DNA of 50,569 nt from NCBI GenBank assembly GCA_030038535.1, contig JASHSV010000278.1:1-50569 (forward strand). Reading direction: 5' to 3'. The notes beneath the pieces were generated by a model, which saw only the letters and a program-made list of their open reading frames with translations, ran no database searches and was not told the DNA's origin. Both the position numbers and the translations under genes were made by a program. Every line of letters starts with the position of its first letter. The stretch's first letter is position 1. This DNA is from Candidatus Acidiferrales bacterium. GTDB lineage: Bacteria; Acidobacteriota; Terriglobia; Acidiferrales; UBA7541. Shown here in pieces: positions 1 to 50,569 of this stretch.

Positions 1-993
1 ATGGCGGCGTCTGCGGGAGAGCAGCCGGAGCCGGTGGTGCGCATTGCGGGTGTGAGCCAGTTTGGGTTGACGCCGGACGGGCGGACGCTGGTGTTCACGC
101 AATCGAGCCTGGCGGCGCCGGCGGAGCTTTTTACGGCGGGCGCGGACGGGAAGGACGTGCGGCAGATCACGCACCAGAACACTGCGCTCGTGGCACAACT
201 CGATTTGCCGCCGGCGGAACACTTCACGTTCAAAGCGTCGGACGGAGAGGAGATCTACGGGATGCTGCTGCGGCCGCCGGGCTTCGACGCGACGAAGAAA
301 TATCCAATGGTGCTGCTGGCGCACGGCGGGCCGCAGACTATGTGGGAGGATGGGTGGGGCTACCGTTGGAACGCGCAGATGTTTGCCTCGCCGGGATACG
401 TGGTGGTGATGATCAACCGGCGGGGCTCGACGGGATTCGGGCAGAAATTCACTGACGAAATCCAGGACGACTGGGGCGGAAAGGCGTACACGGATTTGAT
501 GGAAGGAACCGACTACGTGCTGGGGAAATATCCGTTCATCGACGGGACGCGGATGGTGGCGGGAGGCGGTTCGTACGGCGGGTTCATGATGGACTGGTTT
601 GCGACGCACGCGAAGGGGCGGTTCCGGGCAATCTGGTCGCATGCAGGCGTCTACAACCAGGTGAGCATGATTGCGACGGAGGAAATTTGGTTCCCAGTGC
701 ACGAATTCCGGGGCACGCCGTGGACAAATCCGGCATCGTACGCGAAGTGGTCGCCGGAGACATATGCGGGAGAACTGGGCAAATACAAAACGCCGACGCT
801 GGTGATTGCCGGCGAGTTGGATTACAGAGTGCCGTACACGCAGAGCCTGGAATTTTTCACGGCGCTCCAAATGCAGGATGTACCGTCGAAGCTGGTGCTA
901 TTTCCTGACGAAGGCCACTGGGTGCTGAAACCGCAGAACAGCCAGTATTGGTACAAGACCGTGCTGGATTGGATTGCGACTTACGTGAAGTAG
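1..993 (+). CDS. S9 family peptidase (prolyl oligopeptidase-like), C-terminal part
   Basis: This is the C-terminal catalytic part of a serine peptidase of the prolyl oligopeptidase / dipeptidyl-peptidase / acylaminoacyl-peptidase family, which cleaves peptides. The alpha/beta-hydrolase fold is plain: an HGGP oxyanion motif near residue 108, the nucleophile elbow GGSYGGF with Ser191, an acid in GELDYRVP (Asp274), and the base in DEGHW (His306), counting from base 1. Only the end of the beta-propeller-like region is visible before it. Family members usually have 600-700 residues, so the gene almost certainly begins upstream of the window and the in-frame ATG at base 1 is probably internal. It ends in TAG at 991. 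A ~490 bp gap with strong secondary structure follows. Confidence 0.93.
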   Translation: MAASAGEQPEPVVRIAGVSQFGLTPDGRTLVFTQSSLAAPAELFTAGADGKDVRQITHQNTALVAQLDLPPAEHFTFKASDGEEIYGMLLRPPGFDATKKYPMVLLAHGGPQTMWEDGWGYRWNAQMFASPGYVVVMINRRGSTGFGQKFTDEIQDDWGGKAYTDLMEGTDYVLGKYPFIDGTRMVAGGGSYGGFMMDWFATHAKGRFRAIWSHAGVYNQVSMIATEEIWFPVHEFRGTPWTNPASYAKWSPETYAGELGKYKTPTLVIAGELDYRVPYTQSLEFFTALQMQDVPSKLVLFPDEGHWVLKPQNSQYWYKTVLDWIATYVK

Positions 994-1104
994 TGGAAGC
1001 GGCAGGTGGTATGCGGAGTACCGCTGCAAGGGATTGCACATTTCGAGACCCTGGGAGACGGAACCATCTGTCAAATCCTTCTCCGAAATTTCTAACCTTA
1101 GATT

Positions 1105-1359
1105 GGGCAACGAGATGGGGACGCGTGGCGCTGGCAGGGCGCGTGCAATTGCCCGGTGCTGGAAGCCCGGCTGTGCGCTGCAGCGTGCTCGCGGAGTTCC
1201 CCCGCTCCCGGCGCCGCTCGCAGCGTGCCGAGCACGAACTGAGAACCCGTAAAGGCGGGTTCACGGTCGCGACTCGGAAACAGCGCGGTCTTCATTGTTC
1301 GACTGATTCCTCCGCATGAGGCGGTTCGGGATCTCCTCCCCCGGCCGCCTCCCTTTTTT
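1105..1359 (+). ncRNA. candidate structured RNA, family not identified
   Basis: The gap after the S9 peptidase holds many nested perfect inverted repeats and no convincing reading frame. Stems seen: GGGCAA 1105-1110 with TTGCCC 1149-1154; GCGCTG 1175-1180 with CAGCGC 1281-1286, enclosing CGTGCTCG 1184-1191 with CGAGCACG 1229-1236 and GAACCCG 1243-1249 with CGGGTTC 1256-1262. This forms a closed multibranch fold. It ends in a strong intrinsic terminator at 1318-1359. Size (~250 nt) and a late GAACCC/GGGTTC hairpin loosely recall 6S RNA, but I do not see the diagnostic motifs of RNase P RNA, tmRNA or SRP RNA. It could instead be a structured 3' UTR of the peptidase mRNA. The 5' end is not defined. 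Confidence 0.4.
1318..1359 (+). terminator. intrinsic terminator
   Basis: GAGGCGG (1318-1324) pairs with CCGCCTC (1345-1351). An inner stem CGGG/CCCG (1327-1330 with 1340-1343) extends the hairpin, and six T residues follow at 1354-1359. It ends the transcript reading rightward from the S9 peptidase or from the candidate RNA. Confidence 0.75.
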
Positions 1360-1458
1360 ATAGGGGACCAAGATCGGGCCACGGCCGCGCCTGGGGCGCG
1401 GGGATGCATCGACTCATGCCACGCGTGCGGATGAGCGTAGGCGCGCCAGAACGCGCGA

Positions 1459-1464
1459 GATAGA
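1459..1464 (+). promoter_or_regulatory. -10-like box TAGAAT before the membrane protein gene
   Basis: TAGAAT lies 19 bases upstream of the GTG at 1484, with a GGAGG-like ribosome site between the two (about 1474-1478). No clear -35 box is visible. The spacing fits a short leader for the following gene. Confidence 0.4.
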
Positions 1465-1483
1465 ATCGCGGGGCGGAGGGGCG

Positions 1484-2077
1484 GTGGAAAAGCATTTGGC
1501 AGTTCTGCGCTGGGTGTGGCTGGCGTTTGTGGCCGTGTGGGCTCCGACGTACGTGATTTACTGGAGTCCGGTGGATTTTCTTTACCTGTGCAACGTCGGC
1601 GTGATTCTGACCTTGGTGGGATTGTGGCAGCGAAGCAGCCTGCTGCTATCGAGCCAGGCGGTGGGGACGGTAGTGATTGGGCCGCTGTGGCTACTGGATG
1701 TGAGCTGGGGCGCAGTGACGCACGGCCGGCTGCTGATCGGCGGGACGGAATACATGTGGGACGCGACGCGGCCGCTGTGGGTGCGGCTGCTTTCGTTCGA
1801 TCACGTGGCAGTGCCGCTCGCAACGTGCTGGGCCATTCGCAAGCTGGGATACGACCGGCGGGCGTGGGGATTGCAGGCCGGAATTGCCGGCGTGGTGCTG
1901 GTGCTGTCGCGCATCGTGGAACCGTGGAAAAACATCAATTTCGCGCAGAAGGAATTGGTGACTTTTCACACCTGGGGGCCGGCGCCCGTGCATCTGCTGG
2001 TGATTTGGAGCGTGGTAGTGCTGGTGGTGTATTGGCCAGCGCATGCGGTGCTGTGCCGGTGGATGGGGCAGAAGTGA
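1484..2077 (+). CDS. multi-pass membrane protein of unknown function
   Basis: I do not recognise this 197-residue protein. It is very hydrophobic, with about five predicted membrane segments rich in Trp, Leu and Val, a conserved-looking FDHVAVPLA stretch mid-protein and a short basic C terminus (CRWMGQK). No catalytic motif is visible. The GTG start is supported by GGAGG about 7 bases upstream and by a TAGAAT box before that. It is convergent with the VWFA gene on the other strand, with only about 33 bases between the stops. The composition matches its neighbours, so there is no sign of transfer. Confidence 0.75.
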   Translation: MEKHLAVLRWVWLAFVAVWAPTYVIYWSPVDFLYLCNVGVILTLVGLWQRSSLLLSSQAVGTVVIGPLWLLDVSWGAVTHGRLLIGGTEYMWDATRPLWVRLLSFDHVAVPLATCWAIRKLGYDRRAWGLQAGIAGVVLVLSRIVEPWKNINFAQKELVTFHTWGPAPVHLLVIWSVVVLVVYWPAHAVLCRWMGQK

Positions 2078-2110
2078 GCGCTGCGGGGGATTGTACGGAC
2101 CGCGCGGAGT

Positions 2111-3826
2111 TTAGCGGCAATCCGTTGAGGCGTTGGCCGCAGCGATGTGGTCCTGGACAGTATCCCTGACAACTTCGCGGATCTGATAGGGAGCCTTTGG
2201 CGCGGGAAAGGTGAGGGTAGCGTGAAGGCCTTCGGTCTTGAACCTAGCGAGTGTTTTGGGCTTTAGATACAAATCCATGATGGCTTCTTTTCCTGCGATC
2301 AGGTTACCGGTGCAATCTTCGAGCAGAGTGAGAAAAGTGAGCTGCTGGACTTTCCGGCCGCCGCGCGTGGCGAACTTCAACCCGCTGACGTCTACCGAAA
2401 CGACGACAAGGATGGTCGCCGGTCCCTTGCCGGCCGCATGCGGCGAGGCATGCACGACAACTGGAATTTGGGCGAGCTGGTCTCGAGTAAACGCTTCGCG
2501 ATTGATTCTTTCCTGCGCCGTGCTTCCTTCGTCCTTCTTCTCCGCATAGAAATAGCCTGCACGAGACTGGAGGGTGTAGTTTCCCGCGGCGCTCAGCTTG
2601 ACTTTCAGCTCGTGATATTTGTCGTCGGGCCGCGATACGGGAGTGAATCCGAGCAGATAGGAAACTTCGGGAACAGAAACGACGGCCTGCATCCGCCCGA
2701 TCACGTCGTTGGTATTCATAATGAACTGACCACCGGTGGCCGCGGCGGCGGCGGCCATGAACTCCGGCAAAACCATTTGACGCACGGCAGGATCGATGCG
2801 GCGGCCTTCCGGATACTCGGTCTGGGAGACCATGCCTTCCGAATCGATAGAATTGATGATGATGCGGGCGCGAAGGGCGGCATCCAGAATCGCACTGGTT
2901 TGCGGCTGCATATCGCCGGTGACAAAGCCGGGAGAAAGGATCACAAGGATACGCTCCTCCGGCGCAGCGGCCAGTTGCCGGACAGCAATGCGGAGCACAT
3001 CGAGTGCAGCGAGCGAGGAGCCTTTCGATTGAACCCAGATCGCGTTGGCGTAGTCATCAACGAATGGGTCCTGATTGGCGATGCATACCTTGTCGTCCGG
3101 CAGGCATTTGCAGGAAATCGCTTCGGCAACGGCAGCATCCTTTGCCCACTGGTCAAGATGATTGGCAATGACGTAGGCCTGATAGGCGGTGAGCGTGGGG
3201 CAATCGGAAAGAGGAGCGGCGCCGCGCTGGACGTGCAGTGTCACGCGGCCCAGGCCGGCGAGCAGAACGGCGGAGTCAGAAGTGAAATCAACGGTCACGG
3301 TTCCGGAGTCCGTGAAAATGGCCACGCGATCGGAGGGCTGCATGCCGGAGGAGATGAATTTCTCCGCGGCGCGCTTGGATTGGTCGAGCGGACGAATCCC
3401 GCCGTGCGTATCGTCAATAAAGAGCGCGATGCAACGGGGATGCGTGGCTGAGGGAGGGGCGGCGTCTGCGGCCGACCGTTCTGGTTTCTGCCGGGGCGAA
3501 GGGCTTTCCGGCGAATGCGCCGGCGACTTTTCCTCCGAGAAAAATTCGACGGGGCGCGGGCCGTTATTATCGAATATCTGGAAATCGGAGGCGGCGAGAC
3601 CGGCCACGGGGCGACCCTTCGCGTCGCGAACGGTGACGCGAAGTTCAACGAGATTGGACTCGACGGCAAAAGTAGCGGACGGCGGCTTGTAAGGCCCGTA
3701 GCGGATCGTGATTTCCCTGGGCTCTTTAACTTCCTGGGCAGGCTGGGATGTCGCCTGTGCGAAGACGGGAGCGCACACGAAGAAATACGAAAGTGAGTAC
3801 GCCAGGAGCGATGGCAAAGGCTTCAT
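2111..3826 (-). CDS. VWFA-related acidobacterial secreted protein (copy 1)
   Basis: A 571-residue exported protein of the acidobacterial VWFA-related type. It opens with a signal peptide (MKPLPSLLAYSL... ending APVFAQA), then a short beta region (FAVESNLVELRVTVRD, GLAASDFQIFDN) that precedes the VWA domain in this family. The VWA domain begins at CIALFIDDTHGG, where the metal-site motif is FIDDT rather than classical DxSxS. The C-terminal third has a beta-sandwich look. Function is unknown; VWA domains generally bind proteins or matrix. I chose the ATG at 3826 because the signal peptide starts there; a TTG at 3859 would add 11 residues but has no ribosome site. It is divergent from the patatin gene, sharing a ~120 bp promoter region. 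Confidence 0.85.
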   Translation of the reverse strand: MKPLPSLLAYSLSYFFVCAPVFAQATSQPAQEVKEPREITIRYGPYKPPSATFAVESNLVELRVTVRDAKGRPVAGLAASDFQIFDNNGPRPVEFFSEEKSPAHSPESPSPRQKPERSAADAAPPSATHPRCIALFIDDTHGGIRPLDQSKRAAEKFISSGMQPSDRVAIFTDSGTVTVDFTSDSAVLLAGLGRVTLHVQRGAAPLSDCPTLTAYQAYVIANHLDQWAKDAAVAEAISCKCLPDDKVCIANQDPFVDDYANAIWVQSKGSSLAALDVLRIAVRQLAAAPEERILVILSPGFVTGDMQPQTSAILDAALRARIIINSIDSEGMVSQTEYPEGRRIDPAVRQMVLPEFMAAAAAATGGQFIMNTNDVIGRMQAVVSVPEVSYLLGFTPVSRPDDKYHELKVKLSAAGNYTLQSRAGYFYAEKKDEGSTAQERINREAFTRDQLAQIPVVVHASPHAAGKGPATILVVVSVDVSGLKFATRGGRKVQQLTFLTLLEDCTGNLIAGKEAIMDLYLKPKTLARFKTEGLHATLTFPAPKAPYQIREVVRDTVQDHIAAANASTDCR

Positions 3827-3947
3827 GCGGAGGACCCCGTATTTTGCGTATGATGCCAAGAGATTCGCTCAGGATTCCCGGGACAACAGACCATACCTGT
3901 ACCACGAGGACTGCCGGGTGAGCCGCGGTTGACTGCGGCGGGAGCGA

Positions 3948-5525
3948 ATGGAACAATCGCGACCCGTGCCGGCTGACGACGCCAGCGAACAACTGAAGCG
4001 GGAGCGCGTGGAATTCGGAGCGCGCCTGGAGAGCGAAGGGGCGCGCGAGGTGTGGAAGAGTTTTCCCGGGCGTATCGCGCTGGCGCTCTCCGGAGGCGGG
4101 ACACGCGGGGCCTACCAGGCGGGCGCACTGTTGGCATTCCAGGACGCGGAACTTCCCACGCACATCATCGCGGCAACATCAATCGGCAGCATCAACGCGG
4201 CGGGATACGCAGGAAACTCCGACACGCTGGTGGGAAACGCCGAAGCGGTGGTGAACCATTGGCTGGGCGTGACGCCAACGCTGGTGGGAATCGAATGGAC
4301 GCGGTACGGGTGGATGCTGGGGGGACTGATCGCGTTCTGGGCCGGAGTTGGGAACCTGATTTACACGTTGCTGGCCTCGGAAGGCTACGCGTTGTCGCTG
4401 CACAATCCGAAACAGACGTGGACGCTTCTGGGGATGGCGGGACTGGTGATGCTGCTGCTCTACGATTACCTGCCGTACGTGATCTACATCGTGCGGAATC
4501 TGCTGGCGGGAAAAGCGCTGAAGATACAAAGGCGAAGAGCGGCCTTATCGATTTTGGGCAACGCAATCATGGTCGTGTTTCTCCTGGCGCTGCTGGACGA
4601 GATGGAAGTAGTGCCGCGGTTCCGAGCCCTGGTGCGGCTGTATCCCGCTTATGCGGTGGCGGTCGGAGCACTGGTCGGGCTGCTTTTGATGTCGCGTCGC
4701 TATTGGCGGGTGCCGCTGAGCGGTTTCATGCACAAACTGCTGCGGCTGCCGTTGCGGCCGGGGCTGTTTCCCAACTACGAGCGGGCGCGGTTCCTGCGCG
4801 AGCGGCTTTCGGAAGAGAAGCTGCGGGCGTCGCCGATCCACGTGATCTTCAGCGCTGCGGATTTGCAGACCGGGAACCCGGTGTTTTTCTCGAACACGTC
4901 GAAGGAAAAGCTGGAGGCGGAAAGGGGAGCGGACGCGGAGTTTATCGAGTCGATGCTGGTGGAAACGACGGACCTTGTGGGGGCTGTGGTGGCGTCGTCG
5001 GCGCTGCCGCTGGCGTTCGAGCCCATGCTGCTCAACGGCCGGCTGTACGCGGATGGAGGATTGTGCGCCAACCAGCCGCTGCGGCCTGCGGTCCGGCTGG
5101 GGGCAGACGTGGTGTTCCTGATCATGATGGATTCCGTGGCGGGAAAAAAGAAGACGCTGAAGACGTTTGTGGACGTCGGACTGTCGGCGGTGGACATCCT
5201 GATGCGGCAGACACTGGTGAACGACATGCGCATCGCTGCGAATTTCAATGTGACGTGCGAACGGGCCGCGGAGAAGAACGGCCTGCACCCGGAAGAAATT
5301 GAAATCGTGCTGGGGGCGCGGCGGTACCGGTATGTGAAGTCATTCGCAGTGTGTCCTGAGGAATCGTTGCCGGGAGCGGCGCTGGACTTCAGCCTGGAGC
5401 GGACGCGGGAAGCGATCCTGCTAGGCTATCGCGAGGGGACGAAGCAGATCCTCAATTTTCTGGCGTACGCACGGACGGCGCGGTTCAGCTATCCAAGGCA
5501 CGAACTGGAGTGGGAGTTGCACTGA
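3948..5525 (+). CDS. patatin-like phospholipase with an inserted membrane block
   Basis: A predicted lipid acyl hydrolase. The patatin fold shows the glycine-rich oxyanion motif LSGGGTRGAYQAGAL (about residues 46-60), the nucleophile in ATSIGS (Ser78), and the dyad aspartate in ADGGLCANQ (Asp369). The motif has Ala where GxSxG normally has its first Gly. Between nucleophile and aspartate sits an unusual block of about four hydrophobic segments (roughly residues 120-250), suggesting a membrane-anchored enzyme. At 525 residues it is longer than simple patatins. GGGAG lies 7 bases before the ATG. The cupin gene follows after ~50 bp in the same direction and may be co-transcribed. Confidence 0.88.
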   Translation: MEQSRPVPADDASEQLKRERVEFGARLESEGAREVWKSFPGRIALALSGGGTRGAYQAGALLAFQDAELPTHIIAATSIGSINAAGYAGNSDTLVGNAEAVVNHWLGVTPTLVGIEWTRYGWMLGGLIAFWAGVGNLIYTLLASEGYALSLHNPKQTWTLLGMAGLVMLLLYDYLPYVIYIVRNLLAGKALKIQRRRAALSILGNAIMVVFLLALLDEMEVVPRFRALVRLYPAYAVAVGALVGLLLMSRRYWRVPLSGFMHKLLRLPLRPGLFPNYERARFLRERLSEEKLRASPIHVIFSAADLQTGNPVFFSNTSKEKLEAERGADAEFIESMLVETTDLVGAVVASSALPLAFEPMLLNGRLYADGGLCANQPLRPAVRLGADVVFLIMMDSVAGKKKTLKTFVDVGLSAVDILMRQTLVNDMRIAANFNVTCERAAEKNGLHPEEIEIVLGARRYRYVKSFAVCPEESLPGAALDFSLERTREAILLGYREGTKQILNFLAYARTARFSYPRHELEWELH

Positions 5526-5573
5526 GCGGCTGTGGCGGGAGCGGTCGAGGAATCGCGGGGGAGCCGCGGGCAG

Positions 5574-5954
5574 ATGACGAACGAGCGAGCGGGGACGACC
5601 GCGTGGGAATGGCCGGAGTCGCTCGACGCGCTTGCGGCAGCGCCGAAACACCACCGGCGGTTGTTTGAGAACGAACGCGTGCGCGTGCTCGAGGTGCGCA
5701 TCGGGCCGGGCGAGGTCGTACCGGTGCACACGCATCGCTGGCCGAGCGTGATTTGCATGCAGACGGGAACGCACTTCGTCCGCCGGGACGGCGAGGGGCG
5801 GCTGCTGCTCGATACTCGCGCGGTCGGGCCGCCGCCGAAACTGCCGCTGACGGTCTGGTCGGGGCCGCTTCCCCCGCACAGCGTGGAGAACGTGGGTGAC
5901 GATGAGATCCGGCTGTTCACGGTGGAATTGAAGGACGCGGCGGAGCGAGCGTAA
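5574..5954 (+). CDS. cupin-fold protein
   Basis: A small (126-residue) single-domain cupin. The first cupin motif is visible as GPGEVVPVHTHRWPSVICMQ, with an HxH metal-binding pair, and the second as PHSVEN, giving a third His. The substrate cannot be told; such proteins may be metal-dependent enzymes or small-molecule binders. The ATG at 5574 is preferred over an in-frame GTG at 5532 because residues before it look random; the ribosome site is weak (GGGGGAG about 11 bases up). It lies just downstream of the patatin and converges with the amidase, with one base between the stop codons. Confidence 0.75.
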   Translation: MTNERAGTTAWEWPESLDALAAAPKHHRRLFENERVRVLEVRIGPGEVVPVHTHRWPSVICMQTGTHFVRRDGEGRLLLDTRAVGPPPKLPLTVWSGPLPPHSVENVGDDEIRLFTVELKDAAERA

Positions 5955-5955
5955 C

Positions 5956-7455
5956 TCATCCGAGCAGCGGAGGCAGATGGTCGCGCACCCAAGGAGCTGC
6001 CTGCTCGTAGGCGTGGGCAATCTGGAGGACCGAAAAATCGGCGTGATTTTTGCCGATGATTTGCATGCCCATGGGCAGGCCGGATTTGCCGAAACCAACG
6101 GGAACGTTGATCGCGGGACAACCGGAGAGGGTGCCCGGAATCACCACTTCCATCCAGCGGTGGTAGGTGTCCATTTTCACGTCATTGATTTCTCTGGGCC
6201 AGTGTGTGTCCACATCGAAGGGAAATACCTGAGCGCTGGGAAGTAGGAGGAAATCGAAGGTGTCGAAGAGCCGGGAGACCGATTGATACCATGCCGTACG
6301 GGCGAGAAAGGCATCGTGGACGTCTCCTGCCGTGAGGCTCAGGCTGCCCTCTATCTCCCACTGGGCTTCGGGCTTCAGCTTCGCGCGCTTTGCGGGGTCA
6401 GAATAGAAGGCCGCGAGACCGGCGCCGACCAGCCAGTGGCGAAGGACGAGCCAGGTTCGCCAGAGGCGCGCAGGCGGAAAATCGGGGAGCGTCGCTTCCA
6501 TCTTGCAGCCGATGGCCTGGAAAGCTTTGAAAGACTCGAGGCAGAGTTCCTTCACTCCGTTTTCCATGGGCAGATGGCCGCCGAGATCGCCGAGCCACGC
6601 AAGGCGCGTTCCTTTGAAGTCGCGATCGAGTGGACGGGTGAAGAGCCCGGGGTCCTGCTCGATGGAAAGAGGGTCACGCGAATCCGGGCCGGCCATGATC
6701 GAAAGGAGCAAGGCTGTGTCAGCCGCAGAGCGGGCCATGGGACCATTCACGGAGAGCTGGTGTGCGAAGACCTCGAAACTAGGGCCGGCGGGAACACGTC
6801 CGAAAGACGTGCGGAAACCGAAAACGTTGTTGAAGGCGGCGGGGTTGCGGAGTGAGCCCATCATGTCGCTGCCGTCGGCCACGGGAAGCATGCGCAGTGC
6901 GAGCGAAACGGCAGCGCCTCCGCTCGAACCTCCCGCGCATTTGGACCGGTCGTAGGCGTTGCGCGTGGCCCCGAAGATCGCGTTGTACGTTTGCGAGCCG
7001 AGGCCGAATTCGGGAGTGTTTGTCTTGCCGATAAGGATGACGCCGTTTCTCTTGAGGCGCTCGACGAAGATCTCGTCGTAGTCGGGGACGGCGTCGAGCA
7101 GCGGCGAGCCCCAAGCGGTGCGAATGCCTTTTGTGGCTGCGAGGTCTTTCACGGCATGGGGAAAGCCGTGCATCCACCCGAGCGAATTGCCGCGGGCGAG
7201 CTGGGCATCGCGTTCGTCTGCCTGCTCCAAGAGCGACTCGGGGTCCTGAAGGGAGACGATGGCATTCACCTTGGGGTTGAGCCGGGAGATGTGGTCGAGG
7301 TAGGCGGCCATCACTTCGCGACAGGAGACCTGTTTGGAATGGATGGCTCGAGAAAGATCGAGCGCATCCATCATGATGATCTCGGTAGCGGCGGGTGCAG
7401 GCATAAGATCACGCGGCTCAGCCGGCGCAGCGGCGAGCATATCAGAAGCTGACAT
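5956..7455 (-). CDS. amidase signature family amidase
   Basis: An amidase-signature enzyme hydrolysing a carboxylic amide; the physiological substrate is unknown. The Ser-cisSer-Lys triad is visible: Lys103 in HAVKDLA, the GGSSGG motif (Ser177/178) and the nucleophile Ser201 in GSDMMGSLRNP, with spacing (about 75 and 24) typical of the family. The usual D-x-GGS is DMMGS here. The reading frame runs open to 7827, but the extra N terminus is low-complexity Pro/Arg/Ser and would overlap the next gene by 260 bp, so it is a shadow. I place the start at 7455; ATGs at 7500, 7404 and 7374 are alternatives, none with a good ribosome site. Confidence 0.9.
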   Translation of the reverse strand: MSASDMLAAAPAEPRDLMPAPAATEIIMMDALDLSRAIHSKQVSCREVMAAYLDHISRLNPKVNAIVSLQDPESLLEQADERDAQLARGNSLGWMHGFPHAVKDLAATKGIRTAWGSPLLDAVPDYDEIFVERLKRNGVILIGKTNTPEFGLGSQTYNAIFGATRNAYDRSKCAGGSSGGAAVSLALRMLPVADGSDMMGSLRNPAAFNNVFGFRTSFGRVPAGPSFEVFAHQLSVNGPMARSAADTALLLSIMAGPDSRDPLSIEQDPGLFTRPLDRDFKGTRLAWLGDLGGHLPMENGVKELCLESFKAFQAIGCKMEATLPDFPPARLWRTWLVLRHWLVGAGLAAFYSDPAKRAKLKPEAQWEIEGSLSLTAGDVHDAFLARTAWYQSVSRLFDTFDFLLLPSAQVFPFDVDTHWPREINDVKMDTYHRWMEVVIPGTLSGCPAINVPVGFGKSGLPMGMQIIGKNHADFSVLQIAHAYEQAAPWVRDHLPPLLG

Positions 7456-7565
7456 GCTCGTGATGCAGGCGGAGGCGCAGAGGCCGGGGCGGTGAAACAT
7501 TGGCGTGTTAGGATGGCGGCGCAGTAGCGGAACCAGCGGGGCTCGCAGCGGGAGAAGAGACGATA

Positions 7566-8642
7566 ATGCGGAAAAGCCTTTATTCGAGAGTGCGGCGGAG
7601 AGCGGCAGGGAGCGCGGTCGCCTTCTTTTTGACGATAGGAGGGATAGCGGCAGCGGCGGGCGGCGCGAAGCCTGCGCCGAAATCGCCGGGATTGCGGATT
7701 TATTTCGTGGACGTGGAGGGCGGACAATCGACGCTTTTTGTGACGCCGCAAGGACACTCGCTGCTGGTGGATACGGGGTGGGCGGGAAATAACGGTCGTG
7801 ACGCCGACCGGATTGCGGCGGCGGCAAAGGATGCGGGAATCAGCCGGCTGGATTACGTGCTGCTGACCCACTATCACCCGGATCACGCGGGCGGACTTGC
7901 AGAGGTTGCAGAGCGGCTTCCGATTGGAACCGTGATTGACCATGGCGACAACACGGAGCCCACCGAGGAAAGCACAGTGCCGATGTTCAAGATCTATATG
8001 TGGCTGGTTGCGAGTGGAAAGGTGAAGCGCCTGTCGCCGAAGCCGGGAGACAAGCTCCCGATTCCGGAGATGGAGGCGACCGTGGTCAGCGCGGCGGGTG
8101 AAGTGATCGAGAAACCGTTGCCGGGGGCGGGACAGCCGAACCCGGCGTGCGAGGGCGCCGATCTCAAGCCGAGCGAACAGATTGAAAATCCCCGCTCGCT
8201 GGGGATCCGAATCGTATTCGGGAAGCTGCGTATTCTGGACCTGGGCGATCTGACGGCAGAGAAGGAAGCACTGCTGATGTGTCCGGCGAACAAACTGGGC
8301 CGGGTGGAGATCTTCGTGGTGTCGCACCATGGCACAGCGACGAGCGATAGCGCGGCGCTCGTCGACGCCATCGCGCCGCGCGTGGCGATTATGGACAACG
8401 GAGGGAGGAAGGGCGGTTCGCCCACCGTGTGGAAGACCATCGAATCGTCGCCTGGGCTGGAAGACCTATGGCAGCTCCACACCGCAGAAGCGGACGGGGC
8501 GCGAAATGTCGCCGACGCATACATCGCGAACCTGCCCGGGCCGGACGCGGGAAATTACCTAAAGCTAACGGCATGGCCGGACGGGAAATTTGAAGTCTTC
8601 AATGCGAGGACGGGAGCAACGAAAAGCTACCCCGCGCATTAG
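7566..8642 (+). CDS. exported metallo-beta-lactamase-fold hydrolase (ComEC C-terminal-like)
   Basis: A 358-residue metallohydrolase with an N-terminal signal peptide (hydrophobic stretch about residues 15-32). The metal-binding signature THYHPDHAGG (His102, His104, Asp106, His107) is intact, and further ligands appear in VIDHGD and VSHHGTATSD. The order FVDVEGGQSTLF, LLVDTG, HxHxDH, DLGDL, SHHG resembles the stand-alone MBL domain of ComEC, the DNA-uptake protein. Without the ComEC membrane part, a periplasmic phosphodiesterase or lactamase-like role is only a guess. GGGAGAAGAG precedes the ATG by about 8 bases. It is divergent from the amidase gene, with ~110 bp between starts. Confidence 0.87.
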   Translation: MRKSLYSRVRRRAAGSAVAFFLTIGGIAAAAGGAKPAPKSPGLRIYFVDVEGGQSTLFVTPQGHSLLVDTGWAGNNGRDADRIAAAAKDAGISRLDYVLLTHYHPDHAGGLAEVAERLPIGTVIDHGDNTEPTEESTVPMFKIYMWLVASGKVKRLSPKPGDKLPIPEMEATVVSAAGEVIEKPLPGAGQPNPACEGADLKPSEQIENPRSLGIRIVFGKLRILDLGDLTAEKEALLMCPANKLGRVEIFVVSHHGTATSDSAALVDAIAPRVAIMDNGGRKGGSPTVWKTIESSPGLEDLWQLHTAEADGARNVADAYIANLPGPDAGNYLKLTAWPDGKFEVFNARTGATKSYPAH

Positions 8643-8711
8643 CGGAAAGCCGTTTATACAACGACGAAAGCCGGTCATCCCCGGCCGCGCCGCAAATCCC
8701 GAGGAGGCGAG

Positions 8712-9242
8712 ATGAAAAAGGCAATGGCTGTGCCGATCCTGCTGGCGCTGGCAGCAACGGGAGTGTTCGGGCAACAAGGCGAGCGGAAGCCAGCCGCGAC
8801 CAAACCCATCGCACCACTCGAATGGCTTGTCGGCGGAGTGTGGACAGCAGACGCGGCGAAGCTGGCTCCCGGATTGCGGATCGAGACGCGCTACTCCTGG
8901 TCGGACAACGGGGCGTACATCCGATTCACGACGCATTTTGTAAGCCCGCAGGGAACGCTGAAGAACTATGACGGGCAATTCTTCTGGAACGCCGAGCAAT
9001 CGGCCCTCGCGATGTGGTACATGGATGCGCGCAATCACATCACGCAAGGGGCGGTGACGGTAGATGGGGACGTGACCCAGTTCAGCTTCCGTGCAGAAGA
9101 CTTCGAGGGGAAGATGGCGGACCTGCGCGTTCTGGTAAGGCGGAAGACCAGCGACGAGTACACCTGGACGCTGGAAGAGAAGCAGTCGGCGGGCTGGGGG
9201 CAACTGGCGAGCCTGGAATATCTGAGGACGACGGAAAAATGA
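8712..9242 (+). CDS. small exported protein, lipocalin/DUF1579-like
   Basis: A 176-residue protein with a clear signal peptide (MKKAMAVPILLALAATGVFGQ) and one beta-rich domain. The start of the mature part (LEWLVGGVWTAD) resembles secreted beta-barrel proteins in which a 'leF-vGtW' motif opens a lipocalin-like barrel. Aromatic residues alternate through the sheet (YSWSDNGAYIRF, GQFFWN, MWYMD). Ligand and role are unknown. The ribosome site GAGGAGGCGAG before the ATG is the best in this region. It sits 70 bp after the MBL-fold gene on the same strand, so both may be one transcript. Confidence 0.75.
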   Translation: MKKAMAVPILLALAATGVFGQQGERKPAATKPIAPLEWLVGGVWTADAAKLAPGLRIETRYSWSDNGAYIRFTTHFVSPQGTLKNYDGQFFWNAEQSALAMWYMDARNHITQGAVTVDGDVTQFSFRAEDFEGKMADLRVLVRRKTSDEYTWTLEEKQSAGWGQLASLEYLRTTEK

Positions 9243-9305
9243 GTGACAGCCCACGGTAAAAAAGGCCGTTACCGCAGCTATCGAAGGGGATCCAAGCGGC
9301 TTTGC

Positions 9306-9311
9306 TATAAT
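9306..9311 (+). promoter_or_regulatory. consensus -10 box TATAAT abutting the start codon
   Basis: A perfect TATAAT ends only 8 bases before the ATG at 9320. Transcription from it would begin at or next to the ATG, giving a leaderless mRNA. There is no Shine-Dalgarno sequence and no clear -35 box. Confidence 0.55.
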
Positions 9312-9319
9312 TCCCGGGC

Positions 9320-10747
9320 ATGAAAACACACTGTTGCCGTGGACTGGCACTCGCCTTGGTTATGGTGCTTCTTCTGCCCTCGGCGCTGATGTGGGCGACG
9401 TGCGGGGGCGGGGGAGGCGGCGGAATGGGCGGCGCGGACGATCCCGCCTATCAGGTGCCGTGGAAAGTATTGAAAGCGGGCGACCCGCCGATTAAAGAAG
9501 GATTGATCCTGTACTGGATTCCCACCGGGCAGCAGGAGCTGGAACATTCCAGCCTGCGGAACTCCCGCACACTCACGCTCTATTCCGCACAATGCGTGGC
9601 CATGGAGATTACCGCCGCGGCGAGTCCCAGAGGACAGAAATTCGCGGCAGACGCAAAGCCGCCCGTGGCTGTACTGGTGCAGCCGGATGACACGGTGATT
9701 GGCAAAGCGGAAGCCACTAATGGCTTTCTCCGAGTGGCACAAGTGGAAGAACTCGTGGAAACAGAGATGCGAAAGCGGGATTCGGGGGTGAAGGAAAGAC
9801 TGGAGGACGCGAGGAAAAAGGCGAAGGCCGGTGACGCGCAGGGCGCGATCGCGGAACTGCGCAGTATAGTCGGGCAGAAATGCATGTTTCCGGGAAGGGC
9901 CAAAGACGCAGCGAAGGAACTGAAGAAATTGGGCGTGAACGATGTGGGGCAGATGTTCGACGCGCCGAACTTCGACGCTGCGCTGGGCGTGCGGATCACT
10001 GAGAAGCTCAATGCAGGTCTGGCGGCGGAGAACAACGCGCGGTATCCGGACGCGGAACGGCTCTACGCGGAGGCGCACCGCATGGACGCGTCGGATGCGA
10101 CACCGTTGCGGTTCCTGGGCGAGCTGTACCGGCACCACATCGGCGATTGGCAAAAGGCGCGGCAAGCATTTGAAGAAATTCTGGCGATGCCGGCGGACGC
10201 ACTCTCGCGCGCGGTGGCGCTGCACGGTCTGGGAAAAATGACGATTCACGATGGGGATTTCCAGGCGGGGCGTCAGATGATGGAGCGGTCGGTCGAGACA
10301 TATCCATTGGCGCTGGCGTATCGCAACCTGGCGGTGTACTGGAATTCAGAGGGGGACGGGGCGAAGAGAGATGAGTACGTGAACGATGCGCTCAACGTCG
10401 CTCCACACGATCCCTACACGCTGGTATTTGCTGCGGCGTTCCTGGCGGGAAACGGCCACGGGGAAGAAGCCTTGAAGATCGCGAGAGAGAATGAGGGTTT
10501 GTTGCCCGCGTCGTACAATCTGGCCGCGATCTACGCGCAGATGGGCCAGCGGGAAAAGGCGCTGGAATTGCTCAAGCGCCACTTCTTCGAGTACGAGCGG
10601 TTCCAGGCGGTGCGCAGCAAGGAAATGATGGAGGCGCGGGTGGATGCGGTGTTTGCGACATTGAAGCACGACCCGGCCTTCGTGGAACTGACTGCAGGGG
10701 CGGACGGAAAGCTCGATGCAGGGAAGACGATGAGCGAACGCAGGTAA
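9320..10747 (+). CDS. exported TPR-repeat protein
   Basis: A 475-residue protein with a signal peptide (hydrophobic core ALALVMVLLLPSALMWA), then a Gly-rich stretch (CGGGGGGGMGG) that may mark the mature N terminus. Residues 30-150 have a beta-rich non-TPR segment; from about residue 170 on, helical repeats with TPR spacing appear (DARKKAKAGDAQGAIAELR; NARYPDAERLYAEAHRMD; GDWQKARQAFEEIL; GHGEEALKIARENEGL; GQREKALELLKRH). TPRs mediate protein-protein contacts, so a periplasmic scaffold or assembly role is plausible. It has its own promoter with a -10 box so close that translation may be leaderless. It converges with the PilZ gene. Confidence 0.82.
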   Translation: MKTHCCRGLALALVMVLLLPSALMWATCGGGGGGGMGGADDPAYQVPWKVLKAGDPPIKEGLILYWIPTGQQELEHSSLRNSRTLTLYSAQCVAMEITAAASPRGQKFAADAKPPVAVLVQPDDTVIGKAEATNGFLRVAQVEELVETEMRKRDSGVKERLEDARKKAKAGDAQGAIAELRSIVGQKCMFPGRAKDAAKELKKLGVNDVGQMFDAPNFDAALGVRITEKLNAGLAAENNARYPDAERLYAEAHRMDASDATPLRFLGELYRHHIGDWQKARQAFEEILAMPADALSRAVALHGLGKMTIHDGDFQAGRQMMERSVETYPLALAYRNLAVYWNSEGDGAKRDEYVNDALNVAPHDPYTLVFAAAFLAGNGHGEEALKIARENEGLLPASYNLAAIYAQMGQREKALELLKRHFFEYERFQAVRSKEMMEARVDAVFATLKHDPAFVELTAGADGKLDAGKTMSERR

Positions 10748-10771
10748 GGGCCGGAAGAGCGCGGGGCCCTT
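10746..10771. terminator. hairpin between convergent genes
   Basis: AAGGGCC (10746-10752) pairs with GGCCCTT (10765-10771), starting in the TAA of the TPR gene. There is no T-tract, so it may act as a weak two-way terminator or an mRNA-end stabiliser between the TPR and PilZ genes. Confidence 0.35.
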
Positions 10772-10799
10772 GCTTCGCAGGAGCGGTCAAGAGCAGCGG

Positions 10800-11651
10800 T
10801 TAGAGTTCGGACTTCTTGACGAAACTGACGCCGTAGAGGTTGAGCTGCCTCTCCGGGACGAGCTGAACGCGCTGGACGCGGGCGAGCGCGAAAACATTCT
10901 CCGCACCCTTCATGTAGGGCGCGGCAATTTCCAGCAGGGCGCCGGGGCGGTAAGCGTTGTGGCTGAGAAAACTCAGGCCGCCGCGCGAGACGTTTTCCAC
11001 CTGCACGAGGTCGTCGATTCCAAAGCCGGGTTCGCGCACGCAAGCCGTCATCTTCATCTGGACGCGGGGGTGCTTGCGAGCGGCGCGCGTCTTTTCCGGC
11101 TCGGGGGCAGCGGCGGCAGCAACTTTGGGAGGCGGCTCGCAAAGCTTGCGCCGATCACCGGAAGCTTCGTGAGCGGCGAGATTCCAGACCGTAGGCTCGC
11201 CGCACCACTTGCAGGAGCGGGTGAGCTGGCGATTGGCGTGGAAGACGTCGCACTCGAGTGTAGTGAGCGAGGCGAGCTCGCGGCCCTGGCACACGTTGCA
11301 TTCCAGCCAGCGTTCGGAGCGCTGCTCGTCGCCGTCGGCACAAGGAAAATTGACGTTCCAGAGCTTGAAGTCGGGCTCGAGCAGGGCGATCCCGTAAACG
11401 CGGGAGTTCGGCTTCGCGCTCATCTCGCCGATGATGCGCGCGTGGGCTTCCACGCCCGTGGCGAGGTTGCGCACGGTAATCTGCTGCATGGGAGCCAGGC
11501 GGTGAGTGGAGATGATGGCGGCGCCGTCGCGGCAAAGAATCTGCGTCTCGGTCATCTCCATGAAATCCTGACCGGTAATCTCCGTGCCGAACACCTGGAT
11601 GGGCATGGCAATCGAGATGCGTTCGCCGTGCCTTGCTTGCTGAACTCTCAT
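10800..11651 (-). CDS. two-PilZ-domain protein with a central zinc ribbon (likely c-di-GMP effector)
   Basis: A 283-residue cytoplasmic protein. The C-terminal PilZ domain has the classic c-di-GMP-binding pair, RKHPR (192-196) and ENVSRGG (219-225, fitting D/NxSxxG). The N terminus (RHGERISIAMPIQV, then QILCRDGAAI) looks like a second, degenerate PilZ domain. Between them are CxxC pairs at Cys118/Cys121 and Cys147/Cys150, fitting a zinc ribbon, then a disordered Ala/Pro linker. PilZ proteins link c-di-GMP to motility, pili or secretion; the pilin operon lies about 30 kb away. AGAGGAA precedes the ATG. No GGDEF or EAL gene is in the window. Confidence 0.87.
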   Translation of the reverse strand: MRVQQARHGERISIAMPIQVFGTEITGQDFMEMTETQILCRDGAAIISTHRLAPMQQITVRNLATGVEAHARIIGEMSAKPNSRVYGIALLEPDFKLWNVNFPCADGDEQRSERWLECNVCQGRELASLTTLECDVFHANRQLTRSCKWCGEPTVWNLAAHEASGDRRKLCEPPPKVAAAAAPEPEKTRAARKHPRVQMKMTACVREPGFGIDDLVQVENVSRGGLSFLSHNAYRPGALLEIAAPYMKGAENVFALARVQRVQLVPERQLNLYGVSFVKKSEL

Positions 11652-12088
11652 CCGTTCCTCTTCCCTCGAAAACCCAGCCGCCGAAGGAGCGGGCTCACAG
11701 GGCCGGTGCGCGCAAACCGCAAAGCAGCGCCCGCCGTACCCCTATCGGCTGCCACCGAGCAGCCCGTCCGGAAGCCTAGCGGACAGGACGGGAGAGGCAG
11801 CCCTCGGAGAGAGAATATTGGGCGGGATAGGCGCGTGCAATGGGACGAAGGTACCCCCTCGTTTCCTGTGGTACCAGGCGCCAAGCTCGCGGGCTGGAAT
11901 CAGATGAAACGGGCCGCAGGGGCTGGTGGGCCGGAGGCGGTGCGCGGATCGAAATGCAGGCTCAAACCGCGAAACTTTCCTCAGGAATCGGGGTTATAGT
12001 ATTGACGCTGTGTGCTGCCGGGGGCGAAGCTCAGGCGTTTCCGGGAAGCCGGCCTAATTTTTGAGGACGAATCAGGAGCGAGGACACC
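11652..12088. other. intergenic region with tandem hairpins
   Basis: No gene is supported in this 437 bp divergent region. It holds two adjacent perfect hairpins, GGCTGC/GCAGCC (11747-11752 with 11759-11764) and GTCCG/CGGAC (11766-11770 with 11780-11784), plus an alternative pairing CCCGTCC/GGACGGG (11763-11769 with 11786-11792). A TATAGT box at 11995-12000 may drive the YXWGXW gene. The PilZ start uses AGAGGAA just to the left. The mutually exclusive pairings look riboswitch-like, but I cannot name a class. Confidence 0.4.
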
Positions 12089-13093
12089 ATGCGTTATATC
12101 AAAGCGACAATGTGGATCTTTCTGGCGTTGCTGTTCCTGGGCATGCCTGCCGCTTCGCAGGCGCAGGTTGCCGTGGGGATTTCCGTGCACGTCGGGCCGC
12201 CGGTTTTGCCGGTATATGTGCAACCGCCGATTCCGGCGCCGGGATATATCTGGACGCCGGGTTACTGGGCGTACGGGCCCAACGGCTACTATTGGGTTCC
12301 AGGGACCTGGGTTGAGCCGCCGGTAGTAGGCGTGCTGTGGACGCCGGGCTATTGGGGCTGGGCGGGTGGAGTGTACCTGTGGCACGCCGGGTACTGGGGC
12401 CCACACGTGGGTTTCTACGGCGGGATTAACTACGGATTCGGCTACGGCGGCGTAGGGTTCGCGGGCGGCTATTGGCGCGGCGGGGCGTATTACTACAACA
12501 CTGCATTGGTGAACCGCGGAGGAGTGGTTCTTCGCAACACGTACGTGAACAACACGGTGGTGAACAATACGGCGGTGAACCGGACGGCCTTCAACGGCGG
12601 CCCGGGTGGCATCGCGGCGAAACCGACGAGCACGGAACTGGCGGCGGGGCGCGAGAATCACATACAGCCCACTTCACTGCAATCGCAACACGAGCAGGCG
12701 GCGAGCACGAATCACGCGTTGCTGGCTTCGGTGAATCACGGGCAGCCGGCTGTCGCAGCCACGTCGAAACCGGGCGTGTTCAAGGGCACGGGCGTGGTAG
12801 CAGCGCGGCCGGCGTCTGCGACTTCCAGCAGCGCCGCGGCGCCGAAGCGGAATGCGACAACCTTTAACAACCAGTCGAACGCGCACAACACGCCGCAGAC
12901 GAATGCGAGTCCGAAGACGACGCAGCCAGCGTTGACCGCGCAGCAACCGGCCCACACGCAGCCGGGGAACCAAGCGGCGCAGCAGCATCAGGCTCAGCCT
13001 CAGCAGCAGCAACACCAGGCACAGCAGCAGCAACACCAAGCACAGCAGCACCAGGCGCAGCCGGAGCACGATAACAAGCCCCATAAACCGTAA
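12089..13093 (+). CDS. YXWGXW-repeat exported protein with Gln/His-rich tail
   Basis: A 334-residue secreted protein. A signal peptide (MRYIKATMWIFLALLFLG..., cut near ASQAQ) is followed by repeats of the YXWGXW family: PGYIWTPGYWAYGPNGYYWV, VLWTPGYWGW, YLWHAGYWGPHVGFYGG. A Gly/Tyr/Asn-rich segment follows (residues ~110-170), then a low-complexity Ser/Thr/Ala region and a C-terminal tail made almost wholly of Gln, His, Ala and Pro. Such proteins are thought to be surface or periplasmic; the function is unknown. The His-rich tail could bind metal, and a Ni/Co-type transporter gene lies just beyond the terminator, but this link is speculation. GGAGCGAGG precedes the ATG. Confidence 0.82.
   Translation: MRYIKATMWIFLALLFLGMPAASQAQVAVGISVHVGPPVLPVYVQPPIPAPGYIWTPGYWAYGPNGYYWVPGTWVEPPVVGVLWTPGYWGWAGGVYLWHAGYWGPHVGFYGGINYGFGYGGVGFAGGYWRGGAYYYNTALVNRGGVVLRNTYVNNTVVNNTAVNRTAFNGGPGGIAAKPTSTELAAGRENHIQPTSLQSQHEQAASTNHALLASVNHGQPAVAATSKPGVFKGTGVVAARPASATSSSAAAPKRNATTFNNQSNAHNTPQTNASPKTTQPALTAQQPAHTQPGNQAAQQHQAQPQQQQHQAQQQQHQAQQHQAQPEHDNKPHKP
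12973..13063 (+). repeat. in-frame CAG/CAC-rich low-complexity tract
   Basis: Imperfect short repeats built from CAG, CAA, CAC and GCA codons encode runs such as QQQQHQAQQQQHQAQQHQAQ at the end of the YXWGXW protein. Units of about 24 bases recur with small changes, so length variation between strains would be likely. Confidence 0.7.
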
Positions 13094-13125
13094 CGGTAAG
13101 GGGCGACAAAATCAGAAGGACGGAG

Positions 13126-13149
13126 GGCGGGCGGTTTCGCCCGCCTTTT
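13126..13149 (+). terminator. intrinsic terminator of the YXWGXW gene
   Basis: Perfect 8-bp stem GGCGGGCG (13126-13133) with CGCCCGCC (13138-13145), loop GTTT, followed by TTTT. It lies 33 bases after the stop codon. Confidence 0.85.
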
Positions 13150-13269
13150 CTGTCTGCAGCCTCTGGCGGCGGTCCCTCAAAACGGAAACTTCGACTGATT
13201 CCATACCAAATTGCGTGTGTGTCGGATTTCCGCTCCTCATGCCGGCTTTAGCGTCAGCGCGTGCGCTTG

Positions 13270-14052
13270 TTACTGCGGGGTCCACTGGGGATGGCCGGCC
13301 AGCAGGCCGTTCACGAAGCCTATTTCATAAACCAGGAAAAGGCCGAACCCAACGCTGACAAGGCCGGAAACCAACCTCATGCCGGTGCTGAGCCGAGCGA
13401 GCCGTCCTCTGGAGAGCGCGAAAGGAATGGCGAGTGCGCCGGTGATGAGCATCATCCCCGCAATGGTTCCAATTCCGAAGACCAGGAGATAGGCCATTGC
13501 CCACTTGGGATTACGGATTGTGGCCAGCACCAGCAGCGCCACCGCCGCCGAGCCGGCAAGTCCATGCACGAGGCCGACGGCGAGGGGGCGGACGGCGTGG
13601 TATAGGCTGAGACCGCCAAAGTGACGGTCGAACCAGTGCAGCGGTTTCTCCGCCGGATCGCCGGGATCCGATCCTTGGGGGGGCGCATGAGCGTGCTCAG
13701 GAGGCTCACAGAGCGCGTCGTGCCAATGCCGGTGGGGAAGGACGCGGGCAAGCCATTGCAGAAATCCGGTGAGATTCAACACGCCCAGGAGTATCAGCAT
13801 CAATCCGACGGACAATTCCATGGAAAGACCGATCCGCGCCGGGATAACCCAACCGAACAGGACAATTCCGCCGCCAACGAGAAGAATCGTCAGCGTGTGG
13901 CCTATGCCCCAGAGAAGCCCGATGGCGCCAGCGTGGACGAGGGAACGATGGCGGGAGACAATTGTCGAAACGGCGATGACATGATCGGGATCCGTGGCGT
14001 GGCGCATCCCGAGAAAAAATCCGAGCGCGATGATGGACAGAAGACCGAGCAT
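13270..14052 (-). CDS. nickel/cobalt transporter family (NiCoT/UreH-like) membrane protein
   Basis: A 260-residue multi-pass membrane protein. Segment I carries GMRHATDPDHVIAV, which fits the HX4DH signature that binds Ni or Co in NiCoT permeases; a second charged motif, IGLLWGIGHTLTILLVG, follows in the next segment. The middle loop is His-rich (LPHRHWHDALCEPPEHAHAP) and then comes FDRHFGGLSLYHAVRPL. It could import or export metal; related UreH/HupE-like proteins act as accessory permeases for nickel enzymes. No urease or hydrogenase gene is in the window. The start ATG is at 14052 and the stop TAA at 13270. tRNA-Arg lies about 150 bp upstream on the same strand. Confidence 0.85.
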   Translation of the reverse strand: MLGLLSIIALGFFLGMRHATDPDHVIAVSTIVSRHRSLVHAGAIGLLWGIGHTLTILLVGGGIVLFGWVIPARIGLSMELSVGLMLILLGVLNLTGFLQWLARVLPHRHWHDALCEPPEHAHAPPQGSDPGDPAEKPLHWFDRHFGGLSLYHAVRPLAVGLVHGLAGSAAVALLVLATIRNPKWAMAYLLVFGIGTIAGMMLITGALAIPFALSRGRLARLSTGMRLVSGLVSVGFGLFLVYEIGFVNGLLAGHPQWTPQ

Positions 14053-14205
14053 GGCGGCACGATTCTACACTACCCCGCGGGTGCCGGGATCGCGCGGCAG
14101 ACGCCCGTCCGGAGGGCGCGAGCGGAGAAAAGCAGGGAATCCGGACATGCCCCGGCAGGATTTTGCTGGAACCGGGAAAATCACCATGCAAGGCCGTGGG
14201 AGGAG

Positions 14206-14283
14206 TGGCGCGCCCGGAGGGATTCGAACCCCCGACCCTCTGCTTAGAAGGCAGACGCTCTAGTCCAACTGAGCTACGGGCGC
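14206..14283 (-). tRNA. tRNA-Arg (anticodon TCT)
   Basis: Read on the minus strand this folds as a full cloverleaf: acceptor GCGCCCG with CGGGCGC, D stem GCTC/GAGC, anticodon stem TCTGC/GCAGA with loop CTTCTAA (anticodon TCT), and T arm GGGGG-TTCGAAT-CCCTC. A discriminator G and an encoded CCA follow. It decodes AGA/AGG. A partial copy of its 5' part occurs at 16206-16254. Confidence 0.96.
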
Positions 14284-14459
14284 GTCTGTAGGTGCCATTC
14301 TATCACCATGAATTCGCGGCCCGGCTCATTCGGCGCGTCCCGATGTCTTTTTCGTCTGATTTGCCTGTGCAACGAGGATGCGCTTGATCTCTGCTCTGCG
14401 GAATCGGTGCCCCGGTACCCTCAGTGAAACCAAACTCAGAGAGCAACCGTCAGGTGAAC

Positions 14460-14924
14460 ATGCGCAGACTTGTGTTGCTTACGCTCGTGTTCCTTGCCGT
14501 CCTGCCGGTGTTAGCGAAGGACGACGAAGCCAAAATCAAGGCGGTGGTGGCGGAACGCTACCAGAGATGGGTCGCCGCAGAGAACAAAAAAGACGCCGAA
14601 GCGATCACCGATCTTTACGACGAAAACGCGGTGCTAATGCCGAAGCAGGAGGAACCGGTAATCGGCAAGGCGGCTATCCACGAATACTACAGGAAGCTCG
14701 TCGCCGACCCGCACTTTGCGCCCTTCACGCTGACGCTCCAATCGAACAGCTTCCATGTGGTGGGGGATATCGCGATCGAAACGGCAGATTTCGACGGCAT
14801 TGTGACGCGGAACGACAAACAGATCCAGTTCCACGGCAAAAACCTTATCGTATGGAAAAAGCAAAAAGACGGATCCTGGAAGATTTTCCGGTACATGTTT
14901 GACGAGATCCCAGCCAAGAAATGA
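14460..14924 (+). CDS. exported SnoaL/DUF4440-like (NTF2-fold) protein
   Basis: A 154-residue protein with a short signal peptide (MRRLVLLTLVFLAVLPVLA) and one NTF2-like domain. The order fits that fold: a helix AKIKAVVAERYQRWVAAENK, then DAEAITDLYDENAVLMP, GKAAIHEYYRKL, and a C-terminal sheet (GKNLIVWKKQKDGSWKIFRYMFDE). Members of this fold include isomerases, cyclases and ligand-binding proteins; the role here cannot be told. The ATG at 14460 fits the signal peptide, with AGGTG as a modest ribosome site; an in-frame ATG at 14424 would put 12 polar residues ahead of it. Confidence 0.8.
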   Translation: MRRLVLLTLVFLAVLPVLAKDDEAKIKAVVAERYQRWVAAENKKDAEAITDLYDENAVLMPKQEEPVIGKAAIHEYYRKLVADPHFAPFTLTLQSNSFHVVGDIAIETADFDGIVTRNDKQIQFHGKNLIVWKKQKDGSWKIFRYMFDEIPAKK

Positions 14925-15029
14925 CGCACGACCGGCTCCGAGTACACTCCAAGGGCAGGAGAGGGATTCGGGACGTGACTGTCAGGATTCGGGACGGATG
15001 GTCGCCAAACCGGGAGTGGTCTGTTGCCA

Positions 15030-15105
15030 GCAGAGCACGAGCTGAATTTGCTAGACCGTTGTAGGGGCAAGCACGTGCGCAGGGGTTTGAGTCCCTCCGT
15101 CTCCG
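15030..15105 (+). pseudogene. decayed tRNA (Leu/Ser-like 3' half)
   Basis: Bases 15081-15105 have exact tRNA 3'-half spacing: a T-stem AGGGG/CCCTC, a 7-base loop TTTGAGT (C56 changed to T), a 7-base acceptor strand CGTCTCC and discriminator G. The acceptor strand is the type seen in class II tRNAs (5' GGAGACG). Upstream, TGAATTTGCTAGAC recalls a tRNA-Leu D-arm. The 5' acceptor strand and a proper anticodon arm are missing, the T-stem has a mismatch, and CCA is absent. It lies one base from the stop codon of the dioxygenase gene. The left edge is uncertain. Confidence 0.5.
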
Positions 15106-15106
15106 A

Positions 15107-15850
15107 TCACTTCACAGGTTCCCAGCCCTCTGGCAGCATATCGAATGCCAGCGTGTCGCGGTAGGCAAACCGATTGCCTTCCAGTACCGACACCGGCGTC
15201 AACATATGCCAGATGCGATCATCGTCGAAGACGTAACACTCACCCGATTCGCGCATCGTGAAGCGATCCATTTCCCGCTTGTCATTGTCGGTTATGATGA
15301 CTTCGCCGCCCAGAGCGCCGCAGCGGCACACTAGATGCGTGGCGATGTACTTTTCCCCGTCTTTATGTAAGCCCGGTGGACTCGTGTCGCACGGCCGGCC
15401 AGGCGTAGCGGTAAACCTGATTAGGTGAACGTTGACCAAATACTTCGTTCCCACCGTCGACAGGGGCAGGTAAGAAAGGTGGTGAGCAATCATCTTGCGA
15501 ACGCCTATCGAACCGGCGATGGCCGGGGGCAGCGGAGCGTACTCTCGCGGCTGGCCGCCGATTGTCGTGTTGTATTTCTTCAGTTGCACGTAGGGCGTGC
15601 TCTCTTCGCTCAACCAGACCTTTACACCGCCCTCAGCAATCTCGGCCCGAACACGATTCAAGGAACGATACCTGTCGCCCCCATCGTAGTACTTGTCCCT
15701 TGGAACGGACCAGGCAGCATGGGATAACGTTTCCAGCGAGCGCGCTATGTCTACATCAACCCTGAGTGGCTGACGAGTGAACCCACGCTCAACGAGGTCA
15801 CTTCGTGACCTGGCATTGGTTGCAACCGGAATAAAACTATCCTCGCCCAT
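15107..15850 (-). CDS. 2OG-Fe(II) dioxygenase family protein (amino-acid hydroxylase-like)
   Basis: A 247-residue protein resembling the '2OG-Fe dioxygenase' family that includes free-L-isoleucine hydroxylase and BsmA. The iron-binding facial triad is visible as HxD in PGLHKDGEKYIATHLVCR and a distal His in DDRIWHMLTPV, with a 2OG-anchoring Arg likely in YRDTLAFDM. Other family-like stretches are YVQLKKYNT and GGEVIITDNDK. The probable reaction is hydroxylation of a free amino acid or similar small molecule; the substrate is unknown. The ATG at 15850 has a strong AGGAG seven bases upstream, better than an open extension to 15940. Its base use is less GC-rich than the neighbours and it is framed by tRNA remnants, hinting at transfer. 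Confidence 0.85.
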   Translation of the reverse strand: MGEDSFIPVATNARSRSDLVERGFTRQPLRVDVDIARSLETLSHAAWSVPRDKYYDGGDRYRSLNRVRAEIAEGGVKVWLSEESTPYVQLKKYNTTIGGQPREYAPLPPAIAGSIGVRKMIAHHLSYLPLSTVGTKYLVNVHLIRFTATPGRPCDTSPPGLHKDGEKYIATHLVCRCGALGGEVIITDNDKREMDRFTMRESGECYVFDDDRIWHMLTPVSVLEGNRFAYRDTLAFDMLPEGWEPVK

Positions 15851-16344
15851 GATTGCTCCTGAAAAACGATTGACGTTTGCATGATCAACTTGCACCGCAA
15901 GGGCCATGCGCGCGCGCCAATTATAGCCGACGCAAACCATTGCAGCGGATGCCGACGATTCTGGGCGGGTGGTCGGCTATCCGGAAGGTAACCAGGAACG
16001 GTGTTGTGGGAAGTGGGGAGGACGACGCACAGGCATCAATGGGACCCGTATGGCGTAATTGGACGAGGCAAGTGATCGGCAGAATTGTGGGTCGTCAAGG
16101 CAGCGAAGCGAATTCGGCATAACTTCGGTACAACCGAGGGCGAAGTCTCGGGAGAGGGAGCCTGTAGGCCACGCTCAGCAAAAGCTTCGTAAGATTTGCC
16201 TCTTAGTTCGGAGGTCCGCCCCGGGCGGACTCTTTCCACCTGAGCTACGGGCGCACTGCAACTCGATTGTATGATTCCAGCAGCGCTGGCATGGGAGGCT
16301 GGAACGAGAAGTCAACGGCTACAGGCTGGCTCTAAACCGATCGC
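15851..16344. other. intergenic region with a tRNA remnant
   Basis: No reading frame here looks real. The region carries the 5' flank of the dioxygenase gene, a decayed tRNA piece at 16206-16254, and TAAACC about 6 bases before the Fpg start. Otherwise I see nothing in it. Confidence 0.5.
16206..16254 (-). pseudogene. truncated tRNA, 5' half similar to the neighbouring tRNA-Arg
   Basis: On the minus strand this begins GCGCCCGTAGCTCAG-TGGA-AGAG, near-identical to the acceptor and D-arm of the intact tRNA-Arg 2 kb away. It then changes to a perfect GTCCGCC/GGCGGAC hairpin (16214-16220 with 16224-16230) that can mimic an anticodon arm (loop CCCGGGG, lacking the universal U33). No T-arm, 3' acceptor strand or CCA follows. 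It is therefore a non-functional piece, possibly a recombination scar. Confidence 0.55.
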
Positions 16345-17244
16345 ATGCCGGAACTTCCCGATATCGCCGCATATCTCGCCGCGCTCGAATCGCGCATCGT
16401 GAACCAACCGCTCCTGCAGGTCCGGCTCTTCAGTCCCTTCCTGCTGCGGACAACGCAGCCCGCGATGGCCGATGTGCAGGGACGAGTCGTCCATGAGCTG
16501 CGGCGGATTGGCAAGCGAATCGCAATCGGTCTGGAAAACGATCTATGGCTCGTGCTGCACTTGATGATAGCCGGCCGGCTTCATTGGCAGCCGCAGGGCG
16601 CGAAGCGGGCGGCCCGGAAGTGCTTGGCGGTTTTCGAGTTTCCCAGCGGTTTGCTGGCGCTTACCGAAGCGGGCAGAAAGCGCAGAGCCTCGCTGCATAT
16701 CCTGGCCGGCGAGCAGGGCCTGCGTTCCCTTGACCCAGGAGGCATCGAAGTATTTGCATGCGATCTCGCCGCGTTCCGCGCCAGACTTAGTGCGGAAAAT
16801 CGCACGCTCAAACGGGCCCTCACCGATCCGCGCCTTGTAAGCGGCATTGGCAACGCATACTCCGATGAGATCCTGCACGCGGCCAAGCTCTCGCCCGTCG
16901 CACTGACACACAAATTAAGCCCGGAGGAGTGGGCAAGGTTGTTCGCCGCGACGCGACATACCCTGGAGTTGTGGGTGAACCGGCTTTGTTCGAACGCACG
17001 AGCCGTATTCCCCGAAAAGGTGACCGCGTTCCGCGAAGGGATGGCAGCTCACGGACGCTATGGAGAGCCGTGTCCCCGATGTGGCGAGAAAATTCAACGA
17101 ATTCGCTACGCGAACAACGAAACGAATTACTGCCCTCGATGCCAAACGGGAGGAAAACTGCTTGCGGACCGGAGCCTCTCTCGATTGCTGCGTGGGGACT
17201 GGCCACGCACGCTCGAAGAACTCGAGGCCCTCAAGCACCGTTAG
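16345..17244 (+). CDS. Fpg/Nei family DNA glycosylase/AP lyase
   Basis: A 299-residue base-excision repair enzyme that removes oxidised bases and nicks the abasic site. The N terminus MPELPDI supplies the catalytic Pro2 and Glu3 (canonical Fpg has PELPEV). The H2TH region lies around SGIGNAYSDEILHAAKLSP, and a C4 zinc finger has Cys243, Cys246, Cys263 and Cys266. Unlike classic Fpg, which ends at the zinc finger, about 29 residues follow (KLLADRSLSRLL...). Fpg versus Nei specificity cannot be settled from this reading. No Shine-Dalgarno is evident. The gene lies immediately right of the tRNA remnant. Confidence 0.92.
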   Translation: MPELPDIAAYLAALESRIVNQPLLQVRLFSPFLLRTTQPAMADVQGRVVHELRRIGKRIAIGLENDLWLVLHLMIAGRLHWQPQGAKRAARKCLAVFEFPSGLLALTEAGRKRRASLHILAGEQGLRSLDPGGIEVFACDLAAFRARLSAENRTLKRALTDPRLVSGIGNAYSDEILHAAKLSPVALTHKLSPEEWARLFAATRHTLELWVNRLCSNARAVFPEKVTAFREGMAAHGRYGEPCPRCGEKIQRIRYANNETNYCPRCQTGGKLLADRSLSRLLRGDWPRTLEELEALKHR

Positions 17245-17389
17245 AATGAATCGGGCAAGAGGCTCGCAACGGCTTCGCGAATCAGCAGTTTCTACAGCTC
17301 TCCAGACGATACGACTCACCGGCCGACGTGACCTGCGTCACGGCCCCCTGGAACAAACAGGTGTAGTTAGAAAAGAGGGGGAAAAAATC

Positions 17390-18277
17390 ATGCTGGCTAT
17401 CGAAACGAAGCTAAAGTTGAAGAACATTTTGTTTGCGACGGACTTTTCGCCCGCATCGAACACGGCAGTTCCCTATGCCACCCGGCTCGCCGAGGTATTC
17501 GGCGCGAAACTTTGGGCCCTACATGTGAGCCCTCCCGCTGTCAATCCCATGACGAGCCCCAACACCTGGGCCGGCTTGCAAGAGTCCGCAGCAAAGCGGA
17601 AAGAGGAGCAACGTCAAAAGCTGCTCGAGACCTTCCCCAGCTTGGCTCCTGAGATCCTCATTGTGGAAGGGGACCTGTGCTCGAGTTTTTTGGCCACGAT
17701 CCTGGAAAATAAGATCGATCTGGTGGTGATGGGCACACACGGACGCACGGGCGTGAGCAAGCTCTTGCTCGGATCTGTGGCCGAGGAAATCTTTCGGACC
17801 GCGCCGTGCCCCGTCCTCACTGTAGGACCTCAGCTCGCCTCCGAGTCACGGCGAAACGTTGCGATTTCCCGGATTCTCCTGGCGACCGACTTCGGGCCGG
17901 CGTCAGAACCCGCTGCGGCGCATGCGGTGGGGCTCGCGGGGGAATGCAAGGCCTGCCTGACGGTCCTGCACGTTGAAGACGAACTGAAGGCGAGTAATTT
18001 TGACCGCTGGGCCACAATCGAAGCGTCGGCACTGCGTCGCCTGGAGGATCTGGTTCCCCTCGAAGCCGTGAGCCGGTGCGTCCCGGATTACGTGGTGGAG
18101 CGCGGCGAGCCTGCGGAGCGGATTTTGGAGGTTGCGGCGCGGCAGTCCAGCAACCTCATTGTTCTGGGCATTCGACCATCGGCCACAGCACGCGGCACGG
18201 CGACGCACTTGCCGTTCGCCACGGCGCACAAAGTCGTTTCGAAAGCTGCATGCCCGGTTCTGACGGTTCGCGGCTGA
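17390..18277 (+). CDS. tandem universal stress protein (two UspA domains)
   Basis: A 295-residue cytoplasmic protein made of two UspA domains. The first (KNILFATDFSPASN ... VVMGTHGRTGVSKLLLGS) keeps the nucleotide-binding pattern GxxGxxxxxxxxGS. The second (SRILLATDFGPASE ... LIVLGIRPSATARG) keeps the fold start but has lost that glycine pattern, so it probably no longer binds ATP. Usp proteins help survival under starvation and oxidative or respiratory stress. The frame is open further upstream (to 17060), but the ATG at 17390 has GAGGGGGA just before it and starts at the domain. It is 145 bp after the glycosylase gene. Confidence 0.92.
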   Translation: MLAIETKLKLKNILFATDFSPASNTAVPYATRLAEVFGAKLWALHVSPPAVNPMTSPNTWAGLQESAAKRKEEQRQKLLETFPSLAPEILIVEGDLCSSFLATILENKIDLVVMGTHGRTGVSKLLLGSVAEEIFRTAPCPVLTVGPQLASESRRNVAISRILLATDFGPASEPAAAHAVGLAGECKACLTVLHVEDELKASNFDRWATIEASALRRLEDLVPLEAVSRCVPDYVVERGEPAERILEVAARQSSNLIVLGIRPSATARGTATHLPFATAHKVVSKAACPVLTVRG

Positions 18278-18404
18278 TTTACGGCTGAAGTGCGCCGGGA
18301 TTGCGGCCGCTCTTTTGCGCATGCAAAAGTGAGCCGACCAACGCAGGCACTCCGCGAGATGCGTTCAGAGATCCCCGGCCTTTCTCATTCTTCAAATCGA
18401 ATCG

Positions 18405-19139
18405 TCAGTCACAGGGAAAGGCGTAAGGGCTGACGAGGGCGCCCTTCTGCGGGCACGTGAGTTGCGGCTGGTTCTTGCTGAGGGCGAGAGCGCCGCCAAG
18501 AGCAGTTCCTCCGGCCAGTATCATGCCTGTGGTCCATGCGGCGACATTCCGCTTCGTGTTCGAATCTGTGTTGTCCGGCGGAGGCGCGCCCGCAGCGTTG
18601 TCGGCCTTCGGCGCTGTATCGTCCACCAGGGCCACTTCCACTGTCTTTCCCTCGGGCACGGTGACGGTGCGGTGGTCGCGTCCTGCGGACACGTCCAGCG
18701 CGCCACGCTCTGCGGTGATGGCGACCAGCTTTGCATTGCGGAAGGCAACGATGGCCACCGCCTCCTTGCCACCATTGGCTTGCACCAGAGCATCAACGAA
18801 CGAGCCCACGACCGGCTGATCCGGCGTGGAACGAAACGTCATCTGCCCGCGCAGCAGTTCCAGTCCGATGTTTGTGGTGTCACGGGACGCGCGCACAGCG
18901 CTCTCGGCAGCGAAACGGGCCATGGCGTTGTGTCCGAAAGTGACCACGCCCTCTCCGCCCGCGCCGACTTCAATCACGTCCCCGCTGAAAATATTTGTCC
19001 CCTGCTCCAGCGGAGTTCCGCGCACGACCACCTTCTCACTCGGGCCCGCGGAACCAACCACGGCCCCTCCCGCCATTACGGGAGGTGAACTCGCCAGGAC
19101 ACCCACAAGCACTGCGACAATAATATGGCGATAAATCAT
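18405..19139 (-). CDS. exported FecR-like protein with C-terminal membrane segment
   Basis: A 244-residue protein with a signal peptide (IIVAVLVGVLASSPPVMAGG) and a FecR-like beta domain (GTPLEQGTNIFSGDVIEVGAGG, FGHNAMARFAAESAVRA, LELLRGQMTFRS, AERGALDVSAGRDHRTVTV). A Pro/Asp/Asn-rich linker and a hydrophobic segment (WTTGMILAGGTALGGALALS) follow, then a short Cys-containing tail. FecR domains sense or organise periplasmic signals, but no partner sigma factor is nearby. There is no visible operon partner; it reads toward the stress protein gene. Confidence 0.72.
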   Translation of the reverse strand: MIYRHIIVAVLVGVLASSPPVMAGGAVVGSAGPSEKVVVRGTPLEQGTNIFSGDVIEVGAGGEGVVTFGHNAMARFAAESAVRASRDTTNIGLELLRGQMTFRSTPDQPVVGSFVDALVQANGGKEAVAIVAFRNAKLVAITAERGALDVSAGRDHRTVTVPEGKTVEVALVDDTAPKADNAAGAPPPDNTDSNTKRNVAAWTTGMILAGGTALGGALALSKNQPQLTCPQKGALVSPYAFPCD

Positions 19140-19584
19140 GGCGCTGGCTGCTCCAGCAAATGGCAGTAAGGGAGTGCGCTGGGCAGGCCAATCCCCACTA
19201 TCGAGGCTAGCAAGGGAGTGCGGGGAGTCAACGAAAGGCTAGGTGGGTGTGGCAAGAAGGTTAACTCTGCACGCGAAAGCAACAGGCCTGCGGGTGTGAA
19301 GCTCAATGCCGAGATTGAGAGGGGGGAGCGGGCCGATCCGGGACGCCAGGGCGTTAAGCCATTTACATTCTGCAGCTTATGAGTGGTCATCCGCCTGAAT
19401 CAGCGTCGCAGAGGCACCGTCGATGAGTCCCTATTCGCCCTCCCGGGCGGATTCCAAGCACCCGCGAAAATATGGCTCGGGCTGCGCAAAGAAGAATTCC
19501 AGAATAGAATGAGGCGCCGACGCGAGCCGGTCGAGCGGCTTTAGGGCTCCGACGGACGGCCACGGGGTGGATAAGCTGCGGGGC
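19140..19584. other. intergenic region between divergent genes
   Basis: About 445 bp with no supported gene. It holds a TAGAAT box at 19505-19510 that could serve the peptidase gene, and a dif-like 28-mer at 19360-19387. Nothing else stands out. Confidence 0.5.
19360..19387 (+). other. weak dif-like XerCD site candidate
   Basis: The 28-mer reads CATTTACATTC, TGCAGC, TTATGAGTGGT. TTTACAT-N8-TTATG matches the arm cores and spacing of bacterial dif sites, but the centre and outer bases fit poorly. It falls in the zone where the strand G/C bias appears to switch, which is why it is listed. Confidence 0.18.
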
Positions 19585-21819
19585 ATGCGGGCAATTCGGG
19601 TCGGAAGGATACATCTGCGCAGTATCGCGGCTGCCGCCGCGGCCGCACTGGCACTCTCGCTGTCGGCCGCGCGCGCCAACAATTCACAGACTGCGCAACC
19701 GGAGCCCGGAGGGCTGCGGGGATTTACCGCGGCGCGGTCCGCCGCCGAAGAGCAGTGGGAGTCCAAATTCGCGCAGATGCCCAGCGCCGGGCGTGCCGAG
19801 GCCACGCTGCGACGGCTCACATCGGAACCACACCTCGCTGGGACAGAGGCTAGCCGGCGCGTGGCGGAATATTTGCGCGAAGAATACATCGCCGCCGGCC
19901 TCGAAGCGGAGATCGTCCCTTACAGCGTAGTCCTCTCCTATCCCGGAGAAGTCCTACTGGAGCGCACGGCACCGGCGGCAATGCGCCTGGCCCGGCCGGA
20001 AGAGCCAGTGCCGGGTGACCCATCGACCTCGGACCCGCGCAGCGTGACAGCGTTCAGCGCCTATTCACCAGCCGGCGATGTGACCGGCCAAGTGGTGTAC
20101 GTGAATTACGGGCTGCCTGAGGATTTCCAGCGGTTAGCGGAACTGGGCGTAGACGTGCGCGGGAAGATCGCGCTCATCCGCTACGGCCGGTGCTTCCGCG
20201 GCGTGAAGGTTCATCTGGCGGAAGCAAACGGCGCAGCAGCCGTGCTGCTCTATTCGGACCCGGCGGACGACGGTTACCGCCAGGGCGACCCGTATCCGCA
20301 GGGCCCCTGGCGGCCGGAAAGCGGCATTGAGCGCGGCTCGGTGCAGTACACATTTCTTTATCCCGGGAACCCGATTGCCCCGCTGCATGGACTGCCGCGC
20401 GCGGAAATCGACGAGAGACTGGACACGCGGGCGGGCCTGAACTTGCCGCGCATTCCGACCCTGCCGATTTCCTGGCGGGACGCAGTGGAACTGATGAGGT
20501 ACATGGGTGGGCCGAAAGCGCCGCACGATTGGCAAGGCGGCATGCCGACGAGCTATTCCCTCGGCCCGGGGCCTGCGGAAGCACACCTGAGAGTCGCGAT
20601 GAGCCTCGAGACGCGCTCCATTTATAACGTGATCGCTCGGCTGCCCGGCGAGACGAACGATTGGGTCCTGGCTGGGAACCATCACGACGCGTGGGTTTTT
20701 GGCGCGGCTGACCCGGGCAGCGGCACAGCCGTGCTCCTCGAGGTGGCGCGCTCGCTCGGCGCGCTGAAGCGCGCCGGCTGGACGCCTCGGCGCACGATTC
20801 TATTCTGCTCGTGGGACGCGGAGGAGTTCGGCCTGGTGGGTTCAACGGCCTGGGTTGAAGACCACATGAGCGAGTTGGCGCGAAACGCGATCGCCTATCT
20901 CAACATGGATGTCGCGGTGGTCGGCGAACGGTTCGGCGGAGCGGCCACGCCATCGTTGCGCGAACTGGTGCGCGAGGTGGCGCGCGACACTCCCGATCCG
21001 CGCACCGGCAGGACGGTGTACGACCGCTGGCGCGAGCGCGCCGAGGAAACCGCGGGAATGTCCCGAGGCAGCACGCGCCAGCGGAACGGCGCCGGCCGCC
21101 CCCTGGCGATGAGCGCTCTCGGTTCGGGATCGGATTACAGCGCCTTCTATCAACACGCGGGGATCCCGTCATTGGACATCAGCTCGGCGGGAGATTACGG
21201 CGTCTACCATTCGATCTACGATGATTTCGACTGGATGAAGCGGCAGGGAGATCCGGAATTCGCCTATCACGTGATGATGGCGCGAATCGCCGGTCGAATC
21301 GTGATGCGGCTGGCGGACGCGGACGTTCCCCCCTTCGACTACCCTGAATACGCCGCCGAAGCCCAACGCCTGCTGGGAGATATGCGCGCAGCGGCCCGTG
21401 CGGCGGGCGTGCGGGATGGGCGAGCGCTCGATCTGCGCGGCGCGGCATCGGCTGTAGCCGATTTCCAGGAGGCCGCGCACGAGGCAGACGAGGCGGTCCA
21501 CAATCTACTCGCCAACTCGCCCGACCGGCAGCGCACCGAAAGCGTCTCCCGTCTGCTGGCCGGTGTGGAAGCAGGCCTGCTGGCTCCCGCCGGGCTCGCG
21601 GGACGGCCGTGGTACCGGCACGCCTTCTCCGCTCCGGGAGTGAACAGCGGCTACGCGGCCGTGGTATTCCCCGGTGTTCGAGAAGCCATTGAACGGAGAG
21701 ACTGGGCCACGGCACGGCTGGAGGCGGAGTCGCTTCGCGAGGCGCTGGAACGGGCGGCAGAGCGACTGCGCAGCGCGGCCCGCGCCGCGGCCAGCCACAA
21801 CGGCTCGGGGCCGCCATAG
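19585..21819 (+). CDS. M28 family metallopeptidase, glutamate carboxypeptidase II-like
   Basis: An exported dizinc exopeptidase of about 744 residues. After a signal peptide (RSIAAAAAAALALSLSAARA) comes a PA-type insert (about 130-320), the M28 core and a helical transferrin-receptor-like dimerisation domain. The ligands align with human GCPII: His366 in NHHDAW, Asp376 in GAADPGSG, catalytic Glu and bridging Glu in SWDAEEFGLVGS, Asp in YLNMDVAV and His in YHSIYDDF. It likely removes C-terminal acidic residues from peptides or folate-type gamma-glutamyl compounds; the substrate is inferred. The ATG at 19585 suits the signal peptide; a GTG at 19567 adds six residues. Confidence 0.93.
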   Translation: MRAIRVGRIHLRSIAAAAAAALALSLSAARANNSQTAQPEPGGLRGFTAARSAAEEQWESKFAQMPSAGRAEATLRRLTSEPHLAGTEASRRVAEYLREEYIAAGLEAEIVPYSVVLSYPGEVLLERTAPAAMRLARPEEPVPGDPSTSDPRSVTAFSAYSPAGDVTGQVVYVNYGLPEDFQRLAELGVDVRGKIALIRYGRCFRGVKVHLAEANGAAAVLLYSDPADDGYRQGDPYPQGPWRPESGIERGSVQYTFLYPGNPIAPLHGLPRAEIDERLDTRAGLNLPRIPTLPISWRDAVELMRYMGGPKAPHDWQGGMPTSYSLGPGPAEAHLRVAMSLETRSIYNVIARLPGETNDWVLAGNHHDAWVFGAADPGSGTAVLLEVARSLGALKRAGWTPRRTILFCSWDAEEFGLVGSTAWVEDHMSELARNAIAYLNMDVAVVGERFGGAATPSLRELVREVARDTPDPRTGRTVYDRWRERAEETAGMSRGSTRQRNGAGRPLAMSALGSGSDYSAFYQHAGIPSLDISSAGDYGVYHSIYDDFDWMKRQGDPEFAYHVMMARIAGRIVMRLADADVPPFDYPEYAAEAQRLLGDMRAAARAAGVRDGRALDLRGAASAVADFQEAAHEADEAVHNLLANSPDRQRTESVSRLLAGVEAGLLAPAGLAGRPWYRHAFSAPGVNSGYAAVVFPGVREAIERRDWATARLEAESLREALERAAERLRSAARAAASHNGSGPP

Positions 21820-21859
21820 CCGGGTGAGGCCGGGCGTGGAAATGCCTTCCCCCGGCGCG

Positions 21860-21865
21860 TAGAAT
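21860..21865 (+). promoter_or_regulatory. -10-like box TAGAAT directly before moaD-moaE
   Basis: TAGAAT ends 6 bases before the ATG at 21872. Together with the TATAAT at 9306 it suggests that some genes here are transcribed without a 5' leader. No Shine-Dalgarno is present. Confidence 0.5.
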
Positions 21866-21871
21866 TCTTGT

Positions 21872-22585
21872 ATGCGTGTGCGCGTCCTGTTTTTTGGCAC
21901 ATTGAAGGACATCGTGGGCCGCGGGGAGGAGTCGGCCGAACTACCTGAAGGCTCGCGAGTGGAAGACGTGTTCGCGCTCTACGGCTCCTCCTACCCGGCG
22001 CTGGCGGGACTGCGGCCGTCCGTGGCCGCCTCCGTAAATCAGGAATTGGCCGAATGGAAAGCGGCGCTGCGCACGGGCGACGAGGTGGCGTTTCTCCCTC
22101 CGGTAAGCGGAGGCGCCGTGGCCGCGGCCTCGCGCGACTGGATCGAGATCGTGCACAACCCCATCTGCGCGGAGCCCATCGTAAATCGAGTGAAGGGACC
22201 CGAAGAAGGCGCCGTCGTCGTATTCGATGGCATCGTCAGAAACCACACGCGCGGCCGGCGCACGCTCTACCTCGATTACGAAGCCTACGAACCCATGGCG
22301 CTCGAAAAACTGCGCGAGCTGACTGCGGCGCTCCGCGCGCGCTATGCCGTGAGCGGCGTGGCCGTGGTGCATCGTCTAGGCCGCCTCGAAATCGGAGAGA
22401 CCAGTGTGCTCATCGCCGTCAGCGCGCCGCACCGCGCCGTGGCGTTCGACGCTTGCCGGTTTGCCATCGACACGCTCAAGCGCAGCGTCCCCATCTGGAA
22501 AAGAGAATACTTCGCGGACGGCGCGGTGTGGGCCGAAGGGGAAGCCCTGGAACCGATTCCCGGGCCGGATCCCAAGCGCCCATGA
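21872..22585 (+). CDS. molybdopterin synthase, MoaD-MoaE fusion
   Basis: A 237-residue fusion of both molybdopterin synthase subunits, which turn cyclic pyranopterin monophosphate into molybdopterin by adding two sulfurs. Residues 1-81 are MoaD (ubiquitin-like fold) and end in PPVSGG with Gly80-Gly81; in free MoaD this diglycine is C-terminal and becomes the thiocarboxylate. Residues 85-237 are MoaE, with FDGIVRNHTRGR, HRLGRLEIGE, SAPHRAVAF and the active-site lysine region LKRSVPIWKREYF. The gene probably has a leaderless promoter. Its TGA overlaps the ATG of the next gene (ATGA at 22582), so it heads a coupled operon. It resembles mycobacterial MoaX, where the fusion is cut after the diglycine. 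Confidence 0.93.
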   Translation: MRVRVLFFGTLKDIVGRGEESAELPEGSRVEDVFALYGSSYPALAGLRPSVAASVNQELAEWKAALRTGDEVAFLPPVSGGAVAAASRDWIEIVHNPICAEPIVNRVKGPEEGAVVVFDGIVRNHTRGRRTLYLDYEAYEPMALEKLRELTAALRARYAVSGVAVVHRLGRLEIGETSVLIAVSAPHRAVAFDACRFAIDTLKRSVPIWKREYFADGAVWAEGEALEPIPGPDPKRP

Positions 22586-23544
22586 GGCCGGCTGCGCGTC
22601 CGTCCCGCCAGCGTCCCTTCCGGCTCGCCGCGTTCCTCCTCCCGCTGCTGTTGATGGCAGGGGATATTTGTGTGCGGGCGCAGGTAGCGCGGGGCGGGCG
22701 TCTGCGCACCGAGGTGGATCTGGTAAACGTGTGGGTGAACGTTCAGGACGGCTCTGGACGCCCGGTCACAGGCCTGCCGCGCGATGCCTTCTCGGTGTTC
22801 GACGAAGGGACCCAGCAACAGATCGCCGTCTTCGAGGCAGAGACCCAACAGCCGCTCGATCTGGCGCTGATGATTGACACCAGCCTGAGTGCCGCAAAAG
22901 AAATGGAATTTGAAGGCGCCGCGGCCATGCGATTCATTCGCAAGGTGCTGCGTCCGCAGGATACGCTCGCCCTTTACACCTTCGCGGAGCGCGTGGACCG
23001 GCTCACGCCATTCACCGCAAACGAGGCTACGCTCGAAGCCGCAGTCAAGCGCATGCGCGGTGGCGCGGGAACCTCGCTCTACGACGCAATCTATTTGTCC
23101 TCCAGCGAACTGGCCCGCCAGCAGCCGGGCCGCCGGCGCGTGATCGTGCTGGTGACGGACGCGGGAGAGACTACGAGCCGGGCGACGTTTGAAGACGCGC
23201 GCCATGCGGCTGTGTCCGCGGAGGCCCTGCTCTACACGATTGTGATTCGCGCCGTGAAATCCGACGCGCTGCGCGACCTGGGCGGCGAGCATGCCCTGGC
23301 TACCATCACTGACAGTACCGGCGGCGCCATGTTCTTGGCCGATGATTTGGGCCAGCTCGACGGGCTGTTCGAGGAAATCGACCGCGAGCTCCGCACTCAA
23401 TACCTGCTGGCTTTTTATCCGCAGCCGCCCCCGCCGAAAAAAAGCATCCGTCGCATCGAGGTGCGCGTGACCTCGGCGGCCGCGGCGGGCCCCATGCGCA
23501 TTCGCAACCGGCGCATCTATCTGACCGACGGTGCGGCCGAATGA
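22582..23544 (+). CDS. VWFA-related acidobacterial secreted protein (copy 2)
   Basis: A 320-residue exported VWA-domain protein, shorter than the other two copies. A signal peptide (hydrophobic FRLAAFLLPLLLMAG) is followed by the family lead-in (LRTEVDLVNVWVNVQD, GLPRDAFSVFDEGTQQ) and a VWA domain with an intact metal-ion site: DTSLS (DxSxS) in LALMIDTSLS, a Thr near GGAGTSLYDA, and Asp in VLVTDAGE. It ends soon after the VWA fold. The role is unknown; interaction with a protein ligand via Mg is likely. The frame is open far upstream (22054), but that overlaps moaD-moaE; the ATG at 22582 overlaps the preceding stop. Its own TGA overlaps the next ATG. Confidence 0.88.
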   Translation: MRPAARPSRQRPFRLAAFLLPLLLMAGDICVRAQVARGGRLRTEVDLVNVWVNVQDGSGRPVTGLPRDAFSVFDEGTQQQIAVFEAETQQPLDLALMIDTSLSAAKEMEFEGAAAMRFIRKVLRPQDTLALYTFAERVDRLTPFTANEATLEAAVKRMRGGAGTSLYDAIYLSSSELARQQPGRRRVIVLVTDAGETTSRATFEDARHAAVSAEALLYTIVIRAVKSDALRDLGGEHALATITDSTGGAMFLADDLGQLDGLFEEIDRELRTQYLLAFYPQPPPPKKSIRRIEVRVTSAAAAGPMRIRNRRIYLTDGAAE

Positions 23545-24356
23545 GCCGCTATCTCGAAGTCGCCATCGAGGCGGCGCAGGAGGGCGGGCGCGCTTTGATG
23601 GAAGAGTTTGCGCGCCCCGCGCAGATCTCTTACAAAGGCGACGCGGATTTGGTGACCCAGGCCGACCAGCGCTCGGAGAAACTGGTGGTCGAGCGATTGC
23701 GGCGGGAGTTCCCTTCCCACGCCATCGTCGCGGAAGAAGGTGGAGGCCGCGAAAGCGACTCGCCCTTCCGCTGGTTCGTGGATCCTCTCGATGGCACCAC
23801 GAATTTTGCGCACGACTTTCCCGCGTTCGCCGTTTCTATCGGGCTGGAGGAGGCGGGCGAGCTTGTTGCGGCCGTGATTTTGAATCCCTCGAACGGCGAG
23901 CTGTTCACGGCGGAGCGCGGCCAGGGCGCGCGGCTGAACAACCGGCCCATCCACGTTTCCCAAACGGAGCGGCTGGCGGTCAGCCTGCTCGGCACCGGAT
24001 TTCCCACGCACAAACGGACGGAGAATCCCAACATCCATTTCTACTGGCAGTTCACCCTGGCTTCGCACGGCGTGCGCCGCGTGGGCGCCGCGGCGCTGGA
24101 TTTGTGCATGGTGGCCTGCGGGCGCCTCGACGGCTTTTGGGAATTTGGATTGAAGGCCTGGGACACGGCGGCAGGAACGCTGCTGATTCGAGAAGCGGGC
24201 GGCCGCGTCACTGATTTTGCTGGGAAGCCGTTCGTGCCCGGAGAGCGCGTCTGCGTGGCCTCCAACGGCCTGATTCACGACGAGATGTGCCGCATGGCCG
24301 CAAAGATTGCCGCGGGTGGTTCTGCGCTCGAGCCGCTGCCGAAGCTATCTCTGTAG
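23541..24356 (+). CDS. inositol monophosphatase family protein (SuhB-like)
   Basis: A 271-residue Mg-dependent phosphatase of the IMPase family. The metal site is complete: EE at 65-66, DPLDGTTNF (Asp81, Asp84) and WDTAAGTLLIREAGG near the C terminus. It would release phosphate from inositol-1-phosphate or a related sugar phosphate; family members also cleave fructose-1,6-bisphosphate, PAP or NADP, so the substrate is open. It is translationally coupled to VWFA copy 2 (ATGA at 23541) and is the third gene of the moaD-moaE operon, although no metabolic link is obvious. The stop codon is part of an inverted repeat. Confidence 0.92.
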   Translation: MSRYLEVAIEAAQEGGRALMEEFARPAQISYKGDADLVTQADQRSEKLVVERLRREFPSHAIVAEEGGGRESDSPFRWFVDPLDGTTNFAHDFPAFAVSIGLEEAGELVAAVILNPSNGELFTAERGQGARLNNRPIHVSQTERLAVSLLGTGFPTHKRTENPNIHFYWQFTLASHGVRRVGAAALDLCMVACGRLDGFWEFGLKAWDTAAGTLLIREAGGRVTDFAGKPFVPGERVCVASNGLIHDEMCRMAAKIAAGGSALEPLPKLSL

Positions 24357-24387
24357 GGTCACATTCCGCCGCGGCGGATGCCCCTAC
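24353..24387. terminator. palindromic element between convergent genes
   Basis: GTAGGG (24353-24358) pairs with CCCTAC (24382-24387) around a palindromic CCGCCGCGGCGG core. It starts on the TAG of the phosphatase gene. There is no T-tract; it resembles a REP-type palindrome or a two-way terminator. Confidence 0.4.
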
Positions 24388-24401
24388 TCGCCGAGTTTTG
24401 A

Positions 24402-26645
24402 TCAGTGAGTGCCGCCCGTAGGCGTCGTGGATTGTGTCGCTGATGGCGGCGCCTTGATCAGAAGCACAGTGCGCGGGAACGCAAAGCTGCCCGCCGCGTC
24501 GTCCACCACGTTGATCTGACAGGTATAAAGACCCGGCGGAAAATTATCGAGTGGCAGCTCGATCTGGAAAACCACGGCTTTGCGCTGCGGATCGGTCAGT
24601 TCGGTAGCCTCGAGCGGCTTCGTCTCGTAGAGCTTCTTGTTGCCCTGCAAAAATTCCAGGCTGGTCAGGACGTGCATTTCCGGAGCGCCAGACGCTTTCG
24701 GAGCCGGCGCACCCGGAGCTGGGCCAGCCGCCTCGGCCGGCGCCGCAGCGGGAACGGTCTCTTTGCGCTTTGCGGGTTCATAAATCTCATACTGTAAAAA
24801 GAGATGCTGGTCGGTGCGGAAGACGTGCATCACGTTTTGCACCAGTTCCATGCCGTCGCGCTGCAGCGGATTGGGCCCTTCCTTTTTCCCAGCGGCGGGG
24901 ATGCGCTGGCTGCCCAGCACTATCGAGCTCATCTTCAGCGGCGCCTTGCTCAAATCCGGCACGCTCAGATCCGTCTCAAATGTGCCCAGCCTGCCGCTCT
25001 GATTCTCCCGCACCACAAATTTCATGTGGTAGGTCCCGTGGGGCAGGATGAAACCCGTATTGTATTGCACGTTTTTGCGGCGCACCTGCTGCGACGCGTC
25101 GAGGTTCAGCTTCACCGTGTCGCGGACGCTTCCGAACGGGGCGCCCGAGCTGTCGCGCACCAGGCCGATGACGTCCACCGAGGCCTTTTCTTTGTCCTGG
25201 TCCTGCGTGAAGGGAATTTGAGAGCCGGGAATCACCAGCGATACGGGAATGTAGTACCGCACTGCGTCCTGCCGGAAAAACGCCGCGCCGATGTAGAACG
25301 ATACGTCCGTTTCGGGAAGGTCGGAGGCCAGTTCGTCCGCCATCTGCTTGTCGCGGTCCTCCTGACGGAAATGCAGGAAGTCGCGCGGGGCGTAATAGCC
25401 CTGGCGGAACTCGATTTTCACGTCGGGCCGCTTCACCTTCACCAGCAGGCGCCGGTATTTTCCGTCCTGTGCCGTGTTTGTGCTGTAGAAGCCGAGTATG
25501 TAATACGCGGACGTGTCTTTCTGCACGCGCTGGAACACGAGGCCGAAATCGTTGGAATCGAGGAACGCCTTGCCGCCCGTGTCCGCGGCGAGCGTGGAGA
25601 GTGTTTCCTGCGAGGACGCGTTGGATTCGAACTGGTTGATCGTCGCTGCGCCGTTGTATGCAGAAACGCCGTGGATACTGGCATTTTGCGCCTCGCCGCC
25701 CGGAGGCATGGCCAACAGCCCGCGGATGTCCACGGGATAGATCGAGCAGTTCGTCTTCGTGGCCATGGCGGTCGCGTCGCGCAGCGCCGCCTGGTTCTCG
25801 ATCCCGGAGCGGCTGATTCCATTGCTGAAGTAAATGATGGATTTCTTCTGCTGGATTCCACCGAGCGTCTGCATCAGCGATTCAAGCGCTTCCAGCTTGC
25901 GGTCCGTGTTGAACACGTTGTAGTCCGTGTCGTCCGGTGTAAACGCACCCCCGGTCTCCGGGTTGCCCTCGGCGCTTCCTGTGTCCCCGGCGTCGAATCC
26001 CTGACCCTGGCCCGAGATGTACGCGTCCAGCACGTTCAGGATGTGGTCGCGGTTCGCCGTCAGGTCGAGATCGAGATGCATGGAAGAGGCCAGTGAAACG
26101 AGCGCCACTAGGTCCGCCGGAGCCATTTGTTTTTGCACAAAGTTCTTGGCCGTGGTCACCGAGCGATCGATTTGCTCCGGATCCATGGTCGTGAAATCGA
26201 AAAACATTACGATGATGCGCCGATTGCGCATCTCCTCGGTGGATTGCGGATCAGGTGGCGGCGGAGGCGGTGACGGCGGCCCTCCCGCGACGCCCGTCAC
26301 GCCCGGCGTGTTCTGGGCCTCCAGCGCAACCGCGTCCGTATCTTCCAATCCGAAATCAGCGATGGTCTGTTGCTTCCCGTCCTCGAACACCTGAAAATCG
26401 TTCTGGGTCATTCCCCGCACGAAGTTTCCCTGCTTGTCGCGCACCACCACGTTCACCAGGACGAGGTTTGTATTCACCTTGAAGCGGAAACCGCTTCGCC
26501 GGGATGTGGATTGCCGCTGCTGCGAAGCATCCTGCGGAGGCGGCGGGGGCCCATTCTGCGAACGCAGGGCGGGAGGCCCGGACATTTCGAGCAGGAAGGC
26601 AAGAGCGAGGAGCGTGGCGCCGAGTTTTCGCGAAGAGCGCGGCAT
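24402..26645 (-). CDS. VWFA-related acidobacterial secreted protein (copy 3)
   Basis: A 747-residue exported protein. After a signal peptide and a Pro/Gln-rich stretch, the family lead-in appears (FKVNTNLVLVNVVVRDKQGN, GMTQNDFQVFEDGKQQ), then a long VWA domain with a degenerate metal site (IVMFFDFTTM) and later IIYFSNGISR. The C-terminal ~330 residues are beta-rich, with an Ala/Pro linker (AAAPAEAAGPAPGAPAPKAS) and a final Ig-like domain (LPLDNFPPGLYTCQINVVDD). It is the last gene of a three-gene operon; the TonB-type receptor ends 9 bp before its start. GAGGGGG precedes the ATG. It may be a surface partner of that receptor. Confidence 0.88.
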   Translation of the reverse strand: MPRSSRKLGATLLALAFLLEMSGPPALRSQNGPPPPPQDASQQRQSTSRRSGFRFKVNTNLVLVNVVVRDKQGNFVRGMTQNDFQVFEDGKQQTIADFGLEDTDAVALEAQNTPGVTGVAGGPPSPPPPPPDPQSTEEMRNRRIIVMFFDFTTMDPEQIDRSVTTAKNFVQKQMAPADLVALVSLASSMHLDLDLTANRDHILNVLDAYISGQGQGFDAGDTGSAEGNPETGGAFTPDDTDYNVFNTDRKLEALESLMQTLGGIQQKKSIIYFSNGISRSGIENQAALRDATAMATKTNCSIYPVDIRGLLAMPPGGEAQNASIHGVSAYNGAATINQFESNASSQETLSTLAADTGGKAFLDSNDFGLVFQRVQKDTSAYYILGFYSTNTAQDGKYRRLLVKVKRPDVKIEFRQGYYAPRDFLHFRQEDRDKQMADELASDLPETDVSFYIGAAFFRQDAVRYYIPVSLVIPGSQIPFTQDQDKEKASVDVIGLVRDSSGAPFGSVRDTVKLNLDASQQVRRKNVQYNTGFILPHGTYHMKFVVRENQSGRLGTFETDLSVPDLSKAPLKMSSIVLGSQRIPAAGKKEGPNPLQRDGMELVQNVMHVFRTDQHLFLQYEIYEPAKRKETVPAAAPAEAAGPAPGAPAPKASGAPEMHVLTSLEFLQGNKKLYETKPLEATELTDPQRKAVVFQIELPLDNFPPGLYTCQINVVDDAAGSFAFPRTVLLIKAPPSATQSTTPTGGTH

Positions 26646-26654
26646 GTAACCCCC

Positions 26655-29600
26655 TCAAAACCGGAATCGCGTGAGAAACGTCACGCGGCGCATGGTGCCC
26701 ACGCTGATCACCTGGCCGTACGTGGGCGAGTTCAGGTTCGTATCCACCCCCGCATAATTCACGTGATTGAACACGTTGTTGGCCGTGGCGCGGAACTCCA
26801 GCGTGCGCTGCTCGCGGAACTGGATCGTTTTGCTCACCGCCATGTTGAACGTGATCTGGCCCGGACCCGGAATGATGTTGCGGCCCGCGTCGCCATAGGT
26901 CGGCGTGGAAGTGTAGCAATTCGAGCCGGGCAGATCCTGGTCGCAGAAAGCGGCCGTGTTAAACCATTCGTGGATGCTGGGATTGCCAACCGTTATGGGC
27001 TGTCCGAGAACCAGGTCGGGACGCAGCGTTCCGCTGGTGCCGCTATTCACTTCCGAAACTGCACCGATAATCCGCGGACTCAGCGGGGTGCCCGTGGCGA
27101 TGGTCCAACTGCCGTTCCAGAGCCACCCCCCGAGAATGTGTGCGCCCGGCCCGGTCTGTAGATACTTCTTTCCGTTCCCGAACGGCAGCTCGTAAATCCA
27201 CGTGCCGGTGAAATTATGCCGCTGGTCGAAGCTGGAAAGGCCGCGCTCGGCGGCGATGTCGGCGGCGTTCTGCGCCACCACCACGGCCGCGCCCCCAATC
27301 GAGGAAGCGTCGTCGATGGATTTCGAATATATGTACACGCCGCTCACTGCGATTCCGCCCTGCAAACGCTTCCGGACACGGACGGACAGCCCGTTGTAGT
27401 TGGAGTTCCCTTCCGAGGTTTCATACAGGAACGGCTGCACCGCGGCATTGACCACTCCGGAGGCCGTGCGGTTGGGCGCCTCGACAAGGTCGAGATGCGT
27501 GCCCTTCGAACCGTTATATCCGATGTTCATGATCACGTTATGGCCCAGGTCCGTCTGCGTGTCCAGATTCCAGAGCTGGATATAACCCAGCCGGTAGTTG
27601 GGATTCACTGCGTAATTGTTGGTGACGCTGGGCGGAGTGCAGGAGCTGAATCCATCTGTGAGCGTCATTCCCGGACAGGCCGCGACCGTGTTCGTCGCGG
27701 TGACGGCAAACGGCGGCTGAAAGGCCAGGTTTTGAATGATGAGACTGTACTGCGCCAGATTGTAATTCCATCCATAACCCGAGCGCACAACCAACCGTTT
27801 GAACGGCTTCCAGGCCAGTCCGATTCGCGGAGCCCAGTTATTGCGATCCGGCTCGATCAGCGAGCTCGGGTATGTAATCCCTGTATAAGTGCCCACGGCC
27901 CCGGGAAGCACGGGAGCCGCGAGCACACTTTCGGGAAGGTCGAGCAGCACGTCGAGATTCACAATCCGGTTGTTGGCCTCCGTAAAGGGGCCCTGGTATT
28001 CATAGCGCACGCCGGCATTCACAGTGAAATTCGAGAAAATCTTCCATTCATCCTGCGCAAACACGTCGTAAGAATTGGAAGCGAAGCTGTAAGCGGTCGT
28101 TCCGGACTGGATGGAGGTGGACTGCGGCAATCCCAGCAGGAAGTCGGCGAAATCAAAGCCCGAGCCGGGAACCGCCGGATTGGCCGTGGCAAATCCAGTG
28201 AATGTAAACGTACCGCGCCCGTTCTGGTCTGAGCGCAAACTTTCCAGGATTCGCCGGTAATCCCCGCCAAACCGGAAGGTGTGCTTTTTGTGGCTCCAGC
28301 CTAGCGTTTCGGACAACGTGTAGGTTTGGTTCAACAAGCGCTCCACGGATGGATTAGAAAGGCTCTGCAGGTCGGAGAAGCTCAGGTTCGGCAATCCCCA
28401 GTCAAACGGGTTCGTGGAAACCCCCGTGATGCCCGCGTCCCCTTCGATGTTCGTGATAAACGCGTAGAGGTTGGAAATGGATGTGTGCAGGTGGTTGTAA
28501 TTGAATCGCAGCAAGCTGAACAGCTTTCCCTTGTTGTAGGAATAGCCGGCCCCCGCGTTGAGCCCCTGCGTTCCATTCGTTCCATTCAGTGACGGGAACG
28601 CGCCAATCGTCTGATTGTTCGTGCGGCTGTAATTCAGGACGAAATTGATGTTCTGTCCCTGTCGCCGCCTCCCTCCGCCACCGCCTCCTCCGCGCCCTCC
28701 CGATGGAGGCAGAAAGCCTGCGCCGAAATTGTGAATCAGTCGCACGTTGATGGAGTCCGTATCGCTCATCCCGGAAGTCACATAATGAAAATTCAGCGGC
28801 GAGCCGGGAATATCAACATTGGGCAAGGGGATGTACGGAAGCAAGACCGCCGTGGCCGCTGCTGCCGCAGCGGAAATGCACGATGCGGGAATCGTATTTC
28901 CTGGAAATTGTGCTCCCGGCATCACCGTACAACTCGCGGGCACCTGCGCAGGTGCGAAGATCTCCACCGGCTCCCCTTTCGACGTGACACCGGCGAAGTC
29001 ACCATTGCGCTCCGCCATCGTCGGCACGGTCGAAAACTGGTCGTAAGGGTTGGACGCCCGCGTCCCGTTGTAGTTCACGAAATAAAACGTTTTTGTGCCA
29101 CCGTGGTAGATTTTCGGAATGTTCAGCGGCCCGCCTACCAACGCGCCGAAATGCGCCTGGTTGTAAGAAGCCTTCTCGACCGGCGAGCCGTTGACCGAGA
29201 ACGGCGCGGCGTCGGTACCCGCATTGTCGTCGGTGAAATACAGCGCGCCGTGCGGCTGGTTGACGTTGAACCCACGCGCGCCCACCGCCCGGCCGATGAT
29301 TCCGCCGCCACCGCCCGGCCCCCCGAATCCTCCGCCGCCAAACTGCCCACCGCCGAACCCTCCTCCAGGACCTCCGGCGCCGAAACTCTGCCGGAACTCG
29401 TCGATGCGCTGCTGGATTTGGGCCTCGGATCCGCCGCCGAAGTTTTGCGACTGGCCTATAGCGCCCGTGCTCACCACAGATTCGGTGGCCGTATCCGCGC
29501 CCGCTCCGGCAAACGGCAGGGCGCTCATATCCGCGCTATTCGCTCCGAATCCGTTGCCTGTCAGATCGCCCGATTGGTTCGCGTTCTGGGCGTTCAGATC

Positions 29601-30167
29601 GGAGAGATCGGTTGCCGCGCCCAGGTTCTGGAATCCACGGCGCGTCCCGGAGTTCGCAGCGCCTCCGCCCGCGCCCGCGGCTGCGCGCGCGGCCTGCTGT
29701 TCCTGTTGCAACTCCAGGACGCGGGAGGCCAGAGAAAGTTCCAGGTCCACGTTTGCCGTCTGATTCTGGGGATTCAGAAGCACTTCCTTTGTCTGTGGAG
29801 CGAAGGCCAGGAACTCCGCTCGCACCACGTAGCGCCCGCGGTCTGAAGGAGAAAACGAGAAGGTCCCGTCCATGCCGGTTGTCGTAGTCAGCTTTTTGCC
29901 TGTGAGCGTGTTGGCGGCCGTGACCGTCACGCCCGGCAGCGCGGATTTACCCGTGTGCACGACTCCCGTGATCGAATACGCGACAGGCCCTGCTGCCGCA
30001 GACGTTTGGGGGGCCTGATTGGAGGAGGTGCTGCCGGACGGTTGTGCCGGCGTCTGCTGAGGCGCCTGTGGCGGAGCCGGCGCGGAATTTTCCTGTGCCT
30101 GCGCGGCCGTCGCCAGTGCCAGCCCAATCCAGGCGGCTGCGGCGCGGGCGCGGGCACTCGATCGCAC
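26655..30167 (-). CDS. TonB-type outer-membrane protein with carboxypeptidase-regulatory domain (Oar-like)
   Basis: A 1170-residue outer-membrane beta-barrel protein. Order: signal peptide (WIGLALATAAQAQ), Pro/Gln-rich linker, a carboxypeptidase-regulatory-like Ig fold (ITGVVHTGKSALPGVTVTAA ... GRYVVRAEF), a Gly-rich low-complexity region (around residues 265-295), a plug-like part (NQAHFGALVGGPLNIPKIYH, TFYFVNYNG), and a long barrel rich in aromatic strands (WKIFSNFTVNAGVRYEYQGP) ending ...TRFRF, a typical barrel-terminal Phe. I do not see a clear TonB box. Such Oar-like proteins are expanded in Acidobacteriota and probably take up large substrates or display them. It starts with a GTG that overlaps the stop of the DUF5666 gene, with AAGGT upstream. 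Confidence 0.9.
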   Translation of the reverse strand: MRSSARARAAAAWIGLALATAAQAQENSAPAPPQAPQQTPAQPSGSTSSNQAPQTSAAAGPVAYSITGVVHTGKSALPGVTVTAANTLTGKKLTTTTGMDGTFSFSPSDRGRYVVRAEFLAFAPQTKEVLLNPQNQTANVDLELSLASRVLELQQEQQAARAAAGAGGGAANSGTRRGFQNLGAATDLSDLNAQNANQSGDLTGNGFGANSADMSALPFAGAGADTATESVVSTGAIGQSQNFGGGSEAQIQQRIDEFRQSFGAGGPGGGFGGGQFGGGGFGGPGGGGGIIGRAVGARGFNVNQPHGALYFTDDNAGTDAAPFSVNGSPVEKASYNQAHFGALVGGPLNIPKIYHGGTKTFYFVNYNGTRASNPYDQFSTVPTMAERNGDFAGVTSKGEPVEIFAPAQVPASCTVMPGAQFPGNTIPASCISAAAAAATAVLLPYIPLPNVDIPGSPLNFHYVTSGMSDTDSINVRLIHNFGAGFLPPSGGRGGGGGGGRRRQGQNINFVLNYSRTNNQTIGAFPSLNGTNGTQGLNAGAGYSYNKGKLFSLLRFNYNHLHTSISNLYAFITNIEGDAGITGVSTNPFDWGLPNLSFSDLQSLSNPSVERLLNQTYTLSETLGWSHKKHTFRFGGDYRRILESLRSDQNGRGTFTFTGFATANPAVPGSGFDFADFLLGLPQSTSIQSGTTAYSFASNSYDVFAQDEWKIFSNFTVNAGVRYEYQGPFTEANNRIVNLDVLLDLPESVLAAPVLPGAVGTYTGITYPSSLIEPDRNNWAPRIGLAWKPFKRLVVRSGYGWNYNLAQYSLIIQNLAFQPPFAVTATNTVAACPGMTLTDGFSSCTPPSVTNNYAVNPNYRLGYIQLWNLDTQTDLGHNVIMNIGYNGSKGTHLDLVEAPNRTASGVVNAAVQPFLYETSEGNSNYNGLSVRVRKRLQGGIAVSGVYIYSKSIDDASSIGGAAVVVAQNAADIAAERGLSSFDQRHNFTGTWIYELPFGNGKKYLQTGPGAHILGGWLWNGSWTIATGTPLSPRIIGAVSEVNSGTSGTLRPDLVLGQPITVGNPSIHEWFNTAAFCDQDLPGSNCYTSTPTYGDAGRNIIPGPGQITFNMAVSKTIQFREQRTLEFRATANNVFNHVNYAGVDTNLNSPTYGQVISVGTMRRVTFLTRFRF
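29290..29400 (-). repeat. Gly-rich coding low-complexity tract
   Basis: GGN-codon runs encode a glycine-rich segment of the receptor (GGPGGGFGGGQFGGGGFGGP). A second, shorter Gly/Arg run (PPSGGRGGGGGGGRRRQGQ) occurs near 28690. They are probably flexible extracellular or periplasmic linkers. Confidence 0.65.
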
Positions 30168-30943
30168 TAGAACGGACCTTGCGGCTTCGGATCCGGCTCC
30201 GGCTTCTGCGGTGGAGTTCCTGCGGGCGGCCCCCCTCCGGAGCTGTTGTACTGCTTCATTCGTTCGAGCTGGGCAGGATCGATCAGGTTCACCGCCTTCG
30301 GAACAAAGGCACCGTCTTTCGACTCGCCGCGCACGGCAACTGCGTCGCCCGCGTGAATGTCGGCCAGCGTGATGCTCTCGCGGTGCTTTTGCAGGGAGGT
30401 GTTTTCGTCAACCTCGATAGTCTGCGTGGTTCCGTCGAGGCGGAGAATCGTGATTTTGGTTCCCTCCACAGCTTTTACCGTCCCTATCACGCCATTTCCG
30501 GCCATTCCCGGGCCCCCGCCCTGACCAGGGCCCTGTCCCGGACCGTCTCGCTGGCCGCCGGGGGGCGGGCCGGTGCGCACGGAAACGAACTCCGCATCCC
30601 AACTGTTGTCGCCAGTCTTGTTTCCCCGCACGAAGACGGTACTGCCGGCCTTGAAATCTTCCAGCTTCGCGGGTTGCTGGTCGATGCGGAACTGCGTCTT
30701 GGAACTGATCGCGACGGTCACGGTGCTCCCGTCTTCCCGCGCGATCTTCATTTCGGTTGCCGAGATGCTCTCAATGCGGCCGAAGACGCCATTGCCGCGG
30801 AACTGCCGGTGCTGCTGCCCTCCGCCCCCCGGAGGGCCCTGATCCTGGGCCGGCGGAGTGCCTTGGGCGCCGGCTGGCAGCAGAGCGCCGAGCAAAATCC
30901 CGGCGGCAGCAAGCACGGTTCGAGCGATCCTACGGTGCATCAT
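30167..30943 (-). CDS. exported DUF5666-domain protein
   Basis: A 258-residue exported protein. The signal peptide (MMHRRIARTVLAAAGILLGALLPAGAQG) is followed by two similar OB-like beta domains. The first is GNGVFGRIESISATEMKIAR through KAGSTVFVRGNKT, the second GNGVIGTVKAVEGTKITILR through HAGDAVAVRGESK, separated by a Gly/Pro/Gln linker. This repeat fits DUF5666. The C terminus is Pro-rich. The function is unknown; it is the first gene of the operon with the TonB-type receptor and VWFA copy 3, so it may be a periplasmic or surface partner. GGGAACGA lies before the ATG. Confidence 0.82.
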   Translation of the reverse strand: MMHRRIARTVLAAAGILLGALLPAGAQGTPPAQDQGPPGGGGQQHRQFRGNGVFGRIESISATEMKIAREDGSTVTVAISSKTQFRIDQQPAKLEDFKAGSTVFVRGNKTGDNSWDAEFVSVRTGPPPGGQRDGPGQGPGQGGGPGMAGNGVIGTVKAVEGTKITILRLDGTTQTIEVDENTSLQKHRESITLADIHAGDAVAVRGESKDGAFVPKAVNLIDPAQLERMKQYNSSGGGPPAGTPPQKPEPDPKPQGPF

Positions 30944-31178
30944 ATTCGTTCCCCTTTGCGCGCCACTCTCGCCCCAATTTGGATGCGGAGGCGCGCAGGC
31001 GGGTCAGTCTGGAAATTACTATCCAATGCTACCACTGAGGGCCGGTAGAGGCGTGCGCGCCTTCATTCCATATTCCGTTTTGATGGAGGGGAGGTTCCCG
31101 AGATTGCGGCGCTGCCCGCCTTGCCTGCAGAGGCTCGCCGCCGTATTCTGATGCTGGAACCGCAGCAGGAGTGTGCGT

Positions 31179-32117
31179 GTGAGTGCCACGGCTGAAAAAC
31201 GAGCGGTGACGGCGAGCAAGCCGGCATTTGTCAGTCGCATGGTCGAGGTTGCCTCCGCCACGGCAGACCCGGTGCGCGCCTCCGAGGGACTGGCGCGAGA
31301 GCTCGAAAGCGGCAACATTTTGTTTTTCCCTCGCATGCCCTTCGCGCTGAGCGAGGACGACAGAGCGTTTCTTCTCGCTCGGAAGCAGACCGACGCCGGC
31401 TATCACAAGAATATTGCCTACCGGCCGGCCGAGGACCGCCTGACCGGAGCCGGCAAAATGCCTGCTCGGGACGCGGCAAAACTGAAGTCCATCCTCAAAG
31501 CCTATTCCGATTGGGCAGCGCAATTTCTCAACGAGCGGATCCCCGAATACGCCGGACGTTGGGTCCGCGATTTTGCGAGTTACCGGCCAATCGAGGAGAA
31601 AGGACGCAAGGCCCGTCTGACCGCGCGCAACGACCTCGCCCATGTGGACGCGTTTCCCACTCGTCCCACTCATGGCGACCGCATCCTGCGCGTTTTCGTC
31701 AACATCAATCCCACCAAGGGCCGTGTCTGGGTGACCTCGGAAACTTTTGAGGGCCTTGCCGAACGGTTTGCCCGCGAAGTAGGCATTCCCGGCACGGGCG
31801 CCCACATGTTCGGAAAAATGGCCAGAGCGCTCGGCATTCGCCAGTGGTCGCGCTCGCCCTACGACGCCTTCATGCTGCGCTTTCACGACTTCCTCAAGGA
31901 AAATAGCGAGTTCCAGCGCGATTGCGTCAAACGACAGTGGGACTTTCCTCCGGGTTCCTGCTGGATTTGCTATACCGACATGGTGAGCCACGCCGTTCTC
32001 TCCGGCCAATTTGCGCTGGAGCAAACCTTTCTGATTTCCCGCCATGCGATGACCCTGCCGGAGAAATCGCCGATCCGTATTCTTGAACGTATCTGCGGAC
32101 ATCCACTCTCGAATTGA
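31179..32117 (+). CDS. kdoO: Kdo hydroxylase (Fe(II)/2OG dioxygenase)
   Basis: A 312-residue protein matching the Kdo hydroxylase family, which converts the outer Kdo sugar of lipid A-linked LPS core to Ko. The diagnostic block is RNDLAHVDAFPTRPTHGDRI followed by LRVFVNINP, holding the HxD iron ligands; a distal His is likely in MVSHAVLSGQFALEQT. An early ILFFPRMPFALSEDD segment also fits. This implies an LPS-bearing outer membrane. Two in-frame GTGs occur; the one at 31179 has AGGAG seven bases upstream, whereas 31173 is too close to it. The TauE/SafE permease follows 37 bp downstream. No other LPS gene is in the window. Confidence 0.88.
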   Translation: MSATAEKRAVTASKPAFVSRMVEVASATADPVRASEGLARELESGNILFFPRMPFALSEDDRAFLLARKQTDAGYHKNIAYRPAEDRLTGAGKMPARDAAKLKSILKAYSDWAAQFLNERIPEYAGRWVRDFASYRPIEEKGRKARLTARNDLAHVDAFPTRPTHGDRILRVFVNINPTKGRVWVTSETFEGLAERFAREVGIPGTGAHMFGKMARALGIRQWSRSPYDAFMLRFHDFLKENSEFQRDCVKRQWDFPPGSCWICYTDMVSHAVLSGQFALEQTFLISRHAMTLPEKSPIRILERICGHPLSN

Positions 32118-32154
32118 ACACCAGCCGCCTGCCGGGTCGTTTCGTGATACACGT

Positions 32155-32925
32155 ATGGCGTTGAATCTCCCTTCCGCAATTTTCCTGTTCGCAACCGGAA
32201 TCCTGGGCGGCGCGATGAACGCCGTGGCCGGAGGAGGCACCTTCTTCGTTTTTCCCGCACTTCTGTTTACGGGCATGCCGCCCGTTCCGGCCAATGCCAC
32301 CAACACGGTGGCTTTGTGGCCGGGCCTCGCGGCCAGCGTGCGCGCGTTCTGGCCCCGGCTCAAGGTTGAGCGACGATTGCTCATTCCACTCGTGGCCATC
32401 AGCCTCGCCGGTGGCGTGGGGGGCGCCATCCTGCTGATTCGCACGCCTGCGGATATCTTCATGCGCCTGGTGCCTTGGCTGATGCTCGCCGCCACCGTGC
32501 TGTTTGCCTTCGGGGGACGAATGGGCCGCGGTGCCGCGGCGGGAAGTGGCCTGGAGATCGCCCCGGGCAAAATCGCCGTCGCCACTCTGTTTGAACTGGT
32601 GGTCTCCATTTACGGCGGCTACTTCGGCGGAGGAATCGGCATCCTGATCCTCGCCATGCTCGGCGCGCTGGGAATGAGCGACATTCACGAAATGAACGCG
32701 CTGAAAATTGTTCTGACCACGCTCATCAACGGCATTGCGGTGGTGACCTTCGTTGCCGCGGGCGCCGTGTACTGGCCGCAGGCGCTCGTGATTGTGGCCG
32801 GCGCGGTGCTGGGCGGCTACTTCGCGGCCCGCTATTCGCAGAAATTGCCGGAAGCCTGGATTCGCGGCTTCGTTCTGCTGGTGGGCGCTGGCATGACCGC
32901 GTATTTCTTCCTGCGCCCGCGCTGA
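32155..32925 (+). CDS. TauE/SafE family membrane permease
   Basis: A 256-residue integral membrane protein with about eight hydrophobic segments arranged as two repeats. The first repeat has GGAMNAVAGGGTFFVFPALL, the second LVVSIYGGYFGGGIGILILA, both typical of the TauE/SafE (DUF81) sulfite/organosulfonate exporter family. The transported compound cannot be read from sequence. The frame is open to 32083, but the ATG at 32155 begins the first membrane segment and lies after the kdoO stop. No good ribosome site is seen. It probably shares the kdoO transcript. Confidence 0.88.
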   Translation: MALNLPSAIFLFATGILGGAMNAVAGGGTFFVFPALLFTGMPPVPANATNTVALWPGLAASVRAFWPRLKVERRLLIPLVAISLAGGVGGAILLIRTPADIFMRLVPWLMLAATVLFAFGGRMGRGAAAGSGLEIAPGKIAVATLFELVVSIYGGYFGGGIGILILAMLGALGMSDIHEMNALKIVLTTLINGIAVVTFVAAGAVYWPQALVIVAGAVLGGYFAARYSQKLPEAWIRGFVLLVGAGMTAYFFLRPR

Positions 32926-33012
32926 CCGCAGCTTCTTCCCGTCCTCCTATACATTTAATTCTGCGAGCGATATATTACGGCCTGGTACCGGGGCCCCTCG
33001 GAGACCCCTTCC

Positions 33013-34293
33013 ATGTGTTTCCCTTCGAGGGCATTTGCGGCCTGTCTCTGCCTCGCGGCGGCGTTGTGTGCGCCGCCGCTCGTTTGGGCGGACGCGCTGA
33101 AAATCACCAGCACGCCTCCCGGTGCCACCGTGGAATTGGACGGCGTCGTCGTGGGCACCACGCCCTACCAGGTGAAGTATCCCGGCGGCTATTTTCACGG
33201 CACGAAAACCATCTACGGCAGCCTACTCGGGCATCCCGTGCGCGTGCGCGTGAGCTTGAAGGGCTATCTGACCAAGGAACTGCTGCTCACCGATGGGCCC
33301 ATGGAGCGCGTCAACACCACCGGCAAGGTGCGCGAACAATACTATCTCTTCAAATCGGACCACTTTGATTTCGCTCTGGAGAAAGTCGAAGCCGCCCTCA
33401 CGGGTGCTCCCCAGACGAGCATGCATTCGCTGGTCCGCGCGGGCGCAAGGCGCGAATTGCCCGTCGAAGAAATCGTACAGCGCGCCACTCCTGCGGTGGT
33501 GCTGCTGCGCGGGGCTCAGGTCCAGGGCACCGGATTTTTGATCACCGATACGGGCGTGATCGCCACCAATGCTCACGTGGTTCGCGACCAGCCGCGCCTC
33601 ACCGCCGTCCTGGCGCGCGGCGAGGAGCTGCCCGCGCGCATCGTCTTTCTAGACGCGGAGCTGGATTTCGCGCTGGTCAAGATTGACGGCGCAGGGCTGT
33701 CCCACCTGGTCTTGGCCGATCTTTCCGATGTCGTCCCGGGCGAGAGCGTAATTGCCATCGGGAACCCTGGCGCGGGCATGCCCAATAGCGTGAGCAAGGG
33801 CATCGTCAGTGCCGTGGGGCCCAAGGCGGAGCTCGGCGCTGGCACCTGGATCCAAACAGACGCAGCCGTAAATCCCGGCAACAGTGGCGGCCCGCTGCTC
33901 GATTCCGCGGGCGAGGTAATCGGAATCAACACAGCTCGGGCAGTTGCGGCTCCTTCTGCGCTCCCGGTCGCGGGCATCGGTTTCGCGCTAAGTTCCGCAG
34001 ACATGCTCACGGTGCTGCGCCGGTTCTATCCGGCTTCATCGCTCGAAAAACTGAGCGCGACGCCCGCCCCTGAATCGGGCACGGGAATCGTTCGGATCAC
34101 CTCGGAGCCGGACGGCGCTGAAATTACGCTGGACGGCAAGTTCGTTGGCACAACTCCCTCCACTCTCAAGCTGCCCGTGGGCTCGCACGAAATCGAACTG
34201 AAAGCCCCGGCCCGGCAAGGCTGGAGACGAACCCTCGACGTGCTGAAGGATAGCGAAGTGTCTGTGAAAGCGGTTCTCGAACCCCAGAAGTAG
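33013..34293 (+). CDS. PEGA-trypsin-PEGA exported serine protease
   Basis: A 426-residue exported protease. The signal peptide (FAACLCLAAALCAPPLVWA) leads into a PEGA domain (LKITSTPPGATVELDGVVVG), a short linker, then a trypsin-like DegP/HtrA-type core with an intact triad: His188 in TNAHVV, Asp218 in LDFALVKI and Ser291 in NPGNSGGPL. A second PEGA domain closes the protein (IVRITSEPDGAEITLDGKFV). PDZ domains, usual in DegP, are absent. PEGA domains likely hold the enzyme at the cell surface. TATATT (32971-32976) could be its -10 box; CGGAGA lies before the ATG. Confidence 0.9.
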   Translation: MCFPSRAFAACLCLAAALCAPPLVWADALKITSTPPGATVELDGVVVGTTPYQVKYPGGYFHGTKTIYGSLLGHPVRVRVSLKGYLTKELLLTDGPMERVNTTGKVREQYYLFKSDHFDFALEKVEAALTGAPQTSMHSLVRAGARRELPVEEIVQRATPAVVLLRGAQVQGTGFLITDTGVIATNAHVVRDQPRLTAVLARGEELPARIVFLDAELDFALVKIDGAGLSHLVLADLSDVVPGESVIAIGNPGAGMPNSVSKGIVSAVGPKAELGAGTWIQTDAAVNPGNSGGPLLDSAGEVIGINTARAVAAPSALPVAGIGFALSSADMLTVLRRFYPASSLEKLSATPAPESGTGIVRITSEPDGAEITLDGKFVGTTPSTLKLPVGSHEIELKAPARQGWRRTLDVLKDSEVSVKAVLEPQK

Positions 34294-34296
34294 CTG

Positions 34297-34662
34297 CTAC
34301 AAGTCCAGCCGCGCCAGCAATTCCACCAATTCCTGCTCGTTCACCTGGATGTCCGGTCGCCGCTCCGCCAGGTTTTCCACTTCGTCCAGCGCTTGAAACA
34401 GACGCATTTTGGCGGCAGCGTACTCCTCCGTCCCGGTCAGGTCCCGGCCGGCGTTCTTTGCCCAGCCTCGCACCGCCTCGCGTCCAATGAAAATCACGAG
34501 CGCAAACGTCGTCTTGCGATCCGCAGAGATCAGATAGACGTACTCATTGCCCGCCGCGAACCCCCGCCGTCCCTTCCGAATCTCGTGGAACACATACTGG
34601 TAGGTATAGCCGGTTGCAGCGGAGTAACTCTTCACCCGGCGCGGCGTTTCCGAGGTAGGCAT
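34297..34662 (-). CDS. hypothetical protein
   Basis: I do not recognise this 121-residue protein. It looks soluble, mixed alpha/beta: a central sheet (GYTYQYVFHEIRKGRRG, YVYLISADRKTTFALVIFIG) and a charged C-terminal helical half (EEYAAAKMRLFQALDEVENL). No signal peptide or catalytic motif is visible. Codon use resembles the neighbours, and the frame is cleanly bounded (ATG at 34662, TAG at 34297). It sits between the PEGA protease and the Ig-like gene, on the opposite strand to both, and is divergent from the latter with about 40 bp between starts. Confidence 0.6.
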   Translation of the reverse strand: MPTSETPRRVKSYSAATGYTYQYVFHEIRKGRRGFAAGNEYVYLISADRKTTFALVIFIGREAVRGWAKNAGRDLTGTEEYAAAKMRLFQALDEVENLAERRPDIQVNEQELVELLARLDL

Positions 34663-34700
34663 TGCGGCAATGGTTGTGCACTAGAGAGGGCGTGTCAACC

Positions 34701-37418
34701 ATGCGGCGAGGCGAAGAAAAGGAGTTAGCGAGGGTTAGCGGGCGGGAGCTGTTCCGAACGGGAACAGTCGAGTTCCGAAACGGGACTTCTCTCCATCCTC
34801 TCCCTCATTCCCGCGCACGCAATCAGGCGCTCTACGAAATCAGCCTGCTTTTTCTCCTCTGGGCTCTCCTCGTCGGCGTTCTGTGTGCTGCGGGGTGCGC
34901 GGGAGGCTCGACGGTAGAAAGTGCGCCGCCTGCCCCGGCTCCCAGTGTGACTGTCGTGGTAGCGCCAAGCGCCGCTTCCGTTCTTCTGGGCGACACGGCG
35001 CCGTTCACAGCCACTGTTACTGGAGCTTCGGAGAGCGCTGTCCATTGGTCCGTCAACGGTATCCCCGGCGGCAACAGCACAATGGGCGTCATCAGTACTG
35101 CAGGCGTGTACCAAGCGCCCGGCATTCTCCCCTCCCCCGCAAGCATGCCGATTGTCGCCACCAGCCAGGCCGACTCCGCTAGCAGCGCCAGCGCGTCGGT
35201 GACCGTCACCAGCGACGTCCGCGTCCAGGTCGCGCCCTCGACCACGACTGTCGAGTTGGGCGCGATGCAATCCTTCGTCGCCACAATTTCCAGCGCGGGC
35301 CACCCTTCGACCGCTGTGGTCTGGTCAGCGGCGGGCCTCGGATGCGCGGGAGCATCCTGCGGAACCATCACCTCGAATGGCAGTTACACCGCTCCGGCAA
35401 TTCTCCCCGCTCCACCGAACGTGACGCTGACAGCCACGAGTGTCGCCGATCCATCTCAGAGCGTGACTGCCACCGTCACTGTCACCAGCCACTTCACCAT
35501 CACCGCAACGGGCCCTGCAACCGTCGCCGCGGGCGCTACCGCCCAATTCTCCGCTTCCATCCAGCCGGTGCCGGGCTCGAGTCCTGCGACAGGCGTGGTT
35601 TGGAGCGTGAGCGGAGCGGGCTGCACTTCCGCATCGAATGCCTGCGGTTCGATTTCCGCAGCCGGCCTTTATTCCGCGCCTTCGGCACCGCCGCAACCGC
35701 CCCAGGTGACCCTCACGGCCACAAGCGTCGCCGACCCCTCGAAATCCGCCAGCGTCACGACGCAGATCGTGAATGCCCACGTGCTGCTGGTTTCACCAGC
35801 CAACGCTACGGTCGCTCTGGAGCAGTCGCTGATGTTCACGGCCACGCTCGACGGCGCGGCGACCCAAGCCATCCTCTGGAGTGTGAACGGAGTCGAGGGA
35901 GGCAGCACGTCCGTCGGCACCATCTCCAACTCGCCAACGCAGAACGGGCTCTACCTCGCCCCAGTCAACATGCCCGCAGGACGCGCGGTTACCATCTCGG
36001 CAGCGAGTACAGCCTATCCTGCGGTCACGTGCTCCGTCACGCTGCAGCTGACCAGCAACATCGTCGTCACCATCAGTCCCACCACATCGACGAGAATCCC
36101 CGGCGCGCGCCAGACATTTTCCGCGTCGGTCGCGCAGACCTCGAACCCGCAAGTGAATTGGACGGTTAACGGCATAGCCAGCGGAAATTCCACCTTCGGA
36201 CAAATTTGCATTTCCGGCAGCAATCCCTGCGTCGCTCCTCCGCCGGCCGTCCCGCCCGGCAGCGTCGATTACCTCGCGCCCGGCTCGGTGCCCACTCCTC
36301 CGCAGGTGACGGTCGAGGCCGTGAGCGTTGCGGACCCGGATCAATTCGCCGCCGCGATTGTCACTATCACGCCTCAGATCAGCGTCGCCATTTCTCCGCC
36401 GAGCCTCACGATTCCGCCGCAGCAGATCGCGACCGTCACGGCCACCGTACTCGGCGTCGCCGACCAAAACGTCACCTGGCAGGTGAACGGCGCCGCGAAC
36501 GGCAGCATTGCCGATGGACTCATCTGCCTTCCCGCCAGCTCGCCCTGCCAGGCGCCGAATGGCGCATCCTCGGGACCAGTCGAATATCGCGCCCCCGCCA
36601 CTCCTCCGGCTCCCAACGTAGTCAGCGTTCAGGCCACCAGCGAGGCAAGCTCTGCCGCCCAGGGCGTGGCTCTGTTCACCATCAGCACCGCTCCCTTCAT
36701 TACCGGGCTCGTTCCTGCCAGCGTGTTTGCCGGCGCGGCGTCGTCGTTCGGCCTGCGCGTTCTGGGTGTGCAATTCGTGCCATCGCAGCCCGGGCCAGGC
36801 GCTTCCATTCTGATCAACGGCACGGCTCGTGCCACCAACTGCCCTTCGGCCACGGAATGCGACCTCACGCTCTCGCCCGCTGATGTCGCGGCCTCCGGCT
36901 CGCTCACCGTGAGCGTACAGAACGCGGGCTCGGCTCCGGCAGCCGGCAATTCCGTCAACCTCGTCACTGTCATCCCGCTCGCCACGCAGACCGTTATTGC
37001 GCTCGACTCCTCCAACCCATCTGCCACTGGAATGGACATCACCGTGGTCGAACCCACGCTCGAGGGGAGCGATCCCCCGGAGCAGCTGACTTTGCTAGAA
37101 CTCGGGCTGGTCGATCCTTCGACGGGAACCTGCAACCTGAACGTACCGCCGCTCGTCCTCGTTCGTCCGGCGAGCGGAAGCACAGTGATGCAGTTGTGCG
37201 TTTTCGGAACTGCGCTCGATCAGGCCGTCCAAATCTCCTTCTCCGCTCCCGCCACCCCGGACCTTTCCGCAGCGAACCTCGATACTTCGTTGGGCAGCGT
37301 ACTGCTCGAATTTGATCTCACGCTTCCTGCCGCTGCCGCGCCAGGCCCGCGCACCCTCTTTGTCTCGACCGCAAATCAAGATCAGGCCGCGTTGACGGCT
37401 GCAGTGGAGGTGCAATGA
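34701..37418 (+). CDS. secreted protein with six Ig-like repeats, lipoprotein candidate
   Basis: A 905-residue surface protein. A polar N terminus (1-46) precedes a hydrophobic segment ending in VLCAAGC, with a possible lipobox cysteine at Cys66. Six Ig-like repeats of ~85-100 residues follow, each with a strand like VTVVVAPSAASVLLGD, a WSVNG-type core (HWSVNGIPGG, VWSAAG, VWSVSG, LWSVNG, NWTVNG, WQVNG), a GxYxAP turn and a closing VTLTATSVADPS-type strand. An IPT/TIG-like C-terminal region begins near APFITGLVPASVFAGA. It may act as a spacer or adhesin. I prefer the ATG at 34701 (GAGAGGG upstream) to a TTG at 34662. Its TGA overlaps the next ATG. Confidence 0.82.
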   Translation: MRRGEEKELARVSGRELFRTGTVEFRNGTSLHPLPHSRARNQALYEISLLFLLWALLVGVLCAAGCAGGSTVESAPPAPAPSVTVVVAPSAASVLLGDTAPFTATVTGASESAVHWSVNGIPGGNSTMGVISTAGVYQAPGILPSPASMPIVATSQADSASSASASVTVTSDVRVQVAPSTTTVELGAMQSFVATISSAGHPSTAVVWSAAGLGCAGASCGTITSNGSYTAPAILPAPPNVTLTATSVADPSQSVTATVTVTSHFTITATGPATVAAGATAQFSASIQPVPGSSPATGVVWSVSGAGCTSASNACGSISAAGLYSAPSAPPQPPQVTLTATSVADPSKSASVTTQIVNAHVLLVSPANATVALEQSLMFTATLDGAATQAILWSVNGVEGGSTSVGTISNSPTQNGLYLAPVNMPAGRAVTISAASTAYPAVTCSVTLQLTSNIVVTISPTTSTRIPGARQTFSASVAQTSNPQVNWTVNGIASGNSTFGQICISGSNPCVAPPPAVPPGSVDYLAPGSVPTPPQVTVEAVSVADPDQFAAAIVTITPQISVAISPPSLTIPPQQIATVTATVLGVADQNVTWQVNGAANGSIADGLICLPASSPCQAPNGASSGPVEYRAPATPPAPNVVSVQATSEASSAAQGVALFTISTAPFITGLVPASVFAGAASSFGLRVLGVQFVPSQPGPGASILINGTARATNCPSATECDLTLSPADVAASGSLTVSVQNAGSAPAAGNSVNLVTVIPLATQTVIALDSSNPSATGMDITVVEPTLEGSDPPEQLTLLELGLVDPSTGTCNLNVPPLVLVRPASGSTVMQLCVFGTALDQAVQISFSAPATPDLSAANLDTSLGSVLLEFDLTLPAAAAPGPRTLFVSTANQDQAALTAAVEVQ

Positions 37419-38032
37419 ACATGAATCGCGTACTGTCTGCTTTCATCTCGGGGCGTCGTCGTCCCCGCCAGACTTGGAAACTACCCTCTCTCGTGGCAGC
37501 GGCGCTTCTGCCCCTGCTCGCTCTTTCCACGAACCCCTCGTCCGCCACCACACTCGTTCGCATGAGCGTGCGCGAGCTGGCGCGGCAGTCCACCTATGTG
37601 GCCCGCGTGCGCTGTGCTCAAGTCACCAGCCAGGCCGAAGGCAATCTGGTCTGGACGCTAACCGCGTTTCAAGTACTGGACGCATGGAAGGGCAGTCCGC
37701 CCCCGAGATTCACGGTGCGCCTGCCGGGCGGCGAGGCCGCCGGCCTGCGGGTCACCGTCGAAGGCGCACCGCGGTTCGCCGTGGGTGAAGACGTTGTACT
37801 TTTCCTCAGCGCCGATCGTGGTCGCCAGATGAACATCGTGAGCTGGGCGCAGGGTACATTTCGAATCCGGAAAAATCCGCGCTCGGGAATGGATGAAGCC
37901 GTTCAGGACACCACCGGCCTCCAGGTCCTGGACGCTCGCTCGGCCGCGAGCGCTGAAGGCGGGAGCCGCCGGATCCCGCTCGCGACGCTGCGTGCGAGTG
38001 TGCTGGACGCCCTCCGCGAGGACCCGCGATGA
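37415..38032 (+). CDS. exported protein of unknown function in the matrixin operon
   Basis: A 205-residue protein with a signal peptide (LPSLVAAALLPLLALSTNPSSA) and a small beta-rich domain: LVRMSVRELARQSTYVARVR, WTLTAFQVLDAWKG, RFTVRLPGGEAAG, GEDVVLFLSADRGR. This pattern resembles proteins I associate with neighbours of acidobacterial matrixins, but I cannot name a family. It could be a chaperone, inhibitor or partner of the protease. The ATG at 37415 overlaps the stop of the Ig-like gene and has GGAGG upstream; a second ATG at 37421 is possible. Its stop overlaps the matrixin start (ATGA at 38029). Confidence 0.72.
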   Translation: MNMNRVLSAFISGRRRPRQTWKLPSLVAAALLPLLALSTNPSSATTLVRMSVRELARQSTYVARVRCAQVTSQAEGNLVWTLTAFQVLDAWKGSPPPRFTVRLPGGEAAGLRVTVEGAPRFAVGEDVVLFLSADRGRQMNIVSWAQGTFRIRKNPRSGMDEAVQDTTGLQVLDARSAASAEGGSRRIPLATLRASVLDALREDPR

Positions 38033-39204
38033 CCCGCAATTCTTTTCCTCCTCTCGCAGCAGCCTTTCTGCTGCTCGCAGGCGCGGCGAATCCCGCGCGC
38101 GCCTACGTCATCAATCAGCAGATTGCGGACACGACCAACCCGGCGAACGCAGGCGTTTCCGCCTGCCCCATGCCCGAACAGATGAATCTGGATGAGTCCG
38201 GCGGCATAGATCGCCAATGGGACACCACGCTGGGCGCGAACATTCTCACCACGCCGGGATATCCGGGCGGAGCGCAGGCGGAGGTTCAGGGAGTCCTCCT
38301 GGACTCGTTTTCCGTCTGGGCCGGTGTCGCTGGCAGCGGGCTCACTCCCGCCTCCTACGCGCCACTCGGCACAACCAGCGGCGGGAACACCTGTACTCCC
38401 ACTGACGGGCTCAACACCATCTGCTTCGCTCAGGACGACAGCTTTGCACCCGGCGTCCTCGCCTACACCACGGTCGTGGCCGCGACGGTGATCGGGCAGA
38501 CGCTGGGTGCCAAGACCGCTTCTTCTATCGGCCAGATTCTGGACGCAGACGTGGAGCTGAATCCAGCGGTCGCATTTGCCACTCCCGGCGCGCTGGCCGC
38601 GAACCCCACGGCTTACGACCTCGAAAGCATCTTAATCCACGAGCTCGGCCACACGCTCGGGTTCGCGGAATCTCCCGTGGCCGTCGCCGCCATGTTTCCT
38701 TTCGCGCCCGCACCAGGCACATTTCTTGGCACGCGCCCGACGCCGGAGGCTCCCGACGCTCCCTTGGCCGACGATGATCGCGCCGCAATGCGCGTCAACT
38801 ACCCTGGCCCCATCGCCTATGGCACGATCAGCGGCCGGATTCTGCCTGCGAATCCGCTTTCGCTCGCGAGCTTTCCTGCCACCTCGGCCGGAATGTGGGT
38901 CACCGGCTATTACGGCGCCCACGTCGTCGCGGTCAATGCGGCCACAGGTCAGGTCGTGGCGGGCGCTCTTGCCGGTTGGTCCTGCGCTTCTTCTCAGCAA
39001 GTCACGAGCTTCGACGGGACTTACACCATTGGCGGGCTGCCTCTGGGGCAAAGCTACACACTCTATGTTGAGCCGGTCACCGGACCGGTTTCACCCCAGA
39101 TGCTTTCCGGCCCGCTCGTTACGCAGCCCTGCGCCGCCGGAACTGCCAACGCTTGCACGCCCCCGCCCGCAAACACGCTCTTTGATGCCCAAGTGAAGCC
39201 TTGA
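38029..39204 (+). CDS. matrixin-type metalloprotease with altered zinc motif
   Basis: A 391-residue exported protease of the metzincin clan. After a signal peptide (AAAFLLLAGAANPARA) comes the catalytic domain. The zinc motif is IHELGHTLGFAESP (His204, Glu205, His208), then a Met-turn-like AAMFPF. Canonical matrixins have HExxHxxGxxH; here the third ligand position is Glu214. A conserved ADDDRAAMRVNYP follows, then a C-terminal Ig or carboxypeptidase-regulatory-like domain (YGTISGRILPANP, FDGTYTIGGLPLGQSYTLYV). The two cysteine-bearing ends (CPMPEQ; QPCAAGTANACTPPP) could form disulfides. It is the last gene of the ATGA-coupled operon, so it likely acts with the Ig-like protein outside the cell. 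Confidence 0.85.
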   Translation: MTRNSFPPLAAAFLLLAGAANPARAYVINQQIADTTNPANAGVSACPMPEQMNLDESGGIDRQWDTTLGANILTTPGYPGGAQAEVQGVLLDSFSVWAGVAGSGLTPASYAPLGTTSGGNTCTPTDGLNTICFAQDDSFAPGVLAYTTVVAATVIGQTLGAKTASSIGQILDADVELNPAVAFATPGALAANPTAYDLESILIHELGHTLGFAESPVAVAAMFPFAPAPGTFLGTRPTPEAPDAPLADDDRAAMRVNYPGPIAYGTISGRILPANPLSLASFPATSAGMWVTGYYGAHVVAVNAATGQVVAGALAGWSCASSQQVTSFDGTYTIGGLPLGQSYTLYVEPVTGPVSPQMLSGPLVTQPCAAGTANACTPPPANTLFDAQVKP

Positions 39205-39234
39205 ACGGTCCTGCCGCCATGCCGCCGCCGGGCA

Positions 39235-39270
39235 AAAGAAAAACGGCTCCCGGATTTTCCGGGAGCCGTT
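39235..39270 (-). terminator. strong intrinsic terminator of the minor-pilin operon
   Basis: A perfect 12-bp stem AACGGCTCCCGG (39242-39253) with CCGGGAGCCGTT (39259-39270). On the minus strand it is followed by a T-rich run (TTTCTTTT), so it ends the pilin operon. It lies 38 bases after the matrixin stop and may also stop plus-strand transcription, although only ATTTCC follows on that side. Confidence 0.88.
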
Positions 39271-39324
39271 CGGATTTCCGTTCTCTCTTGCCCGCCAGGG
39301 CTGCGGTCCCCGGCTCGCAATCCT

Positions 39325-42300
39325 CTACTGCTGGTTCGGCATAATTAACTGCGTAAAGCCCAGCGTGTTGATGTCGCGGAACGAGGGCGTTCGAGGCGGC
39401 AGCAGAGAGGGCGTCAGGAAGTTGCTGTCGAAGGTATAGCCGCGCGTGGGGGGGTCGTACACAGCGTTCGCGCCGTCCTTGTACGTGCCCACCCCCTGCT
39501 CGTTATAGAAGAAGCTCACCAGCGACCCGCTGTAGTTCAGCGTCTCGCCGCTGCCGGCGCCCCAATTTTCGACATATCGCAGGAAGTTGTGCAATCCGCC
39601 GTCGGTGCCGAAGTCCTGACCCACTGAGCCGACCGTCGGCTCCGGAAAAGCGAGGCCTTTCCCGGCCAGGATGGCCATGCGGTAATAGCTGGTGACGGCC
39701 GACCTCGCGGCATTCGTACAGTCGTACGGGCTCGGAGTCATCGAATTGATGTCATTCCAGTTCACAGACAGCAGCGTGACGGCGTCAGCGAGAATCGCCG
39801 AGGGAGTGTCTGCTCCGGAGAAGTTGCCGCCCGGAGCATTGTAATTCCCCTCGACGTACACAGGGTTCTCGGACGTAATGGTGAGTCCGCAGGTGGCGCC
39901 CGAGGCGCACACGCCGAACGAGAAGCTCTGCGCGTCTGTCAGTTTCACCGCCCGGCGGAAAAACAGCGGAGGATTCAGGCGCGCCTCCGCCACGCTGACC
40001 AGGCTGTAGAGAGTGGTTCCCGTCGTCGGCGCGAGCGAGGTGTTACCCGCTTGTGGGTAGATCAGATTGTTGCCTTGCACCCCCGTCGCTCCGCCGGCCA
40101 AGTTTGTTGGAGGCACCAGTTGGGTGGCCGCGCACGTGGCCGGGGGGCAAGTACAGCCCGCGCTCGCGAGCTGATTGCAGAGTGGAAAGGGAGCCGTCAG
40201 GGGCTGCTGCGGTTGGTAGGCCGCCTGGCCCCCGTAGGTCTCGAGTGCCAGGGAGACTGTCGTCCCGCCCGGAGCGGTCTCATTGGCGCCGTGGAGGTCT
40301 TCCCCCGTGTCCAATGTGTTGTTGGGAGTACCGGTCGCGCTGAGGGGATTGACGAAGTCCTCCCAACCCAGATTGCCGAGCTTGCACTTACCCGCTCCGC
40401 AGCCGACGCCCGTCTCCGCGCTGCCGTTCTGCGAGTCCACCTGGTTGCCGCGCCGGTCTGAAATGTACAGCAGGTAGCCCACCGTGGTGGAGGGTGGTGC
40501 GCCTTTCGTCCCCGTCGTGCCCACGAACCAGCGGGCAAGATTGTTTACGTCGATCTCCACGTAATTCATCACACCGGCGAGTGTCAGATTGTTGGACGAG
40601 GGGCAGTCCCCGCCGGCCCACATCCCTCCGGTCGTTACCCAACAGTCACGCGGAAGCCCCTCGCGCGCGTCATACAGCGAGAGATGCGTGTAGTCCTGCG
40701 GGATCGAACTCATGGATGCAGAGGGGGGGCCGCCGCTCAGCTTCGCATACGCGGTGTTCGGATAACCGCATGGCAAGGCTCCCGAATAGTTGCTGGGCGT
40801 ATCCACCAGGCGCTGCAAGCGAATCACCGCGTCAGGATTCGGCTCGTAGCACGTGGCTCCCGACCCGGCAGCGATCTGCGCCGCCGTCGCGCCCACGCTG
40901 TTGGGTGTCCCGTTTCCGGCCGAGAGATTTCTGCCCACAAAGCCGAGCTGCAGGATTTGTTGTGTTACATCTATCCACCCACCTGTGCTGCTGTCCTGGT
41001 ATTCCATCTTGATGTAGGGACCGCAAGTTATATAAGTGCCGCTGGTAGGCGCAGCGCTGCCGTTCGGGCAGGTGCTCGCCGTCGACGTAGTCCCGTCGCC
41101 CATGCCCAACCGCGACAGGCCGAGCGTAGTCGTATTCTGGGCCCAGAACCAATCGCCGTAGTTGCAATACTTGCCGCCGGAGACAGCATAGTTGTTCGCC
41201 GCTGGCCGTGTGGGGCAGGGTGCTGTCCCCGAGGCAACAGTGCCCCCCGCCGACTGTGCCCAGGGCGGCAGGTATTTTGCATCGCCCGAGGCAGTTCCTA
41301 CCGGGATACTTTGCGTCAGCCGCGGCGTCATGTCCACCGGTTGTGTACCCGAGACCACCTCCGGAATGTTCATGATGTCGCCTACCGTATCGGCGATAAA
41401 GATGCGCAACATTGCGTAACCCTGCTGGCCCGGGCAAAGCGTCGTCGCCGGATAAACTGCGTACCGCTGGCAGTAGATTGCCTCAGTGGCCTGGCTGAGC
41501 GTGTTCTCGCTCTTAAAAGGCACCTTGATCAAATCGATCGCCGTGGCTCCGGCCTGCACCAGGGGAAGCTGCAGGTTTTCCTGGCCCGTGCCCCGCGAGC
41601 AGCCAAAGGCCCCGTTGCGCAGATTGTCGTTGTAATCGCTGACGGAGATTGTGGTCCAGTTCGCGTTCGGCGTTCCCGCGGCCGTGCCGTTGGGCAGCGG
41701 TGCCGTGGGACACGTAGGCGGCGTGGTGGCGCCCGAGGGACCTCCGTTGATGCTTCCTTCCGTGAATGCCAGATTCCGGTAGTTTCCGGTTCCCGGAGAC
41801 GTCGTGATGCTTATGTTGCCGGGATAGGAAGCCTGGTAAGCAGACCCGGTGTAACCGTTCGCCAGCCGGTCCCGGATCACGTCGCCATAGGCCGAGGTCC
41901 GGGAGCTGAGCGTGAGCGTATTGCCGGCGGCCAGGTACAGGTTTCCGTTCGTCGCCACTACGCCGCCAAAGTTGAAGTTGGGCCCGGGGAAGAAGTCCAA
42001 ATCCGTCTGGGAAAAGATACCGAACTGAAAAACGGGAATGGCCACCGTTTGCAGCGTTCGCCGCAAGCGCACTTCCGACCCGTATCGATTGGTCACGCCG
42101 GCCGTGCCCGAGGCGTCAGTGGTCAGCGAGAAGTTTTGTGATTGCACGCTCACCGTAATCGTGTACTGGGTGATCTGTCCTTGGAAACCCTGGTACGCGC
42201 CAACCGTGATAAGCCCGTTCGTGGACGTGGGATTTCCAGGCGCCCCCGGATAGCTGATTTCATATCCGCTCCCGCCGGAATAGCTCACCGTATTGCTCGG

Positions 42301-42660
42301 TAGTCCATAAGGGTCGTAGAAGGTCATGCCCGGTATGCTCGGAGGGACCGTGTTCCCGTTGATGTCCGGCGAGGTGAACACATATTGCGCGATAGCTGGG
42401 CCGGTCGGGGCCGGGCTTTGCTGGAACAGCGTGCCCACGGCCGCGTTGATCTGCTCCATGGCCCCGTAGGCCGCATAGAAGGTTTGCGTACGGTCCATGT
42501 CAATGCCCTTCGAGCCTTGCTCGTTGGCCACCAGCAGCGTGAATCCCAGCGAAACGGAAAGCAGCAGCAGCAGCATGAGCAGCGCCGTAATCAGGGCAAT
42601 GCCCTGCTCGGCGCGGCGGGAACCACAGAGTCGCATGACGGTTTCTCCTCGTTCGTTCAT
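39325..42660 (-). CDS. very long PilX-like minor pilin protein
   Basis: A 1111-residue protein with a type IV pilus PilX-type N terminus: short basic leader, RRAEQG|IALITALLMLLLLL, one membrane helix, then LVANEQGSKGIDMDRTQTFYAAYGAMEQI. The rest is a very long Ser/Thr/Gly/Asn-rich beta region with cysteines (CPTAPLPNG, CNQLASAGCTCPPATCAATQ). Ordinary PilX proteins have 150-250 residues, so this is at least four times longer. I see neither a VWA domain nor a PilY1 propeller. It is the last gene of the operon. Two starts are possible, the ATG at 42660 (GAAGGAAA upstream) or at 42636 (GAGGAG upstream), both leaving the leader intact. Confidence 0.82.
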   Translation of the reverse strand: MNERGETVMRLCGSRRAEQGIALITALLMLLLLLSVSLGFTLLVANEQGSKGIDMDRTQTFYAAYGAMEQINAAVGTLFQQSPAPTGPAIAQYVFTSPDINGNTVPPSIPGMTFYDPYGLPSNTVSYSGGSGYEISYPGAPGNPTSTNGLITVGAYQGFQGQITQYTITVSVQSQNFSLTTDASGTAGVTNRYGSEVRLRRTLQTVAIPVFQFGIFSQTDLDFFPGPNFNFGGVVATNGNLYLAAGNTLTLSSRTSAYGDVIRDRLANGYTGSAYQASYPGNISITTSPGTGNYRNLAFTEGSINGGPSGATTPPTCPTAPLPNGTAAGTPNANWTTISVSDYNDNLRNGAFGCSRGTGQENLQLPLVQAGATAIDLIKVPFKSENTLSQATEAIYCQRYAVYPATTLCPGQQGYAMLRIFIADTVGDIMNIPEVVSGTQPVDMTPRLTQSIPVGTASGDAKYLPPWAQSAGGTVASGTAPCPTRPAANNYAVSGGKYCNYGDWFWAQNTTTLGLSRLGMGDGTTSTASTCPNGSAAPTSGTYITCGPYIKMEYQDSSTGGWIDVTQQILQLGFVGRNLSAGNGTPNSVGATAAQIAAGSGATCYEPNPDAVIRLQRLVDTPSNYSGALPCGYPNTAYAKLSGGPPSASMSSIPQDYTHLSLYDAREGLPRDCWVTTGGMWAGGDCPSSNNLTLAGVMNYVEIDVNNLARWFVGTTGTKGAPPSTTVGYLLYISDRRGNQVDSQNGSAETGVGCGAGKCKLGNLGWEDFVNPLSATGTPNNTLDTGEDLHGANETAPGGTTVSLALETYGGQAAYQPQQPLTAPFPLCNQLASAGCTCPPATCAATQLVPPTNLAGGATGVQGNNLIYPQAGNTSLAPTTGTTLYSLVSVAEARLNPPLFFRRAVKLTDAQSFSFGVCASGATCGLTITSENPVYVEGNYNAPGGNFSGADTPSAILADAVTLLSVNWNDINSMTPSPYDCTNAARSAVTSYYRMAILAGKGLAFPEPTVGSVGQDFGTDGGLHNFLRYVENWGAGSGETLNYSGSLVSFFYNEQGVGTYKDGANAVYDPPTRGYTFDSNFLTPSLLPPRTPSFRDINTLGFTQLIMPNQQ

Positions 42661-42677
42661 CGTCGCAATTTCCTTCT

Positions 42678-43865
42678 TTACTGGTATCGGTTCACGAAGG
42701 CCAGACTGCGAAGGTCAACCTGGATGGCCATGTTGTCCCGGAGGTACTGGTCCGTCGCGGTCAGCACCGTGTCCGACCGCGCGGCCATGAACAGGTTTAC
42801 CTTCCGGATCTGATTGTCCGTAATCGTGCACGAACAGGCCGTTGCCGCAGCCGCTGTGGAGGTCACGTTGTTGATCGGCGACGTGCCGTTTACGTAGTCA
42901 AACGAAAACTCCAGGTCCTCGATAACCTCGGCCACCGACACCGGAGAGTTCATGCCCACCGCGCGCATCAGCCGCGGAACCGGCACTCCATTTACGATCG
43001 TGGTGTCATCCAGCCAGTAGCTGATCATCAGCACCCGTTGCGCCGTGTACGCGCACGCGGCCGGCAGCGGCGTGGTCGCCTGGTTGCACGTAGTCCCGTA
43101 TGCCACGCCTGTGGCGGCCTGAAGATCGTAGATTGTGCCCGTCACCGTGGGCGCCAGGTTCTGCTGGTTCAAGTTCAGCGGATCGGCGCTGTTGATGGTC
43201 ACCGTTTGCCCGCTCACGTTTGTCGCTTCCACCAGCCGGTACAGCCCGCCGCCGTACACCAACCACACGTCGTCCGCCACTGCCGGATCGCTCACGGTCG
43301 AACCGGTTATCGGCACCGTGCTCGAAAAAACCAGCGAAGTGGCCGAGATGCTCACCAGATAGTTCGGCAGCAGAGTGGTCGGGTTCACATTGGTCACCAG
43401 GTCGTTGTCCTGGTAAATAAACGTGATGACGTCGCTGTTATGCGGGTTTGTTGTTGGCTGCGCTACCCACGTGAGGCTTGGATTCTGGATAATGTTTGGA
43501 CCCAGCCCGCTCCCCGGAGCCACTGCCGGCATGTTTGGATACGACGTTGGGTTCGCGCATCCATAGATGAACTGTGCCGTGCCGGTATAGATAGGCCTGT
43601 TGATGTTCGAGCAGCCGGTCCCCGTCGGAAGCGCCACCCCTCCGGTCGGATACCCCTGGCCCGCCTGTAGCAGGTCGCGCACCACCAGGTTCATCGCGCT
43701 CCGCAGGTTGCTGTCAATGGTGCCGATCTGGTTGCCGCTGGCATTCACGTTCATCGCATAGGAGAACAGCCCCAGTGTGGCTGCCGCGATCAGCAGCGTG
43801 CAGGCCATGGCCACCAGAAGCTCTATCAGCGTGAACCCCGTCTCTCGTTTCCGGTTCATGTGCAT
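42678..43865 (-). CDS. PilW-like minor pilin
   Basis: A 395-residue prepilin. The class III signal MHMNRKRETG|FTLIELLVAMACTLL has Gly before the cleavage point, Phe+1 and Glu+5, as in type IV pilins and type II pseudopilins. The mature part has a helix (QIGTIDSNLRSAMNLVVRDL) and a beta-rich C-terminal domain with Cys pairs. PilW-type pilins help start pilus assembly. The frame reaches a GTG at 43889 that overlaps the previous stop, but the ATG at 43865 has GGTGGAG just upstream and gives the usual short leader. The PilX-like gene follows after 17 bp. Confidence 0.88.
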   Translation of the reverse strand: MHMNRKRETGFTLIELLVAMACTLLIAAATLGLFSYAMNVNASGNQIGTIDSNLRSAMNLVVRDLLQAGQGYPTGGVALPTGTGCSNINRPIYTGTAQFIYGCANPTSYPNMPAVAPGSGLGPNIIQNPSLTWVAQPTTNPHNSDVITFIYQDNDLVTNVNPTTLLPNYLVSISATSLVFSSTVPITGSTVSDPAVADDVWLVYGGGLYRLVEATNVSGQTVTINSADPLNLNQQNLAPTVTGTIYDLQAATGVAYGTTCNQATTPLPAACAYTAQRVLMISYWLDDTTIVNGVPVPRLMRAVGMNSPVSVAEVIEDLEFSFDYVNGTSPINNVTSTAAAATACSCTITDNQIRKVNLFMAARSDTVLTATDQYLRDNMAIQVDLRSLAFVNRYQ

Positions 43866-43885
43866 GTCTCCACCCCGCTCCCGGC

Positions 43886-44437
43886 TCACACAAAAGGAGA
43901 AATGTACGTGGTGATCGAGTACGTACGCGCCAGGCCGTTCGAGTTGTAAGTGATGGTTACGGTAATCTGGCGCAGGTTCGTATTCGTGCCCACCGGTGTG
44001 ATTACAATCGTGCGGCTGAATTTGGTCAGCGGCACCTCAATGTCGTCTGCCGTGCCGTAGACCCCGTCGGGGCCGGGCAGCACGATGTATTCCGGATTCC
44101 CGTTCGGGCAGTCATCCGCTGTGCCTACGACTCCGTCGGGGCCGGGATCGTTGATCGGGCAGGCCCCGTTGACGAAGATTCCGCCTTGGCTCACGTTCAG
44201 GATCTGTGACCAGGTCAGGCTCTGATCATCCCGCCCGGCGAACACGCTTTCGATCGCTTCCTGCGCCTTTACCCTGGCGATCAAGTCGTCCTGCGAATCG
44301 CCCATCAGGCTGAAGCCCCTCACGAACACGATCGCCACACCCACCACCCCGATCGTCAGCACCACAATCGCAATCATGGCTTCGATCAGCGTGAAGCCGC
44401 CCTGCCCTTTGCGTGTATTCGCTCTCTTCCTTTGCAT
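43886..44437 (-). CDS. PilV-like minor pilin
   Basis: A 183-residue prepilin with the leader MQRKRANTRKGQGG|FTLIEAMIAIVVLTIG and Glu+5. It has a short globular domain with two cysteines (GACPINDPG, DDCPNG) and two similar Asp/Gly loops, PGPDGVVGTADD and PGPDGVYGTADD. These Asp-rich repeats resemble calcium-binding loops, and calcium-responsive pilins are known elsewhere; that role is inferred. GGGGGA precedes the ATG. It lies 10 bp after the FimT-like gene and 20 bp before the PilW-like ATG. Confidence 0.87.
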   Translation of the reverse strand: MQRKRANTRKGQGGFTLIEAMIAIVVLTIGVVGVAIVFVRGFSLMGDSQDDLIARVKAQEAIESVFAGRDDQSLTWSQILNVSQGGIFVNGACPINDPGPDGVVGTADDCPNGNPEYIVLPGPDGVYGTADDIEVPLTKFSRTIVITPVGTNTNLRQITVTITYNSNGLARTYSITTYISPFV

Positions 44438-44447
44438 GCTCGTCCCC

Positions 44448-45047
44448 CTACTGCAATATCCACTGCGCGCCGGTCCAGCGATAGGTCCGGATGCGGCCCG
44501 TCGATCCCAGAATCGTGAACGCGCGCTGCGCGGTCGGAGTCCCGGGAATCATGATGTAAACCACTGCGTTCAGGGGCTGTCCGTTAGTCTGAATAAATGT
44601 CCCGTCCGGTTGCCACAGTTGCGTCAGTGTTCCTCCAAAGCAAAGCCCGTTCGAGCAGGTGGAAGGCGTTGCCAGGCCCGTTTCGGGAGCGACGGAGATG
44701 CTGGGGTCGAGTCCGAACTCCGCAGGTTCCGGCAGCGTCACCACCGGCAGAGTCGTCACTCCGCCGCTCAGCTCCAGGCGTTCCAGTCCGATCTGATTGG
44801 GCGGAGTCACGGAGGGAATCACAAGCTCGTAATCCCGGCGTTCGGAAATGGCCGCGTCGTGGCCCTTGTGGAAGACTGCCGTGGCGGCATTCAGTGCCGC
44901 TTGCGATTGTTGGCTCGGCAGTGTGCTGCTGATGCTGATGATGGCCATGCCCGCCAGAATGAAGATGATGGCAATCACCAGCAGCAACTCGAGCAAAGAG
45001 AATCCCTGCTTGCCCTGGTCTGTTTGCGGTTTGCGGGTCTCATCCAT
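44448..45047 (-). CDS. FimT/GspH-like prepilin
   Basis: A 199-residue prepilin, first gene of the minor-pilin operon. The leader TDQGKQG|FSLLELLLVIAIIFILAG has Phe+1 and Glu+5, and a GspH/FimT-like beta domain follows (DAAISERRDYELVIPSV). FimT pilins sit at pilus tips and can bind DNA in other bacteria; nothing here proves that. The ATG at 45047 has AAGGAG 7 bases upstream, which is better than the longer frame to 45095. The Cys pair (CSNGLC) may form a disulfide. The operon order FimT-PilV-PilW-PilX matches that of many minor-pilin clusters. No pilus motor or secretin gene is in the window. Confidence 0.87.
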   Translation of the reverse strand: MDETRKPQTDQGKQGFSLLELLLVIAIIFILAGMAIISISSTLPSQQSQAALNAATAVFHKGHDAAISERRDYELVIPSVTPPNQIGLERLELSGGVTTLPVVTLPEPAEFGLDPSISVAPETGLATPSTCSNGLCFGGTLTQLWQPDGTFIQTNGQPLNAVVYIMIPGTPTAQRAFTILGSTGRIRTYRWTGAQWILQ

Positions 45048-45319
45048 GGCTTTACTCCTTGCCTGAGTCAAACCGCCGAGGTCTTCGGGAAACATGCGTT
45101 GGAATCAGCACTTCGGCCACCGCTCCTCAACCCAATCTAAATAACTGAATCGAGAGCACTTGCCAGTCAAACATAGCCGGACACCTCGGTCCTCTCCCAC
45201 TCGGTTGGGTAAAAATGTAACAGAAAATGCCATCATTGGAACTACCTGGGTCGAGCCCGCTACCGAAGAGTACTGGCAGCCCATAAAGACCTTCGCGCGG
45301 ACTTTGGCTGACGTCCAAA

Positions 45320-46381
45320 CTAGGCGTTTCTACCGTCCTCGCGGCGCAGCACGCAGCCTCCCAGGACCAATCCGGGCCCTAGAGCCGCAACAAAAATGGG
45401 ACCGGGTTGCGATTGCGCCGACGCCGAATTTTGCTCCAGCGCCAAGCTGAGCGCTACGCCGGCCGTCGAGGAACCTAGGTTGCCAAAGCTCCGGCAAACC
45501 ACCGGAAACCGCTCCATCGGGAGGCCGCTCTGTCGGGCCAGCATTTCGAGTAGCCGCGGGTTCGGCTGGTGCGTGGCGAAGCTGCTTGCATTTTCCAGCC
45601 GGCAGCCCGAGCGCGATTCGAGCTGCCTTAGCAGCGCATCGAGTTGGCGCACCGCCGCGCGTCCCAGCGCATCGCCGTTGAATTGCAATTGCACTCCGCC
45701 CTGTCCGTCCGGCGAGACGGAGATGAGCCCCGGCGCAGCGGCCGTGCACCCTAGGAAGAATTCACCGGGACAGTAGTGTGCACCGTTGTTGCCCGGCATC
45801 ACCCGCCTCAGGAAAAATGCGCTGGCCCCGTCGCCGAACAGCCCCGCGAATCGCCCGTCCACCCGCCCGGGCTTCAGCGCCTGCCCATGGAGGTCCGCCG
45901 TCACAATCAGCGCCGCGCCCGCGGATGAACCTCGCAGTACCGAGCATCCCACGAACAGCGCGTTTACTAGCCCCGCGCACGCCCCTCCCACGTCGAGGAT
46001 CCCGCAGTCTTCGCGCAGTGCCAGCTTCCGGTGTAGCGCATAGCCCAGCGAGGGAAGCCCCACGAACGTCTCCGTCGTCACCACAAGGCAGTTCACTTGC
46101 GCCGCGGCCGCCCCCGCGCGCACCAGAGCCGCCGTCGCCGCGCGCGCGGCCAGGTCCAGTTCGTTCTCTCCGCGGGCCGCACGCGCCACCGACTCGATGC
46201 CCGCCCGCCGTCGGATCGTGCCCGCGGGCAGCCCATGTTCCTTTTCGACCGCCGCCGCGGGCACCAGCTCCCCGCCTACACTATGCCCCCAACCCGCAAT
46301 CGAAACTTGCGAGTCCGCCGCTCTTAGGTCGAGGCGCTCGCCCTGCCCATTCATTCTCGGTCGTTTTTCCACTTCACCCAT
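45320..46381 (-). CDS. 3-oxoacyl-ACP synthase III-like (KASIII/FabH fold)
   Basis: A 353-residue thiolase-fold condensing enzyme. The KASIII triad is intact: Cys135 in DVGGACAGLVNAL, His271 in FATHQPNPRL and Asn301 in FGNLGSST, with the usual 30-residue His-Asn spacing. It would join an acyl-CoA to malonyl-ACP. However, no other fatty-acid gene is nearby, so a specialised role (branched lipid, secondary metabolite or polyketide starter) is possible. The start ATG at 46381 lacks a good ribosome site; an in-frame ATG at 46354 is an alternative. It precedes the pilin operon on the same strand by ~270 bp. Confidence 0.88.
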   Translation of the reverse strand: MGEVEKRPRMNGQGERLDLRAADSQVSIAGWGHSVGGELVPAAAVEKEHGLPAGTIRRRAGIESVARAARGENELDLAARAATAALVRAGAAAAQVNCLVVTTETFVGLPSLGYALHRKLALREDCGILDVGGACAGLVNALFVGCSVLRGSSAGAALIVTADLHGQALKPGRVDGRFAGLFGDGASAFFLRRVMPGNNGAHYCPGEFFLGCTAAAPGLISVSPDGQGGVQLQFNGDALGRAAVRQLDALLRQLESRSGCRLENASSFATHQPNPRLLEMLARQSGLPMERFPVVCRSFGNLGSSTAGVALSLALEQNSASAQSQPGPIFVAALGPGLVLGGCVLRREDGRNA

Positions 46382-46423
46382 AGGTTCTGTCCGGATCTTA
46401 GCTTCTTACTCGGTTCGCCGGGC

Positions 46424-47017
46424 TCAGCCTGCTTTCTCCAGTTCCGCCACCGTCCGGTCTAGCTCGCCGACCAGCGCCTTCGGGGCGCGCTTCCGCACCG
46501 CCTCGATCAACGCGTGGTAGTACCACAGCGAGCCGTCCCGCCCTCCTTTGAATCGCTCCCACACACCCGGGCCCAGCTCCCGCAGGTCCATCAGGATTTC
46601 CCGCATGTTATAGAGTTTATCGGCCGCGCTCACCAGAAGAACATCGTCCTGTTCCGTGCGCACCCGTTCGATGTAGTGCTCCTTCCGCTCCCTCCACGGG
46701 GGCTTCGGAATCTCGTCCGTGTCGGTGCAGCCATCCACGATGCGCGCCACCCGCTCGCCAAATTTCCCGCGGATCTCCGTCAGCCGTGGCGCGCCCCCGC
46801 AATCCTCCACCACGTCGTGCAGCAGCGCGGCGATGGCCTGCTCTTCGTCGCCGCCGTATTGCAGCACCAGCGAGGCCACTCCCATCAGGTGGCTGATGTA
46901 CGGCCGGTCCGTCTTCTTCCGGCGCTGGCTCCGGTGGGCCTCGTGAGCGTAAAGAAATGCTTCGTCAAATCGCTTCGAAAGTTGCCACGGCTGCGGCGCT
47001 TCGGCAGACACTTCCAC
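46424..47017 (-). CDS. HD-domain small alarmone hydrolase (MESH1-like)
   Basis: A 197-residue single-domain protein that looks like the hydrolase half of RelA/SpoT. The metal site is complete: His43 in YISHL, His67-Asp68 in LLHDVVED, and Asp133 in ADKLYN. The ED pair and the preceding AHEAHRSQ segment fit MESH1-type hydrolases, which break down (p)ppGpp. No synthetase, TGS or ACT domain is present. The GTG at 47017 has no strong ribosome site. It lies between the KASIII-like gene and the BI-1 family gene, all on the minus strand, with gaps of 40 bp or so. Confidence 0.85.
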   Translation of the reverse strand: MEVSAEAPQPWQLSKRFDEAFLYAHEAHRSQRRKKTDRPYISHLMGVASLVLQYGGDEEQAIAALLHDVVEDCGGAPRLTEIRGKFGERVARIVDGCTDTDEIPKPPWRERKEHYIERVRTEQDDVLLVSAADKLYNMREILMDLRELGPGVWERFKGGRDGSLWYYHALIEAVRKRAPKALVGELDRTVAELEKAG

Positions 47018-47054
47018 CTCTCAAATCCAAACCCGCTGATCTCCCTCGATTTGC

Positions 47055-47804
47055 TTATCGCCGGCTGCGCAGCTTGGTCAGCAAACGCAGAATCTCCAGG
47101 TAGAGCCAGATCAGCGTCACCAGCACGGCAAACCCGCCGTACCACTCCATGAACTTTGGGGCTCCCTGAGCCGCGCCCTGTTCAATTAGATCGAAGTCGA
47201 GAATCAGGTTGAGCGCCGCGATGGTCACCACAACCAGGCTAAAGGCGATTCCGATTGGCCCCGCCTCGTAAATCTTCGGCACGTGAATCCCGAAAAATCC
47301 GAGCCCTATCGATACCAGATAGATCAGGCAGATCCCGCCCGTTGCCGCCACCACTCCGATCTTGAATTTCTCCGTCGCCTGGATCACCCGCGTTCCATAA
47401 AGCAGCAGCATGCATACCAGCGTCCCGATAGTCAGCATCACCGCCTGTACCGCCACACCAGGATACGCAGCCTCTGTGAATGCCGAGATCCCGCCCAGCA
47501 CCAGCCCTTCCAGCAAAGCGTAGAGCGGCGCGGTCACCGGCGACCAGGCCGGCTTGAACGACGTCGCGATGGCCACAATCAACCCGCCAATCAGTCCGAT
47601 AATCAGCGGCAGGCTCGCTGCCGACGGGTCCTCCGAGCGCGCCAGGCTCCACGTCCAGCTGGCTGTCAGGATCGTGCAAATGAGCAGGAGGCCGGTCTTG
47701 TTGATCGTGCCGTTCAGGGTCATGGCCTGATCGGCCCCGAGTGCGCGGGCGTTCTCGAATGTGGCGGCTCTCAATACTGGATTGGAAGGCTTGAATAGGG
47801 CCAT
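47055..47804 (-). CDS. Bax inhibitor-1/YccA family membrane protein
   Basis: A 249-residue membrane protein with seven hydrophobic segments and the family's C-terminal pattern (LNLILDFDLIEQGAAQGAPK, then WYGGFAVLVTLIWLYLEIL). The Asp pair in LDFD is the conserved site thought to sense pH and gate calcium leak in BI-1 homologues; bacterial YccA also modulates FtsH. Which role applies here is unknown. The N-terminal ~25 residues are soluble. GAGGGGGAAG before the ATG is a good ribosome site. About 100 bp separates it from the STAS gene upstream. Confidence 0.9.
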   Translation of the reverse strand: MALFKPSNPVLRAATFENARALGADQAMTLNGTINKTGLLLICTILTASWTWSLARSEDPSAASLPLIIGLIGGLIVAIATSFKPAWSPVTAPLYALLEGLVLGGISAFTEAAYPGVAVQAVMLTIGTLVCMLLLYGTRVIQATEKFKIGVVAATGGICLIYLVSIGLGFFGIHVPKIYEAGPIGIAFSLVVVTIAALNLILDFDLIEQGAAQGAPKFMEWYGGFAVLVTLIWLYLEILRLLTKLRSRR

Positions 47805-47901
47805 GCGGCTTCCCCCTCGCCCGCTTTCGGGCTCGTCTGGCTCCTATTCTACTGCAAACCGCAGGGAAGGAATACGCGGCTCCCGGAAGGTTCCGCGGCG
47901 T

Positions 47902-48249
47902 TCAGGGCAGCGAATTCTCCGCTACTTCAACCGACGGGTACGACGGGAAAAACTGCGCGAGACCGGAGACGCGCAACGAAGCGATCACCCGCTCCCCCAC
48001 TCCCACCAGCGCCAGCTTCCGTCCATCCCGCTGGCGTGAGACGTACGCGCCCACCAGCGCACCGATCCCCACCGAATCCACGAACGACACGCCCGACAGA
48101 TCCAGGATCAACGCCGCCGCTTTATCGGCCCGCACGGCTTCCTGGAACGGAAAAATAGTATGGAGTGTTAACGGGCCCTTCAAACGCAGTATCCGGTGCC
48201 CCTGCCGGGAACCATCCAGTGCTTCCAGATTAACCGGCTCCGAGATCAT
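47902..48249 (-). CDS. STAS-domain anti-sigma factor antagonist
   Basis: A 115-residue single STAS domain like SpoIIAA/RsbV. The fold is visible as HRILRLKGPLTLHTI, ALILDLSGVSFVDSVGIGAL and RKLALVGVGERV; the phosphorylatable serine is Ser59 in VDSVGIG. Such proteins bind an anti-sigma kinase when unphosphorylated and so free a sigma factor. No anti-sigma kinase or sigma gene is in the window, so its partner is elsewhere. GGAG lies about 16 bases before the ATG, somewhat far. It is flanked by tRNA-Glu on the right. Confidence 0.88.
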   Translation of the reverse strand: MISEPVNLEALDGSRQGHRILRLKGPLTLHTIFPFQEAVRADKAAALILDLSGVSFVDSVGIGALVGAYVSRQRDGRKLALVGVGERVIASLRVSGLAQFFPSYPSVEVAENSLP

Positions 48250-48331
48250 GGCCCGAAAAATCTACTCCTGCACCGCCAGAGAATTGTTACAGTCGTGTAA
48301 ATTCTTTCATCTCCGGCGCCCGCCGCGAATT

Positions 48332-48406
48332 TGGTAGCGCCAGCGGGAATCGAACCCGCATTTCCACCTTGAAAGGGTGATGTGCTAGCCGTTGCACCAT
48401 GGCGCC
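48332..48406 (-). tRNA. tRNA-Glu (anticodon TTC)
   Basis: The minus strand folds as a full cloverleaf: acceptor GGCGCCA with TGGCGCT (a G-U first pair), D-arm with GTGC/GCAC, anticodon stem TCACC/GGTGG with loop CTTTCAA (anticodon TTC), and T arm GCGGG-TTCGATT-CCCGC. Discriminator A and an encoded CCA follow. It decodes GAA/GAG. Confidence 0.95.
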
Positions 48407-48486
48407 AATCTGTCGAAAAAACCCGCGTTCCGTAGATTAGAGGACATTCGTTTCGATGACAAGGAATCGCCGCCCGGCCTCTCGGC

Positions 48487-48708
48487 TCAGCCTTCCCGCC
48501 GGTCGTTGTATTCGTCGAGCCAGGCCATCTGGATGGCTTCCAGCTTTCCTTCGTTCGACATCTTCGGATCATCCGAAAATCCCTGGAGCTGTGTCACCCA
48601 CTCGTGTAAATCCGTGAACCGCACTTCCAGCGGATTCCTGTCCGGAAACTTCTCCGCGAGCTGAAAGCCGATTTCTTCCGCGTCGTCCCAGCCAAATGAG
48701 CCCGCCAT
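48487..48708 (-). CDS. iscX: Fe-S assembly protein IscX
   Basis: A 73-residue acidic protein with the IscX (YfhJ) pattern: FGWDDAEEIGFQLAEKFPD, then DPLEV-like NPLEVRFTDLHEWV, and EAIQMAWLDEYNDR at the end. IscX binds IscS and iron and modulates Fe-S cluster assembly. The ATG at 48708 has TAGGAGGGACG directly upstream; the open frame extends to 48801 but overlaps the ferredoxin. It lies 8 bp after the ferredoxin stop, so it is the last gene of the hscA-fdx-iscX operon. E. coli IscX has 66 residues. Confidence 0.9.
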   Translation of the reverse strand: MAGSFGWDDAEEIGFQLAEKFPDRNPLEVRFTDLHEWVTQLQGFSDDPKMSNEGKLEAIQMAWLDEYNDRREG

Positions 48709-48716
48709 CGTCCCTC

Positions 48717-49130
48717 CTAGTGGCTCTCGCGCGCGTAGTTCTTGTTCCAGGATGGAATCTCCACCACGATGTCCGTGCTCCCGTCCGGCACGCACTGGCA
48801 CCCCAGCCGCGATTTCGGCGTGATTCCCGGCGCCTCATCCAGCTCATCGAATTCGTCGTCGGTCCCCTCGTTGCAGCTCTCCAGACCCTGATGCACCACC
48901 ACGTGGCACGTCGAGCACGCGCACACTCCTCCGCACGCGTGGTCCAGTGGAATCCCCGCCCCCATGGCGATGTCCAGGATGCTGCCCGGCAGCCCGTCGT
49001 GTCCGTACGGCACCTGCGACGGGTCCACTTCCACTTCCTGTGTTTTCCCTTCGTACTGGAAGGTCACTTTGTATTTCTTCGTGGCCGGCTTGTACGCCGT
49101 CTCCTGGATATATGGGTTCTTCCCGCCCAT
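48717..49130 (-). CDS. fdx: ISC-type [2Fe-2S] ferredoxin
   Basis: A 137-residue adrenodoxin-type ferredoxin. The cluster cysteines are Cys66, Cys72, Cys75 and Cys111, whose spacing (6, 3, 36) matches E. coli Fdx; two further cysteines (70, 113) are nearby. It carries electrons for Fe-S cluster assembly together with HscA and IscX. It has about 20 more N-terminal residues than E. coli Fdx (KNPYIQETAYKPATKKYK). GGGGAGAGAGCG precedes the ATG. About 50 bp separates it from hscA upstream. Confidence 0.92.
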   Translation of the reverse strand: MGGKNPYIQETAYKPATKKYKVTFQYEGKTQEVEVDPSQVPYGHDGLPGSILDIAMGAGIPLDHACGGVCACSTCHVVVHQGLESCNEGTDDEFDELDEAPGITPKSRLGCQCVPDGSTDIVVEIPSWNKNYARESH

Positions 49131-49181
49131 CGCTCTCTCCCCGTACCTTCCCTGCCTAGTTGGTTCCTGCCTCCGCCCTGT

Positions 49182-50569
49182 CTACACCTCCGACAACTTC
49201 TTCCCCTCCACCGTAGCGTGCAGCACTTGGTTCATCATCGCCTCCGCCAGGTTTGCCGTCGCATGATTCAGCGCGTCGATTCTCTCGCGAATCCGCTTGT
49301 AATCTTCACCGCCCATGGCCTCGCGGAGCGCAGCCACCGCCGCTCCGATTTCCGCGCGCTCAGCCGCTCCCAGCGACCGTCCCGCCTCGCCCGCCAGGCC
49401 TTTTTCCGTCGCCAGAAGTATGTTCTCGGCTTCGTTCCGCGCTTCAATCGCCTGCCGCGATGCAAAATCCTGTTCTGCGTGCTCGATCGACTCCTCCAGC
49501 ATCCGTTCGATCTCGGCGTCGTTCAGGCCGTAGCTCGGCTGCACCTCCACCGACTGCTGCTGGCCTGTGCGCAAATCGCGCGCCTCCACTTGCAGGATTC
49601 CGCTCGCGTCGATCAGGAATTTCACCTCCACGCGGGCCGCTCCGGCCGGCATCGGCGGCATGCTCAGCGTAAATCGCGCCAGCGACCGGCAATCCTTCGC
49701 CAGTTCACGTTCGCCTTGCAGCACGTGAATCACGATCCCCGTCTGGTTGTCGGCCGAATTGGTGAACGTGTCCTGCGCGCTCGCCGGAATCGTCGAATTC
49801 CTCGGAATGATCTGCGCCACCACCCCGCCCATCGTCTCGATCCCCAGCGACAGCGGCGTCACGTCCAGCAGCAGCATGTTCCGCACGCCGCTCTCCAGGA
49901 TGTCCGCCTGCACCGCCGCCCCCAGCGCCACAACTTCGTCCGGATTCAGCTCTGTGTGCGGCACGCGCCCGAAATATTCCTCCACTCGCTGCCGCACCAG
50001 CGGCGTGCGCGTTGCACCGCCCACCATCACCACTTCCTCCATCGCGTGCGGCTTTTGGTGCGCATCGGCCAGCGCCTGTTTCACAGGAACCATCGTGCGC
50101 TCGACGATCGGAGCCAGCAGCGCCTCCAGTTCAGCGCGTGTCCATTCCCGTTCGTACGCCGTCCCGCCCGGAAGCGCCACGCGCACTGCCGCTCGTTCCT
50201 CAGTCGAAAGCGCGTGCTTCGCCGCCACCAGCGCCTTCCTCACTTCCTGCACCGCCTCCGGATGTGCATCCAATTCTCTGCCGCGTGCGCCCAAGTCCTC
50301 CCGTGCTGCGGCCAGCATCGCGTTGTCGATATCGTCGCCACCCAGGTGCGTGTCCCCGTTCGTCGAGAGCACCTGATAAATATCCCCCTCGCCCGTCGCA
50401 ATCAGTTTCAGCACCGAAATATCGAACGTTCCGCCGCCCAGGTCGTACACCGCCACCAGCCCGCGCTGCTTTTTGTGCAGCCCGTACGCCAGTGCCGCAG
50501 CCGTCGGCTCGTTCACCAGCCGCAGCACTTCCAGCCCTGCCAGCCGCCCCGCGTCCCGCGTCGCCTGCC
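49182..50569 (-). CDS. hscA: Fe-S assembly chaperone HscA (Hsp70), 5' end missing
   Basis: The visible part is the C-terminal ~460 residues of an Hsp70. The nucleotide domain is recognised by [35 protein letters not shown] and [13 protein letters not shown], the substrate-binding domain by [14 protein letters not shown] and [11 protein letters not shown], and the C-terminal lid is helical. Because fdx and iscX follow directly, this is HscA rather than DnaK: it helps deliver the Fe-S cluster from the IscU scaffold. The lid lacks the acidic EEVD-like DnaK tail. The frame runs open to the last base of the window; the start, and probably hscB and iscU, lie beyond it. Confidence 0.93.

What the first reader, a model, noticed from the sequence alone, without database searches (positions are those of the whole stretch)
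1105..1359. Structured, terminator-ended intergenic region: possible unassigned small RNA
At least four perfect inverted repeats nest into a multibranch fold (1105/1149, 1175/1281, 1184/1229, 1243/1256) and a strong terminator follows (1318-1359). This is far more structure than a normal spacer, and no coding frame fits. It may be a 6S-like RNA or an RNA of its own class; a structured 3' UTR is the simpler alternative.
Basis: partly seen in the sequence, partly recalled or inferred. Interest (0 to 1): 0.7.

Follow-up and report, generated by a model that had tools for sequence, protein, structure and literature searches.

The report
Genus-restricted structured RNA with terminator
Between two genes of an uncultured soil Acidobacteriota bacterium lies a well-folded, apparently non-coding RNA that ends in a clean transcription terminator and is found only in this genus; it is probably an ordinary orphan small RNA or the structured 3' end of the upstream gene's message, and it is not 6S RNA.

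Summary
In the 490-nt gap between an S9 peptidase gene (1-993) and a 197-aa membrane-protein gene (1484-2077), 1170-1284 folds as a three-way junction (z -4.4; second most structured place on the + strand). The cleanest intrinsic terminator of the window follows (1318-1359).

No Rfam family matches. 6S and RNase P (and tmRNA in the congener) lie elsewhere, so 'a missing 6S' is excluded. The stretch 1076-1359 is 92% identical, without indels, in the one other genome of the genus (less change than at fourfold sites, P 0.004), with no coding signal. Nothing was found in about 400 other genomes of the class, phages or plasmids. With two sequences covariation cannot be shown: no compensatory double change, only a weak excess of pair-keeping changes.

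Best reading: an orphan, genus-specific, terminator-ended RNA (own gene or 3' UTR-derived), perhaps using two invariant C-rich loops against Shine-Dalgarno sites (inferred). A curious lead: its arm 1 is complementary (17/18) to this genus's own 6S apical strand.

The parts
1..993 (+). S9 peptidase gene, 3' part (cut by the contig start); possible parent transcript
   Evidence: Pfam PF00326, E 1e-61; 705-aa frame in G001
1055..1076 (+). fast-changing stretch that separates the invariant block 1013-1054 from the element
   Evidence: 10 of 22 positions differ in the congener
1077..1120 (+). invariant block; may hold promoter and RNA start (possible -10 TAACCT at 1094-1099, weak)
   Evidence: 0 of 44 positions differ; no sigma-70 match by consensus scan
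1105..1359 (+). proposed RNA (5' end inferred, 3' end at the terminator U-tract)
   Evidence: structure, terminator, conservation that ends at 1359
1170..1284 (+). three-way junction: closing helix 1170-1174/1280-1284, arm 1 1175-1226, arm 2 1228-1277
   Evidence: z -4.4; joint fold of two genomes; closing helix uncertain in full-length folds
1198..1203 (+). C-rich loop UCCCCC of arm 1, invariant
1188..1205 (+). segment complementary to the apical strand of the genome's own 6S RNA (17 of 18)
1318..1359 (+). intrinsic terminator: stem 1318-1330/1340-1351, loop AUCUCCUCC 1331-1339, U-tract 1354-1359
   Evidence: z -3.5; scan of the window; one U-G to U-A change that keeps pairing
1461..1466 (+). 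TAGAAT, probable -10 of the downstream gene, after the terminator
   Evidence: kept in G001 within an otherwise unconserved spacer; homologues often carry TG-N-TAnnnT upstream
1484..2077 (+). 197-aa hydrophobic protein gene downstream
   Evidence: no Pfam match

Best explanation
A non-coding, terminator-ended RNA on the + strand, present only in this genus: either its own small gene (start about 1105, promoter inside the invariant block 1077-1120) or the structured 3' end of the peptidase mRNA from which a stable fragment is released. Shown: a real three-way junction, a clean terminator, constraint between two congeners, no coding signal. Inferred: that it exists as a distinct RNA, and that it regulates in trans by presenting invariant C-rich loops (UCCCCC in arm 1, AUCUCCUCC in the terminator hairpin) to Shine-Dalgarno regions. 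The confidence given is for a functional sRNA (own gene or 3' UTR-derived); the loop mechanism on its own I put at about 0.2.
For: Structure beyond shuffles. Conservation without indels ends at the terminator's U-tract; the spacer after it is barely alignable and 44 nt shorter in the congener. Change (22/284) is below that at fourfold sites of the two flanking genes (44/276; P 0.004). G001's sequence keeps a fold as stable (-70.3 against -67.6) where random placement of the same changes gives -59.3 +/- 4.6 (14 of 1000 as good). In the sister genus G011 the same two genes lie about 68 nt apart without such an element, so it looks like a separable unit. The downstream gene seems to have its own promoter after the terminator. 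C-rich loops aimed at SD sites are a known sRNA device (PMC3861533; PMC10746234).
Against: Two sequences only; no compensatory double change; the pair-keeping excess is weak when the fold comes from one sequence (1 of 9 broken against 2.5 expected, P 0.13). Against the peptidase gene's fourfold rate alone the constraint is P 0.07. No promoter match. Nothing outside the genus. No expression data. C-rich loops are to be expected now and then in GC-rich sequence.
Confidence: 0.5

Rival explanations
1. A plain structured 3' UTR and terminator of the peptidase gene: the fold protects the message or is incidental, the terminator ends it, and no separate RNA acts.
For: Same strand, directly downstream of the gene; first clean terminator after it; no promoter match; the 3' flank 1013-1054 is also invariant.
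Against: In the sister genus the peptidase gene has only about 68 nt before the next gene and no such element; a fast-changing stretch (10 of 22) separates the gene's flank from the invariant start of the element; 365 nt is long for a 3' UTR.
Confidence: 0.36
2. A cis-acting leader (riboswitch or attenuator) whose terminator controls the 197-aa membrane-protein gene downstream.
For: Structured RNA followed by a terminator upstream of a gene on the same strand.
Against: Homologues of the gene elsewhere lack the element; a -10-like TAGAAT after the terminator is kept in both congeners and homologues often carry their own TG-N-TAnnnT element; no convincing anti-terminator appeared in the folds.
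Confidence: 0.08
3. 6S RNA or another housekeeping RNA in a diverged form.
For: Length and degree of structure only.
Against: No Rfam match; 6S and RNase P found elsewhere in the genome, tmRNA elsewhere in the congener.
Confidence: 0.01

Closest known systems
alpha-r14 / NfeR1 / 'cuckoo' RNAs and CcsR1 (RF02344, RF02791), alphaproteobacterial anti-Shine-Dalgarno sRNAs
   Same: C-rich anti-SD motif (CUCCUCC) exposed in a hairpin loop; terminator-ended small RNA
   Different: 13.9 and 19.3 bits against cut-offs of 58.8 and 65.3; not the ultraconserved CCUCCUCCC in three hairpins described for alpha-r14 (PMC10746234); a large three-way junction is present; different phylum
3' UTR-derived sRNAs such as CpxQ (PMC9438474)
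   Same: Lies directly downstream of an mRNA and would share its terminator; conserved beyond the terminator
   Different: No evidence of processing; about 254 nt and heavily folded; starts some 110 nt after the stop codon
Structured RNA candidates of GC-rich intergenic regions (PMC6429828)
   Same: A structured, non-coding intergenic stretch of unknown function; with two representatives it would be a 'low-ranking candidate' in that scheme
   Different: No consensus model is possible yet
6S RNA (RF00013)
   Same: Structured RNA of comparable length; arm 1 is complementary to this genus's own 6S apical strand
   Different: Not homologous, different layout, and the real 6S is elsewhere

Membership tests
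6S RNA (RF00013) | matches the covariance model | tested here: not met
   no match at gathering score, nor at E up to 5 in 950-1550; 6S candidates elsewhere in both genomes
6S RNA (RF00013) | one long irregular hairpin with a central bubble | tested here: not met
   three-way junction plus terminator
RNase P RNA / tmRNA | matches RF00010 / RF00023 | tested here: not met
   no match in the window; RNase P elsewhere in G000 and G001, tmRNA elsewhere in G001
alpha-r14 / CcsR1 anti-SD sRNAs | covariance model above cut-off | tested here: not met
   13.9 of 58.8 and 19.3 of 65.3 bits
alpha-r14 / CcsR1 anti-SD sRNAs | unpaired C-rich anti-SD motif in a hairpin loop | tested here: met
   AUCUCCUCC loop of the terminator, predicted unpaired and invariant in both genomes; not the exact CCUCCUCCC
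trans-acting sRNA (general) | discrete transcript with intrinsic terminator | tested here: inconclusive
   terminator met; a discrete transcript needs RNA-seq; no promoter match
trans-acting sRNA (general) | regulates mRNAs by base pairing | not testable with these tools
   no expression or target data
structured RNA class | covariation across homologues | tested here: inconclusive
   two sequences; no double compensatory change; nine pair-keeping one-sided changes on the joint fold; 1 of 9 broken against 2.5 expected on the fold from one sequence
riboswitch / attenuator of the downstream gene | found upstream of the regulated gene in relatives | tested here: not met
   homologues of the 197-aa gene outside the genus lack the element
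3' UTR-derived sRNA | shares the upstream mRNA's terminator and is cut from that mRNA | not testable with these tools
   position fits; processing needs RNA-seq

The most novel reading that the evidence does not exclude
The RNA is a genus-specific partner or antagonist of 6S RNA. Its arm 1 (1188-1205) is complementary to the apical strand of this genome's own 6S at 17 of 18 positions. The core 14-mer occurs exactly twice in the 3.4 Mb assembly, once in each RNA, on opposite strands. The 6S of nine other genomes of the family lacks it, as those genomes lack this RNA. Against: shuffled RNAs reach the score in 4 of 3000 trials and it was noticed after the fact; in the congener's own pair only a 12-mer is left (67 of 3000); co-folding of the full RNAs predicts no gain over random partners, since both sides are locked in hairpins. 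A shared, inverted hairpin origin is as likely as an interaction.
Probability: 0.05. Interest if true: 0.65.

Novelty: new member of a known kind. Interest (0 to 1): 0.3.

Why it matters
Small RNAs of Acidobacteriota, among the commonest soil bacteria, are little studied, and this is a candidate with a well-defined 3' end that metatranscriptomes could test. If the complementarity to 6S proved functional it would be an unusual way of controlling 6S RNA by another RNA. As it stands it is an orphan candidate of an ordinary kind.

Tried and rejected
Rfam at gathering score and at relaxed E-value: no credible match; CcsR1, CRISPR-DR36 and the rest are far below cut-off. DNA search of 101 relatives and 399 class genomes: only the congener; the other short hits that I opened lie in coding frames. 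Covariance model R1 of the three-way junction on 151 genomes and, with laxer filters, on 39: only the two known copies, the rest at chance level. Upstream of the 197-aa gene and downstream of the peptidase in relatives: no similar element. Phages, plasmids, viral contigs: only short chance matches. Coding: rejected. 6S, RNase P, tmRNA: rejected. Dispersed repeat: rejected, single copy in the genome. SRP RNA was not searched for genome-wide; an apparent likeness of 1117-1140 to part of a bacterial SRP RNA, recalled from memory, is not kept in the congener and was dropped. A second and third covariance model were not built, since nothing more than two near-identical sequences was at hand.

Full report
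SETTING. The window is contig C56 of a 79%-complete genome (G000) from an Acidobacteriota family that includes Candidatus Acidiferrales / gp2 records; its one congener held, G001, corresponds to the public record JASHRU010000359. The gap in question is 490 nt long, between the 3' part of an S9 peptidase gene (1-993, Pfam PF00326; 705-aa frame in G001) and a 197-aa hydrophobic protein without Pfam match (1484-2077), both on the + strand.

THE OBSERVATION. Which of them matter is another question. Folding 1167-1287 gives -67.6 kcal/mol against -52.0 +/- 3.6 for dinucleotide shuffles (z -4.4). A regression-based scan of the whole window ranks it second among distinct places on the + strand, 6 of 8409 windows being as extreme. 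Fixed windows at step 60 miss it, so the exact z depends on boundaries. The region as a whole (1090-1370) is z -2.0 on the + strand and 0.1 on the - strand. The favoured fold is a three-way junction: closing helix 1170-1174/1280-1284, arm 1 1175-1226, arm 2 1228-1277. In the full-length fold of G001 the closing helix is weak (0.04; 0.5 in the window), though the isolated stretch folds the same way in both. The terminator 1318-1359 (z -3.5, U6 tail) is the cleanest found in a scan of the window.

CONSERVATION. G000 and G001 align without a gap from the peptidase gene through 1359 and then lose similarity until just before the next gene. Differences: 11 of 82 at 994-1075 and 22 of 284 at 1076-1359; the stretches 1013-1054 and 1077-1120 have none, while 1055-1076 has 10 of 22. 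Fourfold sites of the two flanking genes differ at 44 of 276; the element changes less (P 0.004), although against the peptidase gene alone it is P 0.07. Differences fall 7/7/7 over the codon positions, so there is no coding pattern. On the joint fold nine one-sided changes keep pairing and none breaks it, but that fold was chosen to fit both. With the fold from the window alone 1 of 9 paired changes breaks a pair (2.5 expected, P 0.13). In an energy test G001's sequence folds better than 986 of 1000 random placements of the same changes. There is no compensatory double change. This suggests constraint on structure but does not prove it.

DISTRIBUTION. Nothing similar appears in 101 relatives, 399 class genomes (the short hits opened lie in coding frames), phages, plasmids or viral contigs. 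A covariance model of the junction finds only the two copies. In the sister genus G011 the same two genes lie side by side with about 68 nt between them. So the element was gained in this genus or lost in the sister; it behaves like a separable unit. The genome holds one copy.

WHAT IT IS NOT. No Rfam family matches. 6S is at G000:C76:8814-9011 and G001:C50:16950-17147, under the cut-off (36 and 41 bits) but alignable with over-cut-off 6S of the family. RNase P is elsewhere in both genomes and tmRNA elsewhere in G001. A leader of the downstream gene is unlikely: its homologues outside the genus lack the element, many of them carry a TG-N-TAnnnT element near the start (14 of 42 against 0.7 in shuffles), and here TAGAAT at 1461-1466 is kept in the otherwise unconserved spacer after the terminator.

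HOW IT MAY WORK. Most likely an sRNA, from its own promoter or cut from the peptidase mRNA. No sigma-70 match was found upstream; TAACCT at 1094-1099 is a possible -10 that would put the start near 1105, but this is weak. Two loops are C-rich and invariant: UCCCCC (1198-1203) and AUCUCCUCC (1331-1339). Such loops pair with Shine-Dalgarno regions in staphylococcal RNAs (PMC3861533) and in the alpha-r14 RNAs (PMC10746234). This is inference; no target was identified. A divergent Hfq-like match is present in G000 and most of the family. The plain 3' UTR reading remains a strong rival.

A LEAD. The best non-self match of the element in G001's genome (E 0.022) fell inside its 6S gene, on the opposite strand. 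In G000 the complementarity is 17 of 18 (1188-1205); random genomic pieces reach it in 0 of 3000 and shuffled RNAs in 4 of 3000. The 14-mer CGGAGTTCCCCCGC occurs exactly only in these two places of the G000 assembly, and the 6S of nine other genomes of the family lacks it. But the congener's own pair keeps only a 12-mer (67 of 3000 shuffles), full-length co-folding predicts no gain over random partners, and isolated hairpins gain only 2-4 kcal/mol. It was noticed after the fact, so I rate it about 5%.

VERDICT. A real, modestly constrained, orphan structured-RNA candidate with a good terminator. The 6S idea is refuted; sRNA against plain 3' UTR cannot be decided without expression data or more congeners.

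Noticed in passing
window 1192-1205 and G000:C76:8918-8931: Exact 14-mer shared on opposite strands by this element and the genome's own 6S apical arm; that 6S apical sequence is specific to this genus among the genomes checked.
   Followed up: partly
window 1013-1054: 42 nt just after the peptidase stop without any change in the congener, with small hairpins; set apart from the reported element by a fast-changing stretch.
   Followed up: partly
window 39181-39300: Strongest predicted structure of the window (z about -6 on the - strand): hairpin AACGGCTCCCGG-ATTTT-CCGGGAGCCGTT shortly after a stop codon on the + strand, probably a terminator, perhaps for both strands.
   Followed up: partly
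window 2111-3859 (-): A 582-aa frame between the 197-aa gene and the next + strand gene (3948-5525); in G001 the two flanking genes are neighbours without it (gene gain or loss).
   Followed up: no
G000:C102:2-484 (-): A second piece, 96% identical at the protein level to the start of the window's peptidase fragment; probably strain variation or an assembly duplicate.
   Followed up: no
loci L034-L096, upstream of the 197-aa gene homologues: Recurrent extended -10-like element (TG-N-TAnnnT, e.g. TGTGGTAGGCT): 14 of 42 against 0.7 in shuffles; a hint at the promoter consensus of this group.
   Followed up: partly
G000:C184:2224-2367 and relatives: The family carries only a short, divergent Hfq-like match (25-37 bits), while most members of the order outside it have a full-score Hfq (80-96 bits); no match in G001.
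   Followed up: no
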